A stretch of DNA of 64,000 nucleotides from Desulfobotulus pelophilus (GTDB lineage: Bacteria > Desulfobacterota > Desulfobacteria > Desulfobacterales > ASO4-4), in assembly GCF_026155325.1 (NCBI RefSeq), contig NZ_JAPFPW010000011.1, positions 1 to 64,000 on the forward strand. The letters run 5' to 3'. The stretch's first letter is position 1, and every line of letters starts with the position of its first letter. The notes below the pieces were generated by a model that worked only from the letters and a program-made list of their open reading frames with translations, had not been told where the DNA came from and ran no database searches. Position numbers and translations under genes: made by a program. Below are positions 1-64,000 of the stretch, in pieces.

Positions 1-172
1 CTTACCCATGAAACATAGCGGATTAGGTTTGACGATACCTTTCCCTTAGGGTAAGGTACCGCATTTTGGGGCTGCTGTTTACGGCAGACAATGATTTTAT
101 CAGGAAAGAACAAGGGAGTTTCTTATTGTAAAGTTTTCTTTGCAATAGGAATCATTCCGTTAGGGAGAACCA

Positions 173-580
173 ATGGTATCAAAAAAATGGAGCACCATTT
201 TCACACCCGAAAAAATGAAAAATTTATTTCCAGAAGATCGTTCCAATTCTTTTTTCGATGCACTGTTTGGGGATCCTGAGGAAGGAGCCTATGATATCAG
301 CCTTACATTCCGGGGGGAAGGGGCAGAAGATGTACTGGATTTCGCTTTTGTGCTGGAACAGAGGCCTGGAAAGTGCCTTGTCTGCAGCCTGACCTATGGT
401 TTGCCAGATGTTTTTATGCGTCACCCCGTGATCAATGTAAAAGGGCTTGTTTCCGATCTTGTTGCAGCCATTGGAGAGAATGCACAATGCAAGAGCTGGG
501 AACTTGGTCCAACGCGGGAAATAAGCCGTTCCTCCCATGAAATCCCCTTACGCCTCACGATTGTTTCTGGCATGGAGTAA
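173..580 (+). CDS. Conserved hypothetical protein, small soluble
   Basis: A 135-residue protein that starts at an ATG preceded by AGGGAG at good spacing. It has no signal peptide or membrane segment. The N-terminal segment TPEKMKNLFPEDRSNSFFDA and the phrases RPGKCLVCSLTYGLP and RHPVINVKGL look strongly constrained. I recall similar short proteins in sulfate-reducing Desulfobacterota, where they carry a misleading homeobox label, but no biochemical function is known to me. It stands alone, with about 310 bases before the next gene. The two cysteines of KCLVC could bind a metal, which is only inference. The gene call is firm and the function is unknown. Confidence 0.75.
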   Translation: MVSKKWSTIFTPEKMKNLFPEDRSNSFFDALFGDPEEGAYDISLTFRGEGAEDVLDFAFVLEQRPGKCLVCSLTYGLPDVFMRHPVINVKGLVSDLVAAIGENAQCKSWELGPTREISRSSHEIPLRLTIVSGME

Positions 581-891
581 TTCATGTGTTCTGTATTTTT
601 TTGATGCGTAATAAAAAGAGTCGGGCTTTTGTTGGATATTGCCTGGCTTTTTCTATCGTTCATGCGGGTTTTTTTGTCTTGGTTTACAGTCTAAAGCCTT
701 TGTATTCATGAGTTTTTTAGAACCACATGAAAATGCAGGGGGCCTTGACATTGACCTGCATAAGACGGCATATTGTTTATTTAAACACACAACAGAAACC
801 GGGCTTGCAGGGCATGGCAGGAGGTGCTGCCGCCTGTCTGCAGGAACCATGGCAACAACGATTGATAACTTTGCTTAAAGAGACTCTGAAT
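581..891. other. Intergenic leader upstream of the purine permease
   Basis: There is no convincing gene in this stretch, although an open frame runs through most of it into the permease. A GC-rich imperfect hairpin (about 814-840, arms GGCAGGAGG and CCGCCTGTC) lies 50 bases before the permease start. I could not fit the conserved core of a purine riboswitch here. Confidence 0.4.
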
Positions 892-2196
892 ATGACCGCA
901 CAGTTAGCTAATCTTTTTAAACTTGCAGAAAACAGAACAACAGCACGTCAGGAAGTGATAGCAGGCCTTACCACCTTTCTGACCATGGCCTACATCATTT
1001 TCGTGAATCCCACCATATTGGAAAAAGCGGGAATGGACAAGGGAGCACTGATCACAGCAACTATCCTTGCTGCTGGCTTTGCGACCATACTCGTTGGGCT
1101 TTGGGCCAATGTGCCGTTTGGAATGGCGCCGGGCATGGGTTTGAATGCTTTTTTTGCCTACACTCTGGTTCAGGGGCAGGAGATGGCGTGGCAGACTGCT
1201 CTCGGTGTTGTTTTCATATCCGGTATCTTTTTTCTCCTGCTCACCCTGCTGGGTGTCCGAAAATGGATTATAGCCGCCATACCTGTGGAGTTACGTCTGG
1301 GAACCGCTGCGGGTATTGGTCTTTTCATTACATTTATCGGGCTTCAGAATCTTGGTCTGATTGTCCAGCATCCGGTTACCATGGTTGGTCTCGGTAAATT
1401 GACGACACCGGTTATCCTTGGGCTTGGAGGACTGGCATTGATAGCCATCCTTGAAGTGATGCGTATTCGGGGTTCCATACTTATCGGAATTATTGTCACA
1501 ACTATTTTAGGTATGTTATCTGGTGTGGTGAGCGCTCCGGAGAAACTTTTTTCTACGCCTCCATCCATTGCTCCCATTTTCATGCAGCTGGACATTTTGT
1601 CTGCTCTGAAATGGGGGTTCGCTGGTGCCATCTTTTCGTTTATGTTTGTTGATCTTTTTGATTCCATAGGCACGGTTGTGGCGTGCTCTTATGAAGCAGA
1701 GATGGTGGAAGAAGATGGAACCATCCGGTCCATTGACAGGGTCCTTGAAGCGGATGCAGTGGCTACGGTTGCCGGTGCTCTCATGGGAACGAGCACGACC
1801 ACTACTTATGTGGAATCCGGCGCCGGTATTGCAGAAGGTGGGCGAACAGGTCTTACGGCTCTGACAACGGGCCTTCTGTTCCTTTCAGCACTTCTTGTTA
1901 CGCCTTTTATTGCCGTTGTACCTGCATTCGCAACGGCTCCGGCTCTTATTGTTGTGGGCGTATTCATGTTTAAAAATGTTCATAAAATTGATTTTCAGAC
2001 ATTTGAAACGGCTTTTCCGGCTTTTCTGACCATTATTTTGATGCCCTTGACCTACAGCATCAGCATGGGACTTTGTGTGGGGTTTCTCTCTTTTATTCTT
2101 GTATCATCGTTTTCAGGGAAAATTCGGACTATTCATCCTGTTATGTGGATTATTGGTGCTTTTTCTCTTGTTGAACTCCTGCTGAAAGCCTTATAA
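892..2196 (+). CDS. AzgA-type NCS2 purine permease (hypoxanthine/guanine/adenine)
   Basis: An inner-membrane permease expected to import hypoxanthine, guanine or adenine with protons. The chosen start gives MTAQLANLFKLAENRTTARQ, the usual AzgA/PbuG N-terminus, and a 434-residue protein of normal family length; an upstream in-frame ATG at 727 would add 55 residues unlike the family. The family signatures GLTTFLTMAYIIFVNP, GMAPGMGLNAFFAYT and GTSTTTTYVESGAGI are intact, the last being a conserved substrate-site loop. About 12 hydrophobic segments follow. A phosphoribosyltransferase gene lies about 200 bases downstream, which fits purine salvage. The exact base transported cannot be read from the sequence. 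Confidence 0.88.
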   Translation: MTAQLANLFKLAENRTTARQEVIAGLTTFLTMAYIIFVNPTILEKAGMDKGALITATILAAGFATILVGLWANVPFGMAPGMGLNAFFAYTLVQGQEMAWQTALGVVFISGIFFLLLTLLGVRKWIIAAIPVELRLGTAAGIGLFITFIGLQNLGLIVQHPVTMVGLGKLTTPVILGLGGLALIAILEVMRIRGSILIGIIVTTILGMLSGVVSAPEKLFSTPPSIAPIFMQLDILSALKWGFAGAIFSFMFVDLFDSIGTVVACSYEAEMVEEDGTIRSIDRVLEADAVATVAGALMGTSTTTTYVESGAGIAEGGRTGLTALTTGLLFLSALLVTPFIAVVPAFATAPALIVVGVFMFKNVHKIDFQTFETAFPAFLTIILMPLTYSISMGLCVGFLSFILVSSFSGKIRTIHPVMWIIGAFSLVELLLKAL

Positions 2197-2214
2197 AAGT
2201 ATATATGTTGTTTC

Positions 2215-2251
2215 TAACAGGCGGCTTTCGTTTCCCGAAGGCCGCCTGTTA
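2215..2251 (+). terminator. Hairpin terminator after the purine permease
   Basis: A long stem, TAACAGGCGGC with GCCGCCTGTTA extended by CTTTCG/CGAAGG-type pairs, begins 18 bases after the permease stop. It lacks a clear T-run, so it may be rho-assisted or only stabilise the 3' end. Confidence 0.6.
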
Positions 2252-2392
2252 CAGCAAAATCAATGCTGCTGGTATTTTGAAAAAGAACAATCTTTCTTGT
2301 GCGTTTATGATGGTTAACAGCTTTCAAATATTGCAGGCATCATCGAACATGTGACCAATACTCAATCAGGATGTAACGGATACAGGAGAACT

Positions 2393-2947
2393 ATGGAAGC
2401 TGCCCCTAATAAAGTGTATATCAGTGCCGGGCAGATGGAGCAGGATTGCTGGGCGTTTGCTAAGGATCTTTTCAGAAAGGGTCTGAATTTTGATCTTTTT
2501 GTTGGTGTAACCCGTGGTGGAGCCCAGGTATCCATCTATATGCAGGAAGTGTTCAGTGTTCTTACGGGCAAAATGAAGGGATACGCAACCATACAGGCTC
2601 GATCCTATGAGGGGTTTTTTGATGCCCGAAATAATGTGGAAGTGGACAATGTCGAGTCCGTAATTCGTCATGTGAAACCCGGCATCCGAATTCTTGTGAT
2701 TGATGATATTTTTGACAGAGGGAAAACCTTTGAAGCTGTCAAGGATGCCATTATAAGGGAACTTCCCTATCCGGATGTGCATTTGTCCCTGGCGGCACTT
2801 TATTATAAACCGGAGAACAGTCAGGTTTCCATACGGCCGGATTATTTCTACCGAATTTTTGCTTCCCGAGACTGGCTGGTCCTGCCCCACGAACTGGATG
2901 GTTTAACCAGAGACGAGATGACTGCAAAAGGTTTTGTCTGGCCCTGA
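2393..2947 (+). CDS. Purine-type phosphoribosyltransferase
   Basis: A 184-residue type I phosphoribosyltransferase that would join a free base to PRPP. The PRPP-binding motif ILVIDDIFDRGKT is intact and is preceded by the FVGVTRGGA loop typical of hypoxanthine/xanthine-guanine enzymes. I start it at the ATG with TACAGGAGAACT in front rather than at the upstream GTG (2351), which has no ribosome site. The length suits an Hpt/Gpt-like enzyme. It sits behind a purine permease, which supports base salvage. A terminator-like hairpin lies between the two genes, so they are probably separate transcripts. Base specificity is not determined. Confidence 0.8.
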   Translation: MEAAPNKVYISAGQMEQDCWAFAKDLFRKGLNFDLFVGVTRGGAQVSIYMQEVFSVLTGKMKGYATIQARSYEGFFDARNNVEVDNVESVIRHVKPGIRILVIDDIFDRGKTFEAVKDAIIRELPYPDVHLSLAALYYKPENSQVSIRPDYFYRIFASRDWLVLPHELDGLTRDEMTAKGFVWP

Positions 2948-2969
2948 TGGCATGTTAGCAAAGGATTCT

Positions 2970-3683
2970 ATGATATTTTCTATTGTCATACCCGCTTATA
3001 ACGAAGAAGATCGCATTCGAAGAACCTTAGAGGAAACAAGCCGATGGCTTGAATCGGAGTCCATGAGTGCGGAGATTCTTGTGGTTAGTGATGGAAGCCG
3101 GGATGGGACCCGTAAGGTAGTGGAGAGTTTTTCAGCCCCAAAAAATGTAAAGCTGCACTGTATGGAATATTTTCCTAATAGAGGGAAGGGGTATGCCGTT
3201 CGCCACGGTATGCTCCATGCGGAAGGTGAACGTATTCTGTTCATGGATGCAGATTATTCCGTACCGGCATCGTTTATTCATACCGCAATGGGCATGCTGG
3301 ACGAGGGGGCGGATGTTGCCATTGCTTCCCGGGCTATGGCAGGCTCTACCATTCAGCAGCACCAGAAACCTGTCAGAGAACTTGCAGGGAAATGCTATAC
3401 TCTGATACAAAATCTTTATCTTGGATTGAGTTACCCGGATACGCAGTGCGGATTTAAACTGTTTAGCCGAAAAGCCTGTCAGGATCTTTTTGCACGTCAG
3501 AAGCTTCACAGTGTCATTTTTGATCCGGAAATTCTCTATCTGGCACACAGGCTGGGGTACAGTGTGTCGCAGTTCCCGGTTGCATGGACCCATCAGGAAG
3601 ACTCGCGTATCCAGTACGATTCCATTTCAAAGACACTGGCAGTTTTTAAAGAGCTTTTCCGTATCCGACAAATTCATGGCTGA
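2970..3683 (+). CDS. GT2 glycosyltransferase, dolichyl-phosphate-glucose synthase-like
   Basis: A family 2 glycosyltransferase of about 237 residues that probably moves a sugar from a nucleotide donor to a polyprenyl phosphate. The N-terminus MIFSIVIPAYNEEDRIRRTL is the classic GT2 donor-binding strand; LFMDADYSVP carries the DxD-type metal site; DTQCGFKLFSR is the acceptor-side motif of DPM1/ALG5-like enzymes. There is no C-terminal membrane domain. AAGGA precedes this ATG at good spacing, but starts at 2934 (overlapping the previous gene by 14 bases) or 2952 are also possible. It may be co-transcribed with the phosphoribosyltransferase. The sugar and acceptor are unknown. Confidence 0.82.
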   Translation: MIFSIVIPAYNEEDRIRRTLEETSRWLESESMSAEILVVSDGSRDGTRKVVESFSAPKNVKLHCMEYFPNRGKGYAVRHGMLHAEGERILFMDADYSVPASFIHTAMGMLDEGADVAIASRAMAGSTIQQHQKPVRELAGKCYTLIQNLYLGLSYPDTQCGFKLFSRKACQDLFARQKLHSVIFDPEILYLAHRLGYSVSQFPVAWTHQEDSRIQYDSISKTLAVFKELFRIRQIHG

Positions 3684-3717
3684 TCGGCAGGTTAAAAAAT
3701 AAACAAACATCAATTTG

Positions 3718-4374
3718 TCAGGGGGGAAGCCCCGGAACGTCTCGTAAGGAGGCGTTTTCTGCTTTTGAAGTGAGCTGCACGGGGGAGCTAAGCAGTGGAA
3801 CAATGCGAATACTTTCATTATTCAGGGGTGCTGTTTCATGACTGGCCATGAGAATTGCTGTATGGTACTCCTTGTTTAATCTGATGAGAAGCCTTATAAA
3901 TTCTGCCTGCCATGGGGCATCCAAAAACGCAAATGGTTCATCAAGAAAAAGCATGTCCGGTTCGAGGGCCATACAACAGGCAAAGGCAAGACGTCTTTTC
4001 ATACCCCCGCTCATTTCGGAAGGTTTTTGATGGGTGGCGCCTTGAAGCTCCATCCGTTCCAGCCAGAACAGGGCTTTTTCCTTTCTGGCTGGTGCAGAAA
4101 AATACCCTGAAAGCTGATATTCCATATTGCCCAGAGCCGAACACCATGGAAGCAGGGGAGTATCCTGCAGAAGACAGGCCGGACGCTGGGCATGAAGCTC
4201 CCGGATACCTGAATCCGGCTGGATGATACCGGCTGCTATTTCAAGAAGAGTTGTTTTGCCAATACCCGATGGACCGGTAAGGCAGACCATTTCTCCCGCC
4301 TTAATGGAAAAAGTTACATTCCCCAGTACGTTTTTTTTCTGCAAAGTTTTCGTAACATTCAAGAGTTTAAGCAT
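3718..4374 (-). CDS. ABC transporter ATP-binding protein, SsuB/TauB/NrtD type
   Basis: The cytoplasmic ATPase of an importer, 218 residues, last gene of the receptor-binding protein-permease-ATPase run. The Walker A is GPSGIGKTT, the Q-loop is in LLQDTPLLPW, the signature is the family variant MSGGMKRRLAFA, and the Walker B is MLFLDEPFAFLD. The D-loop and H-switch (MASHE) are present. It overlaps the permease gene by eight bases, so the two are probably translationally coupled. The C-terminal 30 residues are not conserved domain sequence. The subfamily normally moves sulfonates, nitrate, taurine or thiamine precursors; the substrate here is not evident. Confidence 0.85.
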   Translation of the reverse strand: MLKLLNVTKTLQKKNVLGNVTFSIKAGEMVCLTGPSGIGKTTLLEIAAGIIQPDSGIRELHAQRPACLLQDTPLLPWCSALGNMEYQLSGYFSAPARKEKALFWLERMELQGATHQKPSEMSGGMKRRLAFACCMALEPDMLFLDEPFAFLDAPWQAEFIRLLIRLNKEYHTAILMASHETAPLNNESIRIVPLLSSPVQLTSKAENASLRDVPGLPP

Positions 4375-5107
4375 GCTTTCCTCGCTGCGTGGCCGCCGCC
4401 TGTCTCATGGGCCGTATCAGGCCAAATTCGATAGCCATGCCCATTCCAACAAGGATGCAGCCCCAGGCAAAAAGTTCCGGCATTTCCAACATTCTGTAGG
4501 CCCAGTAAATCCTTGATCCTATACCTTGGGTACTGCCCAGAAATTCGGCTACAGCCGTGACTTTCCAGCAACTTCCCAGAGCAAAGGAGAGGCCTGCAAG
4601 AAGATTGGGTTGAATGCCTCTCAATATAAGGTCTTTGGCTATGCGACCTTTTTTGACACCATGAATTCTTGCCATCTTGAACAGGCGGGTGTCCAGACTG
4701 GCTACGCCGTTGGCTATTGTAAAAAAAAGGGGAGGAAATAGGGACGCCAGTACAACGAAGATGGGAACAGTACTGCCCGTACCTGCCCATATCATGATGA
4801 GGGTGATCCATAAAATGGGGGGCGTTGCCTGGAGTGCTGCCACAAGAGGGGTTATGAGGGACATGGTTTTTTGGGAGAGACCCGCAGGAATCCCTGTGAG
4901 AAGTGCGAGGCCAAGGGTGATGGATATGGCGGACACTCCTCGGAAAACCGTGATGGTAATATGGATCCAGGTGTTCCCATCAAGGCTCATGGCAGCAAGG
5001 CATAAGCCCGTTTCCAGAGGGCTTGGAACGAGATGGCTGCCCATTATCCATGAAAGGGATGTCCATAATAAGAACAGAAGACCGAAGGAAAAAAAGAAAG
5101 GTGACAT
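4367..5107 (-). CDS. ABC transporter permease, SsuC/TauC type
   Basis: An inner-membrane permease of 246 residues with about six hydrophobic helices. The cytoplasmic EAA loop, which docks with the ATPase, is seen around ARIHGVKKGRIAKDLIL. It follows the binding-protein gene by nine bases and overlaps the ATPase gene. Its size and composition are normal for the BPD_transp_1 family in nitrate/sulfonate/taurine-type importers. The neighbouring outer-membrane receptor suggests that the ligand is scarce or too large for porins, which is inference. Confidence 0.83.
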   Translation of the reverse strand: MSPFFFSFGLLFLLWTSLSWIMGSHLVPSPLETGLCLAAMSLDGNTWIHITITVFRGVSAISITLGLALLTGIPAGLSQKTMSLITPLVAALQATPPILWITLIMIWAGTGSTVPIFVVLASLFPPLFFTIANGVASLDTRLFKMARIHGVKKGRIAKDLILRGIQPNLLAGLSFALGSCWKVTAVAEFLGSTQGIGSRIYWAYRMLEMPELFAWGCILVGMGMAIEFGLIRPMRQAAATQRGKHA

Positions 5108-5116
5108 GGTGTCCGT

Positions 5117-6133
5117 CTACATGGGTTCCCAGAAAAAATCATTCCGGTTTTTCAGTGTTTCAAGGAAACCGGGCATGAGAATGGACAGATAGGACCTGAT
5201 TTCTTTTTCCGCATCAAGAGCGGTTTTCACCAGTACCACATCCCTTTCAAGGGACGCCGCTATCATTTCCTTCGGAATAAAGCCTGTAAACATAGTTGGC
5301 AGTGCATCCAGAGCCTCCATTGCAGCGTCTGCATCCATGGTCAGTTTTTCCCCTTCTCTGATGAGTGTGTCAAGAATAGATTGTACAAGATGGGGATAGG
5401 CGGCAGCGGTTTTTGCATTGACGGCTATGCCAGCCAGGGGAATGCGCCCTGGCCCTCCTGTTTTTCTTCCGTAATAATCTTCTATGTTCTCAACTATCCG
5501 TATGGTTTTATCTTTTGCTATGAGACTGGAGAGTAAGGGTTCGGGTAGGAGAGCCGTATCCAGCCGGCCATCGAGAAGCATGAGGGCAAGTTGTCGGGGT
5601 TCGTGAGATGCAAAAATGATGGCTTGCCTGTCCTCTTTCTGAATGGATCGGATGAGGGAAACAGCTGGGGTACCCGGAGGAGTGAAGGCCAGCTGAGTTC
5701 CCTTTATATCATCCAGTCCATGGATTTTGGAATTCCTTGAAACAAGATAAAATTTACGCCATCCGCTGATCAGAAGAAGCCTGACCGGTGCTCCGGCGGA
5801 CTGAGCCCTGGCAAAGCCTTCCGTATCACCCAGCCACAGGTCACCCTTACCGGCCAGCATGATTCCCCTTAAATCATCAAGATTTTTCCATAGTTCAACG
5901 CGGATGTTGCAGTTCTCAAGGAGCTCCCCTTTTTTCAGGGCGGACCAGAAGGGGAGCTGTGGTGTGGTGGCAAGGTCTGAAGTATAGAAGGTAAGGGTGG
6001 GAAGATCAGGATTCCGGCCAAAAAGAAGGGTCTCATCGGGTCGGTTTTTGACAAGCAGGAGGCCTCCTGCTAAAGCCAATATGCTTATACATGTCAGTGT
6101 TATCAGAATTTTTGCCTGGTTGGATTTCAGCAT
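5117..6133 (-). CDS. Periplasmic substrate-binding protein, NMT1/SsuA-like
   Basis: A 338-residue binding protein with an N-terminal hydrophobic segment (about residues 8-28, no lipobox cysteine) that acts as a signal peptide or membrane anchor. The mature part follows the NrtA/SsuA/ThiY two-lobed fold: LPTLTFYTSDLATTP at the start, GDLWLGDTEGFARA for the first-lobe ligand loop, and IKGTQLAFTPPGTPAVSLIR for the hinge. Its ATG shares an A with the stop of the receptor gene (TGATG), so expression is coupled to it. The ligand is unknown; the link to a TonB receptor is unusual for classic sulfonate systems. Confidence 0.8.
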   Translation of the reverse strand: MLKSNQAKILITLTCISILALAGGLLLVKNRPDETLLFGRNPDLPTLTFYTSDLATTPQLPFWSALKKGELLENCNIRVELWKNLDDLRGIMLAGKGDLWLGDTEGFARAQSAGAPVRLLLISGWRKFYLVSRNSKIHGLDDIKGTQLAFTPPGTPAVSLIRSIQKEDRQAIIFASHEPRQLALMLLDGRLDTALLPEPLLSSLIAKDKTIRIVENIEDYYGRKTGGPGRIPLAGIAVNAKTAAAYPHLVQSILDTLIREGEKLTMDADAAMEALDALPTMFTGFIPKEMIAASLERDVVLVKTALDAEKEIRSYLSILMPGFLETLKNRNDFFWEPM

Positions 6134-8283
6134 CAGAAGATAACCCTGTAGGTGATAACAATGTTTCTGCCCGGTTCATTCAGAAGAGCAGGTTTTCGTC
6201 CTGTGGAGAGATGGTCTCTGTAGGTGGCATCCAGCAGATTGTTGGCCGTTAAGGCCAGTTCGTGAAAACTTCCGGCAAAGGGCATGCTGTAGCTGATACC
6301 TGTATTGAGGGTAAGCCATCCGGGAGTTTTTCTTTCATCCGGTGCAACCTCGGACTGCCTGGCTGCCCAAACGGCTTCCATATGACCGTTCAGCCCGGAG
6401 GATGCCGTACGACGAATACCGGCAAGGCCATTGAAAGGATAAATGTTGTCAAGGTCTTGGTTTTCCGTTCGGTTTTTCCCCCGTAACCATGCCACATGGC
6501 CATAGGCCGTCCAGTCTTCCATGAAGTGCCATTCGATTTCAGCCTCGCTTCCGTAAATTCGGGCTGTTTCGATATTTTGCATTTCATGTCTTTGGTCGCT
6601 GATTCTTTTTTCGACAATCAGGTCATCCACCTCATTGAAAAAAGCACTGATGCTGGCATTGATTCTGCTGGTGGTGTGGTGCAGGCCGTATTCAAAAAAC
6701 CGGGATCTCTCCGGATCCAGATCCCGGTTACCGTAGACGGCATATTGGCCAAGGTCGATATATTTGAAGCGTTCCATGAGATCGGGTGCACGATAGCTCG
6801 AGGCTGCGAGAAAAGTCATGGACCATTGTGGAATAAACCGCCAGGCCAGACCTGCATGGAAGTTCCAGCTGAAGTCATGGTAATCATCTTCCGTACGAAT
6901 CAAGGGGTTTTCCGTATTGGGGGCAGGGGGAAGAATCCATTGGTAATGGTCTTTACTGTCAGCCCTGAGAAAATCCAGCCTGCCGCCAAAATTGAGGGTG
7001 AGGTTGGGGGAAAGAGCCCACATATCCTCTGCAAAAATGCCACCAGAAAATTGTTTTGAGTCTGCAAGGGGGTTGTCAATACCTGTGGTTCCGTTCCGAA
7101 AGTTTCGTTTTCGGGTGGATTTCATCTCCCATTCCCATATATCCATCCCAAGGGCGAGGTCATGTTTACCTGTTTCAATCTCGTTGATCCATTTCATCCC
7201 CCAGGTGGTATGGCTGGCAGAAGGATTGAGGCTGGCTACGGCTCCTGCTGGCGGCATCTGGTCAATGCGGACATCCCTGTCGATTTTCTGATGGAAGAAA
7301 CTGATATCGGAGCGTTTCCACGCATACTGGTGCGGAGTAAAGGAGTGATGGATGCTCATCATTTCCCTTGATATATCCCTGTAGGTAACATCAGCCACAG
7401 CGGGCATGGAAGCTTCACCTTTTCCGGGAATACCGATCTCATTTCCTTTTATATATTGAAACTGAAAGACTGTCTGGTGTAGCTCATTCCATCGGAAGCC
7501 TGTTTTAATGGAGCCGCCCATGTCGTCAAACTGACTGTTATGGACCTCTGCTCCATCTCCGTCTTTGTAGCTGTCGTGATCCCTCAGGCTCCCTGATGCA
7601 TAGACCCAGTGGTTGGGGGCCGTATGCATGAGGGATGTATGGGTGCTGTATCCTTCCGGGTTGCTCTGGTGGGTGACGGTGAAGGAAGCATGGAACGACG
7701 GTTCTGGAGAAAAAGTACCTTTTTTGGTGATAACGTTGACAACACCTCCTATGGATCCGGAGCCGTAGAGTGCACTCACAGGACCTTTAAGTACTTCAAT
7801 TCGTTCAATTTCATCGGGATGGAGCAGGCCGAACTGGGCGTTGAGATCTGTGGCTGTGTTAACACGGCAGCCGTCAATGAGAAAAATAACGCGGTTTCTG
7901 CTCAGTCCCCGTATGCTTACCTCAGAACCCCACAGAGAATCCGAAGTTTTGTTGACTCCGGATATCCGCTGGAGAGCGTTGCTGATACTGACGGGCTGTG
8001 CCTGGAAAATGGTGGTGTCATTCACTATTCCCACGCCCCCGGGGGTCTGAGATATGGGAGTGGCACTTCCTCTGGCGGAAACAATCAGCTTTTCGAGGAC
8101 AATGGCCTCTTCCGCATGTTTTGCCGGAGGTTCTGATGGGTTGGCCTGACAGTGCAGAGCCGGAAAGAGGCTTCCAAAACTCAGTAAAAGGCCCAGCGTC
8201 ACGCACTTGGTGCAAGCACATTGTTTATGAAGAACAATTTGGTATAGTTTGATTTTAATGCGCTGTAAGGCGTATCCGGTCAA
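6133..8283 (-). CDS. TonB-dependent outer-membrane receptor
   Basis: An outer-membrane beta-barrel that brings in a large or scarce ligand using TonB energy. I start it at a TTG (8283) with GAGGAG seven bases before; the open frame continues upstream to 8472, but that would overlap hndD and lacks a ribosome site. The product is 716 residues: signal peptide ending near LHCQA, a TonB-box region (EEAIVLEKLIVSA), a plug domain (SEVSIRGLSRNRVIFLIDG, LKGPVSALYGSGSIGGVVNV), then a 22-strand-type barrel ending in phenylalanine as required by the Bam machinery. It heads an importer operon with a binding protein, permease and ATPase. Siderophore, corrinoid or other ligand cannot be decided. Confidence 0.85.
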   Translation of the reverse strand: MTGYALQRIKIKLYQIVLHKQCACTKCVTLGLLLSFGSLFPALHCQANPSEPPAKHAEEAIVLEKLIVSARGSATPISQTPGGVGIVNDTTIFQAQPVSISNALQRISGVNKTSDSLWGSEVSIRGLSRNRVIFLIDGCRVNTATDLNAQFGLLHPDEIERIEVLKGPVSALYGSGSIGGVVNVITKKGTFSPEPSFHASFTVTHQSNPEGYSTHTSLMHTAPNHWVYASGSLRDHDSYKDGDGAEVHNSQFDDMGGSIKTGFRWNELHQTVFQFQYIKGNEIGIPGKGEASMPAVADVTYRDISREMMSIHHSFTPHQYAWKRSDISFFHQKIDRDVRIDQMPPAGAVASLNPSASHTTWGMKWINEIETGKHDLALGMDIWEWEMKSTRKRNFRNGTTGIDNPLADSKQFSGGIFAEDMWALSPNLTLNFGGRLDFLRADSKDHYQWILPPAPNTENPLIRTEDDYHDFSWNFHAGLAWRFIPQWSMTFLAASSYRAPDLMERFKYIDLGQYAVYGNRDLDPERSRFFEYGLHHTTSRINASISAFFNEVDDLIVEKRISDQRHEMQNIETARIYGSEAEIEWHFMEDWTAYGHVAWLRGKNRTENQDLDNIYPFNGLAGIRRTASSGLNGHMEAVWAARQSEVAPDERKTPGWLTLNTGISYSMPFAGSFHELALTANNLLDATYRDHLSTGRKPALLNEPGRNIVITYRVIF

Positions 8284-8306
8284 GGGCTTTCTCCTCGGCG
8301 TCTGGT

Positions 8307-8341
8307 CTTTCCTCCTTCTCCTCAGAGGAAAAGGAGGAAAG
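8307..8341 (-). terminator. Long hairpin between hndD and the TonB receptor gene
   Basis: Arms CTTTCCTCCTT and AAGGAGGAAAG form an uninterrupted 11-bp stem with a further four or five pairs inside the loop. It lies just after the hndD stop and before the receptor ribosome site. No T-run follows on the minus strand, so it may be a processing or stability element rather than a full terminator. Confidence 0.5.
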
Positions 8342-8348
8342 GGCATTT

Positions 8349-10097
8349 TTATTTCGTGTAGAGAGGTCTCGGATGATAATGGGTATGCAGCAGAGAGTGG
8401 GACTTTTCGCTGCAGGGTGTACCGAGGAAATCTCTGTACACTTCCTGAATAAATGGGTTCTGATGAGAACAACGGATTTCTGACTGCTGGTCATCGGCAT
8501 ACATTCCGGCGATACGAGCGTTTCTTACCTCATCTGTTGTGTTGTAGGGCTGCCCGCCACCTGCGATGCAACCGCCACGGCAGGCCATGACTTCCACAAA
8601 GTGGTAGGGAGGCTCTTTGCCTTCATCACGGGCTTTACGAATTTCATTGAGAAGATCCCGCACATTGGCAATACCATGGGCAATGGCTACCCGAAGTTCT
8701 TTGCCGTCAATTGATAAGGTGGCGCTGCGGATACCTTCCATACCACGGACGGCATCGAAGGTAATTGCCTGATATTCTTTTCCTGTAACCAGAAAATGCG
8801 CCGTTCTGAGTGCGGCTTCCATAACCCCCCCTGTTGCACCGAAAATAGTGCCGGCACCTGTGTAGGCACCGATGGGAGAATCCGCTTCTTCATCGGGAAG
8901 GGCCAGAAAATCAATCCCGGACTGTTTGATAAGGCGTGCCAGCTCCCGGGTTGTCAGAACCAGATCCACGTCCTGTTGCCCGGAAGCATACATATCCTTA
9001 TCTCTCACAATTTCAAATTTTTTGCTGGTGCAGGGCATGATGGCGGCAGAAAATATTTTGTCTTTGGGCAGGCCCATTTTGTCAGCATAGTAGGTTTTGG
9101 TAAGGGCGCCCTGCATCATCATGGGGGATTTAGCTGTGGAAAAATTGGGAATCATGTCGTCACAGTATTTTTCCATATAATCCACCCAGCTGGGGCAGCA
9201 GGAAGTGATCAGGGGGAGCACGCCACCTTCGGTCAGGCGCTGAACAAACTCCGTTCCTTCTTCCATAATTGTGAGATCTGCGGAGAAATTGGTATCAAAG
9301 ACCGCGTTGACTCCCAAGCGCCTGAGGGCTGAGTAAATTTTTCCTGTGGTGATGGTTCCTGGTTTGAGACCAAAGGCCTCACCAATGGCCACGCGAACGG
9401 CCGGAGCAATCTGTACGGCTACATGGAGTTCCGGATTGAGAATGGCATTCAGCAGTTCTTTGGTGTCATCTCTTTCGTAGATGGCTCCCACAGGGCAATG
9501 GGCACTGCACTGGCCGCATTTAATGCAGGGACTTTCACTGAGGCTGGCACCGGCTGCAGGCATCATTTCCGTATGATCACCCCTGCCCAGAAATTCCAGA
9601 GCCCAGACGTCCTGAAGCTGCTGGCAAACAAGCACGCAGCGGCCGCATTTAATGCATTTACGGGGATCGAGAACGATGGAAAGGGTGGAGTCGTCTTTGG
9701 GTAGTTCCGTTACATTGTGTTCAAAGGGGACTTCACGGATACTGAAGTTGGCAGCCAGAGTCTGCAGTTCACAACTGCCGCTTCGTCCGCAGGTAAGGCA
9801 CTCATTGGGATGATTGGAGAGAATCATCTCCACAATGGTGCGGCGAATTTTGTTGAGTTCAGGGTCATGGGTGATATAGCTGGCACCTTCTGCGACTTCG
9901 GTGACACAGGCACGGGGCAGTTTGGGCATGCCTTCCACCTTGACAACACAGAGACCGCAAGCTCCCCATGGGGTGAGATCCGGATGGGCGCAAAGGGTGG
10001 GGATGTGGATACCTGCCTGCCTTGCAGCGGCCAGAACGGAGGTCCCCTGTTTTACTTCAAGGGGAATATTATTGATTTTTATAGTGACTTTCTGCAC
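8349..10097 (-). CDS. hndD: [FeFe]-hydrogenase catalytic subunit HndD
   Basis: The 582-residue catalytic subunit of an NAD(P)-linked, probably electron-bifurcating, cytoplasmic [FeFe]-hydrogenase. In order it has a [2Fe-2S] domain (ACGLCVVKVEG), the His-Cys [4Fe-4S] site HPNECLTCGRSGSCELQ, two ferredoxin clusters (CIKCGRCVLVC, CIKCGQCSAHCPVGA), and the H-cluster domain with all three signatures: TSCCPSW, MPCTSKKFE and EVMACRGGCIAGGGQP. The C-terminal small-subunit-like tail ends with the usual SHSLLHTHY. Start is a GTG with AAGGAG seven bases before. Length nearly equals the Desulfovibrio fructosovorans protein. It is the last gene of hndABCD. Confidence 0.95.
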   Translation of the reverse strand: MQKVTIKINNIPLEVKQGTSVLAAARQAGIHIPTLCAHPDLTPWGACGLCVVKVEGMPKLPRACVTEVAEGASYITHDPELNKIRRTIVEMILSNHPNECLTCGRSGSCELQTLAANFSIREVPFEHNVTELPKDDSTLSIVLDPRKCIKCGRCVLVCQQLQDVWALEFLGRGDHTEMMPAAGASLSESPCIKCGQCSAHCPVGAIYERDDTKELLNAILNPELHVAVQIAPAVRVAIGEAFGLKPGTITTGKIYSALRRLGVNAVFDTNFSADLTIMEEGTEFVQRLTEGGVLPLITSCCPSWVDYMEKYCDDMIPNFSTAKSPMMMQGALTKTYYADKMGLPKDKIFSAAIMPCTSKKFEIVRDKDMYASGQQDVDLVLTTRELARLIKQSGIDFLALPDEEADSPIGAYTGAGTIFGATGGVMEAALRTAHFLVTGKEYQAITFDAVRGMEGIRSATLSIDGKELRVAIAHGIANVRDLLNEIRKARDEGKEPPYHFVEVMACRGGCIAGGGQPYNTTDEVRNARIAGMYADDQQSEIRCSHQNPFIQEVYRDFLGTPCSEKSHSLLHTHYHPRPLYTK

Positions 10098-10128
10098 GTG
10101 TCAGCTCCTTTTTTTTCTGTTCAGGGAC

Positions 10129-11907
10129 CTAAGCGATTTTTACCGCACCAAACTTGCAGCCCTTGTAGCAGATGCCGCATTTGATGCAGCGTTCCTGATC
10201 AATGAAATGGGGCTCTTTACGTTCTCCTGTAATGCAGTTATTGGGGCATTTTCGGGAGCAGACCGTACAGCCGATGCAGATATCCGGGTCGATGGTGTAG
10301 GTGACAAGGGCCTTGCAGACACCGGCAGGGCAGCGTTTGTCCTGTATGTGTGCCAGGTATTCATCCTCAAAGTACCGGAGCGTGGACAAAATGGGGTTGG
10401 GTGCTGCCTGACCCAGGCCACAGAGGGATGCTTTCTGCATGGGAACCGCAAGGGCCTTGAGGTGCTGAATGTCCTCCATCGTCCCGTTGCCTCTGGTGAT
10501 TTTATTCAGGATATTGTACATTTTTCGTCCGCCTATGCGGCAGGGAGCACATTTCCCGCAGGATTCCTCAACGGAAAAATCGAGATAAAACTTGGTAACA
10601 TCCACTATGCAGTCGTCTTCATCCATAACGATCATGCCGCCGGAGCCCATCATGGAACCTAAGGCCACCAGATTTTCATAATCGATTGGAGTATCGAGAT
10701 GGTCTGCTGTGATCACCCCACCGGAAGGCCCGCCGGTCTGCACGGCCTTGAATGCTTTTCCTTTAGGAATACCACCGCCGATATCATAGATAATTTCCCG
10801 TAGAGTGGTTCCCATGGGCACTTCTACGAGACCCGAGTTGTTAATTTTTCCCGTAAGGGCAAAGACTTTGGTCCCTTTGGATTTTTCCGTTCCGATCTGG
10901 CTGAACCAGTCTCCGCCCCGGAGGATAATTTGCGCAATATTGGCGTAGGTTTCCACGTTATTGATGACCGTAGGTTTTCCCCATAAACCTTTCACAGCCG
11001 GGAAGGGCGGACGAGGGCGGGGCATACCCCGCTCGCCTTCAATGGAGGCGAGGAGTGCTGTTTCTTCCCCACAGACAAAAGCGCCTGCCCCAAGCCTGAT
11101 TTCTATATCGAAGTTAAAACCGCTGCCAAGAATGTTGTCGCCCAGCAGGCCGTATTCCCTTGCCTGACTCATGGCGGTGTAAAGGCGTTCAATGGCAAGG
11201 GGGTACTCAGCACGGATGTAGATATAGCCTTTGCTGGAGCCACAGGCGTAACCGGCGAGGGTCATGGCTTCCAGCACGGACTGGGGATCACCTTCAAGGA
11301 TGGAACGATCCATGTAGGCGCCGGGATCTCCTTCATCGGCATTACAGACAATGTAGACTTCATCGGACTGGTCTTTTACGTCGTGGGTGAATTTCCACTT
11401 AAGCCATGTGGGGAAGCCCGCACCACCACGGCCCCTGAGTCCGGATTTTCTGAGTTCTTCGATGACATCCGCCGGTTTCATTTCAAAAATAGCTTTACCC
11501 AGGGCTGCATAGCCATCTCTGCCAATGTATTCTGTGATATCTTCAGGATTGATGACGCCGCAGTTTCGGAGGGCAATGCGGATCTGTTTCTGGTAATGAC
11601 GGGGGTCTTTCCCGGGGGCTTTGCCCTTAAACTTCAGGCGTTCAATAGTTTGGCCGCCTATGATGTGTTCATGGATGATGGCCTTTACATCCCCTGTATC
11701 GACCCCAACATAGAATGTTTCATCAGGAAGAATCTTCACGATGGGACCTTGGGTGCACAAGCCGAAACAGCCTGTTTTCACAACTTGAATTTCCTGTCCG
11801 AGGTTCAGGTCTGTTACCGTTTTTTTTAATTCCTTGAAGATTTCTTCTGATTTTGCGGATTCACACTGGTTGCCGCTGCAGACCAGACAGAAATTTTTAT
11901 AAGGCAT
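10129..11907 (-). CDS. hndC: Hydrogenase NADH-binding subunit HndC (NuoF-like)
   Basis: The 592-residue flavoprotein subunit that exchanges electrons with NAD(P). It begins with a thioredoxin-like [2Fe-2S] domain (CLVCSGNQCESAK with CFGLCTQGP), followed by the NuoF core with the glycine-rich NADH and FMN site GLRGRGGAGFPTWLKW, FMN residues in ADEGDPGAYMDR, and the [4Fe-4S] motif ESCGKCAPCRIG. It ends with two ferredoxin-type clusters (CIGCTVCSRKCP, CIKCGICYKGCK). AAAGGAG precedes the ATG. It overlaps hndB by 11 bases, which couples their translation. All cofactor ligands I can check are present. Confidence 0.93.
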   Translation of the reverse strand: MPYKNFCLVCSGNQCESAKSEEIFKELKKTVTDLNLGQEIQVVKTGCFGLCTQGPIVKILPDETFYVGVDTGDVKAIIHEHIIGGQTIERLKFKGKAPGKDPRHYQKQIRIALRNCGVINPEDITEYIGRDGYAALGKAIFEMKPADVIEELRKSGLRGRGGAGFPTWLKWKFTHDVKDQSDEVYIVCNADEGDPGAYMDRSILEGDPQSVLEAMTLAGYACGSSKGYIYIRAEYPLAIERLYTAMSQAREYGLLGDNILGSGFNFDIEIRLGAGAFVCGEETALLASIEGERGMPRPRPPFPAVKGLWGKPTVINNVETYANIAQIILRGGDWFSQIGTEKSKGTKVFALTGKINNSGLVEVPMGTTLREIIYDIGGGIPKGKAFKAVQTGGPSGGVITADHLDTPIDYENLVALGSMMGSGGMIVMDEDDCIVDVTKFYLDFSVEESCGKCAPCRIGGRKMYNILNKITRGNGTMEDIQHLKALAVPMQKASLCGLGQAAPNPILSTLRYFEDEYLAHIQDKRCPAGVCKALVTYTIDPDICIGCTVCSRKCPNNCITGERKEPHFIDQERCIKCGICYKGCKFGAVKIA

Positions 11908-12304
11908 GGGTAGGCTCCTTTACCACGTCCTGGGCGGGTCGGTCATAGATATGCCCGCATACCAGCTCTTTTCCGATGATGTGCTTTTCAATGATCTGCT
12001 GGGCAACATCCTGGGTGACCTTACCATAGATAATATCCGGCATACCCGTCATTTTGATTTCAACGGTGGGTTCTGCGTGGTCCAGGCCGAGGGATCCGGT
12101 TCGCCGGATCAAAACGTTGGTGATGCCCCGCTCGTTCAGAATCTCGTTGAAGGTTCGGAGAACGTTTTTGGCTCCGGAAGCGATGCCGCTGCTACCCATG
12201 CCGATAAGAATTTCAATTTTATCTTCATTGCCCTTCCGGTAATGAAGTTCCAGTCGTTTTTTTTCACGGAGCTCATTGATTGCATCAAGGGGTGTCTGTC
12301 CCAT
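11897..12304 (-). CDS. hndB: Hydrogenase subunit HndB
   Basis: A 135-residue accessory subunit. Its fold should be the thioredoxin-like ferredoxin type (GMGSSGIASGAKNVLRTFNEIL and VLIRRTGSLGLDHAEPTVEI), but the four cluster cysteines of the [2Fe-2S] relatives are replaced, leaving only a C-terminal cysteine in ELVCGHIYD. It is therefore unlikely to bind a classical [2Fe-2S] centre. Gene order and size match hndB of Desulfovibrio fructosovorans. ATGAGGAAAT precedes the ATG. Its role in the complex is structural or regulatory by inference. Confidence 0.88.
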   Translation of the reverse strand: MGQTPLDAINELREKKRLELHYRKGNEDKIEILIGMGSSGIASGAKNVLRTFNEILNERGITNVLIRRTGSLGLDHAEPTVEIKMTGMPDIIYGKVTQDVAQQIIEKHIIGKELVCGHIYDRPAQDVVKEPTHAL

Positions 12305-12357
12305 ATTTCTATTTCCTCATATCTGAAAATGCCTTCTGAAAATTGAGAAAGGAGGCA

Positions 12358-12849
12358 TCAGTTAACGGGAGTTTTACTGTGAAATCTGGATATGGCTTCG
12401 GCCAGATCGTCGGGCTGTACCACCCCGAATACCTCGTCATTTATGGTCATGACAGGGGACAGACCGCAGCACCCGATGCAGCGAACGGCTTCAACGGAGA
12501 ATTCGCCATCGTCTGTGGTTTCCTTTACTCCTACGCCAAGGAGGTTCTCCACTTCATTCAGCAAACCCTGGGCGCCTTTCAGATAGCATGCTGTGCCTGT
12601 GCAGACAGCCAGGGTGTTTCGTCCTGGTTTTTCCTGTTTGAAGTAATGATAAAAAGTAAGAACACCATATATCTTAGCCAGTGGGACTTCAATATACCGA
12701 CTCAGTTCAATGGCTATGGCCTTTGGCACATATCCGAACTCCTGCTGGATCCGGTGGAGAATCATGATGAGATTCCCCCGTTTTTCTTTCCACACATCAA
12801 TAAAGGTTAGAAGCTCATCAGACAGTTTTAGCTCCTGCTGCATTTCCAT
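12358..12849 (-). CDS. hndA: Hydrogenase subunit HndA (NuoE-like)
   Basis: The small [2Fe-2S] subunit, about 163 residues, homologous to NuoE. The cluster ligands are CTGTACYLKGAQ and CIGCCGLSPVM, spaced as in the family, and the N-terminal helical part EFGYVPKAIAIELSRYI is typical. I prefer the ATG at 12849, which has AAGGGAGA eight bases before, over the upstream ATG at 12876 without a ribosome site. It is the first gene of the hydrogenase operon and passes electrons between the flavin subunit and the rest of the complex. Confidence 0.92.
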   Translation of the reverse strand: MEMQQELKLSDELLTFIDVWKEKRGNLIMILHRIQQEFGYVPKAIAIELSRYIEVPLAKIYGVLTFYHYFKQEKPGRNTLAVCTGTACYLKGAQGLLNEVENLLGVGVKETTDDGEFSVEAVRCIGCCGLSPVMTINDEVFGVVQPDDLAEAISRFHSKTPVN

Positions 12850-12922
12850 GGTTTTTTCTCCCTTGGTCTGGGTCATGGTTTACACGGCAACGTAGGATTT
12901 CCTACTGAGACAACGGCCCTAC

Positions 12923-12950
12923 CCTATACCGTACTTGACGGAGGATTCAA
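12923..12950 (-). promoter_or_regulatory. Possible sigma70-type promoter for hndABCD
   Basis: On the minus strand TTGAAT and TATAGG are separated by 16 bases, about 75 bases before the hndA start. The match is moderate. The 12850-13194 gap is AT-rich and otherwise holds only the leader of the divergent regulator; no -24/-12 element was seen for the hydrogenase. Confidence 0.3.
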
Positions 12951-13194
12951 TAAAAAAATGTTAAGAAAAGATCGTATCTATAAAAATAAATACAATTGTC
13001 TTTTTGGTAAACGCCGTTATTGTGTGCTCTGTCAATAAACTATAGCCAGAAAAAACTGACGGGACAAAAAAAAATATTGTGGTGCAGCAATAAAATCATT
13101 TTTAAAAAATATCGAAAAGTGGGTAAGGTATCGGTAAGAAAAAGATTCACCCAATGGAAGCCGGCAAGTTCGTTCTCAGGCAGAGGGGGAAGAA

Positions 13195-15198
13195 GTGGGT
13201 ATTGAAACAGTGTTAAAGTATGAGGCCCATGCTTTAAGTGATACAGAGACCCTGAAAGCGGCAGCTGCTTTCCTCCATGCCCATGGAATTGAAATGGCTC
13301 CTGTTGTGGATGAAGCGCAAACTCTTTCAGGTTTTTTTTCCAGAGAAGATATTGTACGGGCCATCCGGTATGACATTCCTTTTGATACAGAGATTGGAAA
13401 AATCATTACATGGAACAAGGGGCTGAAAAACGGTGATGGTACACCCTATGATATTCCGGGTGGGGCCTCTCCCTCTGGACTTATGGATGCCATAGTGAAT
13501 GCTTCGGGTAGCATGGTGATTGTCACGGATCCTGATTTAACTATACGATTTGTCAGCAGATCAGCAGAAATAGCTCTCAAAACAGAAAGCCAAGTTCTGC
13601 TTGGGCAGAAATTGTCAGTTTTCCTGAATCAGACCGATATCTCTGGAGATTGCAGCCGCAGGGTAAAGGGTGGTACATACAAAATAGATGTGGGTGAAAG
13701 GTCTTATATTCCGAGGCGTTGCGCCATAGAGCATGAGGGGCGTATTCTTGGTTTTTTGGTCCGGTTTAAGGAAGTTCTTCGTCCGGAGCCAGTGTCTGGT
13801 GAGCTGGCGTCGGCAAAGGAGTTGAACAGGGAACTGCATGCAATTATAGAGTCCTCTTCGGATGGCATTTATGTTTGTGACGGCGAGGCCAATGTTCTCC
13901 GAATCAACAGGGCTTACCGGGAAATAACCGAACTGGATACTTCCGATTTCTATGGTAGAAATATGAGAGATCTGGTCAAAGAAGGTATCTACTCAGAGTC
14001 TGTGACCCTGAAAGTTCTGGAAAACAGTACGCCCGTGAGCATCGTTCAGAAAACAAGTACGGGAAAATCCCTTCTCGCAACGGGTAACCCCATTTTTAAT
14101 GATGATGGAAGTGTTTTTCGCGTTGTGACCAGTGTGAGAGATATCACGGAATTGTACTCCCTCCAGCTTCGCCTTGAGGAGACCCGCAGAATTTCAGAAC
14201 AATACATGAAAGAGCTGCAGAATCTGCGTGTAAAAAGGGTGAGAAATGTGGAGGGCATGGTCATCGGTTCGGATGAAATGGAAAAAGTGGTGGAAATGGC
14301 CATGCGATTTGCGGGCATCAACGCAACGGTGCTCATAACCGGTGAGTCGGGAACGGGCAAGGAAATGGTTGCCGATATCATCCATAAGCATAGTGAAAGG
14401 GCAGACAGACCCTGCGTTAAGGTAAACTGTGGGGCCATACCCAAAGATCTCATGGAGTCAGAATTCTTCGGATATGAAGAAGGCGCTTTTACGGGAGCAC
14501 GGAAAGGCGGGCGGGCCGGATATTTTTCCATGGCTGAGGGAGGAACTCTTTTTCTGGATGAGATTGGTGAGCTGCCCTATGACCTGCAGGCAAAACTTTT
14601 GAGAATTCTGCAGCACAGGGAGCTGATGCGCATAGGGGGCCGAACGTCCAGTAAAGTCGATGTGCGCATCATCGCTGCCACCAATAAAGATCTGGAAGCC
14701 ATGGTTGCGGAAAAAAGTTTTCGGGAAGATCTTTATTACAGAATCAATGTTTTTCCTCTGCACATTCCAACCCTGCGGGAAAGACCCGCTGACATACAGT
14801 TTCTGGCGGCCCATTTTTTGCGTTTTTTCAATAAAAACTATGGAACGCAGAAACGGCTTTCTCCGGATGTGCTGGATCATTTTGAGCGTTATTCCTGGCC
14901 CGGTAATATCCGGGAACTTCAGAATCTTATTGAGAGACTGGTTGTGATTGCACCGGACGATCTGATTACAGCCAAAGATCTGCCCTGTTGTTTCTCTGAA
15001 CCTTGTGGGGCTGCGTCCGCCGATATTGCCGTAAAAGGACTGATGCCCCTTAAGGAAGCTCTGGAGTCAGTGGAAAAGCAGTTGATACGAATGGCCTATG
15101 ATCATTTTGCCACTACCCGAGATATGGCAGAATATTTGCGCATCAGTGCGGCTTCCGTAGTGCGTAAGGCGGCTAAGTACGGGATCAGAAAAAAATGA
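13195..15198 (+). CDS. Sigma54-dependent enhancer-binding regulator with CBS and two PAS domains
   Basis: A 667-residue transcription activator. Residues 1-70 look like a single CBS-type region, followed by PAS domains at about 95-195 and 210-325, the AAA+ sigma54-activation domain at 355-590, and a Fis-type helix-turn-helix at the C-terminus (about 630-665, TRDMAEYLRISAASVVRKAA). Walker A is GESGTGKE (383-390), the sigma54-contact loop GAFTGA is intact (430-435), and Walker B is LFLDE (452-456). The start is a GTG after GAGGGGGAAGAA. It stands directly before the abfD operon, whose -24/-12 promoter it very probably controls. The PAS/CBS domains suggest sensing of a small ligand such as an acid, CoA ester or adenine nucleotide. 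Confidence 0.9.
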   Translation: MGIETVLKYEAHALSDTETLKAAAAFLHAHGIEMAPVVDEAQTLSGFFSREDIVRAIRYDIPFDTEIGKIITWNKGLKNGDGTPYDIPGGASPSGLMDAIVNASGSMVIVTDPDLTIRFVSRSAEIALKTESQVLLGQKLSVFLNQTDISGDCSRRVKGGTYKIDVGERSYIPRRCAIEHEGRILGFLVRFKEVLRPEPVSGELASAKELNRELHAIIESSSDGIYVCDGEANVLRINRAYREITELDTSDFYGRNMRDLVKEGIYSESVTLKVLENSTPVSIVQKTSTGKSLLATGNPIFNDDGSVFRVVTSVRDITELYSLQLRLEETRRISEQYMKELQNLRVKRVRNVEGMVIGSDEMEKVVEMAMRFAGINATVLITGESGTGKEMVADIIHKHSERADRPCVKVNCGAIPKDLMESEFFGYEEGAFTGARKGGRAGYFSMAEGGTLFLDEIGELPYDLQAKLLRILQHRELMRIGGRTSSKVDVRIIAATNKDLEAMVAEKSFREDLYYRINVFPLHIPTLRERPADIQFLAAHFLRFFNKNYGTQKRLSPDVLDHFERYSWPGNIRELQNLIERLVVIAPDDLITAKDLPCCFSEPCGAASADIAVKGLMPLKEALESVEKQLIRMAYDHFATTRDMAEYLRISAASVVRKAAKYGIRKK

Positions 15199-15256
15199 GT
15201 GGCCTGAGTGCGGCTTCGGCCTTTGATAAGTTCCCCTAGGGGGAAATGTTTGTTTT

Positions 15257-15285
15257 GTTTTTGAAACGTGTTTCGTTTTTGCAAC
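15257..15285 (+). promoter_or_regulatory. Candidate upstream activator sites for the sigma54 regulator
   Basis: Two direct repeats, GTTTTTGAAAC (15257-15267) and GTTTTTGCAAC (15275-15285), overlap the dyad GAAACGTGTTTC (15263-15274). They sit about 270 bases before the -24/-12 promoter, a usual distance for enhancer sites bound by Fis-type domains. Their use by this regulator is inference. Confidence 0.45.
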
Positions 15286-15399
15286 GGGCGGAAAGACTAT
15301 GGTAGGATTCATACCTCAGTAAGCCGTGCTACCTTGCATGCCGTTTTTTTGCTGTCCTCATCCATGGGCTGGATGGGGTTTTTTTTTTGCGTTGTACCG

Positions 15400-15433
15400 G
15401 TCCTGTTTCTTTTTTGAAACAGGACTTTTTTTT
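15400..15433 (+). terminator. Rho-independent terminator after the regulator gene
   Basis: A perfect 10-bp stem (GTCCTGTTTC with GAAACAGGAC) around a six-T loop is followed by eight T residues. It separates the regulator transcript from the abfD operon. Confidence 0.9.
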
Positions 15434-15551
15434 CAGAAGACCGAAGAAGAAACCGACAGGTGTGGTTGTTTTGTTTTTTATCACTTTGGTTTCAGGGTCT
15501 TAGGCGTTATTCCGCCGGTGGTGTTTTGCCTGGTTTTTCATTGAACGATGG

Positions 15552-15567
15552 TGGCACGTTCAGTGCA
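15552..15567 (+). promoter_or_regulatory. Sigma54 (-24/-12) promoter of the 4-hydroxybutyrate operon
   Basis: TGGCACGTTCAGTGCA matches the consensus TGGCACGN4TTGCW at every position but one, with exactly ten bases between GG and GC. Transcription would begin near 15578, giving a 60-base leader before abfD. The activator is encoded just upstream. Confidence 0.85.
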
Positions 15568-15637
15568 ATTTATGATTGTAATCAAGCAAAACAGACAGAT
15601 AGGTCTCTGTCACCCACCCCAGCTAAGGAGGTTAGGA

Positions 15638-17080
15638 ATGAAAACAGGAATAGAATATGAAGACAGTTTGAGAAAGCTCAACCTTCAGGTTTTTCTTTTT
15701 GGAAAAAAGGTTGCCAATGTTGTGGATGATCCCATTATCCGGCCGTCCATGAATGCGGTAAAGCTTACCTATGAGCTTGCAGAAAAGCCGGAATATGAAG
15801 ATCTCATGACCGTGAGCTCCCATCTGACCGGGAAAAAAATCAATCGTTTTACCCATATCCACCAGACAACAGAAGATCTGGTGAAAAAAACCAAGATGGA
15901 AAGGCTTCTGGGCGCTAAATCCGGGTGCTGTTTTCAGCGCTGTGTGGGTATGGATGCGCTGAATGCGCTGTCTATCACCACGTACAATATCGATAAAAAA
16001 TATGGCTCGGATTATAACCGCCGCTTTCTCCGATACCTGGAGTATGTACAGGAAGAGGATCTTGTTTGCGATGGCGCCATGACCGATCCTAAGGGAGACA
16101 GAAGCCTTCCGCCCCACCAGCAGGCAGATCCGGACCTGTTTCTGCGTGTTGTGGAGGAAAGGGAAGACGGTATGGTTGTGAGGGGGGCCAAGGCGCATCA
16201 GACCGGTGCCCTCAATTCCCACGAGATCATTGTTATGCCTACCATTTCCATGGGAGAGAAAGACAAGGACTATGCCGTATCCTTTGCTCTGCCATCGGAC
16301 GCACAGGGAATTACCTATATTTACGGCCGCCAGTCCTGCGATACCAGAAAACTGGAAAAGGGTACCATTGACAGAGGCAACCAATGTTATGGCGGACATG
16401 AGGCGCTGGTAGTTTTTGATGATGTGTTTGTGCCGTGGGACAGGGTTTTTCTTTTTAAAGAATTTGAGTTTGCCGGTGAGCTTGTGGAAAACTTTGCTTC
16501 CTACCACAGGCAGAGCTATGCCTGCAAGGTGGGGGTTGGGGATGTTCTCATCGGGGCCTCCCAGGTAGCAGCTGAATATAATGGAGTGCATAAGGTCTCT
16601 CATATCAAAGATAAAATCATTGAAATGAATCATCTGAATGAAACCCTGTTCTGCGGATCCCTGGCCTGTGCCTGTGAAGGGAGCCGTCAGCCTTCAGGAA
16701 CCTATCTGGTCAATACTTTGCTCGCCAATGTCTGTAAGCAGAATGTGACTCGATTTCCATATGAAATTGCAAGACTTGCTCAGGATATTGCCGGAGGTCT
16801 CATGGTGACCATGCCGGCGGAAGATGATTTTAACTCTCCGGATGTGGGACATTGGCTCCGTAAATACTATGCAGCAAGCTCTTCCGCAAGTGTAGAGAAC
16901 CGCATGAGGATTCTGAGGCTGATTGAAAATATTACCCTTGGTACGGCCGCTGTTGGATATCTCACGGAATCCATGCATGGAGCCGGTTCCCCTCAGGCAC
17001 AGAGAATCATGATCGCCAGACAGGTCAACATGGACGAAAAGAAGAAAACAGCTAAACATCTTTGCGGTATCGTGGAGTAA
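15638..17080 (+). CDS. abfD: 4-hydroxybutyryl-CoA dehydratase / vinylacetyl-CoA isomerase
   Basis: A 480-residue enzyme that dehydrates 4-hydroxybutyryl-CoA to crotonyl-CoA by a ketyl-radical route using FAD and a [4Fe-4S] cluster. The family cluster ligands appear as Cys98 and Cys102 in SGCCFQRC (Cys99 and Cys103 in the Clostridium aminobutyricum enzyme) and His290 and Cys296 in YHRQSYAC. The substrate and flavin segments AKAHQTGALNSHEIIVMPT and DDVFVPWDRVF are as expected. The start has AAGGAGG nine bases before; an upstream ATG at 15548 lies in the promoter and is rejected. It is the first gene after the sigma54 promoter and is paired with its CoA-transferase. The enzyme is oxygen-labile, which fits an anaerobe. 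Confidence 0.92.
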   Translation: MKTGIEYEDSLRKLNLQVFLFGKKVANVVDDPIIRPSMNAVKLTYELAEKPEYEDLMTVSSHLTGKKINRFTHIHQTTEDLVKKTKMERLLGAKSGCCFQRCVGMDALNALSITTYNIDKKYGSDYNRRFLRYLEYVQEEDLVCDGAMTDPKGDRSLPPHQQADPDLFLRVVEEREDGMVVRGAKAHQTGALNSHEIIVMPTISMGEKDKDYAVSFALPSDAQGITYIYGRQSCDTRKLEKGTIDRGNQCYGGHEALVVFDDVFVPWDRVFLFKEFEFAGELVENFASYHRQSYACKVGVGDVLIGASQVAAEYNGVHKVSHIKDKIIEMNHLNETLFCGSLACACEGSRQPSGTYLVNTLLANVCKQNVTRFPYEIARLAQDIAGGLMVTMPAEDDFNSPDVGHWLRKYYAASSSASVENRMRILRLIENITLGTAAVGYLTESMHGAGSPQAQRIMIARQVNMDEKKKTAKHLCGIVE

Positions 17081-17087
17081 AGAGACT

Positions 17088-17369
17088 GTGAGGATTGGAG
17101 TCAAGTTCTGTGGCGGTTGCCATCCCGTTGTGGACAGAGTCGCCATAGCAGCAGAAGTGATCAAAGTCATGGAACCTCTGGCAGCCATTGTTCCGTACGG
17201 GGATGCAGAAGCAGATCTGGTTCTTGTTTTTGTAGGATGTCCAGCGGCATGCCCGGATGTGAGGGGCATTGCTGATGAAAAACTACGGTATATAGGTAGC
17301 TACGAAGATGCGGATCTTTTTTTGCGTGCATTGAAAAAATTGTTCCCTGATCCGGAATCTGGCCGCTGA
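17088..17369 (+). CDS. Small four-cysteine protein in the 4-hydroxybutyrate operon
   Basis: A 93-residue soluble protein, starting at GTG seven bases after the abfD stop. The cysteines are in two pairs: Cys8 and Cys11 in KFCGGCHP, Cys51 and Cys55 in VGCPAACPD. Four such residues could hold a metal or an iron-sulfur cluster or work as redox thiols. The alternating beta-alpha pattern (RIGVKFCGGC, DLVLVFVGC, YIGSYEDADLFLRAL) suggests a small Rossmann-like fold. It sits between abfD and abfT, so a role in activating or reactivating the iron-sulfur dehydratase is plausible but unproven. I do not know a named family with certainty. Confidence 0.72.
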   Translation: MRIGVKFCGGCHPVVDRVAIAAEVIKVMEPLAAIVPYGDAEADLVLVFVGCPAACPDVRGIADEKLRYIGSYEDADLFLRALKKLFPDPESGR

Positions 17370-17403
17370 ATGCTGCGCTTTCATGGGAAAGAAGGTGTGT
17401 TCT

Positions 17404-18714
17404 ATGCAATGGATGAATGAATATCAAAAAAAACTCTGCACCGCGGAAGAAGCCGTGCGGCATATTTGCTCCGGCAATCGGGTCGTGCTGGGGCATGCCG
17501 CTGGAGAACCCTGCTTGCTTGTGGATGCCATGGTCCGGAATGCAGGGGCTTTTGAGAATGTGGAAGTTGTGCACATGGTTGCCCTGGGAAAAGGTGCGTA
17601 CTGTCTTCCGCAATATGAGGGTGTATTCAGGCATAATTCCCTGTTTGCGGGAGGCAATACGAGACCGGCCATTCATGAGGGGAGGGCCGTGTTTACCCCC
17701 TGTCATTTTAGCAGAATCCCGGATCTCTTTTCCAAAGAGATCCTGCCGGTGGATGTTGCCCTCATCAAGGTTTCTGTTCCGGATGAGCATGGATTCTGTT
17801 CGTTCGGGGTTTCAGTTGATTACACCAAGGCCGCGGCAGAAAATGCAAAAACGGTGATTGCCGAGGTGTCATCCCGCATGCCGAGGACCTTGGGAGATTC
17901 CTTTATTCATATATCCGACATTGATTTTTGTGTGGAAAGTGATGAGGGACCCATTCTGCTCAAGCCCCCCGTGCTGACGGATAAAGATGAGAAAATTGGA
18001 AAGTATATTGCTGGTCTGATTCAGGATGGTGACTGCCTGCAGTTGGGAATCGGGGCTGTTCCCGATGCTATCCTCGGTTTTCTGAAAGACAAAAAAGATC
18101 TTGGCATTCATAGCGAGATGATCTCTGACGGAGTGGTGGATCTTGTGAACTGCGGTGTTATTAACGGGGCCATGAAAAATTGTCACAGAGGTCGGATGGT
18201 TGTCACCTTTCTGATGGGTACAGAAAAACTTTATGATTTTATCAATAACAATCCATCTATTGAGATGCATCCCGTTAACTATACAAATGATCCTGCAGTC
18301 ATAGCTAAAAACGACAATATGGTTTCTGTGAATTCTGCGCTGCAGGCAGATCTTACGGGACAGGTTGTGGCCGATACCTTGGGATACAGGCAGTACAGCG
18401 GAACCGGAGGGCAGCTGGATTTTATCCGGGGCGCTGCCAGCTCGAAAAACGGGCGTTCCATTTTGGCGTTTCATTCAACGGCGTCCAAGGGAAAGATTTC
18501 CAGAATTGTGGCGCATATTGATGAGGGGGCCAGTGTCACCACTCCACGGGCCGATACCCACTTCATCGTTACGGAGTACGGAGTCGCGGATCTGCGAGGT
18601 AAATCCGTGCCGGAAAGGGCAAGAGCTCTGATTTCCATAGCGCACCCGGCATTTCGTGATCAATTGAAAAAAGAATTCCATGAGATTTACAATATAAAAC
18701 TGAACCCATCCTAG
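17404..18714 (+). CDS. abfT: 4-hydroxybutyrate CoA-transferase
   Basis: A 436-residue family I CoA-transferase that moves CoA from acetyl-CoA to 4-hydroxybutyrate. The catalytic glutamate sits in GIHSEMISDG at residue 238, the same number as reported for the Clostridium aminobutyricum enzyme. The glycine-rich CoA loop LQLGIGAVPDAIL and the C-terminal THFIVTEYGVADLRGKSV are intact. The chosen ATG has GAAGGTG at good spacing; the in-frame ATG at 17383 would add seven residues. It acts just before abfD in the pathway. No strong terminator follows, so the permease gene downstream may be read from the same transcript. Confidence 0.92.
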   Translation: MQWMNEYQKKLCTAEEAVRHICSGNRVVLGHAAGEPCLLVDAMVRNAGAFENVEVVHMVALGKGAYCLPQYEGVFRHNSLFAGGNTRPAIHEGRAVFTPCHFSRIPDLFSKEILPVDVALIKVSVPDEHGFCSFGVSVDYTKAAAENAKTVIAEVSSRMPRTLGDSFIHISDIDFCVESDEGPILLKPPVLTDKDEKIGKYIAGLIQDGDCLQLGIGAVPDAILGFLKDKKDLGIHSEMISDGVVDLVNCGVINGAMKNCHRGRMVVTFLMGTEKLYDFINNNPSIEMHPVNYTNDPAVIAKNDNMVSVNSALQADLTGQVVADTLGYRQYSGTGGQLDFIRGAASSKNGRSILAFHSTASKGKISRIVAHIDEGASVTTPRADTHFIVTEYGVADLRGKSVPERARALISIAHPAFRDQLKKEFHEIYNIKLNPS

Positions 18715-18839
18715 AAGGTCTACTTATTCGTTCTGTATAGCATATAGGTTTTATATTCAGTTCTTTATTGGCAAGGATGCAAGGTGATTTACAACCTGAT
18801 GGGTAGAATTGCCGCATGAATCAAATAAAGGAGCATCGT

Positions 18840-20303
18840 ATGGCTATCAGAAAAAATAGAGAAACGGGTGAGGTTCAACCAGGTGTGCCATTGGGACCTC
18901 TGACCCTGCGTCTGCCATTTGTCCACTATCGCTTTGAATGGGCTGATTACATCCAGGGGCTGATGATGTGTGCCGTTTGTCTGGGTATTATTCCCATATT
19001 GACGGGTAAGCTGGGAATGAGTTTTGAGGTGGCCCTTGCCATTGTCATTCTTAACGGAACCCTCTATCTGGCCCATGTTACATTCGGAGATCCTGTTGTT
19101 CCGGGATGGATTACCCCTGCTATTCCACTGATCATCGTCTATGTTGAGGGGTTTAACATGGGCGTGGAAAGAATGCAGGCTCTGATCGCTTTCCAGATGC
19201 TTTTTGGCGTTTTCTGTATCGTACTAGGCGCAACAGGTCTGGCAAGAAAGTTTATTCGTCTGATCCCTAATGCTGTGCAGTCGGCAGTTCTGATGGGGGC
19301 AGGTTTTGCTGCGGTGATGCTTATTTTTAAACCGGGTGAAGGGATCCGTACATTTGATTCCATCCCATGGACAATTACTATCTGTGTGGGGCTTGCCTTT
19401 TATCTTTTGTTTTCTGAGAGTTTTAAATCATTTAAAAAAAAGCATCGATGGGCTTACTATCTTGGTAACCTGGGTATGATGCCAGCTCTGGTTTTAGCTG
19501 TTTTTATCGGTCCTATGACAGGAGAAATCCCATGGCCCGACTATTCGGGGGTCGGTTTGCTGTCAAAACCTGACTTTGTGACTATGATTAAAGATTTCAC
19601 AATGCTGGGTGCTATCCCTTTTCCTACCTTTGAAATGTTTCTTGCCTCTGTCCCCCTGGTGTTGAGTGCTTATATAGTTGTTTTTGGAGATGTTATTCAA
19701 AGTCAGGCCCTTCTTGACGATGCCCAGAAATACCGGCCTGATGAGAAAATTGATTATGATCCTAACAGATCTCACATCATATTCGGTGGTCGTAATGTTT
19801 TTATGTGTATCTTTGGTCCTGATATCTCCATGTGCGGACCATTATGGGCAGCTATGCAGGTTGTCGTCTGCGAGCGTTACAAAAACGGTCCGGAAGCTAT
19901 GGAGTCCATTAATGGCGGTGCCGGTGCCTTTCGATGGGGGACATGGACGGGGTATTTTCTTGCCCCTATCGTTGCCACTGTGAAACCTATATTGGGAATT
20001 GCCCTTGCCTCGACTATGCTTATACAGGGGTATGTCAGTGTGCGTGTAGGCATTCTGAAGGCAAGAGGATTCAATGATTTAGGCATAGCTGGAGTGGCCG
20101 GAGCCATTCTTGCGACACGAGGAGCTGCATGGGGGCTCGGTGCGGCTCTTTTTTTGGTGGTGCTGCAATATGCCGGGCATGCATGGGGCAAGTCATATAC
20201 AGCTGAAGAGCCCGTTTTCCCGCTCAACTCTCCTGAAGTTATTCAGAAAGAAGTTGAAGAAAATGTCGGAATCGTTTCATCCCGTTCAAAAATAAAGGCT
20301 TAG
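18840..20303 (+). CDS. Multi-spanning permease, NCS2-related, candidate 4-hydroxybutyrate importer
   Basis: A 487-residue membrane protein with 12-14 hydrophobic segments. Stretches such as VPGWITPAIPLIIVYVEGFN, RLIPNAVQSAVLMGAGFAAV and FMCIFGPDISMCGPLWAAMQ recall the NCS2 and SulP fold (paired half-helix region) but it is not a close purine or uracil permease. The start has AAAGGAG six bases before the ATG; an upstream ATG at 18816 is not needed. It directly follows abfT in the same direction with a gap of about 125 bases. The position suggests uptake of 4-hydroxybutyrate or a related acid, which is inference from context only. Confidence 0.75.
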   Translation: MAIRKNRETGEVQPGVPLGPLTLRLPFVHYRFEWADYIQGLMMCAVCLGIIPILTGKLGMSFEVALAIVILNGTLYLAHVTFGDPVVPGWITPAIPLIIVYVEGFNMGVERMQALIAFQMLFGVFCIVLGATGLARKFIRLIPNAVQSAVLMGAGFAAVMLIFKPGEGIRTFDSIPWTITICVGLAFYLLFSESFKSFKKKHRWAYYLGNLGMMPALVLAVFIGPMTGEIPWPDYSGVGLLSKPDFVTMIKDFTMLGAIPFPTFEMFLASVPLVLSAYIVVFGDVIQSQALLDDAQKYRPDEKIDYDPNRSHIIFGGRNVFMCIFGPDISMCGPLWAAMQVVVCERYKNGPEAMESINGGAGAFRWGTWTGYFLAPIVATVKPILGIALASTMLIQGYVSVRVGILKARGFNDLGIAGVAGAILATRGAAWGLGAALFLVVLQYAGHAWGKSYTAEEPVFPLNSPEVIQKEVEENVGIVSSRSKIKA

Positions 20304-20326
20304 TGATTATTCTATTGTCAGTGTAT

Positions 20327-20459
20327 GCTCCGGCGGATGGATTAGGGTTGGGATGTCGTGTGGAGTTTTGGGTGCTTTTTTGAGTCGCCTTAGGTCTGAG
20401 TAAAGTGGTTGGCTTTCATTGATTTGTAAATGTATCACAGCAGAACAATCCGCCGGAGC
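20327..20459. repeat. 133-base element closed by a perfect 12-bp inverted repeat
   Basis: GCTCCGGCGGAT (20327-20338) and ATCCGCCGGAGC (20448-20459) are exact reverse complements at the two ends of a 133-base non-coding stretch. It may be a closing stem of a structured RNA in the leader of the next gene, or a small transposon-like element with terminal inverted repeats. No target duplication was visible. Confidence 0.55.
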
Positions 20460-20481
20460 TGCTAATTGAAGGAGGAAAATT

Positions 20482-21192
20482 GTGGCCTATTTTGAAAGCA
20501 AAAATTCGACAGGCAGAGAACATTCCATTGCAAAATATGTTGTTTTGTTTCTTGCTGGAAGCTTAACCTTATCTGCTAATATGATTTTTTTTTCTAAAAA
20601 TGATGAAATAGATTTTTTATCTCTGATGATCATCGTTGGCGTAATAGGTTGTTTGATTGTATCCATATCACGAAAAGTAAATCCTCTTGCCTGGAAGAAA
20701 CTTTTAGATAAAAAAGGCTACGAGCTGAGTTGCTCACAGATGAATCAGGTGACTCAAACTCTGAAAGCCTTAGATGATTCCTACTTTATTTTTAGTAACT
20801 TTACCCTTGAATTGTTTCAGGTTGATCATCTTGTTATCTCTGATAAAGGTTTTTTTGTTATTGCAAGAATACCGTTTCAAGGAGATATTCAAATAACGAA
20901 CGGCAGGCTTTTAGCCGGATCGAAAAATCTAGACCGAATGGCTTCACGGGTCTGGCAGGTATCTCATATGATTAACAAGATAGTCATGAAAGGTTACGAG
21001 GACTGTGATGTCATGCCTGTTCCAGTTTTGGTAGCTACCGATTCCGTTACGATATGTGTTCGAGAATTCAACGGCATTGCAGTACTGCCAATTTGTGCTC
21101 TAAAGGATTTTATAGTGGGAACGACTACTAATGCTATGGATAAGAGTTTTGCTGAAAGTTTTGCTTTCTATATAAAAAAAAGATACATGTAA
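20482..21192 (+). CDS. Membrane-anchored NERD-like protein with a degenerate catalytic site
   Basis: A 236-residue protein, GTG start after GGAGGAAAATT. Two hydrophobic segments (about 17-35 and 47-62) are followed by a cytoplasmic region. The stretch SYFIFSNFTLELFQVDHLVI followed by SDKGFFVIARIPFQGDIQIT fits the nuclease-related domain (NERD) pattern, in which a conserved Asp is followed by ExK; here the Asp is kept (VDHLV) but the ExK position reads ARI. A nuclease activity is therefore doubtful. The gene is noticeably more AT-rich than its neighbours, suggesting separate origin. The domain assignment is from pattern only. Confidence 0.62.
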   Translation: MAYFESKNSTGREHSIAKYVVLFLAGSLTLSANMIFFSKNDEIDFLSLMIIVGVIGCLIVSISRKVNPLAWKKLLDKKGYELSCSQMNQVTQTLKALDDSYFIFSNFTLELFQVDHLVISDKGFFVIARIPFQGDIQITNGRLLAGSKNLDRMASRVWQVSHMINKIVMKGYEDCDVMPVPVLVATDSVTICVREFNGIAVLPICALKDFIVGTTTNAMDKSFAESFAFYIKKRYM

Positions 21193-21423
21193 CCGTCAGC
21201 TTGCTATTCCTGCCTCCCTTGTCAGAAGGCATTAAGCTGAAAATTAAATTGATAGTTTAGCAACCCTGCCATTATTGCCCACCTGATTTGATCGCTGAAT
21301 AAATACTTCCATAGTCTTGAAAATTAAATTATTAAAAAATTCGGATAAACATTTTCTGTTTGATTTTGTATGGATGGCAGGCTTATGCCAATAATTTATG
21401 CAATAATAAAAGAAAGACAAGGA

Positions 21424-23295
21424 ATGTCGGCTCGAACAGTTATTTTGACAAAACGGTTTCTCCCCTTTTTTCTCACCCAGGCCAGCGGCGCATTAAATGA
21501 TAATATATTTAAAAACAGTCTGATGCTCCTGCTTGCCTTCACGGCTTCCGCTGCCATTCCATGGGATACGGATTTTACCATGAATCTTGCGGCGGCTCTG
21601 TTCATCCTTCCCTTTCTGCTCTTTTCGGCAACAGCAGGCAGCCTGGCGGATGCTGTATGTAAAACCCGTCTGATACGGGCGCTGAAGCTCACGGAAATGG
21701 CTCTCATGGTCGTGGCAGCCTTTGCGTTTTATACAGAACGGTATTTTCTGCTTTTAGGTCTTCTTTTCCTTATGGGAACCCAGTCCGCCTTTTTCGGACC
21801 GGTCAAGTATGCCATCTTACCCCAGTTACTGAAAGACAAGGAACTGCTGGCCGGCAATGCCTGGGTGGAGATGGGTACCTTTCTAGCCATCCTTGCGGGC
21901 ACCATAATGGGAGGTCTTCTTGTTGGTTTTTCACAGGCGGCCCTGTGGATAGGCTTGCTGATCGTGTTTTTTTCTTTTTTAGGGTATTGGATCAGCAGAC
22001 AGATACCCCTTGTGGGCAGGATGGGGCCGGCCGGGTCTTTCCAGTTCTCGCCTGTTTCACAGACCTTTGAAATTGTCCGCATCAGTTATGCAAACCGTAC
22101 CCTCTATCTTTCCATCATGGCCATCAGCTGGTTCTGGTTTCTCGGTGCAAGCTATCTCACACAGTTTCCCAATTACACCAAAACTGTGCTGATGGGTGAC
22201 AATACGGTTGTTACGGCTCTGCTGGTAGCCTTTTCCGTGGGTGTCGGGATTGGTTCCATGCTTTGTGAACGTCTGTCCGGTGACAGAATTGAACTGGGGA
22301 TTGTTCCCATGGGGTCTCTGGGGATTACGGCGGGTGGCATTGCTCTTTTTCTGGCCGTACCGGCAGCTGCCGGTAAAGAGATCATTGGTTTTATGGATTT
22401 TCTTGCGCAGCCGGCCGGTGTGGGGGTTTTGGTGTCGCTGACTCTTATCGGTATATCCGGAGGGCTGTTCATTGTACCCCTGTACGCCCTTCTTCAGAAA
22501 CGGGCCGAGCCGGAGCAGCGCGCCAGAATGATTGCTGCCAACAATATTTTCAATGCCCTTTTTATGGTAGGCAGTGCCTTTGCGGGGATGCTTTTTCTGA
22601 CTTTATTTAAGTTGAGTATCCCGCACTATTTTTTGATTCTGGCTATTATGAATGGCGTTGTTGCCGTTTATGTATATGGACAGGTTCCGGAATTCATGCT
22701 GCGTTTTGCGGTTTATCTTCTGACCCATACCATGTATCGTGTTCGCAGTGAAGGGCTGAGTCATATTCCCGATGAAGGCGGAGTCGTGCTGGTGGCAAAC
22801 CACGTAAGTTATGTGGACGCTCTTCTGATTGCCGGTGCCTGCAGGCGGCCTGTGCGTTTTGTGATGGAAAAGGCTATTTATGACCTTCCAGGGCTGAATA
22901 TTTTGTTCCGCGCTGCCAGAACCATTCCCATCTGCAGTCAGAAAAAGAACCCAGAGGTATTTGAAAATGCTTTTGCCAGTGTGGCCGCAGAGTTGAAGGA
23001 AGGGAATGTTGTATGCATTTTCCCGGAAGGTCGACTGACACGGGATGGGAACATGAATCCCTTTCGTCCTGGTATTGGACGGATTCTTACGGATACCCCT
23101 GTACCTGTGGTTCCTGTGGCTTTACAGGGGCTTTGGGGCTCTTTTTTCAGTCATCAAGGAAAGGGCGCCATGAAATTTAAAGGAAGGTTTCGTTCAAGGG
23201 TGCGTCTTGTGGCAGGTCCGGCTCTCAGCCATGAAACCGCCAGTGCAGAAATTTTGGAAAAAGCAGTGAGAGACTTGAGGGGAACGGGCGTTTAG
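21424..23295 (+). CDS. MFS transporter fused to PlsC-type acyltransferase (LplT-Aas-like)
   Basis: A 623-residue inner-membrane fusion. Residues 1-400 are a 12-helix major facilitator domain like the lysophospholipid flippase LplT (SGALNDNIFKNSL near the start, MGTQSAFFGPVKYAILPQ in the middle). Residues 415-620 are a 1-acylglycerophosphate-type acyltransferase with the NHVSYVDA (H-x4-D) and FPEGRLTRDG motifs. Such fusions bring lysophospholipid inward and re-acylate it. The acyl-ACP synthetase part found in longer Aas fusions is absent. The start at 21424 skips 18 residues of an upstream open frame with no ribosome site. It is flanked by a long AT-rich leader. Confidence 0.85.
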   Translation: MSARTVILTKRFLPFFLTQASGALNDNIFKNSLMLLLAFTASAAIPWDTDFTMNLAAALFILPFLLFSATAGSLADAVCKTRLIRALKLTEMALMVVAAFAFYTERYFLLLGLLFLMGTQSAFFGPVKYAILPQLLKDKELLAGNAWVEMGTFLAILAGTIMGGLLVGFSQAALWIGLLIVFFSFLGYWISRQIPLVGRMGPAGSFQFSPVSQTFEIVRISYANRTLYLSIMAISWFWFLGASYLTQFPNYTKTVLMGDNTVVTALLVAFSVGVGIGSMLCERLSGDRIELGIVPMGSLGITAGGIALFLAVPAAAGKEIIGFMDFLAQPAGVGVLVSLTLIGISGGLFIVPLYALLQKRAEPEQRARMIAANNIFNALFMVGSAFAGMLFLTLFKLSIPHYFLILAIMNGVVAVYVYGQVPEFMLRFAVYLLTHTMYRVRSEGLSHIPDEGGVVLVANHVSYVDALLIAGACRRPVRFVMEKAIYDLPGLNILFRAARTIPICSQKKNPEVFENAFASVAAELKEGNVVCIFPEGRLTRDGNMNPFRPGIGRILTDTPVPVVPVALQGLWGSFFSHQGKGAMKFKGRFRSRVRLVAGPALSHETASAEILEKAVRDLRGTGV

Positions 23296-23468
23296 TGGGA
23301 AAGAGAAACCGGGCGGTTTTGAGGCCGCCACGGTTTTTGCGTAATGGTTAAAGGGGTATGATCAGGTCACGCATTTTAGTCTTGGCTAAAAAATATTTGA
23401 CATAAAAACTTGTTGTGGTGTAAAGAGCCTCTGTGGTTGATGATTCTGAAATCCGGAGGTGAATTTTT

Positions 23469-24455
23469 ATGAGAGCCAGTGAAGTTCAGGGGGCTGTGGA
23501 AACCTTGGTCCGTGCAGGGCAGCCCATTTATATATGGGGACCGCCCGGTGTGGGCAAAAGTGATGTGGTGCGTCAGGCTGCTGCCAGCCTTAATCGTCAA
23601 GTTGTTGATATTAGAGCGCTTTTGCTGGACCCTGTGGATCTGAGGGGGTTGCCCCGTATAGGAGAAGATGGCCGCACATCCTGGTCGACCCCGGATTTTT
23701 TACCCCAGTCCGGTAATGGAATCCTGTTCCTTGATGAGCTGAATGCCGCCCCTCCTCTTGTACAGGCAGCCTGTTATCAGCTGGTGCTGGATCGTCGCAT
23801 AGGAGATTACCATCTCCCCCGGGGTTGGTCTGTCGTTGCAGCCGGGAACCGAGAGACAGACAGATCCGTTACGCACCGTATGCCCTCTGCGCTGGCCAAC
23901 CGTTTTACCCATATTGATTTTGAAGTGCGTCTGGAAGACTGGATTAGCTGGGCACTGCAGGAAGGGATGGCTCCGGAAGTAATTGCCTTCCTTCGTTTCA
24001 GGCCAAGATTGATTCATGATTTTGATCCTGCCCGTAATGATAAGGCCTTTCCTACACCGAGATCATGGTCGTTTGTTTCAAAAATTCTGGAGGTTGCAGA
24101 AGATGACGGACTGCTGAAAGAGCTCATTGCCGGTACCGTAGGTCCCGGAGCTGCGGCGGAGTTCATGGGTTTTCTGTCTGCCTGCCGTGAGCTTCCAACC
24201 GCTGAGATCCTTTTGGCTGATCCGGCGGGTTGGCGTCTTCCTTCCGATGACCCAGCTTTGCTGTACGCCCTATGTGAACTTCTTGCCAGTCACGCTTCAC
24301 CGGAGAGTTTTGGTGCCATCACACAGATTGCCGCCGATATGCCCGCGGAGTTCAGTGTCCTTCTGATACGGGATGCAGTGAGAAAAGACGCCTCCCTTGT
24401 GGAAACACCTGAGTTTCTGGATTGGGCTGAAAACCACGCGGAGATTCTTGTCTGA
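23469..24455 (+). CDS. MoxR-type AAA+ ATPase
   Basis: A 328-residue AAA+ ATPase with Walker A GPPGVGKS (about 26-33), Walker B ILFLDELN and sensor 1 in VVAAGNRETD; arginine-finger region SALANRFTHIDF. GGAGG lies before the ATG. MoxR proteins act as chaperones that remodel or load cofactors into partner complexes, usually with a von Willebrand A partner encoded beside them. Here the partner gene overlaps the stop codon (TGATG). The target of this pair is unknown. Strong call for family, weak for role. Confidence 0.88.
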   Translation: MRASEVQGAVETLVRAGQPIYIWGPPGVGKSDVVRQAAASLNRQVVDIRALLLDPVDLRGLPRIGEDGRTSWSTPDFLPQSGNGILFLDELNAAPPLVQAACYQLVLDRRIGDYHLPRGWSVVAAGNRETDRSVTHRMPSALANRFTHIDFEVRLEDWISWALQEGMAPEVIAFLRFRPRLIHDFDPARNDKAFPTPRSWSFVSKILEVAEDDGLLKELIAGTVGPGAAAEFMGFLSACRELPTAEILLADPAGWRLPSDDPALLYALCELLASHASPESFGAITQIAADMPAEFSVLLIRDAVRKDASLVETPEFLDWAENHAEILV

Positions 24456-25795
24456 TGGAGTCACCTCTGAATAAAACTGCTTCAGCCATATTCCTGATAC
24501 GTAAGGCCAGAGCCCAGCTTCTGCTGGAATACCCTTTTTTCGGTACGGTAGCCATGGGACTGCAGCCCCTGGCTGACCCGGATGCACCCACAGCCTGGAC
24601 CGATGGGGTTGTGCTGGGATACCGGCCGGAATGGATTCGTGCCTTACCCTTTGACACCCTGAAAGGGATGGTGGGGCACCTTGTTCTTCATGCGGCCCTG
24701 GGGCACAACAGCCGCAGGCAGGGTAGGGATCCTTCTCTATGGAACATGGCATGTGATCATACCATCAACTGGATGCTGCTGGAGGCTGGCCTGAAACTCC
24801 CGGAAGGCTATCTGGACAACCCTGAGTTCCGCTTTTTGTCGGCGGAGATTGTCTACGAGCGCATTCTGAGTCGGCAGGATGATCAGGAAGGTAAGGGCCG
24901 TGGGGATTCCGGAACCGGAGAGCAGGGTGACGGACGTGAGATGAATGGTGCTGGAGCGGATGGAGAAAAAATCCCGGGTGACGGTGACAAGGCCGGCAAT
25001 TCTGTTCAGGGAAAATCCGGATCCGATGGACCCGGTGCGGGTGCCATGGCCGATTATCATTTCAGAGAGTCGGACAGCGACGATACAGGGGGCGGAGATC
25101 CCGGTGGAACAGGAGAAGTCAGGGACAGCTTGAATCCGGGAGAAGGCTCGGATGGTGAGCCTGATGCGGGAGGACTGGAGGCCCTTGTGGCCAAGGCACT
25201 TCTGTCTCGCCGCGATTGCGGTCGCCTGCCGGTACGTTTGGAGCGTGAGGTTCGTAAAACCCTTGAACCGGGCATGGACTGGCGTATGCTGCTTTCTCGT
25301 TTTATTGACCTGAGTGCAAGAAATGATTATGCATGGTCGCCTCCTAACCGCCGTTACCTCCATCAGGGTATCTATCTGCCGTCGGTGAGAAGTGAGGAGG
25401 CTGATTGCATTGTGATTGTGGTGGATACTTCCGGCAGTATATCCGCTGGGGAACTGGATAGCTTCTGCTCGGAAGTGTCTGCCATCCTTACGGCTTTTTC
25501 TGGTGAAATCCTTGTTATGGGCTGTGATGCGGATGTCGGGAGCGTTTTCCGGCTCTCCCGTTCGGACCTTCCCGTGCATCCGGTTTTTTTTGGAGGGGGT
25601 GGAACGGATTTCAGAGCTCCTTTCCGCTGGCTGGAAAAGGAGGGTATTGCTCCCCGATGCCTGGTTTATCTTACGGATCTTGCCTGCAGCCATTATCCAC
25701 CGGAACCTTTCTTTCCTGTCCTGTGGGCTGTATGCGGTGAAGGGGGGGAAGCAGCTCCTCCGTTTGGTGACATGCTGCACATGGGGATGGCGTGA
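24455..25795 (+). CDS. DUF2201-type metallopeptidase-like protein with VWA-like domain
   Basis: A 446-residue soluble protein, translationally coupled to the MoxR gene by TGATG. The N-terminal part (1-120) resembles a zinc peptidase core with HLVLHAALGH (His75, His79, His84), but the glutamate of a true HExxH is a leucine, so catalysis is doubtful. Residues 150-240 are low-complexity, acidic and glycine-rich. The C-terminal 200 residues form a VWA-like domain with the MIDAS start VVDTSGSISAGE and later GGGGTDFRAPF and YLTDL. MoxR plus this family forms a known but poorly characterised chaperone-type pair. Confidence 0.85.
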   Translation: MESPLNKTASAIFLIRKARAQLLLEYPFFGTVAMGLQPLADPDAPTAWTDGVVLGYRPEWIRALPFDTLKGMVGHLVLHAALGHNSRRQGRDPSLWNMACDHTINWMLLEAGLKLPEGYLDNPEFRFLSAEIVYERILSRQDDQEGKGRGDSGTGEQGDGREMNGAGADGEKIPGDGDKAGNSVQGKSGSDGPGAGAMADYHFRESDSDDTGGGDPGGTGEVRDSLNPGEGSDGEPDAGGLEALVAKALLSRRDCGRLPVRLEREVRKTLEPGMDWRMLLSRFIDLSARNDYAWSPPNRRYLHQGIYLPSVRSEEADCIVIVVDTSGSISAGELDSFCSEVSAILTAFSGEILVMGCDADVGSVFRLSRSDLPVHPVFFGGGGTDFRAPFRWLEKEGIAPRCLVYLTDLACSHYPPEPFFPVLWAVCGEGGEAAPPFGDMLHMGMA

Positions 25796-26010
25796 AGGTG
25801 CTGATCGGGCCAGAACGGTCTCTTTCCAGAAGGTTGTATTGTTACAGGCTTTTATTCCCGGCAAAAGGGTAATGCGGGCTCTTTTTGTATAGGGTGAAGA
25901 CCAGCCACAATGGCAGGCTGTGAGGGCAATGTAGAGGTATGGTTGCCGAACGGCTTTGGGTGCAGTGTGACATGGAAATCAGGGACATCTTTCCTGACAG
26001 AGGAGGTAGG

Positions 26011-26481
26011 ATGGAAATCTGCTGGAAGATAGAGAAAAAGCGGGGTAATTATCGGCCTGTGCTGAGCTGGGTCATTACCCTGGAACCAGCTGAAAAAGAA
26101 CTTGCCATGGCTCCGGTGGCTGTAGATACGGGAATCCCCATGCCCCATGATTACTGGGAAAGTCACTGCTATCCGGATAAAAATGAGAGAAGAGGGTTGC
26201 CTGCAAGGGGTGCGTGGGAGGTGATTACACCATCCCATAAAGCAGCCAGATCTGAAGGACGCATGGTACTGCCATGGAGAAAAGATAACCTTTACCCTGA
26301 GGTGGAGGAGGGCTTCAGCCGGGTGCGGGCGGTCATGGAGAAGGCTCTGACCCGTGCAGCCGTCAGTCTGCCCATGAATGATGAGGGCAAAATGGAGCTT
26401 CGCAATATGGCTAAAAAAAGGCTGGCGGCCGGGTTAACGGCGGATCGTATGCTGAGTGGCGTCATCCAGAAGGTCGCCTGA
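26011..26481 (+). CDS. Hypothetical protein, third gene of the MoxR cluster
   Basis: About 156 residues from the ATG preceded by AGGAGGTAGG; the open frame begins 24 codons earlier without a ribosome site. No membrane segment. It is rich in charged and aromatic residues with the phrases MEICWKIEKKRGNYRPVLSW and MPHDYWESHCYPD. I do not recognise the family. It follows the VWA-like gene by 215 bases and ends just before a strong terminator, so it may be the last gene of that transcript. Confidence 0.68.
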   Translation: MEICWKIEKKRGNYRPVLSWVITLEPAEKELAMAPVAVDTGIPMPHDYWESHCYPDKNERRGLPARGAWEVITPSHKAARSEGRMVLPWRKDNLYPEVEEGFSRVRAVMEKALTRAAVSLPMNDEGKMELRNMAKKRLAAGLTADRMLSGVIQKVA

Positions 26482-26534
26482 GTATTCTGATATGGCTTTT
26501 AGGCCATCCAGAAATGCAGGCATAAACTGCGCAT

Positions 26535-26573
26535 AACAGCAGACCGGGAATTTCCGGGCTGCTGTTGTTTTTT
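26535..26573 (+). terminator. Rho-independent terminator of the MoxR cluster
   Basis: Arms AACAGCAG and CTGCTGTT enclose an inner CCGGGAATTTCCGGG stem and are followed by GTTTTTT. It is placed 54 bases after the last plus-strand stop. Confidence 0.9.
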
Positions 26574-26593
26574 ACCCTGATTGTGACGAGTAT

Positions 26594-27283
26594 TTAGATG
26601 CTTTTCAACAAGAGCACTATTTCATAGGTATGATATTCCATGGCCTCCAGCAGATTCAGCTGCTTTTCCTGAAGGGAAACCATTGTTTCAAAAGAATTCA
26701 TGGCTTTTTTCAGGTCTCTGTTGGCAACATGGCGAATATAACGCCGGGTTTCACGCAGGATGCTGCCAGCCGTATAATCGGCGGCTTTCCCATCCTTACT
26801 GAGCTGGCGGATTGAATTTTTAAAAGCGATGTATTCATCTCCGCTCATTTCCCGGGCATCGCTGGCAAGAATTGCCAGCAGCTCCCTGCGGATTTCATGC
26901 AGATGTTTTTCCACATCCGATGCAAGGAGATAGGCCTGTCTGGAGTTATCAATAAAGGCTTTTTTCAGTAGGATCTGTTTTTCAACCGCAGTGATGACCC
27001 GTCCGCCTTTTTCTCGGGAATTTTCCCATCGTTCCCTGCGGGACAGGGCATGTTCTTCTTCCTCAGCGATCATATCAGTAATGGCGCCGTTGAGGGCAGG
27101 GTCCACAATATTGTGGCCATCGGAACATGATTTCTGGTCATCCATGCCGCTGGTCAGCATTTCCAGGATGTCGGCTATTTCCTGTTCCATTGCGGCCAGA
27201 CTGTCTGTCTGCGTACTGTGTGCAGGTAGACAGAGTAAAAAAAATATTCCTGCCAGAAGGGCTGAGCGGTTTATTTTTTTCAT
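26594..27283 (-). CDS. Secreted helical protein of unknown function
   Basis: A 229-residue protein with a clear signal peptide (SALLAGIFFLLCLPAHS, cleavage near residue 24). The mature part is almost entirely predicted helix, with charged heptad-like stretches (EEEEHALSRRERWENSREK, VSLQEKQLNLLEAMEYHTYE) suggesting coiled coils in the periplasm. There is a single cysteine after the signal peptide (KSCSDG). GGGAGG precedes the ATG. It is a lone gene, convergent with the MoxR cluster. I do not recognise the family. Confidence 0.75.
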   Translation of the reverse strand: MKKINRSALLAGIFFLLCLPAHSTQTDSLAAMEQEIADILEMLTSGMDDQKSCSDGHNIVDPALNGAITDMIAEEEEHALSRRERWENSREKGGRVITAVEKQILLKKAFIDNSRQAYLLASDVEKHLHEIRRELLAILASDAREMSGDEYIAFKNSIRQLSKDGKAADYTAGSILRETRRYIRHVANRDLKKAMNSFETMVSLQEKQLNLLEAMEYHTYEIVLLLKSI

Positions 27284-27480
27284 TCCAACCTCCCATAAAG
27301 GTAGTGTGCAAGTTAGTTTATGCCTAACAGGAAAGAGGACGAAATGGAAGAAATATTTTCAATGGTTTGTTTAAACATTGTTTTGTTCCGTCAACCCATG
27401 ACGCTAGCACTGTTCACAGAGGTGGCCGGGAGTATAAAGCAGCGAATGAAAGATCCGGAAGGATGCACGGGGCTCTGGCT

Positions 27481-27511
27481 GCGGAACGGCCGGATAGCCG
27501 GGCCGTTCCGC
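27481..27511 (-). terminator. GC-rich hairpin after ribB
   Basis: GCGGAACGGCC pairs perfectly with GGCCGTTCCGC, and the stem can extend with CTGG/CCAG on the outside. It starts just seven bases past the ribB stop. It lacks a T-run, so termination strength is uncertain. Confidence 0.6.
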
Positions 27512-27517
27512 CAGGGA

Positions 27518-28162
27518 TCATGCTTTTATGCTGTTACGGTAGTATACGATGTCTTCCACAGTGAGTACGGGGAAGCCGTATGTTTCACTAAAAGTCAGAA
27601 TTTCTGGCATGCGGGCCATGGTTCCGTCAGGATTGGTCAACTCACAGAGAACACCGCAGGGTTTTAGCCCGGCCAGCTGCATGAGGTCAATGGTGGATTC
27701 CGTGTGCCCTCTCCGCTCCAGCACACCGCCGGGGCGGGCGCGGAGCGGAAAAATGTGGCCGGGCCGGTTCAGGTCCCCGGGTTTCGCATTATCTGCGGAG
27801 GCGGCCTGAACGGTTCTGACCCGATCCGATGCGGAAACACCTGTGGTGACACCTTCTGCGGCCTCAATGGACACGGTGAAGGCCGTCTGGTACCGGCTGG
27901 AATTACTCGCCACCATGGGTGGCAGCTCCAGAGACCGCGCTTTTTTATCCGTGAGACAGAGGCAGACAATGCCACTGCATTCACGTATGAGAAGGGCCAT
28001 CTGGCTGGATGTGAGGGTTTCCGCAGGGAAGATGAGATCGCCTTCATTTTCACGATCTTCATCATCGGTCACCAGAACACCGCTTCCGCTCTGGATGGAA
28101 AGAATGGCGTTTCGGACACGTTCCACAGGATCGCCGAAACGGGTGGAAAGGTTCTGATTCAT
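27518..28162 (-). CDS. ribB: 3,4-dihydroxy-2-butanone 4-phosphate synthase
   Basis: A 214-residue enzyme that converts ribulose 5-phosphate to the four-carbon unit of riboflavin. The magnesium and substrate motif [13 protein letters not shown] is intact, with TGVSASDR and [20 protein letters not shown] as in the family. It is the single-domain RibB form, with no GTP cyclohydrolase II part. AAAGGAG precedes the ATG. An FMN riboswitch lies in its leader about 120 bases upstream, so it should be shut down when FMN is plentiful. No other rib genes are adjacent. Confidence 0.94.
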
Positions 28163-28279
28163 GGTAAGAAACTCCTTTTATATCTGTCAGGTTACCAGAA
28201 TCAGGGCACAGAAAAAGACAGCCACGCAAGGCGTAAAACAGCCAAGACAGACAACCAGTCTGCGCAGGCAGGACTGCCT

Positions 28280-28422
28280 TATTCTCTTTCATCCGGACTG
28301 TTACCGTCGGCTCCGGCCTTTCACCGGATCTGCTGACCCCCTTCGGGCTGAAGGAGCGCTCGCGGGCTCTCCGGCATAGCCGGAATACCGCCGGTGGGGA
28401 TTTCCACCCCGCCCTGAGAATA
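28280..28422 (-). promoter_or_regulatory. FMN riboswitch (RFN element)
   Basis: On the minus strand this region carries the conserved RFN elements in order: TATTCTCAGGGCGGGGTGGA, ATCCCCACCGGCGGTA, the GAGAGCCCGCGAGCG core, GGTCAGCAGATCCGGTGA, GCCGGAGCCGACGGTAACAG and TCCGGATGAAAGAGAATA. The closing P1 stem uses TATTCTC and GAGAATA. It precedes ribB and binds FMN. No classic T-run terminator follows, so control may be at translation. Confidence 0.95.
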
Positions 28423-28431
28423 AGCAGGCTA

Positions 28432-28460
28432 AGACAAGTCTCTTTTGTCCTTTCTGTCAA
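28432..28460 (-). promoter_or_regulatory. Possible promoter for the ribB leader
   Basis: TTGACA lies about 40 bases before the riboswitch with a weak -10 (TTGTCT) 17 bases on. The -35 is a perfect match, the -10 poor. Confidence 0.35.
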
Positions 28461-28524
28461 GAAGAAAATGCCCGCAGCAGTGCGCTCCTTCCGCTCACGG
28501 TCATAGTGACATGGGCCATAGTTT

Positions 28525-29712
28525 TCAACGCTGTTCCATGGCTTCTCTCACGGCACCTCCCAGCCGGGCCATGCCAGTATCAATACCGGCCTTATCCACG
28601 CATGAAAAGTTGAGGCGCAGGGTAGAAACATGCTTACGGCTGGCATAGAAGGGGTCTCCGGGTACAAAAGCCACTTTTTTGTCGATGGCCCTGTGGAAAA
28701 GAGACATGGCGGAAAGGTCTGATGGCAGGGTCATCCACAGAAACATTCCGCCTTCGGGTCGGGTAAACTGAACACCTTCCGGAAAGTACTGCTCCACGCC
28801 CCGGATCATGGCAAGGCGCTGTTGATTGTACACATCCGTAATGGTGCTGATGTGTCCATCAAGGTCGTTGTCCTGCAGAAACTGCCGGATAATGAGTTGG
28901 CCGAGATACTGGGTGTGCAGATCGCTTGCCTGTTTAGCTACAATGAGCTTTTCCATGATGAGATCCGGAGCCACTATCCATCCGATGCGGAGACCCGGCG
29001 CAACGATCTTTGAAAAAGAACCCAGCATGACTGTCTGATCCGGCAGGCGCTTTGCAAAAGACGTTTTGTCCTTACCCGTAAACCGGAGTTCCCCGTAAGG
29101 ATCGTCTTCGATCAGCAGTGTGTCGGATCGCTCGAGGACCGCTGCAAGGGCATCCCGGCCTGCTTCGGAATAGGTGATGCCAGACGGGTTCTGAAAGTTC
29201 GGTACGGTATAGAGAATTCTGGGTTTCTTTTGTTGGAGAATGGACTGCAGCCGTTCCGTATCCATTCCTTCCTCGGATATGGGGACAGGATGAAAACTTG
29301 CCCTGTAAACGGAAAAAGCCTGAATGGCTCCCAGATAGCCCGGTTCTTCAATGACAACGCCATCTCCATCATTCAGAAGAATTTTACCCATCAAATCCAG
29401 TCCCTGCTGGGAGCCGCTGGTGATGAGAATGTTGTCTACTTTTATATCCAGCCCTTTTTTTTCTTTATAACGGCTTGCAATCATTTCCCGCAGAATCAGA
29501 TCTCCTTCAGAGTTAGCGTACTGAAGGGCTTCTCTGCCCGCTGTTTCAAAAACTTTATTGCTTGCGTTCTGCAGTGCTTCCACTGGAAAGAAGTTTCGGT
29601 TGGGAAGCCCGCCCGCAAAGGATATGATTTGTGGATCAATGGCAACTTTAAGGATTTCACGGATAAAAGATCTGGGTACGTCGGAAATGCGGTCGGAAAA
29701 GGGGATGGTCAT
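28525..29712 (-). CDS. PLP-dependent aminotransferase, 2-aminoadipate/aromatic type
   Basis: A 395-residue fold-type I aminotransferase of the LysN/ARO8-like group. The cofactor lysine is Lys235 in LGSFSKIVAPGLRIGW; the PLP phosphate loop is ITSGSQQGLDLMGK (about 97-110) and the pyridine-contacting aspartate is in IEDDPYGELRF; NFQNPSG is present in the substrate region. These enzymes act on 2-aminoadipate, leucine or aromatic amino acids, and the exact substrate cannot be read. It is a single gene with its end about 65 bases upstream of the ribB promoter region. Confidence 0.85.
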   Translation of the reverse strand: MTIPFSDRISDVPRSFIREILKVAIDPQIISFAGGLPNRNFFPVEALQNASNKVFETAGREALQYANSEGDLILREMIASRYKEKKGLDIKVDNILITSGSQQGLDLMGKILLNDGDGVVIEEPGYLGAIQAFSVYRASFHPVPISEEGMDTERLQSILQQKKPRILYTVPNFQNPSGITYSEAGRDALAAVLERSDTLLIEDDPYGELRFTGKDKTSFAKRLPDQTVMLGSFSKIVAPGLRIGWIVAPDLIMEKLIVAKQASDLHTQYLGQLIIRQFLQDNDLDGHISTITDVYNQQRLAMIRGVEQYFPEGVQFTRPEGGMFLWMTLPSDLSAMSLFHRAIDKKVAFVPGDPFYASRKHVSTLRLNFSCVDKAGIDTGMARLGGAVREAMEQR

Positions 29713-29848
29713 GGCAAGTCTCCTGACTGAAAGTTTCCTGCGAGGATTTGGGAAGGCATCTGTCGTTTCGGAGGGCAGATGGTTGTTCGTGCTGCTGAGC
29801 AGAATTGCCTATCTGACTTTCTGTTGGAATGCAAGCCCGCATAGCTTT

Positions 29849-31183
29849 TTAAAAATGCCGGGAAAAAGTGAAGGCAAAACCAAAGACTTCTCCATCCGCA
29901 TCAAAGCTTGCCATGGCATGGGGAAGACCATACCCATCGGGCATGTCATAGGACTCATTCAGTGCTTCTGAATTACCCCTGATATGCCTCTGATTGATGA
30001 TGCGGGTCCATGTTACGGCCATATCCATAATCCAGCCGGGTGCAAAGGCATATCCGGCCCCCGCAGACCATGTTTCCTTGTCCGCATCCGGCCAGATGAA
30101 ATCCATGGAAGCATCCGGAATGGGCGAAGGGTCTGTGTAAAACCCGCAGCGAAGGGCAAGTTTTTCCGTAGTCTGGTATTCAAGGCCGACTCGTACCTGA
30201 TGAGTATCTTTCCAGTTTCTTGCTATGGCAAGGCTTGTAACGGGAGCAGAATGGCCGGGCAGGGAGAGGCCCGGAGTAAGGTGGGCATCCTGTGTTTCAT
30301 TGATGCTCCACCGGGTCCAGAGGCCGTCTATTTCAATGGAAAAGCCTGGCAGCCCAGGAGGACGGTATCGGATTCCAGCCTGTACCTGTTCGGGGTGGTC
30401 ATACTTCAGGCTGACACCGCTAGCCTTCCATCCGTTGGCAAGGAGGTCGCCCTTGAAATCTGTGGATGTCGGTCCGCGCCAGGTAAGTCCCATGCTGAAC
30501 ACTTCTCCGGTGTAGAGAACACCGAGGTTCAGGGATGTATTGAAATCATCGGTCATGGAAGCCCGCATGGAATAGCCCGTTCCTGCCTGAATCCACTGAT
30601 TCATTACCTTTGATTTTCCGATGGAAATGCCCGCACCCACGCTGATGTTTTTATTCAGGGCAAAGGCGATGGTTGGAGTGACCACTTCCCTGAAATAGTA
30701 GGCTCGTGTGGCATTGTAGGCAAGGGGATTGGAAGGGGCATCTTCCCATGAAATTTCAAGGCCCCATGGCACGTAGGCGGCAAAGCCGATGGATATGCTG
30801 TCGTTTACGGGCATGGTGGCACCGAAGGCGGGAATGGTAAGGGCTGTGGTCTTGTCCTGATGATTTGTATGGCCCTGCAGATGGGGCCAGGCAGCGGCCT
30901 GGGGCAGATCTGCCGCACCGCCTGAAATGCTGAAACGGTTGATATCGATATCCGGCATGAGGAAGTGAACCCCTGCCGCAAGGGTAAGGGTGTCCGACTG
31001 AGTGATGCCAGCAGGGTTGTAATAAATGGCAAAGGGATCATCGGCCCTTGCTGCAAAGGCCCCTCCAAGGGCTGTTGCTCTGGCACCGATGCCGTAGGTA
31101 TCCACCATGCCGGATTTTGCAGCCGGGACACTGAGTAATATACAAATAAGGGATACTGCCATGTGCCTGAAAAGGCCTGACAT
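29849..31183 (-). CDS. FadL/OmpP1-type outer-membrane protein
   Basis: An outer-membrane barrel of about 444 residues for hydrophobic ligands such as long-chain fatty acids or aromatics. The start chosen has AAAGGA at good spacing and gives a normal signal peptide (SLICILLSVPAAKSG); the open frame begins 19 codons earlier. The conserved N-terminal FadL segment ATALGGAFAARADDPFAIYY followed by NPAGIT is present, and the protein ends in F (FSRHF). The gene stands alone. A role in fatty-acid uptake suits a sulfate reducer but is inferred. Confidence 0.87.
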   Translation of the reverse strand: MSGLFRHMAVSLICILLSVPAAKSGMVDTYGIGARATALGGAFAARADDPFAIYYNPAGITQSDTLTLAAGVHFLMPDIDINRFSISGGAADLPQAAAWPHLQGHTNHQDKTTALTIPAFGATMPVNDSISIGFAAYVPWGLEISWEDAPSNPLAYNATRAYYFREVVTPTIAFALNKNISVGAGISIGKSKVMNQWIQAGTGYSMRASMTDDFNTSLNLGVLYTGEVFSMGLTWRGPTSTDFKGDLLANGWKASGVSLKYDHPEQVQAGIRYRPPGLPGFSIEIDGLWTRWSINETQDAHLTPGLSLPGHSAPVTSLAIARNWKDTHQVRVGLEYQTTEKLALRCGFYTDPSPIPDASMDFIWPDADKETWSAGAGYAFAPGWIMDMAVTWTRIINQRHIRGNSEALNESYDMPDGYGLPHAMASFDADGEVFGFAFTFSRHF

Positions 31184-31471
31184 GAATGCTGTCCTTTCGT
31201 TTACTGTTTTCATGTGACAAAATGTCGGGATTGTTGGCAAAGGTCTGACGGCAGGTTCACCATATTGTGAAAAGTCATAAGCGCTCTATGCTTTTCTGCT
31301 TACATCTTGAGATATAAGCAAAGCGAGGCGTAGCTTGCCCTTATCCCGATCATTAGGCAATAGGTAAAGAATCTATGGTTAGTATAGGTATAAAGCATAT
31401 ATTTTGGCTGGGATAATGGTGGTATGAGGCTGGGGAGATTGGCATCCACAAGGGAAATAACGTTCAGAACA

Positions 31472-32782
31472 TCAGATGTTTTCAGGTAGGGAAGTATTCT
31501 CGCTGAGTGAAAGAAGATGGGTTCTCAGATTGATGTGAGCATTTTTGATGCCGAGTTTGCTGCGGATATTATTCCTGTGAAAATCTACGGTTCCTTTGGA
31601 AAGGGACAGGATATCAGCAATCTCTTTGCTGCTCCGTCCATGGCGGACAAGATTGGCGATGCGTATTTCCATTGGTGTGAAGCGGTGATAGGCACTGGAA
31701 AGCTGACGCACAAAGGGTGATGCAATGGCATCGAGGTTGCTGATTGCCGTTGTGAGCAGGGCATGTTCCCTTCCTTTTAGACCTGCCCCGGCGAGTTCTT
31801 CAAGGTAGGGCAACACCAGTTCCTGAACATTGGCAACCATACTGCGGGCCAGCTCTTCCCTATCGGCTTCCCTCTGGCGGACCAGTACCCTGAGAGCGGT
31901 GTTTGTCTCTTCCAGATGACGTGATTTTTGTTCTGTTTTTTTTTTCTGAAGGAGTAGATCCTTTTCCATGCGTACCCGTTCGGAAATGTCACGAATGGAT
32001 GCCAGAATATGGGGCTTACCCTGGTAAAGAAAACGGATTCCATGGACTTCCACATCCATAAGACTGCCATTTTTTCTGGGGTGACGGCTAAGGGAGAAAT
32101 AGCGTCCATTGGTACGAACCTGCTGAAGAAATGCCGAAAAAACCGGATGAAAATCTTCTGGGGTCAAGTCCAGGCCGCAGCGGCCAGCGAGTTCTTCTTC
32201 CTGATAACCGTATAGTTCTGTTGCAGAAGGATTAAGGGCCACCATATTGCCATCCAGGTCAAAAAGAAAAAACGCATCTGTGGCAGCCTCAAAAATGGCC
32301 CTGTACTGTTCTTCCCGTTGGGCAAGGGCTTCCCGTGCCAGCTTTTTTTCCGTAATATCAACGGCAATACCGCGCAGTTCGGCTGCCAGGCCGTCTTCGA
32401 ACCGGATTTTAGCTTTGGTTTCAATCCATATCCATGTGCCATCCTTGCGACGGACCCGAAATTCCAGAGGATCACGGTAGATGTCGTAGTTGGCCGAATC
32501 CGCAAGTTTGCGAAATGCGGATTCGGACTGCTCTTCCGGAATCAGATCAAAAAAATTCAGGCCCAGAGCTTCTTGCCTTGAATACCCCATCAACTGAATA
32601 GCCGTCTGGTTGATATCAAGGAAGTTTCCCTTCATATCCAGGATGTACACAGCATCCAGTGCCCGCTCAAAAAGGGTTCTGTATCGGTTTTCCGGCTCAT
32701 TGTGGGAGTTCTTGACCTCAGCAAGCTGGTTTTCGAGAAAGTGGATTTTATTTTCCAGTTCAGCAATCCGTGCTGTTGTCAT
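31472..32782 (-). CDS. PAS-PAS-LuxR transcription regulator
   Basis: A 436-residue soluble regulator. Residues 1-35 form a coiled coil (IAELENKIHFLENQLAEVKN), followed by two PAS/PAC units (about 35-150 and 160-275), a second coiled coil (280-330) and a LuxR-type helix-turn-helix (about 370-430, with SSKEIADILSLSKGTVDFHR). There is no kinase or receiver domain, so it should sense directly through the PAS domains. Its start overlaps the 3' end of tex by 23 bases, indicating coupled translation. Targets are unknown. Confidence 0.85.
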   Translation of the reverse strand: MTTARIAELENKIHFLENQLAEVKNSHNEPENRYRTLFERALDAVYILDMKGNFLDINQTAIQLMGYSRQEALGLNFFDLIPEEQSESAFRKLADSANYDIYRDPLEFRVRRKDGTWIWIETKAKIRFEDGLAAELRGIAVDITEKKLAREALAQREEQYRAIFEAATDAFFLFDLDGNMVALNPSATELYGYQEEELAGRCGLDLTPEDFHPVFSAFLQQVRTNGRYFSLSRHPRKNGSLMDVEVHGIRFLYQGKPHILASIRDISERVRMEKDLLLQKKKTEQKSRHLEETNTALRVLVRQREADREELARSMVANVQELVLPYLEELAGAGLKGREHALLTTAISNLDAIASPFVRQLSSAYHRFTPMEIRIANLVRHGRSSKEIADILSLSKGTVDFHRNNIRSKLGIKNAHINLRTHLLSLSENTSLPENI

Positions 32783-34889
32783 GGCGCTCCTTCATGGAAA
32801 GAGAGATACGTTTTCTGGCTATATCCACATTCAGTACCCACACATTCACCGTCTGTCCAGGAATGACTACCTCATGGGGATTTTTAACATACCGATCGGC
32901 CATCTGGCTGATATGGACAAGTCCATCCTGGTGTACACCCACATCCACAAAACACCCGAAATTCGTTACATTGGTGACAATTCCAGGAAGTTTCATTCCA
33001 GGCTTCAGATCGGAAGGGGTGTGTACATCCGCAAAGGAAAAAATGGAAAATCCTTCCCTTGGATCCCGCCCCGGCTTGTCCAGCTCTGCCAGAATATCTT
33101 TCAATGTGGGCAGGCCCACATCTCCATCCACATAGTTTTCAGGCCGAATGCCGGCTCTCATCCCGGAGCTTTTCATCAGCATTGCCACATCGGTACCCAG
33201 ATCGTTTGCCATGCGGGTGACAAGGGCATAGCGTTCCGGGTGAACACTGCTGCCATCCAGTGGGTTGGCGCTTTCCGGCACCCTGAGGAAGCCTGCGGCC
33301 TGCTCAAAGGTCCTGGCTCCCAGTCGGGGTACTTTCATAAGGGACTTTCTATCCCTGAAGGGACCATTTTCTGCTCTGTACTGCACTACAGCCCTGGCAA
33401 GTCCGGGGCCAAGGCCGGAGACATGGGACAGCAGGGATGCGCTGGCCGTGTTCAGGTTAACACCCACCCGGTTGACACAGTAGGAAACCACCATGTCCAG
33501 GCGCTGGCGCAGAAGCTTTTGATCCACATCATGCTGATACTGGCCCACTCCAATGGCTTTTGGATCGATTTTGACCAGCTCGGAAAGGGGGTCCATGAGT
33601 CTGCGACCTATGGAAACCGCGCCTCTTACGGTTACATCCTGATCCGGGAGCTCTTCCCTTGCAATGGAGGATGCCGAATAGACGGAAGCTCCGGCTTCAT
33701 TGACCATGATGACGGGAATGGAGAGGTCCATGGTTCTGAAAAAGGTTTCCGTTTCCCTGCCTGCCGTACCGTTGCCAATGGCAATGGCAGCCGCTCCAAA
33801 GCGGTGAAGAAGGTCTTTTATGCGTTGTTCCGCCTCGTTTTTTTTATCCATGGGAAAAATAAGGGTATCGGCCTGCAGGCTGCCGCTACTGTCCAGAACG
33901 ACCACTTTGCAGCCTGACCGGAAGCCCGGATCTACAGCAATTACAGGCTTTGCGCCCATGGGGGGAGCCATGAGCAAAGCATGGAGGTTGGTGGCAAATA
34001 CCTGAATGGCTTCCTGATCCGCTTTTTCTTTCAGGTGTTGTCTCAGTTCTGTTTCAAGGGCCGGAGCAATGAGGCGCTTCCATGCATCCTGAGCTGCTTT
34101 TTCCACCTCTTCGGAGGCTTTGTTTTTACGATAGATCACCCGGCCAAGAAGGCGGTTCAGGGCTTCGTTCTGTTCGGGGCGGATACTGATACGCAGAAAG
34201 CCTTCCCTTTCTCCGCGGAACATGGCAAGGATGCGGTGTCCACCAGCGCGGGAGATCGGTTCCTCATGGGCAAAATAATCCCGAAAGGTGGTCCCTTCTG
34301 TTTCTTTCCCCTTGATCACCTGGCTGGCTATCATGGCTTTTTTGAAGAACAGATCCCTGAGGGAGGATCGTATGACAGCGTCTTCACTGATCTTTTCTGC
34401 AAGTATATCCCGTGCGCCGTCCAGAGCAGCCTGGGCATCCGGAACATCTTTGTTGACAAAGGCTGCTGCTTCATAAAGGGGATTCATGGAGCTGGTTTGA
34501 GCCCAGAGGTGTTCCGCCAGAGGTTCAAGCCCTCTCTCTCTGGCCATGATGGCACGGGTCCGGCGTTTGGGACGGTAGGGCAGATAAAGGTCTTCCAGTG
34601 AAGCGAGGCTGGCAGCCTTTTCAACAGCTTTGATGAGTTCTCTATCTGTGATTGCCTGATCCATGAGAGATGCCAGCACGGTTTTCCGGCGGGCTTCCAG
34701 TTTTTCATGGGCTTCCAGCCTGTCCTGGATGGTGGCTATCTGAACCTCATCCAGTCCGCCGGTTTTTTCCTTTCTGTAACGGGCTATGAAGGGTATGGTA
34801 GCGCCTTCAGACAGAAGGGTGAGTACGGCATTCACCTGATGGCTATGAATGGAAAGCTCGGCAGCAATGTTTGTCTGGATGCTTTTCAT
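32760..34889 (-). CDS. tex: Tex-type RNA-binding transcription accessory protein
   Basis: A 709-residue protein of the Tex/Spt6 family. The N-terminus (SIQTNIAAELSIHSHQVNAV, then RYRKEKTGGLDEVQ) is typical; the YqgF/RNase H-like core appears as VIAVDPGFRSGCKVVVLD; a helix-hairpin-helix stretch follows (SASLLSHVSGLGPGLARAVV), and an S1 RNA-binding domain ends the protein (GIVTNVTNFGCFVDVGVHQD). I start at the ATG with CAGGGAAACACC in front; the open frame runs 25 codons further upstream. The next gene on the strand, a PAS-LuxR regulator, overlaps its stop. Confidence 0.93.
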   Translation of the reverse strand: MKSIQTNIAAELSIHSHQVNAVLTLLSEGATIPFIARYRKEKTGGLDEVQIATIQDRLEAHEKLEARRKTVLASLMDQAITDRELIKAVEKAASLASLEDLYLPYRPKRRTRAIMARERGLEPLAEHLWAQTSSMNPLYEAAAFVNKDVPDAQAALDGARDILAEKISEDAVIRSSLRDLFFKKAMIASQVIKGKETEGTTFRDYFAHEEPISRAGGHRILAMFRGEREGFLRISIRPEQNEALNRLLGRVIYRKNKASEEVEKAAQDAWKRLIAPALETELRQHLKEKADQEAIQVFATNLHALLMAPPMGAKPVIAVDPGFRSGCKVVVLDSSGSLQADTLIFPMDKKNEAEQRIKDLLHRFGAAAIAIGNGTAGRETETFFRTMDLSIPVIMVNEAGASVYSASSIAREELPDQDVTVRGAVSIGRRLMDPLSELVKIDPKAIGVGQYQHDVDQKLLRQRLDMVVSYCVNRVGVNLNTASASLLSHVSGLGPGLARAVVQYRAENGPFRDRKSLMKVPRLGARTFEQAAGFLRVPESANPLDGSSVHPERYALVTRMANDLGTDVAMLMKSSGMRAGIRPENYVDGDVGLPTLKDILAELDKPGRDPREGFSIFSFADVHTPSDLKPGMKLPGIVTNVTNFGCFVDVGVHQDGLVHISQMADRYVKNPHEVVIPGQTVNVWVLNVDIARKRISLSMKERHDNSTDC

Positions 34890-35066
34890 GGTGTTTCCCT
34901 GATGGTATGGATGGGGAGGTACAAGGGGAAGGATTCCCGGAATACGGCGGAAAATGTACGCCATGGCCGCTCAGAATGCAAGGTTTGCAGGGGCTGATGC
35001 GGTATAGGTTTTATTTTGTTGAGAATGGTATCCAATTAGATATACCCACGGGAGGTAGCTGGTTTC

Positions 35067-36335
35067 ATGGCAAAACAACATGATTGTGTGGTGATACTGG
35101 ATTTTGGGGCCATCAATGCCCAGATGGTGGCTAAGGCTGTGCGGCAGCGGAATATTTACTGTGAAGTGCTGCCCTATACTACGGAGGTGGACAGGATTGT
35201 TGCACTTAAGCCCAAAGCATTGATCCTTCAGAGGGGAAAAGCCTGCGGGGAGCGTACTCTGGGCCGTGAGCTGCCCGCTGAAACGGCAGCACTGAATCTC
35301 CCAGTGCTGGATATGGCCGTCTCTTCCTGGGAAGAAACGGAGATGAGGGATTTTCTTGTAGATACCTGTGGCCTGAGTCAGGATTGGACCACAGAAGCCT
35401 TTATTGACGAGACCGTGGCTGATCTCCGGGTCCGGATTGGTGACAGAAAAGTGCTGTTGGCCATGTCTGGCGGAGTTGACTCTTCCGTATGTGCAGCCCT
35501 GCTTCATCGGGCTGTTGGTCATCAGCTTACCTGTGTTTTTGTGGATCATGGCTGCATGCGCATGGATGAACCCCGGCAGATTGAAGAGGTGTTCCGTGGG
35601 CAGTTCGGCATCAACCTTGTTTCCGTGAATGCTGAAGAACGGTTTTTGAAAAAACTGAAGGGTATCCGTGATCCGGAGAAGAAGCGTGCCATTATCGGGG
35701 AGGAATTCATCCGGGTGTTTGAGGAAGAAGCCCGTAAGCTGGGTGATCTCGATTATTTTGTTCAGGGTACGATTTATCCGGATATCATTGAAAGCGGTTG
35801 GGATGGGGGTAAGACCGTCAAAGCTCACCACAATGTGGGAGGTCTTCCGGATCGGATTGATTTCAAAGGTATTCTTGAGCCGGTTAAGTACCTCTTCAAG
35901 GATGAGGTACGCAAGGTGGGCGAGGCAATGGGAATTCCCCATGTGGTTACCCGGCGTCAGCCTTTTCCCGGCCCGGGACTGGCCGTGCGGTGTCTGGGAG
36001 AACTGACCCTGGAAAAGCTTGAAATACTTCGAAAAGCCGATGCTATCTTCCGGAAATCCATGGATGACAGGGGATACGGGACCCAGGCCAGCCAGTATTT
36101 TGCTGTTCTGACCAACGCGCAGTCCGTAGGGGTGACCGATGATGCCCGTACCTATGGATATGTGATCGCCCTGCGTGCGGTGCAGACCACAGACTTTATG
36201 ACCGCAGGCGTTGTGCCCCTGCCCATTGACTTTCTCACGGAGGTGGCGGGAAGAATTGCCGCAGAGGTAAAGGATGTCAATCGTGTGGTCTACGATATCA
36301 CCAGCAAGCCGCCCGCGACCATAGAGTGGGAATAG
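35067..36335 (+). CDS. guaA: GMP synthase lacking the catalytic part of its glutaminase domain
   Basis: A 422-residue GMP synthase, about 100 residues shorter than usual (E. coli has 525). The ATP pyrophosphatase domain is intact, with the P-loop AMSGGVDSS near residue 134, FVDHGCMRMDEPRQ and RQPFPGPGLAVRC, and the C-terminal dimerisation domain ends correctly in IEWE. The N-terminal glutaminase, however, keeps only its first strands (VVILDFGAINAQ) and then jumps from LPVLDMA to EMRDFL, missing the nucleophile Cys (normally YGMQ), the His and Glu, and with SGGP replaced by LQRGK. It cannot hydrolyse glutamine itself, so it would need free ammonia or a separate amidotransferase subunit. The ATG has GGGAGGT before it. 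Confidence 0.9.
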   Translation: MAKQHDCVVILDFGAINAQMVAKAVRQRNIYCEVLPYTTEVDRIVALKPKALILQRGKACGERTLGRELPAETAALNLPVLDMAVSSWEETEMRDFLVDTCGLSQDWTTEAFIDETVADLRVRIGDRKVLLAMSGGVDSSVCAALLHRAVGHQLTCVFVDHGCMRMDEPRQIEEVFRGQFGINLVSVNAEERFLKKLKGIRDPEKKRAIIGEEFIRVFEEEARKLGDLDYFVQGTIYPDIIESGWDGGKTVKAHHNVGGLPDRIDFKGILEPVKYLFKDEVRKVGEAMGIPHVVTRRQPFPGPGLAVRCLGELTLEKLEILRKADAIFRKSMDDRGYGTQASQYFAVLTNAQSVGVTDDARTYGYVIALRAVQTTDFMTAGVVPLPIDFLTEVAGRIAAEVKDVNRVVYDITSKPPATIEWE

Positions 36336-36420
36336 GCTTGCCTGCTCTAGGGTTTTGCAGGCGCGGGAAATGACAGATCTGAATCCGTTCCATGAACAGC
36401 TGGCTGAATTTTAACAACAA

Positions 36421-36446
36421 AAGGCCTGCATGCCGTTGCAGGCCTT
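36421..36446 (+). terminator. Hairpin after guaA
   Basis: AAGGCCTGCA pairs perfectly with TGCAGGCCTT around a six-base loop, but only CTCTGTTG follows. It lies 86 bases past guaA and just before the next ribosome site. Confidence 0.55.
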
Positions 36447-36475
36447 CTCTGTTGAAACAGGAAGGTAGTTTTGCC

Positions 36476-37591
36476 ATGCGTTTTCTCATGCTGGAAGCAT
36501 ACTACGGCGGTTCCCACAAAGCGTTTATGGACGGTCTCTGCCGTCATTTGCCCCATACCACAGAAATAAAGACACTCCCGGCAAGGCACTGGAAATGGCG
36601 CATGCGATCGGCTGCTCTTCTTTTCATAAAAGAAACGGAGAGAATGGAAGCCTACGACGGCATTGTTGCCACCAATATGATGAGTGTTGCGGATTTCAAG
36701 GCCCTTGCCGGTCCCATGTGTCCACCCGTATTATTGTATTTCCATGAAAATCAGTTTGATTATCCGCCATCTCCCAGAAGTCATGTGGATTATCAGCCTG
36801 CCATGACCGACCTGACATCGGCTATGGCAGCCGATGTTGTGGCGTTTAATTCGGCATCTCACAGCCATCGTTTTTTTCAGTCCGCCGATGCCTTTTTTCG
36901 TCGTTTTCCTAAGCCCGACCTCTTGTGGGTACTGGATACAATACGGGAAAAGAGTGTTGTGCTGTACCCAGGCTGCGATTTTACGGGTCTGACTCCTGCC
37001 GGGGATAAAAGCTATGCGCTGCCCCGGTGCATAGTATGGAATCATCGATGGGAACACGATAAAAACCCGTCTGATTTTTTCTTTGCTCTGGAAGAGGTCA
37101 GAAAAAAAAATGTTAACTTTAAGCTCATGCTGCTTGGAGCAAGACATGCCAGAGTTCCGGATAGTTTTAGCCGGGCAATGGAAACCTTCCGAGAGCACAT
37201 CATCTGCTCCGATTATCCTGAGGATAAAACAGACTATTTCCGTTTTCTTTCGAGGGCTCACATCTGTATCAGCACGGCATGGCAGGAGAATTTTGGGATA
37301 GCCGTGGCGGAAGCCATGGCAGCAGGCTGCCTGCCCCTGCTTCCTTCCCGGCTGTCTTACCCTGAACTGCTACCCCCTGAATTTCATTCCTCATGTTTGT
37401 ACAAGGATACCAGTGGATTGATCAGCCAGCTGGAATGGTTTGCAAGCTGCCCTGAAGAGGAGTTTAGGAAATATCAGGATCTTCGTTCATGGGTTCTTCG
37501 TTTTGACTGGAAAGAACGGATTGTTCCATTCAATAAGGCTCTGGAAGATATGGTGCATGCCAAAAAAGGAACGTTGGGCAGCGGCAGGTAG
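36476..37591 (+). CDS. DUF3524 glycosyltransferase, queuosine-tRNA mannosyltransferase-type
   Basis: A 371-residue GT-B type enzyme. The N-terminus MRFLMLEAYYGGSHKAFMDG, the segment YFHENQFDYPP and the VVAFNSASHSHRFF block match the DUF3524 family, which includes the animal tRNA-queuosine mannosyltransferase (GTDC1/QTMAN). The C-terminal nucleotide-sugar region reads STAWQENFGIAVAEAMAAGC. GGAAGG sits before the ATG; the open frame starts 28 codons earlier inside a hairpin. Whether the bacterial protein modifies tRNA or another acceptor is not settled here. Confidence 0.85.
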   Translation: MRFLMLEAYYGGSHKAFMDGLCRHLPHTTEIKTLPARHWKWRMRSAALLFIKETERMEAYDGIVATNMMSVADFKALAGPMCPPVLLYFHENQFDYPPSPRSHVDYQPAMTDLTSAMAADVVAFNSASHSHRFFQSADAFFRRFPKPDLLWVLDTIREKSVVLYPGCDFTGLTPAGDKSYALPRCIVWNHRWEHDKNPSDFFFALEEVRKKNVNFKLMLLGARHARVPDSFSRAMETFREHIICSDYPEDKTDYFRFLSRAHICISTAWQENFGIAVAEAMAAGCLPLLPSRLSYPELLPPEFHSSCLYKDTSGLISQLEWFASCPEEEFRKYQDLRSWVLRFDWKERIVPFNKALEDMVHAKKGTLGSGR

Positions 37592-37625
37592 CCAGGGTGG
37601 GGCAAGAAGGAGGGCTGGTCCTTCG

Positions 37626-37669
37626 GAACCTCCCCATGGCGGAAGTCGGGGGTTTTACGGCAGTCTTTG
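37626..37669. repeat. Dispersed repeat copy 1, IS200/IS605-like end remnant
   Basis: GAACCTCCCCATGGCGGAAG followed by TCGGGGGTTTTACGG aligns with a second copy at 40030-40072 (about three bases in four identical). Base changes in the GGGGG-flanking arms keep pairing. The element resembles the hairpin end of IS200/IS605 elements; no transposase or tnpB gene is next to it. Confidence 0.5.
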
Positions 37670-37778
37670 TTACCAATACCGTTTTGAAAAGCCTGCACAG
37701 GCTGATTGGCTCTATTTATATGAAGACAGTATCATACTGGCTGGAATTTGGCCGGGTCAATAATGGAAGAAAGATTCA

Positions 37779-39050
37779 ATGCGGATTTTATATCTTCTGA
37801 GCCAGAAGCCCGGTTGCACGGGAAGCGGCTTTTACACCCAGTCCATGATACGTGAGGCAAAGTCTCTGGGCCATGAAACATGGCTGGTTGCCGCCGTTGA
37901 AAAAGGAGAGGAGTCTTCATTTCAGGGCCCGTGGAAGAAGAATGTTTCTTTCGTGCGGTTTGGTACAAGGGACCTTACCTTTCCCATTCCGGGCATGAGT
38001 GATGGAATGCCCTATCGCAGCACCCGCTTCATGGACCTTGGGGAAGGGCAGCTGCATGCCCTGGAAAAGGCATTCCGTGTAGCCATATCCGAAGCGGTCC
38101 TGACTTTCAGGCCGGATGTGATTCATGGCAATCATCTGTGGCTCATGGCTTCTCTGGTGAAGGATCTTTTTCCCACTATCCCCCTTGTCATTACCTCTCA
38201 TGGTACGGACCTGAGGCAGTTTGAAAACTGCCCCCATTTACGTCAAAAAGTGATCGGCTGCGGGAGGGCTGATGCCGTAATTGCCCTTACCCAAACCCAG
38301 AAAAAGGAAATATCTTTTCTGTACCGTATTCCGGAAGAACGGATTCACGTGATCGGTACAGGATATAATGCACAGTGCTTTTATCCCGCACCCAAGCCGG
38401 ACCTCCCTCCTGTGCGTCTTTTGTATGCGGGTAAGATTTCCTTTGCCAAAGGTGTTTTCTGGCTTTTATCGGCCATAAAAATACTGAACGACATATCCCT
38501 TCCTTTCCATCTTTCTCTTGCCGGTTCTGGTTCTGGCGATGAGTATGATGCCTGTGTCCGACTGGCCGGTTCCATGAAAAAGAATGTCTCATGGCTGGGC
38601 ATGCTGAATCAGACGGAGCTTGCTGCTCGCATGAGGGAGGCCCATATGTTTATTCTGCCATCTTTTTTTGAAGGTCAGCCTCTGGTTCTTTTGGAGGCTT
38701 TGGCTTCCGGGTGCCGTATTATCACCACAAAACTTCCGGGAACGGAGGCCCTTTTTGTCGGCTTGCACGGTCACGCCATTCGCATGATTGAGCTGCCACC
38801 TCTCCAGACCATTGACAGGCCCCATGAAAGAGATGTGCCCGCTCTGGTGCACAATCTTGCCGATGTTATCAATGATGAAGTGCATGCCTGTTATGAGGGC
38901 CTGGATCCCCCTGATGATACACTGGCCGAAGCAATGCAGTGCCACACATGGGGGGCTCTTTTTCGTCGGGTTCAGTTTCTGTACGAACAGGTCAGAACAG
39001 AGCCTGCAGTACATGGAGACCTCTGTGTATTCTCTATGGAAAAGCCCTGA
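37779..39050 (+). CDS. GT4 family glycosyltransferase
   Basis: A 423-residue GT-B enzyme of family 4. The N-terminal acceptor domain has LYLLSQKPGCTGSGFYTQ and DVIHGNHLWLMASLVKDLFP; the C-terminal donor domain has LLYAGKISFAKGVFWLLSAI and the EX7E-like catalytic segment FEGQPLVLLEALASGCRII. It lies 187 bases after the DUF3524 gene, with a repeat remnant between. The C-terminal 90 residues after the donor site are less usual. Sugar and acceptor are unknown. Confidence 0.83.
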   Translation: MRILYLLSQKPGCTGSGFYTQSMIREAKSLGHETWLVAAVEKGEESSFQGPWKKNVSFVRFGTRDLTFPIPGMSDGMPYRSTRFMDLGEGQLHALEKAFRVAISEAVLTFRPDVIHGNHLWLMASLVKDLFPTIPLVITSHGTDLRQFENCPHLRQKVIGCGRADAVIALTQTQKKEISFLYRIPEERIHVIGTGYNAQCFYPAPKPDLPPVRLLYAGKISFAKGVFWLLSAIKILNDISLPFHLSLAGSGSGDEYDACVRLAGSMKKNVSWLGMLNQTELAARMREAHMFILPSFFEGQPLVLLEALASGCRIITTKLPGTEALFVGLHGHAIRMIELPPLQTIDRPHERDVPALVHNLADVINDEVHACYEGLDPPDDTLAEAMQCHTWGALFRRVQFLYEQVRTEPAVHGDLCVFSMEKP

Positions 39051-39138
39051 TAGATTGATATTATCGATTTGAATGACTGCTTTTTCTGTATTAAATTACC
39101 AGAATTTTACAAGAGTGTCCGTTCAAAGGGGTGAATCT

Positions 39139-39954
39139 GTGGAGTTCCGCATTTCATATATTCTGGAAAAGGGAACGGGTGCTCTTAATGAAGATGCCAT
39201 TTCGTTGAATGGTACTACATTCGGGGTGTTCGATGGAGCGACAAGTCTTTGCGGCAGGCGCTTTGAGAATGGGGTTACGGGTGGTTTTCTGGCTTCCCAT
39301 ACGGCAAAAGAGATTTTTACCACGGGAAAAGGTACTTTGAAATTCCTTGCCGGAGAAGCCAACGGGGCTATCCGTGAGAACATGCTGGCTCATCAGGTTG
39401 ATATGTCAGACAGGGCCTCTCTCTGGAGTACCTCTGCGGCTGTGGTTCAAATGGATAGTGACCGGATGCACTGGATTCAGATTGGTGACAGCCTGATTCT
39501 TTTTGTGCATAAAGATGGCTCTTTTTCAGTACCGGTAAAAAATGTTGATCATGATGCGGAAACCCTTTCCATGTGGAAATCCATGGCCGGTAAAACGGAA
39601 CAGACCATTATGGAAGCCCTTGGAGACCAGATCCGCCGGGTACGGAGCCGGATGAACCGGGATTATGGTGTCCTGAACGGTGAGCCCTGTTTTATTTCCT
39701 TTCTGAATCAAGGAACAGCGGACCTTAAGGATATTGCCCATGTGCTTATTTTTACCGATGGGTTGTTCATTCCCACCGAAGATCCTTCCATAACCTGCTT
39801 TGATGCCATGGCAGACCTGTTTCAGATGGGCGGGCTTCCCGCTGTCCGTGATTATGTGCGTGAACTTGAGGCTTCTGATCCAGACTGTGTTCGTTACCCC
39901 AGATTTAAAACCCATGATGATATGGGCGCTGTGGCTCTCCGTATCATAGAATAA
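39139..39954 (+). CDS. PP2C-like serine/threonine phosphatase
   Basis: A roughly 271-residue protein phosphatase of the PP2C fold. The metal-binding aspartates are placed as expected: NEDAI, FGVFDGATS, IQIGDSLIL, IFTDGLF and THDDMGAVAL. The start is ambiguous; I prefer the GTG at 39139, preceded by AAAGGGG at good spacing, over the ATG at 39073 without a ribosome site. It follows the GT4 gene closely in the same direction. No protein kinase gene is seen nearby, so its substrate is unknown. Confidence 0.78.
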   Translation: MEFRISYILEKGTGALNEDAISLNGTTFGVFDGATSLCGRRFENGVTGGFLASHTAKEIFTTGKGTLKFLAGEANGAIRENMLAHQVDMSDRASLWSTSAAVVQMDSDRMHWIQIGDSLILFVHKDGSFSVPVKNVDHDAETLSMWKSMAGKTEQTIMEALGDQIRRVRSRMNRDYGVLNGEPCFISFLNQGTADLKDIAHVLIFTDGLFIPTEDPSITCFDAMADLFQMGGLPAVRDYVRELEASDPDCVRYPRFKTHDDMGAVALRIIE

Positions 39955-40029
39955 TCCCCTTCTTTTCTTTTCTCATCATGCCGATTCCATACTTTTTTAT
40001 AAAGAGGTCTGACCTTATGGCATACCTCT

Positions 40030-40072
40030 GAAACTCCCCATGGCAAAGCCGGGGGCTTTACGGAGACTTCCG
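40030..40072. repeat. Dispersed repeat copy 2, IS200/IS605-like end remnant
   Basis: GAAACTCCCCATGGCAAAGC followed by CGGGGGCTTTACGG has the arm pair AAAGCC/GGCTTT around GGG. Read on the opposite strand it resembles the stem at IS605-type right ends. It lies in the 39955-40162 gap, which holds no gene. Confidence 0.5.
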
Positions 40073-40162
40073 CTAAGCGTATGCATGGGCCATTATGGGT
40101 GGGTTGGCGGTACGAAAAAGAAGGGAAGGGAGCAGAGAGGTTCCTGCCCCCGTTAAAAAAGT

Positions 40163-41647
40163 TTACGCAGATGGGCTTTTTTTGGCGTACAGGAAATGGA
40201 ATCCCATCAGCATAACAGCGACAAGTACGTATCCGAGGGCATATTCACTGGACAGATTGAGAGCCAGTCGTGGTGCATGCATAAAACCGGAGGCACTCAG
40301 GGCAGCGGCAATTATGGCAAACACGGAGGCTCTTTTGTACTGTTCATCGATCAGACAGACGAGTATGGAGCCCCAGACAAGCCCCGTGAACATAGCCCCC
40401 TGGCCTAAGGGTACAATGGCCTGGGAAAGGTTGGACACAACCTCACCCGCGGCAATATTGAAACGGGTCATTATGTAATTGGCAAAATAGGGGAACATGG
40501 CAATGACAACCGCAGGGTAATGTTTGTTTTCCACGGAATCAAAGGCCTGGGAGATCATGGAAATGCCCACGAAGACCAGTATGGGTGCAATGACAGGTAC
40601 CGGAATGATGGATGCCATGGCCGCGATGATGCCAAACATGGATGCGAAAAGGAAAACAAAGCCATTTAAAATGGAATAGCCCCTCCCCGCATTCATCCAT
40701 TTTGAACCGATGGAGGCAATGTATACGGTGGTGGGAAATACGCCCCCGAAGAATGTACCGATAATAGTACCTGTACCGTCTGCCGCCTGGGCTTCCTGAA
40801 CATTGTAGCGATCACCGGCGGAAGCCATGGCTTCCACGTTATTCATGGTTTCGATAAAGTTGTAGATGGATATGGGCAGGAGTATGGCCAGAAGTCCCAT
40901 CATTTCGGATGAAAGAAGCTGAAGCCCGTGAAATACACCAAAGGTGGGCAGAGGCAGGTAAAAGCCGAAGGCGGAAAAACCTTCTTTAATCTGGGCAGGG
41001 CTGGAGCTGCCGATGCTGTAAGCAAGAAAGGTTCCGATGACAATGGCAAAAAGAGATGCGGGTATTTTAAACGGCATGGGTTTTTTGGTGATAAGACCGA
41101 TCAGTATGATGGTGAGAACGATGAGACCCACCACAGGCATTTCATAGGTTCGGAAGAAAAGTTCGCCACCGATAAAGGCAAATGCCACACCTGCCAGTGC
41201 TCCCATCATTGCTGCCCTGGGCAGTCTGGAGTGAACCCATTTACCGATAAAGCTTCCGAGAATTTCAATAACCCCCCCCAGAAAGCAGGCAGCCAGACCA
41301 ATTTTCCATGCCAGTTCCGGGTCGCCGGTTATGGTCAGGGCAGGTTTCAGTACGCCGAAAAGATAAATGAACATAACAGGTGTGCTGACACCGTAGGCAA
41401 GGGCTGTAACATCCGTACGGCCTTCTTTTTGTGCCAGTTTTTTGGCCATATGGGCATAATAAAGGTTGCCGAACAGCACGGCAATGGCAATTCCAGGAAT
41501 TACTTTGCCATACACGATGGATGCCGGATAGCCCATGGCCAGCATGGTAATGGTAATGATCACAAAGTTTGCCAGGTTATTCTGGAAGAGAGCAAAAAAA
41601 CCGTCCAGATCTTCCCGTTTAAAAAGTGGATAGTGTACCGACTGCAT
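40163..41647 (-). CDS. NCS2-type purine permease (xanthine/guanine)
   Basis: A 494-residue inner-membrane permease with about 12-14 hydrophobic segments. Stretches such as GVSTPVMFIYLFGVLKPAL, LLPISIYNFIETMNNVEAMA and GGVFPTTVYIASIGSKWMNA belong to the NCS2 fold and resemble AzgA-like proteins. I prefer the ATG at 41647 (after GGGGGGA) to the one at 41671. It follows xpt by 27 bases on the same strand, so the two form a salvage operon controlled by the xpt leader. A hairpin with GGGAGCAG and CTGCCCCC (about 40127-40150) may end the transcript. Confidence 0.85.
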   Translation of the reverse strand: MQSVHYPLFKREDLDGFFALFQNNLANFVIITITMLAMGYPASIVYGKVIPGIAIAVLFGNLYYAHMAKKLAQKEGRTDVTALAYGVSTPVMFIYLFGVLKPALTITGDPELAWKIGLAACFLGGVIEILGSFIGKWVHSRLPRAAMMGALAGVAFAFIGGELFFRTYEMPVVGLIVLTIILIGLITKKPMPFKIPASLFAIVIGTFLAYSIGSSSPAQIKEGFSAFGFYLPLPTFGVFHGLQLLSSEMMGLLAILLPISIYNFIETMNNVEAMASAGDRYNVQEAQAADGTGTIIGTFFGGVFPTTVYIASIGSKWMNAGRGYSILNGFVFLFASMFGIIAAMASIIPVPVIAPILVFVGISMISQAFDSVENKHYPAVVIAMFPYFANYIMTRFNIAAGEVVSNLSQAIVPLGQGAMFTGLVWGSILVCLIDEQYKRASVFAIIAAALSASGFMHAPRLALNLSSEYALGYVLVAVMLMGFHFLYAKKSPSA

Positions 41648-41674
41648 GCATTCCCCCCGTTTGTGCATCAAGAT

Positions 41675-42247
41675 TTAGTGTAAGAATGTTATGGTGCCTT
41701 CTTTCATGGATGCTATGCTTGCAAGGGCCTGAATGTTCAGACCTTGTGCGCGGAGCTTATCACCGCCTCCCTGGAAGTGCTTTTCAATGACCACTCCGGC
41801 TCCCACCAGTGTAGCCCCTGCGCTTTCAACGATTTCACAGAGTCCTCTGATGGCTTCACCTTTTGCCAGAAAATCATCAATGATAAGAACCCGGTCGCTG
41901 GCAGGCAGATAGTGTTTGGAAACCCTGAACTTATATTGTCTCTGCCGTGTATAGGAGTAGACATTACCCTCATAGGTTTCTTTATCCAGATTTAATGATT
42001 CCGTTTTTTTGGCAAACACTACAGGAACGTCAAAATACTGTGCGGTAATGGCTGCAATGGCAATGCCGGAGACTTCAGCTGTCAGGATCTTCGTGATAGA
42101 TTCATTTTGAAAGATTTCTTTAAAGGCTTTACCGATGGCGTTTAAAAGGGGTACATCAAGCTGGTGATTGAGAAAATGATCCACCTTCAGAATATGATCT
42201 CCGATGATACGCCCTTCTTTTATAATTTTATCTGTAAGCAGCTTCAC
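41675..42247 (-). CDS. xpt: Xanthine phosphoribosyltransferase
   Basis: A 190-residue enzyme that makes XMP from xanthine and PRPP. The start MKLLTDKIIKEGRIIGDHIL, the QLDVPLL segment, LTAEVSGIAIA and the PRPP loop VLIIDDFLAKGEA are characteristic of Xpt (194 residues in Bacillus subtilis). The start codon is GTG with AGGAG six bases before. The leader contains a complete attenuator terminator just ahead of the ribosome site. It is paired with a purine permease, and GMP synthase in this genome could convert the XMP further. Confidence 0.92.
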   Translation of the reverse strand: MKLLTDKIIKEGRIIGDHILKVDHFLNHQLDVPLLNAIGKAFKEIFQNESITKILTAEVSGIAIAAITAQYFDVPVVFAKKTESLNLDKETYEGNVYSYTRQRQYKFRVSKHYLPASDRVLIIDDFLAKGEAIRGLCEIVESAGATLVGAGVVIEKHFQGGGDKLRAQGLNIQALASIASMKEGTITFLH

Positions 42248-42270
42248 TACAATCTCCTGTTTTATTTATA

Positions 42271-42297
42271 AAAAAAAGACCGCATCTCCCTGCGGTC
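42271..42297 (-). terminator. Attenuator terminator in the xpt leader
   Basis: On the minus strand GACCGCA pairs with TGCGGTC around a six-base loop and is followed by seven T residues. It ends about 24 bases before the xpt start codon, so it must be bypassed for expression. Confidence 0.88.
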
Positions 42298-42375
42298 AAA
42301 AAAATATGAACTACCGTTGCAAAGCAGTGTGACAGTGGTCTGGCAGAGACTTATGGACCATATTGTAGAAAATTA
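42298..42375 (-). promoter_or_regulatory. xpt leader RNA, candidate unidentified riboswitch
   Basis: The transcript just before the attenuator can form AATATG/CATATT (closing stem) and TGGTC/GACCA, or alternatively CTGCC/GGTAG. It contains ATATGGTCCATAAGTCTCTG, which recalls the purine-riboswitch P2/J2-3 core, but the required P2 and P3 partners are missing. It is therefore listed as an unassigned sensor. Confidence 0.45.
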
Positions 42376-42480
42376 CAATCATTTGAAATGGAAATATTTG
42401 ATTTTTTAGACAGAACAGCATGCTTCCGCGCATGACAAGCGGCGTTGTGCTGGCAGAAACTTCTGTTTTGCCGAATCTTA

Positions 42481-42546
42481 ACGGAAAACAGGCCCTGCTG
42501 TAATTGATAATCAGTTTTCCTGTCGATGGAAAATCTGTTTTCCCGT
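42481..42546 (+). promoter_or_regulatory. Alternative hairpins upstream of the GAF gene
   Basis: GGAAAACAG (42483-42491) can pair with CTGTTTTCC (42535-42543), while TTTTCC (42515-42520) and GGAAAA (42528-42533) form a competing local hairpin. The stretch lies 66 bases before the GAF gene. Whether it is transcribed is unknown. Confidence 0.35.
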
Positions 42547-42611
42547 AACAGATTCAGATGGCTATTCATGTTACCGGACAACAGGATAATTCTGTACTAA
42601 AGGAGCCTTTG

Positions 42612-43292
42612 ATGATTGTTGCCCCATTTCCTGAAAATGAAACGGAGCGCCTGAGAATGTTGGGATTGTACAGGGTACTGGATACGGCATCGGACAAAAC
42701 TCTGGATGAACTGACAGGTCTGGCAGCGGTAATCTGTGGTACTCCCATCAGCCTCATCAGTCTTGTGGACAAAGAGCGGCAGTGGTTCAAGGCAAGGGTA
42801 GGGCTGGATGTCATTGAGTGGGCACGTCATCTGGCATTTTGCAGTCATGCAATCTTAAAAGATGAAGTGCTGATTGTGGAGGATGCAAGTCAGGACCCGC
42901 GTTTTTGCGGTAACCCACTGGTGACGGGCGATCCTTTGATTCGATTTTATGCTGGCGCTCCCCTTTGTGTGCCGGGTGGTTTTGCCCTGGGCACCCTCTG
43001 TGTCATCGACAGAAGGCCGCGCAGGCTTTCTTCCCATCAACTGGAAGCCTTACAGGTTCTTGGCCAGGCAGTGGTCTCCCAGCTTGAGCTGAGGAGACTT
43101 CAGCAGGATCTGCACTCCCTTGAAAAATTCCTTCCGATGTGTGCATGGTGCCGTTCTGTCCGCACGGATGATGGGAAATGGCAATCTCTGCAGAGTTATG
43201 TGGCCGATATGGTTCCGGTGACCCATGGTATCTGTCCTGTCTGTTCCGGAGAAGCGGAGTGGGGGGAAGAAGACAAAGATGATTCGGAGTAA
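42612..43292 (+). CDS. GAF-domain protein with C-terminal cysteine motif
   Basis: A 226-residue soluble protein. Residues 10-165 form a GAF sensor domain (SLISLVDKERQWFKARVGLD, LCVPGGFALGTLCVID). The C-terminal 55 residues carry MCAWCRSVRTDDGKW and THGICPVC, a four-cysteine motif found at the end of many GAF and PAS proteins and likely to bind metal. There is no output kinase or DNA-binding domain. The start has AAAGGAG before it. It is divergent from xpt. The ligand is unknown. Confidence 0.82.
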   Translation: MIVAPFPENETERLRMLGLYRVLDTASDKTLDELTGLAAVICGTPISLISLVDKERQWFKARVGLDVIEWARHLAFCSHAILKDEVLIVEDASQDPRFCGNPLVTGDPLIRFYAGAPLCVPGGFALGTLCVIDRRPRRLSSHQLEALQVLGQAVVSQLELRRLQQDLHSLEKFLPMCAWCRSVRTDDGKWQSLQSYVADMVPVTHGICPVCSGEAEWGEEDKDDSE

Positions 43293-43665
43293 CCTCGGTA
43301 CAGGTAAAGCAAGAAAATTCTGAGCTTTTTTGGAAAGGCCAGGCTGCCCTTCAGTGAAAGAAGCAGCAATCTGTATGCTAAGGTTTTGTGGTTGTTTGTA
43401 ACGGGAGTATCTCCGCTGAATCAGTTTGGCCGTAAATGAGTATGAAAAAAGGATTGCAGTAAAGGGCTTTGTTGGATACGGAAGGCCTTGTTGGGAAGGG
43501 AGTACGGAATTTTCTTCCGGCCTGATCAGACTCAGAGGCTTTGTCCCTTGTTGTTGAAACAGCAGGGCAAATGACGGGTGTTTTTGAAATAACAGAACAA
43601 TCCAGCAGAAAAGAAAGGCGCCGTTGCTTCCTTGCCATGGAGCGGGGATGCGGTGAACGTGAAAG
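43293..43665. other. Intergenic stretch, 373 bases
   Basis: I see no gene, tRNA or clear terminator here. Several short open frames on the minus strand have no ribosome site or recognisable content. The region presumably holds the promoter of the next gene. Confidence 0.4.
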
Positions 43666-44034
43666 ATGAAAATTGCCTTACCGACAAAAGAGGACAGCAC
43701 CATAGACAGCCATTTTGGCCATTGTGAATACTTTACGGTTTTTACACTGAATGAAAACAGGGAAATTGTGCTGGAAGAAAAGGTAGCATCACCCGTGGGT
43801 TGCGGATGTAAATCCAACATAGCCGAAACACTGGCAGGGCTGGGAGTAACCATAATGCTGGCCGGGAATATGGGCGATGGTGCCGTACGGGTGCTGCAAA
43901 GCAATGGTATTGAAGTGCTGAGGGGATGCATGGGCAAGGTGAGGGATGTTGCGGACAAATGGCTTGCCGGAAAACTCATGGATTCGGGTATGGGATGCAT
44001 GATTCATGGACATGAATGCCAGCATGGAGAATAG
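43666..44034 (+). CDS. NifX/NifB-type iron-molybdenum cofactor-binding domain protein
   Basis: A 122-residue protein of the dinitrogenase cofactor-binding (Nitro_FeMo-Co) family. The start MKIALPTKEDSTIDSHFGHC and the later AGNMGDGAVRVLQSNGIEVL are typical. It has seven cysteines, with CGCK near the middle and CMIHGHECQHGE at the end, suggesting iron-sulfur binding. No nif genes are nearby, so it is probably one of the small standalone members common in anaerobes. It stands alone and is followed by a strong terminator. Confidence 0.87.
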   Translation: MKIALPTKEDSTIDSHFGHCEYFTVFTLNENREIVLEEKVASPVGCGCKSNIAETLAGLGVTIMLAGNMGDGAVRVLQSNGIEVLRGCMGKVRDVADKWLAGKLMDSGMGCMIHGHECQHGE

Positions 44035-44073
44035 TCCGGTCTTTTGTCCCTTGTGAAAAGTATGGACTGAAGA

Positions 44074-44106
44074 AACGGCAGGGGGGCAACTGCCGTTTTT
44101 TATTTT
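44074..44106 (+). terminator. Rho-independent terminator after the NifX-like gene
   Basis: AACGGCAG and CTGCCGTT flank an eight-base loop and are followed by TTTTTATTTT. It separates this gene from the hydrolase gene. Confidence 0.9.
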
Positions 44107-44132
44107 CGCCCGCAGGACAGGTCAGGGAGTGT

Positions 44133-44921
44133 ATGCCCGTTGTTCATGTAAACGGAATCCGTTTTTATTACCGGATGAAGGGCAGGGGGGAACCCTTGCT
44201 CCTGATTCATGGGCTGGGATCCAGTTCTCGTGACTGGGACTGGCAGGTGGATGTATTAGCGGAAAAATTTCAGGTTATTACGCCCGATCTTCGTGGGCAT
44301 GGTCTTTCCGGTAAGCCCGCCGGGCCATACAGCATAGGTCTTTTTGCTTCGGATATGACAGGACTGCTGGAGTCCCTGAGTTGTCCCTCTGTCCATGTGG
44401 TGGGCCTTTCACTGGGGGGTGCGGTGGCTTTTCAGCTGGCACTGGATCAGCCAGATCGGGTCCGGTCTCTGGTGATTGTTAATAGTTCACCGGAGTTTAT
44501 TTTTCGTTCTTTCAAGGAGAAATTTTTGTTGTGGCAGCGGATTTTCATGGTTCGCATACTGGGCATGCGCAGGGTGGGAGTTTTTTTGGCCAGACGTTTT
44601 TTCCCCTCACCGGAGCATGCCGCTCTGCGCAGTGTCTTTGTAAGCCGCTGGGCGGAGAATGATTCACGAGCTTATGAGCAAAGCCTCCATGCCCTTGCAG
44701 GGTGGAGCGTGAAGGACAGGCTGGATTTGTTGTGCTGCCCTGCGCTGATCATTTCTGCAGACAATGATATCATTCCTTTTTCCCATAAGGAAATCTGTGT
44801 TCGGCGCATGCCCCATGCCAGGCTTGTGGTGATAGGGAATTCCCGCCATGCCCTGCCCGTTGAACGGGCGGAAGAGTTCAACCGTGTCCTGTTGGCTTTT
44901 TATGGAAAAAGTGATGTGTAA
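44133..44921 (+). CDS. Alpha/beta-fold hydrolase
   Basis: A 262-residue hydrolase of unknown substrate. The oxyanion motif is LLIHGLGSSSRDW; the nucleophile serine is in GLSLGG; the acid is in SADNDIIP; the histidine is in NSRHALPVE. The start has AGGGAG before the ATG; the open frame continues 39 codons upstream through a terminator, so it is rejected. An ester, lactone or C-C bond substrate is possible. It is a single gene. Confidence 0.83.
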   Translation: MPVVHVNGIRFYYRMKGRGEPLLLIHGLGSSSRDWDWQVDVLAEKFQVITPDLRGHGLSGKPAGPYSIGLFASDMTGLLESLSCPSVHVVGLSLGGAVAFQLALDQPDRVRSLVIVNSSPEFIFRSFKEKFLLWQRIFMVRILGMRRVGVFLARRFFPSPEHAALRSVFVSRWAENDSRAYEQSLHALAGWSVKDRLDLLCCPALIISADNDIIPFSHKEICVRRMPHARLVVIGNSRHALPVERAEEFNRVLLAFYGKSDV

Positions 44922-45097
44922 GTTTTTATAACAGTTTCATTTTCATCCTCTCCTCCCTTTTTTCCCGGTACTTCTGTCCTATAATTTAGTAAGAAAGCCC
45001 CTTGCCACAGGTTTCTTTCCGGGCGTGGCAATCAAGGCTTTATCCAGCAGACCCTGCTCCCGGAACAGGGCCGATGTCAAGGGACAGGGAAAACATT

Positions 45098-46528
45098 ATG
45101 CGTACATCCCCTCTGCTTACGGATTTATATCAGCTAACCATGCTTGCGGGTTATTTCGAAGAAAAGATGGCGGATAAACATGCCGTGTTTGATCTGTATT
45201 TCCGGACCCATCCCTTTGGGGGCGGATATGCGGTATTTGCCGGTCTGGAACCGGCCCTGACCGCCCTGGAAGGGCTTCGTTTCCTGCCGGAGGAAATAGC
45301 CTGGTTACGTAGCCTGAAGCTGTTTAAACCCGATTTTCTCCATTTTCTGGAAGATTTCCGTTTCCGGGGAGATATCACTGCGCCGCCGGAGGGTTCACTG
45401 GTTTTTGCCCATGAACCCCTGATGAGCGTGGAGGGGAAACTGGCTGAGGTACAGCTGGTGGAAACACTGCTTCTGAATATCATTAATTTTCAAACCCTTG
45501 TGGCAACAAAGGCGGCAAGGATCTGTCATGCAGCTAAGGATGCCAGTGTTGTGGAATTCGGGCTTCGCAGGGCGCAGGGACCCGATGGCGGGCTTTCCGC
45601 ATCCAGGGCGGCCTGCATCGGGGGTGTGCTGGGAACCAGCAATCTGCTGGCTGGTATGACCTTCGGGCTTCCTGTCTACGGAACCCATGCCCATAGCTGG
45701 GTGCAGTCCTTTTCCGATGAACTGAGTGCTTTCCGCGCTTATGCAGCAGCCTTTCCGGACAGCACAGTCCTGCTTGTGGATACCTACGATACCTTGAAAA
45801 GCGGGCTGCCCAATGCCATAACCGTGGCCCGTGAGTTGCGGGAAAAGGGACAGGCTTTACGGGGAATCCGTCTGGATTCGGGAGATCTGGCCTGGCTTTC
45901 CCGGAAGGCACGGCAGATGCTGGATGAGGCCGGGCTGCCGGATGTGGCCATTTTTGCCTCCAATGATCTGGATGAGCATGTCATCAGTTCCATTCGTGCG
46001 GAAAATGGCCGGGTGGACGTGTACGGTGCAGGAACCCGCCTCAGTACGGCGGCGGGAGAAGGAGGAGGAGCACTGGGTGGCGTATATAAACTGGTATGGC
46101 TGGATGGTGAACCCAGAATGAAAATTACCGCCGACATTGCCAAGACCACACTGCCGGGTAAGAAACGGGTATTTCGGGCTGTGGGCCCGGAAGGTGAATG
46201 GGTGCAGGATCTGATCTGTCTGCACGATGAAGCCCTGCCGGAGTCCGGCCTTGTTTATGACCCCACCAATCCCCTGCACCACAGGCATTTGCCGGGAGGG
46301 ATTGAGCTTGTGGATCTCCACAGACAGGTCATGCGGAAGGGACAGCCTGTTTTCAGGAAAGAAAGTCTGCAGGAAATGGCCGGTCGTTGCAGAAAGGAAA
46401 TGGCATTGCTTCCGGAAGGCTGTCTGCGCTTTATCAATCCCCATAAATACAAGGTATCCATATCCGAATCGTTAAAAGAGCTGCGCTGTTCCATGATACG
46501 GTCCCGCGCAGGGGAAAGGGAGTACTGA
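45098..46528 (+). CDS. pncB: Nicotinate phosphoribosyltransferase
   Basis: A 476-residue enzyme that makes nicotinate mononucleotide from nicotinate and PRPP, using ATP. The family start LLTDLYQLTMLAGYFEEKMA is intact, along with EFGLRRAQGPDGGLSASRAA and IRLDSGDLAWLSRKAR, and the C-terminal insert typical of the longer subfamily. The chosen ATG follows GGGACAGGGAAAACATT; the open frame begins 32 codons earlier. The next gene, a nicotinamidase, overlaps its stop codon, giving the complete nicotinamide-to-NaMN salvage route. Confidence 0.93.
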   Translation: MRTSPLLTDLYQLTMLAGYFEEKMADKHAVFDLYFRTHPFGGGYAVFAGLEPALTALEGLRFLPEEIAWLRSLKLFKPDFLHFLEDFRFRGDITAPPEGSLVFAHEPLMSVEGKLAEVQLVETLLLNIINFQTLVATKAARICHAAKDASVVEFGLRRAQGPDGGLSASRAACIGGVLGTSNLLAGMTFGLPVYGTHAHSWVQSFSDELSAFRAYAAAFPDSTVLLVDTYDTLKSGLPNAITVARELREKGQALRGIRLDSGDLAWLSRKARQMLDEAGLPDVAIFASNDLDEHVISSIRAENGRVDVYGAGTRLSTAAGEGGGALGGVYKLVWLDGEPRMKITADIAKTTLPGKKRVFRAVGPEGEWVQDLICLHDEALPESGLVYDPTNPLHHRHLPGGIELVDLHRQVMRKGQPVFRKESLQEMAGRCRKEMALLPEGCLRFINPHKYKVSISESLKELRCSMIRSRAGEREY

Positions 46529-47121
46529 TGTCTGGAAAAATGGCTTTTGTGATTGTGGATGTCCAAAATGATTTCTGCCCCGGCGGTGCGCTGGGGGTTG
46601 CCGGGGGTGACAGGGTTATCGCTCCCATCAACCGGGTAGCACGGCTGTTTGCCGAGGCCGGTCTGCCTGTTTTTGTCAGCCGGGACTGGCATCCTCCGGA
46701 AACCGGACATTTTGAGATCTTCGGAGGCCCATGGCCGGTGCATTGCGTGCAGGAAAGCAGGGGGGCAGCCTTCCATCCGGACCTGGAGCTGCCCCATGGA
46801 TCTACGGTTGTTTCCAAGGGAAAAGATCCGGACAGTGACGGATATTCTGCATTTGAAGCCTTTACGGATGAGGGACATTCTCTGGGAGAGCTTCTGCACA
46901 GGGCAGGTGTGCATCATCTTGTCATAGGAGGTCTGGCCACGGATTACTGTGTGCGGGCAACGGCGCTGGAAGCCCTTGCACAGGGCTTTCGGGTTACGGT
47001 ACTGGAGGATGGGGTTGCGGGTGTGAATGTGAAACCTGGAGATTCCCTCCGTGCCATGGAAACTATGAAAGCGGAAGGGGCCCGTTTCATCCGGGCCCAT
47101 AATCTGGTCATTGAGACTTGA
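46528..47121 (+). CDS. pncA: Nicotinamidase
   Basis: A 197-residue amidase that turns nicotinamide into nicotinate. The catalytic triad is readable: Asp in VIVDVQNDFCPGG, Lys in VVSKGKDPD, and Cys in GLATDYCVRAT; the metal site is in SRDWHPPETGHF. It is translationally coupled to pncB by TGATG. No separate promoter is visible. Confidence 0.93.
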   Translation: MSGKMAFVIVDVQNDFCPGGALGVAGGDRVIAPINRVARLFAEAGLPVFVSRDWHPPETGHFEIFGGPWPVHCVQESRGAAFHPDLELPHGSTVVSKGKDPDSDGYSAFEAFTDEGHSLGELLHRAGVHHLVIGGLATDYCVRATALEALAQGFRVTVLEDGVAGVNVKPGDSLRAMETMKAEGARFIRAHNLVIET

Positions 47122-47181
47122 GAGAAGAAGGCGGGCTTTCTGTTTCTTTCATGAATGCTGAACGGCAGAGCGGTTGATAAG

Positions 47182-47226
47182 CCGGACCGGTTTTTATTCC
47201 GGAGTGGGATCAGTCCGGTTTTGTTT
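47182..47226 (+). terminator. Terminator after pncA
   Basis: CCGGAC and GTCCGG form the stem, with TTTTGTTTT after it. The right arm lies within the 3' end of the convergent hydrolase gene. Confidence 0.6.
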
Positions 47227-47991
47227 TGAGCAGGAAGAAAGAAAGTCCGCAATGGCCCGGTTAACGGGCTGGGGTGCTTCCACGGGGGAAAGATGGCCTG
47301 CTCTGTCAATACAGATGAGGGTGGAGCCGGAAATATGGTCTTTGAGATACTGGCCGTATTTTACCGGAGAGAGTTGATCATCGGATGCGGTGAGGATGAG
47401 TACGGGAGCTGTGATCTGGTGCAGCCGGTCCATGATGTCAAAATCGTCACAGGCCCTGAAGTCTTTTAGGATAGTTTCCGGTCTGTCAATGGATGCGGCA
47501 TCCAGAATAGGCTTTACGGTATCGGCGGGTGTGGATGGAGAAATGCTGAGCTGTGTCTGGAGATTTTTAAAGTGGTTACAATCCTTTTCAACCATCTCAA
47601 AAATCATTGGGTTTACCCGGAGTCTGGCCCCGGAATTGATGATGATACCACCGGAAAAGCGGGTGGAATTATCCGTGAGCAGGGTCAGCACAATGGCCCC
47701 GCCCATGGAAATGCCACAGATAAAGGGCTTTTCAATTTTTATCTCATCCAGAAAGGCCGTAATGTGGGAAGCCTGTTCTGCCACGGTAGTGCAGGCGGGC
47801 AGTTGCGAAGTCTTTCGTCCGGGAAGGGTGATGGCAAGGCAGTTGACGGAAGAAGTCAGCCCTTCCATCTGCCGTTGCCAGAAACGGCCATCCAGACCGG
47901 CCCCGTGAATAAAGAGCAGAGTGGGTTTTTCCGGGTCAAAGGGAGCGTTTCCCTGAAACCAGACAAAAGGTGTCTTTTGGATGGTTTGCAT
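47194..47991 (-). CDS. Alpha/beta-fold hydrolase
   Basis: A 265-residue hydrolase. The oxyanion region is LLFIHGAGLDGRFW, the nucleophile is in GISMGGA, the acid is in TASDDQLSP and the histidine in DRAGHLSPVEAP. AAAGGA sits before the ATG. It ends within the pncA terminator and is convergent with pncA. It is not close to the other hydrolase in this window. Substrate unknown. Confidence 0.83.
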   Translation of the reverse strand: MQTIQKTPFVWFQGNAPFDPEKPTLLFIHGAGLDGRFWQRQMEGLTSSVNCLAITLPGRKTSQLPACTTVAEQASHITAFLDEIKIEKPFICGISMGGAIVLTLLTDNSTRFSGGIIINSGARLRVNPMIFEMVEKDCNHFKNLQTQLSISPSTPADTVKPILDAASIDRPETILKDFRACDDFDIMDRLHQITAPVLILTASDDQLSPVKYGQYLKDHISGSTLICIDRAGHLSPVEAPQPVNRAIADFLSSCSKQNRTDPTPE

Positions 47992-47999
47992 GGCTGATA

Positions 48000-48307
48000 T
48001 CCTTTGCTTTGGGAGTTGTGTGCATGGGCAACCTCGAAGCAGCGCTTGTATTCAGGTGAGGTGGCCGTTCCCTGACGGCACCCTTTGCAACCGGCATGTG
48101 TAAAATGGTCTAGCAGCACCCTAAAGGAAGGGTAGTTTTCGAAAACGGCATGGACCCGGAGAACCGCTTTGCGTAATAGTCGAAAGCTCCGAGCAGTCTT
48201 TTTAGCTCCGTGGCCTTTATTTTTATATCACCGTTGACATAGCTTATGCATTGCGAACAGTTCAACCCGCAAGGTGCAAGCACTCTGACGATTGTATCAT
48301 AGTTCAT
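48000..48307 (-). pseudogene. Frameshifted DUF3795 protein gene
   Basis: The 5' part reads NYDTIVRVLAPCGLNCSQC and LKRLLGAFDYYAKRFS, as in DUF3795 cysteine-rich proteins, then runs into a stop at 48110. The continuation FENYPSFRVLLDHFTHAGCK with GCRQG is found in another minus frame across about 48030-48155. One frameshift near 48150-48160 explains this; the extreme C-terminus also looks degraded before the hydrolase start. Confidence 0.68.
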
Positions 48308-48476
48308 ATTTTTTCATCCTTCCTGTGTTCTGACGGGGAGAAATGTATCTGTTCCATGGTTGAATTTTTCTCCTGACCGGCTTTGGGCGCAGATCCGGTG
48401 AGAAATGGCGGTTCAGGCTGATAGGCGAAAGCGCAAAATCCAGCGCTGATGAGACTCTCATGAAGCCAGTCCCTGC

Positions 48477-49223
48477 TTACCGGGGCATCAGCGCGAATAC
48501 ACCCCAGCCCAGATATTCACGCGTGTAGGTGGCATAGCGTTCTGGTTCTGAGGTCAGTTTGGCACGAACCTCATGGACCAGTTCGTCTTCAGGACTGGTC
48601 TCAAGCCACCGGCGCATGGTGAGCCATTTGGCGGCCTCGTATCTGTCCCACCCATCCTGATCAGCCAGAACCATTTCAACGACATCGTAACCCAGATCTC
48701 TGAAAGACACGAGAAGTTCCGGAAGCACAAGAAAGTCGGATATGGCGTTGGCAAGGCAGCCCCTGGCAACATCTTCCGTTGGCGGTAACTGTCGCCAGTA
48801 GGGCTCGCCGATGAGAACGATCCCCCCGGTGCGCAGGCTGCGTGTCAAAAGCTCCAGCGTGCCGGAAATACCTCCGCCAATCCAGCTAGCACCGACACAG
48901 GCTGCCACATCGACCTTGTCGTCAGAAACATGGCCTGCAGCATCATCATGGATAAATGTGACCTTATCGCTAACTCCGAGTTCTTCCGCGCGTAGTGTTG
49001 CCTGCCCGGTAAATAGCGGGCTCATGTCGATGCCTGTACCCATAATTCCGTAATCGCGCGCCCATGTGCACAGCATCTCGCCGGAACCGCTGCCGAGGTC
49101 AAGAATTCGGGCTCCCGGTTCCAGACGCAGCGCCGCGCCAAGAGTTGCGAATTTTTCTGATGTGAAGGGGTTATGGATGCGGTGGGCACTTTCGGTGATG
49201 TTGAAGATCCGTGGAATATCCAA
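48477..49223 (-). CDS. SAM-dependent methyltransferase
   Basis: About 248 residues from a TTG preceded by AAGGAG; the longer ATG frame starting at 49394 would overlap the next gene and adds unconserved sequence. Motif I is ARILDLGSGSGEMLCTWARD, post-I TGIDMSP, and the motif II/III region is VDVAACVGASWIGGG followed by LRTGGIVLIGEPYW. This is a class I Rossmann methyltransferase of unknown acceptor. It lies in the accessory block and is followed in transcription by a broken DUF3795 gene. Composition is slightly richer in GC than the neighbouring hydrolase. Confidence 0.8.
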   Translation of the reverse strand: MDIPRIFNITESAHRIHNPFTSEKFATLGAALRLEPGARILDLGSGSGEMLCTWARDYGIMGTGIDMSPLFTGQATLRAEELGVSDKVTFIHDDAAGHVSDDKVDVAACVGASWIGGGISGTLELLTRSLRTGGIVLIGEPYWRQLPPTEDVARGCLANAISDFLVLPELLVSFRDLGYDVVEMVLADQDGWDRYEAAKWLTMRRWLETSPEDELVHEVRAKLTSEPERYATYTREYLGWGVFALMPR

Positions 49224-49264
49224 TGAGGACAGTCTCCTTAAAAATATGAATAGATTGGGGTTAC

Positions 49265-49336
49265 GCCTGACGCATTTATCACCTGCCGGTGTGGAGCGGC
49301 AGCGAAATAACTGACAGGTGCAAAAAACGGTTAGGC
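49265..49336 (-). repeat. attC-like recombination site
   Basis: Immediately after the transporter stop, the minus strand reads GCCTAAC, GCACCTG, a spacer, CAGGTG and GTCAGGC: outer arms fit R''/R' (RYYYAAC and GTTRRRY, one mismatch) and inner arms pair. The size, 72 bases, is normal for an integron attC. No integron integrase is in the window. Confidence 0.4.
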
Positions 49337-49341
49337 CAGGC

Positions 49342-49956
49342 CTACTGATCCGCCATAGCCAGCCTGGCTCCAATGGCTGCGAAAGTTGCTGCAAATGATC
49401 GTTGAAGCCAGCGGACCAACGCAGGTGAACCAGTCACGTGCTTGCTTATACCATTCGCTACGAGGCCATAGATAATAAAGGTGATCAACGTCATAACCAT
49501 GAATACCAAGCTTAGCCGTATCATTATCAGCATGGTCGAGGCCTCTCCGGATGAGACAAAAAGCGGCAGAAAGGCCAGGAAGAATATGGACAGTTTAGGG
49601 TTGAGGATGTTTACTAAAAATCCCTTGAGCATGATCTTGAAAAAACCGTATTTCACGGAATTAGGATTGAGTTTCAATGCGCCCGTTTCATGCCACATGG
49701 ACCAGGCAAGATAGAACAAATAGAGGACACCTGCTAATTTGACGCACTGAAAGGCAACGGAGCTCATATGCAAAATAGCCGATAGCCCGAGGATGCAGGC
49801 GGTGAGGTGCGGAAGAATACCGGCTGTGCAGCCAATTGCGGCGGCAATGCTCGACCGCCAGCCAAAGAAAAGTCCAGTCGATACCGTATAGATCACACCG
49901 GTTCCCGGAATCAGGATTACAATCAGGGAGGTTAAAAGAAATTCTGGATCAAACAA
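49342..49956 (-). CDS. LysE/RhtB family amino-acid exporter
   Basis: About 204 residues from a TTG with AAGGAG six bases before; the ATG frame begins at 50037 without a ribosome site. Six hydrophobic helices are seen. The family phrases VILIPGTGVIYTVSTGLFFG and FLVNILNPKLSIFFLAFLPL are intact. Members export amino acids or similar metabolites. It ends at an attC-like site, and lies in the accessory block of small minus-strand genes. Confidence 0.83.
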   Translation of the reverse strand: MFDPEFLLTSLIVILIPGTGVIYTVSTGLFFGWRSSIAAAIGCTAGILPHLTACILGLSAILHMSSVAFQCVKLAGVLYLFYLAWSMWHETGALKLNPNSVKYGFFKIMLKGFLVNILNPKLSIFFLAFLPLFVSSGEASTMLIMIRLSLVFMVMTLITFIIYGLVANGISKHVTGSPALVRWLQRSFAATFAAIGARLAMADQ

Positions 49957-50033
49957 AGCAATCTCCTTTTCAGGTTTCGTGGGAAGCATGTTGGGAACTC
50001 TTTGATGGGCGTTGTTTATGTGGATTTTTCTGT

Positions 50034-50276
50034 TCACTCATTTTCCATAAATAAAGCTTCCGATGTAGCACTGTTCTTCCTTAAGTGTTGTATTGTTTCA
50101 TATTCTGACGAATAGAAACATTGCCGGGCTATTTCCAATGAGTCAAAACCAATGATGACAGACCGCTCCGGTCTTTTTCCGGAAAGAGCCGGTATTTTAT
50201 TGTTTCTGACAAAATACTCCCCCTTGGTTTTTGGGATGATTTTCACAAGCTATCGGATATACTTATCATGCATTCG
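50034..50276 (-). pseudogene. Remnant of a DUF1330 protein gene
   Basis: The C-terminal part reads GEYFVRNNKIPALSGKRPER, then SVIIGFDSLEIARQCF, matching DUF1330 small proteins. In-frame upstream the sequence MHDKYIR ends at a TAG (50250-50252), and the usual first 20 residues are replaced by the 80-bp repeat at 50274-50353. A GTG at 50246 could still give a 70-residue fragment. Confidence 0.6.
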
Positions 50277-50353
50277 ACAAAGCATCGGCTGTTTCAGATC
50301 TGATCACAATGATCAGGTATTTTTATCTGCGTCGAGTGGAAAATGTGCTTTTT
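50274..50353. repeat. 80-bp direct repeat, copy A
   Basis: It is identical at 71 of 80 positions to 52252-52331 in the same orientation. The core holds the palindrome CTGATCACAATGATCAG and the outer pair CAGAT/ATCTG. Copies A and B bracket about 2 kb with a metallo-hydrolase gene and an IS3 remnant. Confidence 0.75.
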
Positions 50354-50378
50354 GGTATTACGACAAATACTACTTTTT

Positions 50379-51221
50379 TCATATTCGATGTCCCTTGAAT
50401 GCTCTGTCAACAATGGGATTGATATAAAAATCAGGCAATTTTAATTGTACTATTGCCTTTCTGCAAAAATCCAACGGCTCAGACTCTTCCCCGGCATACA
50501 CATTTTTTACAGTCTCATCCAATGCTTTCAGATAGCGCTCACCTTCATCCAGAAACATTTCGACGTCTTTCGGTTTGGTAATCGCCGGTGTCCAGGAAGT
50601 CAGCAAGATTTCATAGTCCCTGCGTGTTCTTATGCAATCCAAAGAGTTCACAAGATCATGAAAGTTGTCATAATTAGGAATATCATTTTTTACAGGGATG
50701 GAATCGGCGGTGAATAAAATTCTGTCCTCAAGGAATAGAATATTTACGGAACCTCTGGAATGACCAGGCGAATGAATGATTTTCATAGTGATATTCTCAT
50801 CTGCTTGTATTTCTAAGTCATGTTCTAAAAAAGCATCGATTTTGACAGGCTGGTCCACCAGTTGGTAAAAGCCCGGAACAGGGCGCTCTTTATTTTGGAT
50901 TTCAATATTCTCGATCCAGTTCTTTTCACTTTCGTGCGCCAGAATTTGGCATCGGGTCGTATTTTTAATCTGAGCGGCAGATCCTATGTGATCTGGATGT
51001 GAATGGGATAAAATTACTGTTCCGATATCCGAAATATCCCTGCCGTTTTCTTTAATATAGTTGAATATTTTGAGTAAGCTGCTTTTTGTACCCGTATCTA
51101 TCAGGGTTATTTTTTTCCCAAAAATGATGATACAGTTTACAAATCTATCGATTTTTTCATTTGGATTCAGGCTTATCTGAAAATCCAGTCGCAGCAGATG
51201 TATCTTCCCCGTAAGTTTCAT
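50379..51221 (-). CDS. Metallo-beta-lactamase-fold hydrolase
   Basis: A 280-residue MBL-fold enzyme with the zinc motif SHSHPDHIG, a second-site histidine in IHSPGHSRGS, and the bridging aspartate in FTADSIPV. The glyoxalase II-like pattern suggests hydrolysis of a thioester, lactone or similar bond; the substrate is not evident. AAAGG precedes the ATG. The gene is clearly more AT-rich than the rest of the window and lies between two copies of an 80-bp direct repeat, which points to transfer from elsewhere. Confidence 0.85.
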   Translation of the reverse strand: MKLTGKIHLLRLDFQISLNPNEKIDRFVNCIIIFGKKITLIDTGTKSSLLKIFNYIKENGRDISDIGTVILSHSHPDHIGSAAQIKNTTRCQILAHESEKNWIENIEIQNKERPVPGFYQLVDQPVKIDAFLEHDLEIQADENITMKIIHSPGHSRGSVNILFLEDRILFTADSIPVKNDIPNYDNFHDLVNSLDCIRTRRDYEILLTSWTPAITKPKDVEMFLDEGERYLKALDETVKNVYAGEESEPLDFCRKAIVQLKLPDFYINPIVDRAFKGHRI

Positions 51222-51652
51222 GAGGCTAACCTTTTTTCGTTATCTGTTTTGCATATATTGGGGTACGGGATCGGGGGGATCTTCTGAAGGCGAAAGATGG
51301 TCGGTGCGTAGCACGCCAGCTATCAAAATACTGCAAAGATCAAAATCTACTCGACATGATATCCTGTATTCCCGTTTTCATATTTTGTACCCTACGCCTA
51401 TGGTGGGAAAAAAACAGTTACAGTTTTTTCTTTTTTTAAGGGGTACAGCTTGGGGTGAATGGAAAGTATCGGACGCCAATTGTTGCCGGTGCTCGGCAGT
51501 CAGGCAGTTTTGCCAACGCATTCAGCCACCGGCATAAAGAAGAAAAAGGGTTCGAACCCGAAACGATAGCCGCTCTTAACAGAGCGAAAGAAACCTGTAG
51601 CCCGGAACCTTCAGTAGGCATCAGAATCCATGTCACCGGAAGCGTGATTTTT
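51222..51652. other. Gap between the MBL gene and the IS3 remnant
   Basis: No convincing gene is present. A perfect palindrome GGGTTCGAACCC (51551-51562) resembles a tRNA T-arm, but no cloverleaf can be built around it. The region may include a decayed insertion-sequence end. Confidence 0.35.
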
Positions 51653-52150
51653 TTAAGCCGCCTCCAGGTAAGACTTTTTCATGATATGGTTTTGCTTTTT
51701 GCCGGGAGTACGTATCACCGTAAGCTCAGGCTGCCAGTTTCTTGTATCGGAAGTCCGTCTTTCCGTTCGGACAGTCCTGGCTTTCTGATAGACCTCATGA
51801 CGTTTCTTGAGAATATCCAGATGCCTGCCATAGTGCCGGCCATCCGGTGTCACAAAAAGAATACGGCCGCGAAGGTTCTTTGTATTATACCAGACCACAA
51901 ATTCATCCACCCACTCATGGGCCTGCGGTAAAGAAAAAAACGGCTTGAAAGGATAGACAGGACGATATTTTATGGTTCTGAAAAGGGTTTCTGGGTAGGA
52001 ATTATACATGCTCACACCCGGCCTTGAAAAAGATGGAACCTTACCGGGTTTCTGCAATGTGGCCAGCATGGTAGCTCCTTTCACAGGACCAGCATTATTT
52101 GCATGCAAAACCAGACTGTCAGGACGGATACCGTGAAGCATACAGCTCAC
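51653..52150 (-). pseudogene. IS3-family transposase remnant (C-terminal part of OrfB)
   Basis: A 165-residue open frame matching the C-terminal third of IS3-type DDE transposases: VKGATMLATLQKPGKVPSFS, then YPETLFRTIKYRP (catalytic Glu kept), WVDEFVVWYNTKN and FVTPDGRHYGRHL. The catalytic Asp position, normally HSDNGSP, reads HANNAGP, and the N-terminal two thirds are missing. It is therefore inactive. Confidence 0.8.
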
Positions 52151-52485
52151 ACAAGTTTTGAGCTAAGAACATGCACTCATTCTCATGAACCCTTGCAGCA
52201 ATGGTTTGTATGCTGGATTTTTTAACAGATACGAATAAGACCGAAACCCTCTCGATAAAGCATCCGCTGTTTCAGATATGATCACACCGATCAGATATTT
52301 TTATCTGCGTCGAGTGGGAAATGAACTTTTTAATAACTCTTTGATGGACTCGTAAAATTTCTTGCTTCAGATTTTCAGTAATAACAAGATCAGCCTGTGT
52401 AGCCCTGAAAAATGGCGTTTGTGGATTTTTTGCGAGACTACAATTGTAATGTCATATGTTTATATTTCTGATGGAGGTCGGGTGA
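52151..52485. other. Leader of the DUF748 gene with repeat copy B
   Basis: There is no gene here. The stretch contains the second 80-bp repeat and an AT-rich segment just before the next ribosome site, where a promoter is likely. Confidence 0.4.
52252..52331. repeat. 80-bp direct repeat, copy B
   Basis: The partner of 50274-50353, with TGATC/GATCA around ACACC in place of the copy A palindrome, so the stem is kept although the sequence changed. It marks the right edge of the accessory segment. Confidence 0.75.
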
Positions 52486-55455
52486 ATGAAGCGGATAATC
52501 AGAAATTCTTTAATTGTTACAGCATCATGTATGGTTTTGTGGTTTCCGGGTGTTTTTTTTGGACTTTCCATGGTGTTGACGCACATGGTGCCGGACAGAT
52601 TGTCTCATTTTCTGGGCCGGATCGTGAGCATTGAGCAGATCCGTGTGAATCCTTTTACCCTTTCTGTAACGGTGCGGAAATTTGAGATCAGGGAAAAAGA
52701 CGGGAGAGACTCCTTTGTTTCTTTTGATCGTTTTTATGTTAATGCGGAAATTCTTTCTTTGATTCAGCGTGGCCTGATTTTAAAGGCTGTGGAACTGGAT
52801 AAACCCGAAATTTATCTGACTCGTTTTTCGGATATGACATTTAATTTTTCAGATATTCTTGCGGGCATTCAAAGTGCTGCACCGGCGGATGCAGAAGTTG
52901 ACAAAACAGGTTCTGAATACCCACCCAGCTCCTTTCACTTTACCGTGCAGGATATTCGAATTGTGGATGGACGTATTGAATACAGAGATCTTCCTGCGGA
53001 CAAGACGCATCGATTTGATCCCATTAACTGGCACTTGCCCCTGATTTCCAATACAGAGCACCACAGGGATATTTTTTCAGAGCCTGCCCTACGCTTTGCT
53101 CTGGATGGCGCCCAGATCTTTGTTAATGTGTGGACAAAGCCCTTTAAAGACACCATGGAAACGTTTGTGGAACTTGGAGTGTCCGGTCTGTCCCTTCCCA
53201 TGTATGCGTCATATCTTCCAGAGGATCAGGTGAGTTTTATGCTTGAAAAAGGCACTCTGGATCTTACGGGCCAAGTGTCCTTTCGTATGGAGGAAAACCC
53301 GGTAGTGGAGGTGCAGGGGGATCTGATTCTTTCGGATATACATGTGATGGATAAGGCAGGTGAAGATATTTTTATGCTGCCCCGGCTGGAGTTGAGTCTT
53401 AACCCATCTCCAGTTCTCGAAAACCGTCTGCACATTGATACGCTTTTGATTCAGTCCCCCGGTCTTTTTGTTCAGCGCAGGGAAGATGGCAGCATCAGCC
53501 TGAATGATCTGATACCGGCTCCGGTTGATGCAGCTGATACATCCATTTCGGAAAAGATGGTTGCAGAAGATGAAAAAAATAAGGAAATCAGTGATGAAAG
53601 TGGCTTTTGGGTGGAGGTGGACAACTTTATTCTGGATGATGGCAGACTGCAATTCATGGATTTTGCAGTGCAGGCCGGAGGCAGTAACCCCACCCAGTTT
53701 TCTGTGCTAACGGATATTTATCCCCTGCAACTTGAGATATCTCCTTTTACCACGGTTCCTGACCATGCTTCTGTTTTTGATTTCAGTGCAGGTCTGAATG
53801 GGTCGGCCCAGCTTGCCATAAAAGGAGAGGTGCAGCTGACTCCCCTTTCCCTTGCAAGCGATCTTGTTTTGTCGGATTTTGCCCTTATCTGGCTGCAGCC
53901 TTATCTGCCTGAGAATATCCAGCTGGTGATCCGTGACGGAATGGCTTCTGCCGGAGCCAGTATTGCCTTTGCCATGGAGGAAAACAGTGGTTTTTCCCTT
54001 TCCCTTGAGTCTGATACGGCAATACTTGCCTTTAGCTCTGAGGATGCTCTGGAAGGAAATTCTTTTCTGGGCTGGGATGCTTTGACTGTTCAGGGTATCC
54101 GGGTGGATATGCATCCATTGCGTGTGGATGTGGATGAAATCGCCTTCAAAGGTATGTATGCCAGCCTTGCAGTGCTGGAAGACGGTGGCATGAACCTTGA
54201 TAATATTTTCATCAGGGAGGAACAGGAGGAAGACGCTGCCGTAAAAAAAGAAAAAGCCGATGAATCAGGCGGCCCTGTTTTTCTCCGCATCGGTGCCTTT
54301 GTAATGGATGATTCAGATTTCCGTTTTACAGACCGCCGTGTACTGCCCCATTACGATACCCGTCTGAACCTTGGGAATCTTCGCATTGCGGGCCTGACCT
54401 CCGAGGATTTCAGGGCTGCGGATGTTCATGCGAAGGGGCTGATTGACGGGTATGCTCCTTTGAAAATTACCGGCTCCATGAATCCTTTGAGTGAAAATCT
54501 TTTTGTGAATCTGGATTTCAGCCTTGGCAATCTGGAGATGGTGCCCTTTTCTCCGTATACGGGAAAATTTATAGGAAGGGCCATTGAGAAGGGCAAGTTA
54601 CATCTTGATGTGAAATATCATATAGAAAATCAAAGGATTACAGCAGATAATCATCTTCTTTTAGATCAGTTCACCCTTGGCAGAAGGGTGCCAGGTCCCG
54701 ACGCCATGAACCTGCCTGTGGGACTTGCCATCTCCCTTCTCAAGGACAGGCATGGCAAAATAGAAATTGACCTGCCCGTCTCAGGGAGAACCGATGATCC
54801 GGAATTTGCCTGGGGAAAGCTTGTACTGAGAACCCTTCAGAATCTCATTGTGCGGGCGGCAGCTTCACCGTTTTCTCTGGTGGCATCTCTGGTGGGCGGT
54901 GGCGAGGAAATGCAGTTCATTGAATTTGAACCCGGAACTGCGGATCTGGATGAGACAGCCCATGGCAAACTTCTGTCCATCCGGACCCTTCTTTATGAAA
55001 GACCGGGCCTGAGGATGGAGATTTTAGGATACGCAGATGAAAAAAATGATACCCGTGCCCTGGCGAAACAGAATCTGGAGAGAAGAATCCGGATGCGTGC
55101 ATCCGCAGAGGGTGTGATTTCTGATAAAGGTGATATGAATGCTGAAACAAGACATGATTATCTGAAGATACTGTATCAGGATGCCATGGCTGCCCGAGGG
55201 GATGAAAGTCCCGAAGCCAGTAAAGATGCGGAGCTGTCCGTTGAAGAAATGGAAGAGGTTTTGCTGGAGGGGTGGGATATCCGGACGGCTGATCTTTACC
55301 GCCTTGCCATGGAAAGGGCCGGTGCCGTCAGAGCCTATATCCTTGATGACGAGAGAATTGACGCGCAGCGGGTTTTTTTCAGGGAATCTTCCCAACCCCT
55401 GAAAACAGGCGATGATTTCGTAAGGGCCGGTCGGGTGGAGCTGGGGCTGCAGTAG
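52486..55455 (+). CDS. DUF748 protein, AsmA/TamB-like envelope protein
   Basis: A 989-residue envelope protein. Residues 8-32 are an uncleaved N-terminal membrane helix; the rest is long beta-rich sequence with repeated DUF748 segments such as FTLSVTVRKFEIREKDGR, SFHFTVQDIRIVDGRIEYRD and VDNFILDDGRLQFMDF. A C-terminal region (about 810-870) has FEPGTADLDETAHGKLLSIR and ILGYADEKND, resembling an OmpA-type peptidoglycan-associated fold. Proteins of this kind bridge the periplasm and may transport lipids. GGAGG precedes the ATG. It is convergent with the SulP gene. Confidence 0.85.
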   Translation: MKRIIRNSLIVTASCMVLWFPGVFFGLSMVLTHMVPDRLSHFLGRIVSIEQIRVNPFTLSVTVRKFEIREKDGRDSFVSFDRFYVNAEILSLIQRGLILKAVELDKPEIYLTRFSDMTFNFSDILAGIQSAAPADAEVDKTGSEYPPSSFHFTVQDIRIVDGRIEYRDLPADKTHRFDPINWHLPLISNTEHHRDIFSEPALRFALDGAQIFVNVWTKPFKDTMETFVELGVSGLSLPMYASYLPEDQVSFMLEKGTLDLTGQVSFRMEENPVVEVQGDLILSDIHVMDKAGEDIFMLPRLELSLNPSPVLENRLHIDTLLIQSPGLFVQRREDGSISLNDLIPAPVDAADTSISEKMVAEDEKNKEISDESGFWVEVDNFILDDGRLQFMDFAVQAGGSNPTQFSVLTDIYPLQLEISPFTTVPDHASVFDFSAGLNGSAQLAIKGEVQLTPLSLASDLVLSDFALIWLQPYLPENIQLVIRDGMASAGASIAFAMEENSGFSLSLESDTAILAFSSEDALEGNSFLGWDALTVQGIRVDMHPLRVDVDEIAFKGMYASLAVLEDGGMNLDNIFIREEQEEDAAVKKEKADESGGPVFLRIGAFVMDDSDFRFTDRRVLPHYDTRLNLGNLRIAGLTSEDFRAADVHAKGLIDGYAPLKITGSMNPLSENLFVNLDFSLGNLEMVPFSPYTGKFIGRAIEKGKLHLDVKYHIENQRITADNHLLLDQFTLGRRVPGPDAMNLPVGLAISLLKDRHGKIEIDLPVSGRTDDPEFAWGKLVLRTLQNLIVRAAASPFSLVASLVGGGEEMQFIEFEPGTADLDETAHGKLLSIRTLLYERPGLRMEILGYADEKNDTRALAKQNLERRIRMRASAEGVISDKGDMNAETRHDYLKILYQDAMAARGDESPEASKDAELSVEEMEEVLLEGWDIRTADLYRLAMERAGAVRAYILDDERIDAQRVFFRESSQPLKTGDDFVRAGRVELGLQ

Positions 55456-55481
55456 GGCTTTACAGAATTATCATGCAGGTT

Positions 55482-57812
55482 TCAGTGGGTCTGACGTGAG
55501 AGCTCATCAATTATCATACGATGCACATGAAGGGCTGTCTGCGGATCGCTGGATTCCATTCTGCGGAGGGCTGTGGAAGTTAAAAAGGACAGATGCGCAT
55601 CGGTTTCCGCCACATAGGAGAGCGGACTGATCCATGAATCATAGGCTGCGAACTCGGCAAAGAAGGTGCCGGGTTCCAGTGCCCGCAGCGCCGTGTGTTT
55701 CCCTTCTGCTGTGACTTCATATTCCCTGATCAGTCCTTCTTTGACAAAAACCATGGATTTCACCGGGTACCCGGATCTGAATATGACTGACCGGGCTTCA
55801 AATTTTTTATGGTCCATAAAAGGATTCATTTTTTCCATTAATGCTTCCACCTTTTCCTGACGGGCAAGGTGGGCAAGCAGATCGTCGGCAACGGCATCAA
55901 AAAGGGATTCTTTTATACTGTCCCCGTAAAGGTTGTTCAGGTTGGCATTCATTTCAATCTCTTCGAGAATTCTGTCTTCACTCCATTCCAGTGCCTTGTT
56001 TCTATTTTCAAAAAACTTACTATTTTTTTCTGTTTTGTTGTCTGTACCATGGAGGATCAGTTCTTTGAAACGGGGAGATACTCCGGAAAAAAGTACTGCA
56101 ATTCCGGAACCGTCGATTTTTTGGAAAAGCCGTAAAAAACTGTTGATGGCAGAAATATCAAAACCTGTTACCCCTTCAAAACTGATGAGAACAAAACGGG
56201 TATCCTGATTTTCTGTTTTTTTCATTATGGCAGTGGTCAGCGTACTGACGGAACCGAAAAAAAGGTATCCTGTAAGATGAAAGATCTGCACTCTGTGTCC
56301 GTTTTGGATCAGCATACGTCTGTGGGGTAAAGACCTTTGTTTTGTACTTTGTTCTTTTTCAAGGCTTTGGGATTGCGCCAGAGCAGGGATGCGGCTGAAG
56401 CGGACTACAAAAAGTACAAGGCTTGCAAGAAGGCCGAAGAGAACACCTTCCAGATATCCAAAGATCCCTATAATGGCAAAGACGAAAAGGATAACGCTAT
56501 AGTCTGCAAGGGGCATGCGGCTGCGTGTATCCACAATAAAATCAGAAATAAAGGAAATTCCCAGTAGCAGAAGAAACCCGCCTAAAAGACCTTTGGGAAA
56601 GACGGAAAGAATCTGTCCCCCAAAAAAGAGAGCGCATGTCAGCAGAAGGGCCGCAGTGATGCCGACAAGGCGGGTGTATGCTCCGGTTTTAAAACCCAGC
56701 ATGGAAAGGCTGATGGAATTGTAACCAGCAGGAGCACCGGCAAAGGCTGCCAGTATATTACCGCTGCCGTTGACCACCAGTTCCCGGTTGATATCCAGGT
56801 CCTGCCGGGAAGCCAGTTCAATCCCATTGGAGTTAAGCAGAAGACCGATCATGGCAATGAAAGGAATAATGGCAAGGGTGGGCATTTGCCCTGCAATGGC
56901 AGACCAGTCAACCTTGTAGATGTCTGTGTAACTGAAGGCCGGCCAGAGGCTTGTGGTGGAAAAGTCAGCAAAAAAAAGGCCTTTTTCTCTGGCCATATCC
57001 ATATGGATACCGGATATGGGTAAAAATGCGTGATAAAGAAAAAGTACCACCAGCATGGACCCCGGAAGGATCATGAAATGGGACCAGCGCTTCATGCAGA
57101 AAAAGAGAAGAAAAGCATACAAGGTACCCGGCACCCAGAGTATAATGTTTTCTTTGTCCAATAGAAAATGCAATGAATCCTTTGTTATGGAAATACCGGT
57201 CATGACTTCCAGGCTGCCATGGGTGAGAAGCCATCCGGTGCCTGCCAGAAAACCTGCCACAACCGGATAGGGCATGAAGCGCAGGAGTTCGGCAAAGCGC
57301 AGCTTTGCGGCCAGAATAAAGACAAGGCCCGTAGCCAGACTGGAGAGCATCAGTCCGGCTACTATGGTGATAAAAACCGTATCCGGGTCCGTCATTACCA
57401 TGGAAGCGGCCATGCCTGCTGCGGCACCTGCGTAAATGGCCGTTGGCGCATCCTGAGGGAAGTTGATGCTGGATCTGAATCCACCGAAAAGTGTTGTGAT
57501 ACCAAGCAGAAGAACGGCACCCGTCAGGGTAAGTCCCATGGCCCGCTGGGCGTGTATCTGCAGCGGGCCTGCAAAGATCATGGCTGCAAATGAAACCTGA
57601 ATAATCAGGCCCATGAGACCTATAATAAGACCTGCACTCAGGCCGGGAAAAGCCTTTGATGAAGACAGATCTGTGATCAGCTCCTGAAAAAGAGAGGGTA
57701 AGGGAGAATTCGGCAAGGTTGTATTCCGATTTTGATTGTTATTGTAAGTAACTGGCAACGTTACACTCAACCCCTGAGCCGTGTCAATTACTTGTTTTTC
57801 AGGCATATGCAT
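55482..57812 (-). CDS. SulP anion transporter with STAS and cyclic-nucleotide-binding domains
   Basis: A 776-residue inner-membrane protein. Residues 55-480 form the SulP/SLC26 transporter domain (FGGFRSSINFPQDAPTAIYA and VVNGSGNILAAFAGAPAGYN); a STAS domain follows (about 510-605, LISFEGVTGFDISAINSF), then a cyclic-nucleotide-binding domain (about 655-770, GLIREYEVTAEGKHTALRAL). The last domain suggests direct gating or localisation by a nucleotide. The transported anion is unknown (sulfate or bicarbonate are usual). No good ribosome site lies before the first ATG, so the exact start is uncertain by a few codons. Confidence 0.88.
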   Translation of the reverse strand: MHMPEKQVIDTAQGLSVTLPVTYNNNQNRNTTLPNSPLPSLFQELITDLSSSKAFPGLSAGLIIGLMGLIIQVSFAAMIFAGPLQIHAQRAMGLTLTGAVLLLGITTLFGGFRSSINFPQDAPTAIYAGAAAGMAASMVMTDPDTVFITIVAGLMLSSLATGLVFILAAKLRFAELLRFMPYPVVAGFLAGTGWLLTHGSLEVMTGISITKDSLHFLLDKENIILWVPGTLYAFLLFFCMKRWSHFMILPGSMLVVLFLYHAFLPISGIHMDMAREKGLFFADFSTTSLWPAFSYTDIYKVDWSAIAGQMPTLAIIPFIAMIGLLLNSNGIELASRQDLDINRELVVNGSGNILAAFAGAPAGYNSISLSMLGFKTGAYTRLVGITAALLLTCALFFGGQILSVFPKGLLGGFLLLLGISFISDFIVDTRSRMPLADYSVILFVFAIIGIFGYLEGVLFGLLASLVLFVVRFSRIPALAQSQSLEKEQSTKQRSLPHRRMLIQNGHRVQIFHLTGYLFFGSVSTLTTAIMKKTENQDTRFVLISFEGVTGFDISAINSFLRLFQKIDGSGIAVLFSGVSPRFKELILHGTDNKTEKNSKFFENRNKALEWSEDRILEEIEMNANLNNLYGDSIKESLFDAVADDLLAHLARQEKVEALMEKMNPFMDHKKFEARSVIFRSGYPVKSMVFVKEGLIREYEVTAEGKHTALRALEPGTFFAEFAAYDSWISPLSYVAETDAHLSFLTSTALRRMESSDPQTALHVHRMIIDELSRQTH

Positions 57813-57919
57813 GAAAGGAGGATCAATATTATGCTTCAGTTGTTTGAGGCGAAAAATATTGGAAAAAGACCTGAGCAGCAGGGGGAGTCTGGAAATGGGG
57901 CAGGATTTTTGTGTATGGT

Positions 57920-58150
57920 ATGGAGGAGGGAAGGGGAAAACACCCCCGGATTTCCATCAGAAACCTGGATATACTAAGCGTAGCCGCCCTGTTCAGGGCG
58001 GAAAAAAACTCGTCCAGAAGCAGGAGCTTTCGTTTTCGCAGCAGGGCGCGGGCCAGTGCCACCCGCTGTTTCTCGTTGCCGGAGATTTCATGGGGACAGG
58101 GAGATACCAGCCCTTGAAGCGCGAAGTGATCCATGAGTTCCCGGCAACGG
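57920..58150 (-). pseudogene. Fragment of an ABC transporter ATPase
   Basis: The frame encodes HFALQGLVSPCPHEISGNEK, then QRVALARALLRKRKLLLLDE and FFSALNRA: the ABC signature and Walker B of an importer ATPase, with the usual DEPFSALD changed to DEFFSALN. There is no Walker A, and the C-terminus drifts into unrelated sequence. It abuts a transposase fragment and is non-functional. Confidence 0.75.
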
Positions 58151-58186
58151 TGTTTTTTTTTTGCGTTATGGCCGCTTTTCCGTTGA

Positions 58187-58372
58187 ACCATGAAATATCA
58201 TAAAGACGGCTTCGGTAAAGGCCTGTCAGCTCATTGAGCCTGTATTGATCCGATGCGCTCAGGTCTTGGGTTTCTGCAAGGTAAGGTTTCGCCACATCCG
58301 GCCCTTTGAAAAGCCGTGTCCAGCGGATGAAAGCTTCGCGATCCGACCAGGCAAGGGCACGATCCTTAAGGA
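58187..58372 (-). pseudogene. Internal fragment of a Y1-like transposase
   Basis: The frame reads LKDRALAWSDREAFIRWTRL, then KPYLAETQDLSASDQYRLNE and LTGLYRSRLYDISWF, clearly homologous to residues of the full transposase at 62568-63599 (YLSETEDLSASDQLRLDEL). Both ends are missing. It joins the ABC ATPase fragment on one side and the 3' end of the large secreted protein on the other. Confidence 0.8.
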
Positions 58373-58409
58373 CGAAGTCGGTGTTCTGTGGTCGTGTTTG
58401 TGGTCGAGT

Positions 58410-61400
58410 TCAATGAGAAACCGAAAGCAACACCCCAACCATACAGCCTCCCGACCCCCCTTTCTCCGTTACTGGAGACGGAGTTTTTCCTGTATTATCG
58501 GAAGGTAGAGGAGAAGGCGAAAGAGCTACGGCCAGCCCCCATGAAAATCCAACGGCCCCATTCATGGATCTGTCTGCGTCGTTAGGACCTCCATCTTCAA
58601 TTTCCAAGAAAAGACAGGAGTTCCCTTCAACAAGTCCATCACTGTACAGGTCAGCAGCAGGAGCCGGACATAGCCCCGCTGCTGTCACAGGCGCTGACCG
58701 TATCCGGTTCCTGCTGTCTTCAACAAATGTTTGCCATCCGTTCTGCACATCATATATTCTTAAGATACTGCCCTTTTGAATTCGATTATCCCTGGATAAG
58801 GGGATGATCATAAAAGCACTTTGCCCTGCACTACTGAAATCTGTGATCTCAAAATCGAAGACCGGACCATGGTGTTGCATGCCCCGGTCTTCGGGATAAA
58901 GGGCTGGGCTTCCTGAAGGTCCTCCATAAAGGACAATATCCTCCATGGCTATCTGAATCCCCTGTTTTCCTGCGGCAGAGGCCACGGCTCCCGGCCGGAT
59001 ACGCAGCCCCGGAACCGTTTCCGCATGGAGATTTGCATCAGCGGCAAGGCGCACCCGGTGGGGATAGGCATGCTCCGGGTCGAGATAATCGGGTATCCTG
59101 TTTTCAGAAAAATCCAGAAGACCGCAGCCATCTCCAGGAGCACCGGGGTCAGGGCAGACATCCAGTATCCTGAAACGTATCCCTGCATGGGACGCAATAC
59201 CAAGGGAGGCATTGGATACACGGAGGCTTACGTCATAAAGACCCGGCGGAAAAACGGTTGGGTCCAGAATCCATTCCGAGCCATCCCCAGAATCATGAAA
59301 AAGGCGTCCATCAGCCCCCAAAAAGGTCCATTCGTAGATAAATTCGTCTGACAGGCCATTGCGAACCACATGAGAACTGATTTTTCCTGGTCCCTGTCCC
59401 TGCACAAGGGCTGTAACGGGCATGGACACATCCGGCTGAAGCAGAGAAAGGCGGATGAGGGGCGGCTGGGGGTTGGGGGTAAAGGTAAGGGCATGCCTTA
59501 ATGATATGCTTTTTTGCGCATGGACAGGATCTCCAAGCACAAAATCCACATCCAGAACAGAAGAGACCTCGCCGGGTGCCTCAAAAACAAGGGCTGCGAT
59601 CTGCGTTGCGTCCTGTTCCTGCTGGGGTTCATCAAAAACAATTTCCCCCTTTCTCAGATTCTCAGGGAGTATCCACGCGGCTCCTTCCGTTTCAAAGGGA
59701 ACCCGGACAGGATAGCTGGGAGCCCTGCCGTCCATGAAAATACGTACGGAAACAGCCCCACCGGCACCCGCCGTCTGGGCTTTGGAAACAAAGCCGACCC
59801 TTGGATACACAAAAATATCCAGCATGTCCTTTCTGGAAAGATCCTGAACCTCTATCCTGTACAACCCGGTTTTCAATATATCCAGCTCATACCTTCCGAT
59901 AGAAGTTTGCCTGAATATGCCATCCTGTGACAAGACCGATCCATTAAGGCGAATCTGCAAAATTTCCGGAGCAACCCCTCCGGATATGGAGAAAGCAACT
60001 CTGTCACCAAGGTCTGCCCGGATGGTTTGCGCAGGATTCCCATCCTTATCCATTATTGAAAATGAAGAAAGAGCAAAGCTTGCACTGACGCTGATACTGG
60101 CTTTTACATTGAGGTCTCGGCGGGGATTTTCCTTTGAGCCATCACTCCAGCCCACAAAAATATAGCCGCTGTCGGCAAGGGCTGTTACAAAATTACCCTG
60201 CCCTCCCTCCCTGACGGTTTGCATATCAGGACCGAAAATCGTACCATTGGCTCCGGCTTGGTAACGCAATGTATAGGTCTGGACGGGTAAGGCTTTAAAG
60301 ACTGCAACGACCGTGCAGTCTTGGCTGATGGGGCCCGTGGCATAGGTATTGCCGGAAAGGCTACCATTGCAGCCACCAACACTCTCAATCGCGTAACCGC
60401 TGTTCGCAGAAACAGCAAAGCTTGCGGTCTGCCCGTGCTCCACACTGCGGGTGTCGGGCTGAATTTTTCCGCCTGCACCGGATCGGGCATCCACGGTATG
60501 GACCTGCGGCCTGAAAGCAGCCTCCACAGTGCAGTCTGCCCTTACCGGCCCTGTGGTGTAGGTAGTTCCGAGAAGAACACCATTGCAGCCCCTTACCTGA
60601 TCAATAATATACCCCGAAGGTGGAAACAGGGTAAAAGACGTGGTATTGCCCTGAATAACAGGACTGCTGGCAGGCCGTATGGCATCCGTGAAACCGGATA
60701 CGGTACTTACGGTAAAGGTTTCAATGGGTCTTCCGATGGCAAGAATTCCATCCCTACCGGCCTTCGTGGGAGAACTGCCCGGAGTGTTACCTCGCCAGCG
60801 GTACGTGTGTACTCCCCCGACAGGGGTGGAAAAAACCATTTTCCCGATACCGACACCGCTTGGCCTGCCTTTGGAATTCGGCAGTGCCCGATAGTTAAAA
60901 ATCGCAGCATAGTCCCCCTCTCTGTTACGCGTATCACTGCCATGGGGCGATGAGGTGGCATCGGCAATATACACCTCATAGCTGTCATCAGAGATTCTCC
61001 TGGGTGTTGAGTAAATAATCATGACATGACCCGTATTTCCGGTGACATCGCCATCCGTATCTTTATAGGCAATAAGATCACCCGGAAGGGCATCCCGGAT
61101 ATGCCCAACCGAACTCCAGTATCGGCTTTCTGCACCGTCACGGATAGCTATGATACGATCATAGTAATCCTTTGCCCGGGGCCTTACAGGGGCTCCCGTG
61201 CGACTGCTTTTGGGAAAATCATTGAAATAGGGCGAGGGACGTTCCGGATCAGGGGTGGAAGTATCCAGCCTCTCCAGAATTTTTCCAACCCAATATGAGC
61301 AGTCAACATGGAATTTTCCTTGATTATCGAACACATATTTGTCGTTTCTGTAGAATGTTTCCGTTACACGACCCAGCAGGGCATCGTGGGCCTTAATGAG

Positions 61401-61523
61401 TTTTTCTCCCATGGTCACAGGATTTTCACCAGTGCCGTCAAAAGCTTCTGCTTTGCGATTCAGAAAAATAGCCAAAAGACACAGGATGATGACCATGGAA
61501 ATACAGTTTTTAACTATTTTCAT
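58410..61523 (-). CDS. Large secreted NlpC/P60-like protein with beta repeats
   Basis: A 1037-residue exported protein. A signal peptide ends near NRKAEA (residue 27). Residues 30-200 form an NlpC/P60-like domain with Cys75 in FHVDCSYWVGKIL and His166 in GNTGHVMIIYS. Three repeats with GCNG and GTTYTTGPVRADCTVEA or GNTYATGPISQDCTVVA (about 280-415) are followed by an InlB B-type repeat (ADSGYIFVGWSDGS), long beta-sandwich segments, and a C-terminal domain with IEDGGPNDADRSMNG like the choice-of-anchor family. The protein ends in GGSGGCMVGVLLSVSH, where a surface-sorting helix would be expected, 20 bases before transposase debris, so the tail may be truncated. Confidence 0.85.
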   Translation of the reverse strand: MKIVKNCISMVIILCLLAIFLNRKAEAFDGTGENPVTMGEKLIKAHDALLGRVTETFYRNDKYVFDNQGKFHVDCSYWVGKILERLDTSTPDPERPSPYFNDFPKSSRTGAPVRPRAKDYYDRIIAIRDGAESRYWSSVGHIRDALPGDLIAYKDTDGDVTGNTGHVMIIYSTPRRISDDSYEVYIADATSSPHGSDTRNREGDYAAIFNYRALPNSKGRPSGVGIGKMVFSTPVGGVHTYRWRGNTPGSSPTKAGRDGILAIGRPIETFTVSTVSGFTDAIRPASSPVIQGNTTSFTLFPPSGYIIDQVRGCNGVLLGTTYTTGPVRADCTVEAAFRPQVHTVDARSGAGGKIQPDTRSVEHGQTASFAVSANSGYAIESVGGCNGSLSGNTYATGPISQDCTVVAVFKALPVQTYTLRYQAGANGTIFGPDMQTVREGGQGNFVTALADSGYIFVGWSDGSKENPRRDLNVKASISVSASFALSSFSIMDKDGNPAQTIRADLGDRVAFSISGGVAPEILQIRLNGSVLSQDGIFRQTSIGRYELDILKTGLYRIEVQDLSRKDMLDIFVYPRVGFVSKAQTAGAGGAVSVRIFMDGRAPSYPVRVPFETEGAAWILPENLRKGEIVFDEPQQEQDATQIAALVFEAPGEVSSVLDVDFVLGDPVHAQKSISLRHALTFTPNPQPPLIRLSLLQPDVSMPVTALVQGQGPGKISSHVVRNGLSDEFIYEWTFLGADGRLFHDSGDGSEWILDPTVFPPGLYDVSLRVSNASLGIASHAGIRFRILDVCPDPGAPGDGCGLLDFSENRIPDYLDPEHAYPHRVRLAADANLHAETVPGLRIRPGAVASAAGKQGIQIAMEDIVLYGGPSGSPALYPEDRGMQHHGPVFDFEITDFSSAGQSAFMIIPLSRDNRIQKGSILRIYDVQNGWQTFVEDSRNRIRSAPVTAAGLCPAPAADLYSDGLVEGNSCLFLEIEDGGPNDADRSMNGAVGFSWGLAVALSPSPLPSDNTGKTPSPVTEKGGSGGCMVGVLLSVSH

Positions 61524-62369
61524 TTTTTTTTCCTGGCTTTAAAAAAAGCGATATGGAAAGGGCCACCCTGGGGACCCATAAAACCATAAATTACGATTAT
61601 GAATTTCAGATATAACCAGAGAAATCCCACACTCTCTGAAAGGGTTAAAACCACCACAAAACCAATAGGGTTCTAATTATAAAGGAAAATAATATGGGCC
61701 GATTAAAAGATACACTTCACCACACATCAGAAACTGCCCAACAGACAGCTCAAAAAGGCCCTATCCATTTCTTCGGTTTCTGATTCAGGTTGAAAAAGAT
61801 CCTTATGAGCACCGCTTACCAACAAGGACCTATAGCAAATGACATACCAGCACCCTAAAAACAGCGAATGCGCTGCTTCTTAGTTTTTACCAACAAAGCA
61901 AAACTTTCTTCCATAATCATTGTTGACAAAAAATGCCAAATAATGGCACTTTTGAGCAAAACAAAGCACGATACAGGCACTGGCCATTCACCGATACACC
62001 ATGTCAATGGTGATTCCATCACGCAGTATGTGTTGTTTTTCTTATTCTGTTTGTGGTCTTTGTGTAATGGCCTAATTTAAAAGTATAAAATTTTAAAATT
62101 TTAGGTTTTTTATATGGAAACGGCCCTTGGTTTAGCGTGTGGGATGATTGTATAAGTATTTAAATCCACTAAAAAATAGTTTTTTTGATTGCGGCACCTA
62201 AGACCCCAAATTAATACAATAATGATTTGGATTGTGTGGTATGAAAAACAAGATTGCTAACTTTAGTTCACAGGAGTTTTTTTCATAAAAATGAGGCATC
62301 CCAGTATTCGAAATTATTAGGACTTTTTTTCTTGTCATTTACTCAAAAAAATATTTCAGAAGAGGTCTA
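61524..62369. other. Long AT-rich intergenic stretch
   Basis: No gene is supported across nearly 850 bases; the open frames are short, unconserved in look and lack ribosome sites. A TTGACA (61923-61928) is followed by the palindrome TGCCAAATAATGGCA (61934-61948), which could be an operator. Runs of A and T suggest promoter or curved DNA. Confidence 0.45.
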
Positions 62370-62545
62370 AGTGGTTGTCACAGAGAAAGGCCCTGCGGAC
62401 ACAGCGGCAGGCACAGTGACCATGGGGTGCTTTCAACGTTGCTGAGGGCAGAACGGGGGGGCATGGTGCCCATCTTGTGGGAATAGGATCTTGTTTTTAA
62501 ATGGAAAGATAGGGGGGGGAGCAAGGATGCCTTGGGTGTCCTGTG
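62370..62545 (-). repeat. Partial duplicate of the transposase 5' end
   Basis: The sequence repeats 63495-63695 imperfectly in the same orientation: CTTGTTTTTAAATGGAAAGA versus the parallel TTTTGTTTTTAAAGGGAAAG, then PRSALSNVESTPWSLCL versus PRSTLISLESTPWYHCV in translation. It covers the leader and about the first 30 codons only, so it is a tandem-duplication remnant of the gene next to it. Confidence 0.78.
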
Positions 62546-62567
62546 GTGGGCATCCTGCGGTGGGCAA

Positions 62568-63599
62568 TCAGGCCGCATCACAAAACACTTCAGACCCGGC
62601 ACCCCGCATACAGCGCAGACCTCTGAGTTTGCAGTGCATTCTTAAAACTTCCGGATCTCCCACGGCGGTGCCGAACTGCTCTAAAAGGGTATCCATGGAA
62701 GATACAAAAACGGTAGCATCCAGCCCTAAGCGTTTGAGAAGGGGAGGGGCCTTCCGGTAGATATTTCCCCGTTTTTTGCGCGTAAGCTGTCTTCCTGTCC
62801 AGTCCACAAGCTCTGCATATTCATGGAATCCGAAGGGAATGGCAAAGGCCATATCCGTCAGATCATCAAAGGGGGCAAGGGAAGCCCTCGGTTTTTCCTG
62901 CTGAGTATTCGGGGATGCATCCCGTGGTGTGACGGAACAGGCATCCGCATCCTTTGCCTTAAGGGCATCCAGCCTTTCCTTAATGGACGTAAAATCTGAA
63001 GTTTCAGGGGTTTCGGCCATACCCGCACGGACAGGGTTGAGATCCACATAGGCCATGGCTGCCAGAATGGCCTTTTCATCGAGAAGGGCCTGACTTTTGA
63101 AACGTCCCTCCCAGAACCTGCCGGAAATGCCTTCCTCCTGATTGGCTTTTCTTGCGATGGATTCATTGAGCATCCGCATGAACCACGAAACATCATACAG
63201 GCGGCTTCGGTAGAGGCCTGCCAGCTCATCAAGCCTGAGCTGATCCGATGCGCTCAGGTCTTCGGTTTCTGAAAGGTAACGTCTCACCACATCCGGTCCC
63301 TTGAAAAGCCGTTTCCAGCGGGTGAAGACTTCACGATCCGATAAGGCAAGGGCACGATCCTCATCCACACGCAGCACGATGTGGTAATGGTTGCTCATGA
63401 CCGCATAGGCCGCCACATCAATGGAAAAGATGGCCGAAAGCTCCATGATGCGCTCCGCTATCCAGCCCCGGCGGTGGTCAAAGTCCATGCCGGACTGTTT
63501 GTCCTTGCCACAGAGAAAAGCCCTGCGGACACAGCGGCAGACGCAGTGATACCATGGGGTGCTTTCAAGACTGATGAGGGTGGATCGGGGGTAGGTCAT
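62568..63599 (-). CDS. Y1/REP-associated-type transposase
   Basis: A 343-residue HUH-fold protein of the IS200/REP-associated family. The N-terminus SLESTPWYHCVCRCVRRAFL and the metal motif SNHYHIVLRVD are intact, and GRFWEGRFKSQALLDEKAIL with AYVDLNPVRAGM is the conserved helical part. At the helix where IS200-like enzymes carry the nucleophile tyrosine, this protein reads MLNESIARKAN, with no tyrosine, so strand cleavage chemistry is uncertain. The C-terminal 130 residues are an extra domain found in the long subgroup. Two fragments of relatives occur in the window. Confidence 0.87.
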   Translation of the reverse strand: MTYPRSTLISLESTPWYHCVCRCVRRAFLCGKDKQSGMDFDHRRGWIAERIMELSAIFSIDVAAYAVMSNHYHIVLRVDEDRALALSDREVFTRWKRLFKGPDVVRRYLSETEDLSASDQLRLDELAGLYRSRLYDVSWFMRMLNESIARKANQEEGISGRFWEGRFKSQALLDEKAILAAMAYVDLNPVRAGMAETPETSDFTSIKERLDALKAKDADACSVTPRDASPNTQQEKPRASLAPFDDLTDMAFAIPFGFHEYAELVDWTGRQLTRKKRGNIYRKAPPLLKRLGLDATVFVSSMDTLLEQFGTAVGDPEVLRMHCKLRGLRCMRGAGSEVFCDAA

Positions 63600-63743
63600 G
63601 GGGGCACTCCTGTAAAGATAGAATTTTGTTTTTAAAGGGAAAGATAGGGGGTTTTGGAATGGGGGTCAAGGACAAAGTGGGTGTCCTGTGAGTTGCTGTT
63701 CTGTGTAATTGCTGTGTAGTTGGCCGCATAGGCAGCCACGTCG

Positions 63744-63962
63744 TTACCTTTCCCTTCCTTCACGAATAATATCAACGATTTCCTTCGTGGAAATTTTAGC
63801 TTTAATGGTTGGAATGTCCAAAGGGGAATCAGAAATATTTTCAGGAATTAAAGCAAATGTGCGACCATCTTTTCTCCGAATGAGGACTTTACCGGAAGTT
63901 TCAGCCTGATCGAGAACAATCGCAAGCTTTTGTCTTGCTTCTGAATATGTGTAAATTTGCAT
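63744..63962 (-). CDS. Phd/YefM-type antitoxin
   Basis: A 72-residue protein resembling type II antitoxins: MQIYTYSEARQKLAIVLDQA, then KVLIRRKDGRTFALIPEN, the Phd DNA-binding fold, followed by a short tail that would wrap a toxin. GGAGG precedes the ATG. The toxin gene would normally follow on the same strand, but 63600-63743 holds none, so it is orphan here or paired beyond the window edge. A short match to the transposase gene (about 63713-63735 against 63396-63420) sits just downstream. Confidence 0.8.
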   Translation of the reverse strand: MQIYTYSEARQKLAIVLDQAETSGKVLIRRKDGRTFALIPENISDSPLDIPTIKAKISTKEIVDIIREGRER

Positions 63963-64000
63963 TTTATGCCTCCAGTGTTGAGATTTTTAGACTTTTGGCA

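Follow-up and report, generated by a model that had tools for sequence, protein, structure and literature searches.

The leader of xpt in Desulfobotulus pelophilus is probably the eroded remnant of a transferred guanine-class purine riboswitch, with attenuation now fixed and a short block of sequence kept for some other reason, a reading that we put at roughly 60%. Under the proposed scheme, a riboswitch of the RF00167 type would have entered the Desulfobotulus ancestor with an xpt-permease operon from an Alkaliphilus-like Clostridium. Within the genus, the aptamer would then have lost its P2 pairing, L3, J3/1, and P1, and the species analysed here would have lost P3 as well. The terminator of this species probably lowers read-through by a constant amount, without purine control, and a 45-nt block is kept, most plausibly owing to overlap with the promoter or 5' end of xpt. 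The partial homology, the lost pairings, the transfer, and the conservation of the block rest on the results below; fixed attenuation and promoter overlap are inferred. The leader may thereby document, stage by stage, what becomes of a riboswitch once it has moved to a distant phylum: intact in Clostridia, it is partial in D. alkaliphilus and reduced to a fragment in the species of the window, meaning the whole 64,000-nucleotide stretch of DNA that was analysed (contig NZ_JAPFPW010000011.1, positions 1 to 64,000).

The xpt operon and its leader

The xpt gene (41675-42247, minus strand) encodes a xanthine phosphoribosyltransferase of 190 aa from a GTG start codon (42245-42247, minus strand), and its product matches NCBIfam models NF006671 (E 5.3e-78) and TIGR01744 (XPRTase; E 6.5e-68). 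The second operon gene (40163-41671, minus strand) encodes a membrane-type protein of 502 aa, which matched no family of Pfam or NCBIfam at E<=1e-3 and for which no sequence relative with known structure was found at E<=1; it is a candidate purine transporter that the common family models do not cover. Another family of the order has a relative of this gene at 44% identity, with one in-frame TAA (L114; G039:C18:2563-4074).

The leader lies in an intergenic region of 310 bases, in which a 7-pair terminator hairpin, a T8 run, and a ribosome site lie 5' of xpt on the minus strand, with AT-rich sequence further upstream. The next gene upstream (42558-43292), encoding a GAF-domain protein, is divergent, and the leader should therefore carry its own promoter.

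A partial purine-riboswitch aptamer

A sequence-only profile, built from 13 purine-riboswitch aptamers of Bacillota xpt leaders, was run with nhmmer against the window and both congener loci, and the three Desulfobotulus leaders ranked first (E 0.0004, 0.0012, and 0.0036, the next match standing at 8). With a sequence-only Infernal model (R2), the three leaders reached E 8e-5, 6e-4, and 1.2e-3, followed by a match at 1.9. An earlier, sequence-only reading of this DNA had seen part of a purine core in the leader and "no recognisable aptamer". The first observation was borne out, with AATATGG at 42358-42364 as the counterpart of loop L2 and AAGTCTCTGCC at 42342-42352 as that of junction J2/3 (both minus strand); the second is wrong at the sequence level, where profiles of this kind pick this very leader. 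The match, which covers model positions 19-51 of 72, also takes in TCCAT (42353-42357, minus strand) as the counterpart of the P2 3' strand and AGACCA (42336-42341, minus strand) as that of the P3 5' strand. Against the J2/3 core AAGUYUCUACC, the window has one A to G change and the congeners have T to G, the rest being kept; both altered positions are invariant in the 13 canonical aptamers. Over L2-J2/3-P3, the window is identical at 24 of 26 positions to the riboswitch of Peptoclostridium litorale (L034), a score reached in none of 500 shuffles, and this identity includes the variable P2 and P3 strands.

In whole-genome scans, the leader was the best match in all three genomes (E 0.004, 0.03, and 0.06), with runners-up at 0.10 and 0.14, so that the profile score alone would not prove homology, and these modest values weigh against the erosion reading. 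Homology is accepted nonetheless because the site is exactly where a donor-type operon has its riboswitch. The runner-up in the window genome (L109) lies inside a reading frame on the opposite strand and was taken as chance.

Loss of the aptamer fold

The Rfam covariance check that the earlier reading had proposed gave no family for the leader at gathering score and none at E <= 0.2. RF00167 was absent even up to E 10, and the families listed up to that value did not include xanthine-I (the NMT1 motif), which is part of Rfam. Matches at relaxed thresholds (Arrc14, RyhB) were weak and terminator-driven, and were set aside as not credible. Across 58 relatives, no Rfam purine riboswitch exceeded the cut-off, and none whatever was reported in genomes G000-G002. 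The sole gathering-score match in the window, an FMN riboswitch (28277-28425, minus strand; 114.6 bits), lies far from the xpt leader. Finally, a structure-aware model (R1), built from the 13 Bacillota xpt aptamers, matched D. alkaliphilus (G001) at E 0.0054 and the second congener (G002) at E 0.22, and did not report the window leader up to E 10; the scores over the three species describe a graded loss.

The canonical P2/P3 pairing, which the sequence-only reading had also found lacking, is indeed unformed in the window. None of the three Desulfobotulus leaders has a favourable P2 pairing, and the best one in the window, at +2.2 kcal/mol, leaves TCCAT without a partner. Two canonical leaders have P3 regions that fold at -6.7 and -8.9 kcal/mol; the corresponding values are -7.6 for D. 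alkaliphilus, -4.0 for G002, and -1.9 for the window. P3 is thus kept in D. alkaliphilus, weak in G002, and lost in the window, where AGACCA has no 3' partner. No window counterpart was found for L3 (CCGUAAA) or for J3/1 with its specificity base C74, the alignment stopping at the start of L3, and no model aligned a P1 helix in the window. By eye, GATTGTA and downstream strands offer short P1-like pairings only, at a different place in each species, and these were not counted. The aptamer is no longer intact, and, as modelled, its canonical pocket cannot form in the window species.

Acquisition from Bacillota

The sequence profile was used to screen 68 xpt loci of the species-genome collection: 16 leaders, 13 of which had served to build the profile, had a full purine aptamer, one (D. 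alkaliphilus) had a partial one, and 51 had none above noise, two of the 68 loci (L086 and L036) having short upstream DNA. Rfam, applied to 40 of these loci, returned 13 purine riboswitches. Phylogenetically, with 72 xpt proteins in the tree, those of the three Desulfobotulus species group as a single clade (100/99) within Bacillota. Their grouping with Alkaliphilus (L041), Anaerosalibacter, and Peptoclostridium (L034) is weaker (80/83), a point against the erosion reading as formulated. By tblastn, the 502-aa gene is 75% identical to the gene following xpt in an Alkaliphilus MAG (L041) and 58% identical to that in L078, and the xpt leaders of both loci carry a canonical purine riboswitch. 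Because xpt falls inside Bacillota and because these riboswitch-bearing operons resemble that of the window, the guanine-class leader riboswitch, xpt, and the second gene were probably acquired together from Bacillota.

The distribution of the gene and of its leader among relatives is narrow. Within the order, the only close xpt homologs are those of the two congeners, D. alkaliphilus ASO4-4 (G001, locus L029) and G002, at 79-81% identity; among the other 55 relatives, three have a homolog at 41-44% and 12 have distant matches only. In a phylum sample of 297 genomes searched at E 1e-20, only the window's own genome and two others, at 39-43% identity, pass. The motif of the conserved block described below was found without mismatch nowhere else in the 58 relatives; seven one-mismatch sites there, outside the three xpt leaders, were taken as chance. 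With up to three mismatches it was absent from the other 394 of 395 phylum genomes, and it was not found in viral contigs. A literature search found no paper joining riboswitch and Desulfobotulus.

The terminator

An intrinsic terminator directly before the xpt ribosome site, as described in the earlier reading, was confirmed at 42270-42297 (minus strand), 23-50 nt upstream of xpt. Its stem (GACCGCA/TGCGGTC, 42297-42278) has seven pairs, five of them G-C, followed by T8, with a predicted stability of -12.8 kcal/mol. The last hairpins of the two congener leaders reach only -0.2 and -3.1 kcal/mol; the T-run is kept in both and the strong hairpin is not, so that among the three Desulfobotulus species the strong terminator is restricted to that of the window. 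On the three-species alignment, 15 of the hairpin's 20 cells are paired and three two-sided changes occur, a result not clearly above chance, 77 of 500 shuffles equalling it.

The description of the attenuator as complete was not borne out: the strongest pairing between upstream sequence and the terminator 5' arm plus loop was equalled by 257 of 1000 shuffles, and no antiterminator is evident. Pairing of J2/3 with GCAGGGA of the terminator was rejected as an antiterminator on the same figure. The whole leader is likewise no more stable than its shuffles (z -0.58). Nor does it follow from the terminator, as had been argued, that the RNA must sense something, since the hairpin is missing in both congeners though the block is conserved there. 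Conversely, the presence of a terminator and T-run points to a continuing role for attenuation in the window species, which counts against the erosion reading.

A conserved block and a possible promoter

The three Desulfobotulus species share a 45-nt block (42336-42380, minus strand), with GATTGTAWTTTT....AATATGGTYCATAAGTYKCTRCCRGAYCA common to the window and both congeners. The window is identical to each congener at 35 of 45 block positions and at 32 of 69 and 25 of 68 fourfold sites of xpt, respectively (Fisher p 0.0007 and 0.00002, values that are optimistic because the block was chosen for its conservation). The block is thus more conserved than silent sites, so that part of it must still have some function, perhaps that of a promoter. 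Constraint of this kind is not predicted by plain decay, which tells against the erosion reading, as do the poor scores of the promoter proposed to account for it.

This possible but weak promoter, TTGTAA-N17-CATAAG (42350-42378, minus strand), lies inside the block. Overlap with a promoter appears the likeliest reason for the block's retention, because the block is kept without a strong terminator and because J2/3 is not its best-kept part, 3 of 11 positions differing between the window and the congeners.

The same element underlies a rival reading, which we regard as doubtful, in which the block acts as DNA only, as a promoter or a protein operator, and the core-like sequence is untranscribed. 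Both hexamers of TTGTAW-N17-CATAAG and their 17-bp spacing are kept in the three species, conservation between the two congeners starts just before the first hexamer, and a perfect dyad, ATTGTA-N6-TACAAT, can be seen by eye in the window. However, the dyad is absent in the congeners, CATAAG lacks the expected T at both ends, the promoter candidates (PWM scores 5.1, 3.4, and 3.4) rank only 8, 9, and 10, and the element scan that listed the terminator does not include this one. Moreover, a DNA-only role leaves the purine-aptamer match unexplained unless the promoter was co-opted from the aptamer.

Promoters recognized by sigma-54 have the consensus TGG-N10-GC, and, by eye, a sequence of this form fits both congeners inside the conserved block (L002 1388-1416; L029 2381-2428). 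A sigma-54 promoter was rejected for the window, which by eye has TC where GC is expected.

Could the leader still sense purines?

The description of the leader as a diverged purine sensor stands as regards ancestry, given the profile match and the operon transfer, and fails as regards sensing, given that P2, P3, L3, and J3/1 are not retained. It is rather unlikely that a working purine sensor persists in remodelled form, with L2, J2/3, and the P3 5' strand controlling the terminator through a changed fold (e.g., TGGTY/RAYCA). Such a sensor would fit the conservation of the block in three species, the retention of P3 in D. alkaliphilus, and the retention of the counterparts of the ligand-contacting U47 and U51. 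For the purine riboswitch, the ligand contacts described in PMC9295807 include U22, U51, and C74.

The helices that such a fold might use had been proposed as alternatives in the earlier reading, and TGGTC/GACCA and AATATG/CATATT are indeed present as strings, with support no better than chance. On the three-species alignment they are paired in 15 of 15 and 17 of 18 cells, respectively, and shuffled columns score alike. The covariation over homologous leaders that was to back them did not materialize, with no two-sided change in either helix among what are only three sequences. A 5' hairpin drawn by RNAalifold (columns 11-35) consists mostly of invariant pairs and likewise has no two-sided change. 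Thus, the full pairing of TGGTY/RAYCA is in keeping with a remodelled sensor, but the lack of two-sided changes speaks against it, as do a fold stability and antiterminator pairing no better than chance, a J2/3 less conserved than other parts of the block, and two of three species without a strong terminator.

A more particular version, which we consider improbable, is that a sensor arose after transfer without P2 or the canonical three-way junction, in which the old J2/3 would control the terminator by a switch of partners in some Desulfobotulus species and in others would work with no terminator.

An accidental likeness between an unrelated leader and the purine-aptamer J2/3 would draw on the modest genome-wide E-values and their close runners-up, and it is very improbable given that the match sits in the 310-base intergenic region exactly where a donor-type operon has its riboswitch and extends over the P2 and P3 strands of L034, which are variable. 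Least likely of all is the undescribed class that had been raised earlier, with xanthine, guanine, or PRPP as ligand, taken here as independent of the purine fold: a conserved block before a purine salvage gene with no Rfam match would suit it, but its three sequences come from one genus and stand before xpt only, they show no covariation, and purine ancestry accounts for the core.

The erosion reading is preferred. The leader could show whether an aptamer core gets reused after loss of its fold and, if the fragment were still purine-responsive, it would be a smaller purine-binding scaffold than any known.

Comparison with known riboswitch families

Xanthine-I (the NMT1 motif), described in PMC9295807 as entirely different in structure from the purine scaffold, resembles the present leader in having purine-related target genes. 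Guanine-II and xanthine-II, according to the same source, are variants of the guanine riboswitch on the same scaffold, with insertions in J2-3 and J3-1 and the three-stem junction kept, and guanine-II often precedes phosphoribosyltransferase genes (PMC9295807). As far as these variants are characterized there, the leader differs from them in a J2/3 of unaltered length and in the loss of the junction.

Of the known families, the guanine-I purine riboswitch (RF00167) comes closest. The leader lacks most of the defining features of that family: P2 pairing, L3, J3/1, and P1 were not found, the window has also lost P3, scores fall below the Rfam thresholds, and the terminator hairpin is not conserved in the genus; it should not be classed as a functional representative. 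What it shares with RF00167 is the xpt context, L2, the P2 3' strand, most of J2/3, and the P3 5' strand; the window species also has the terminator directly ahead of the ribosome site, as RF00167 xpt leaders do. The setting, a leader before a purine-salvage xpt and a membrane protein gene, is also RF00167-like and would suit control of that kind.
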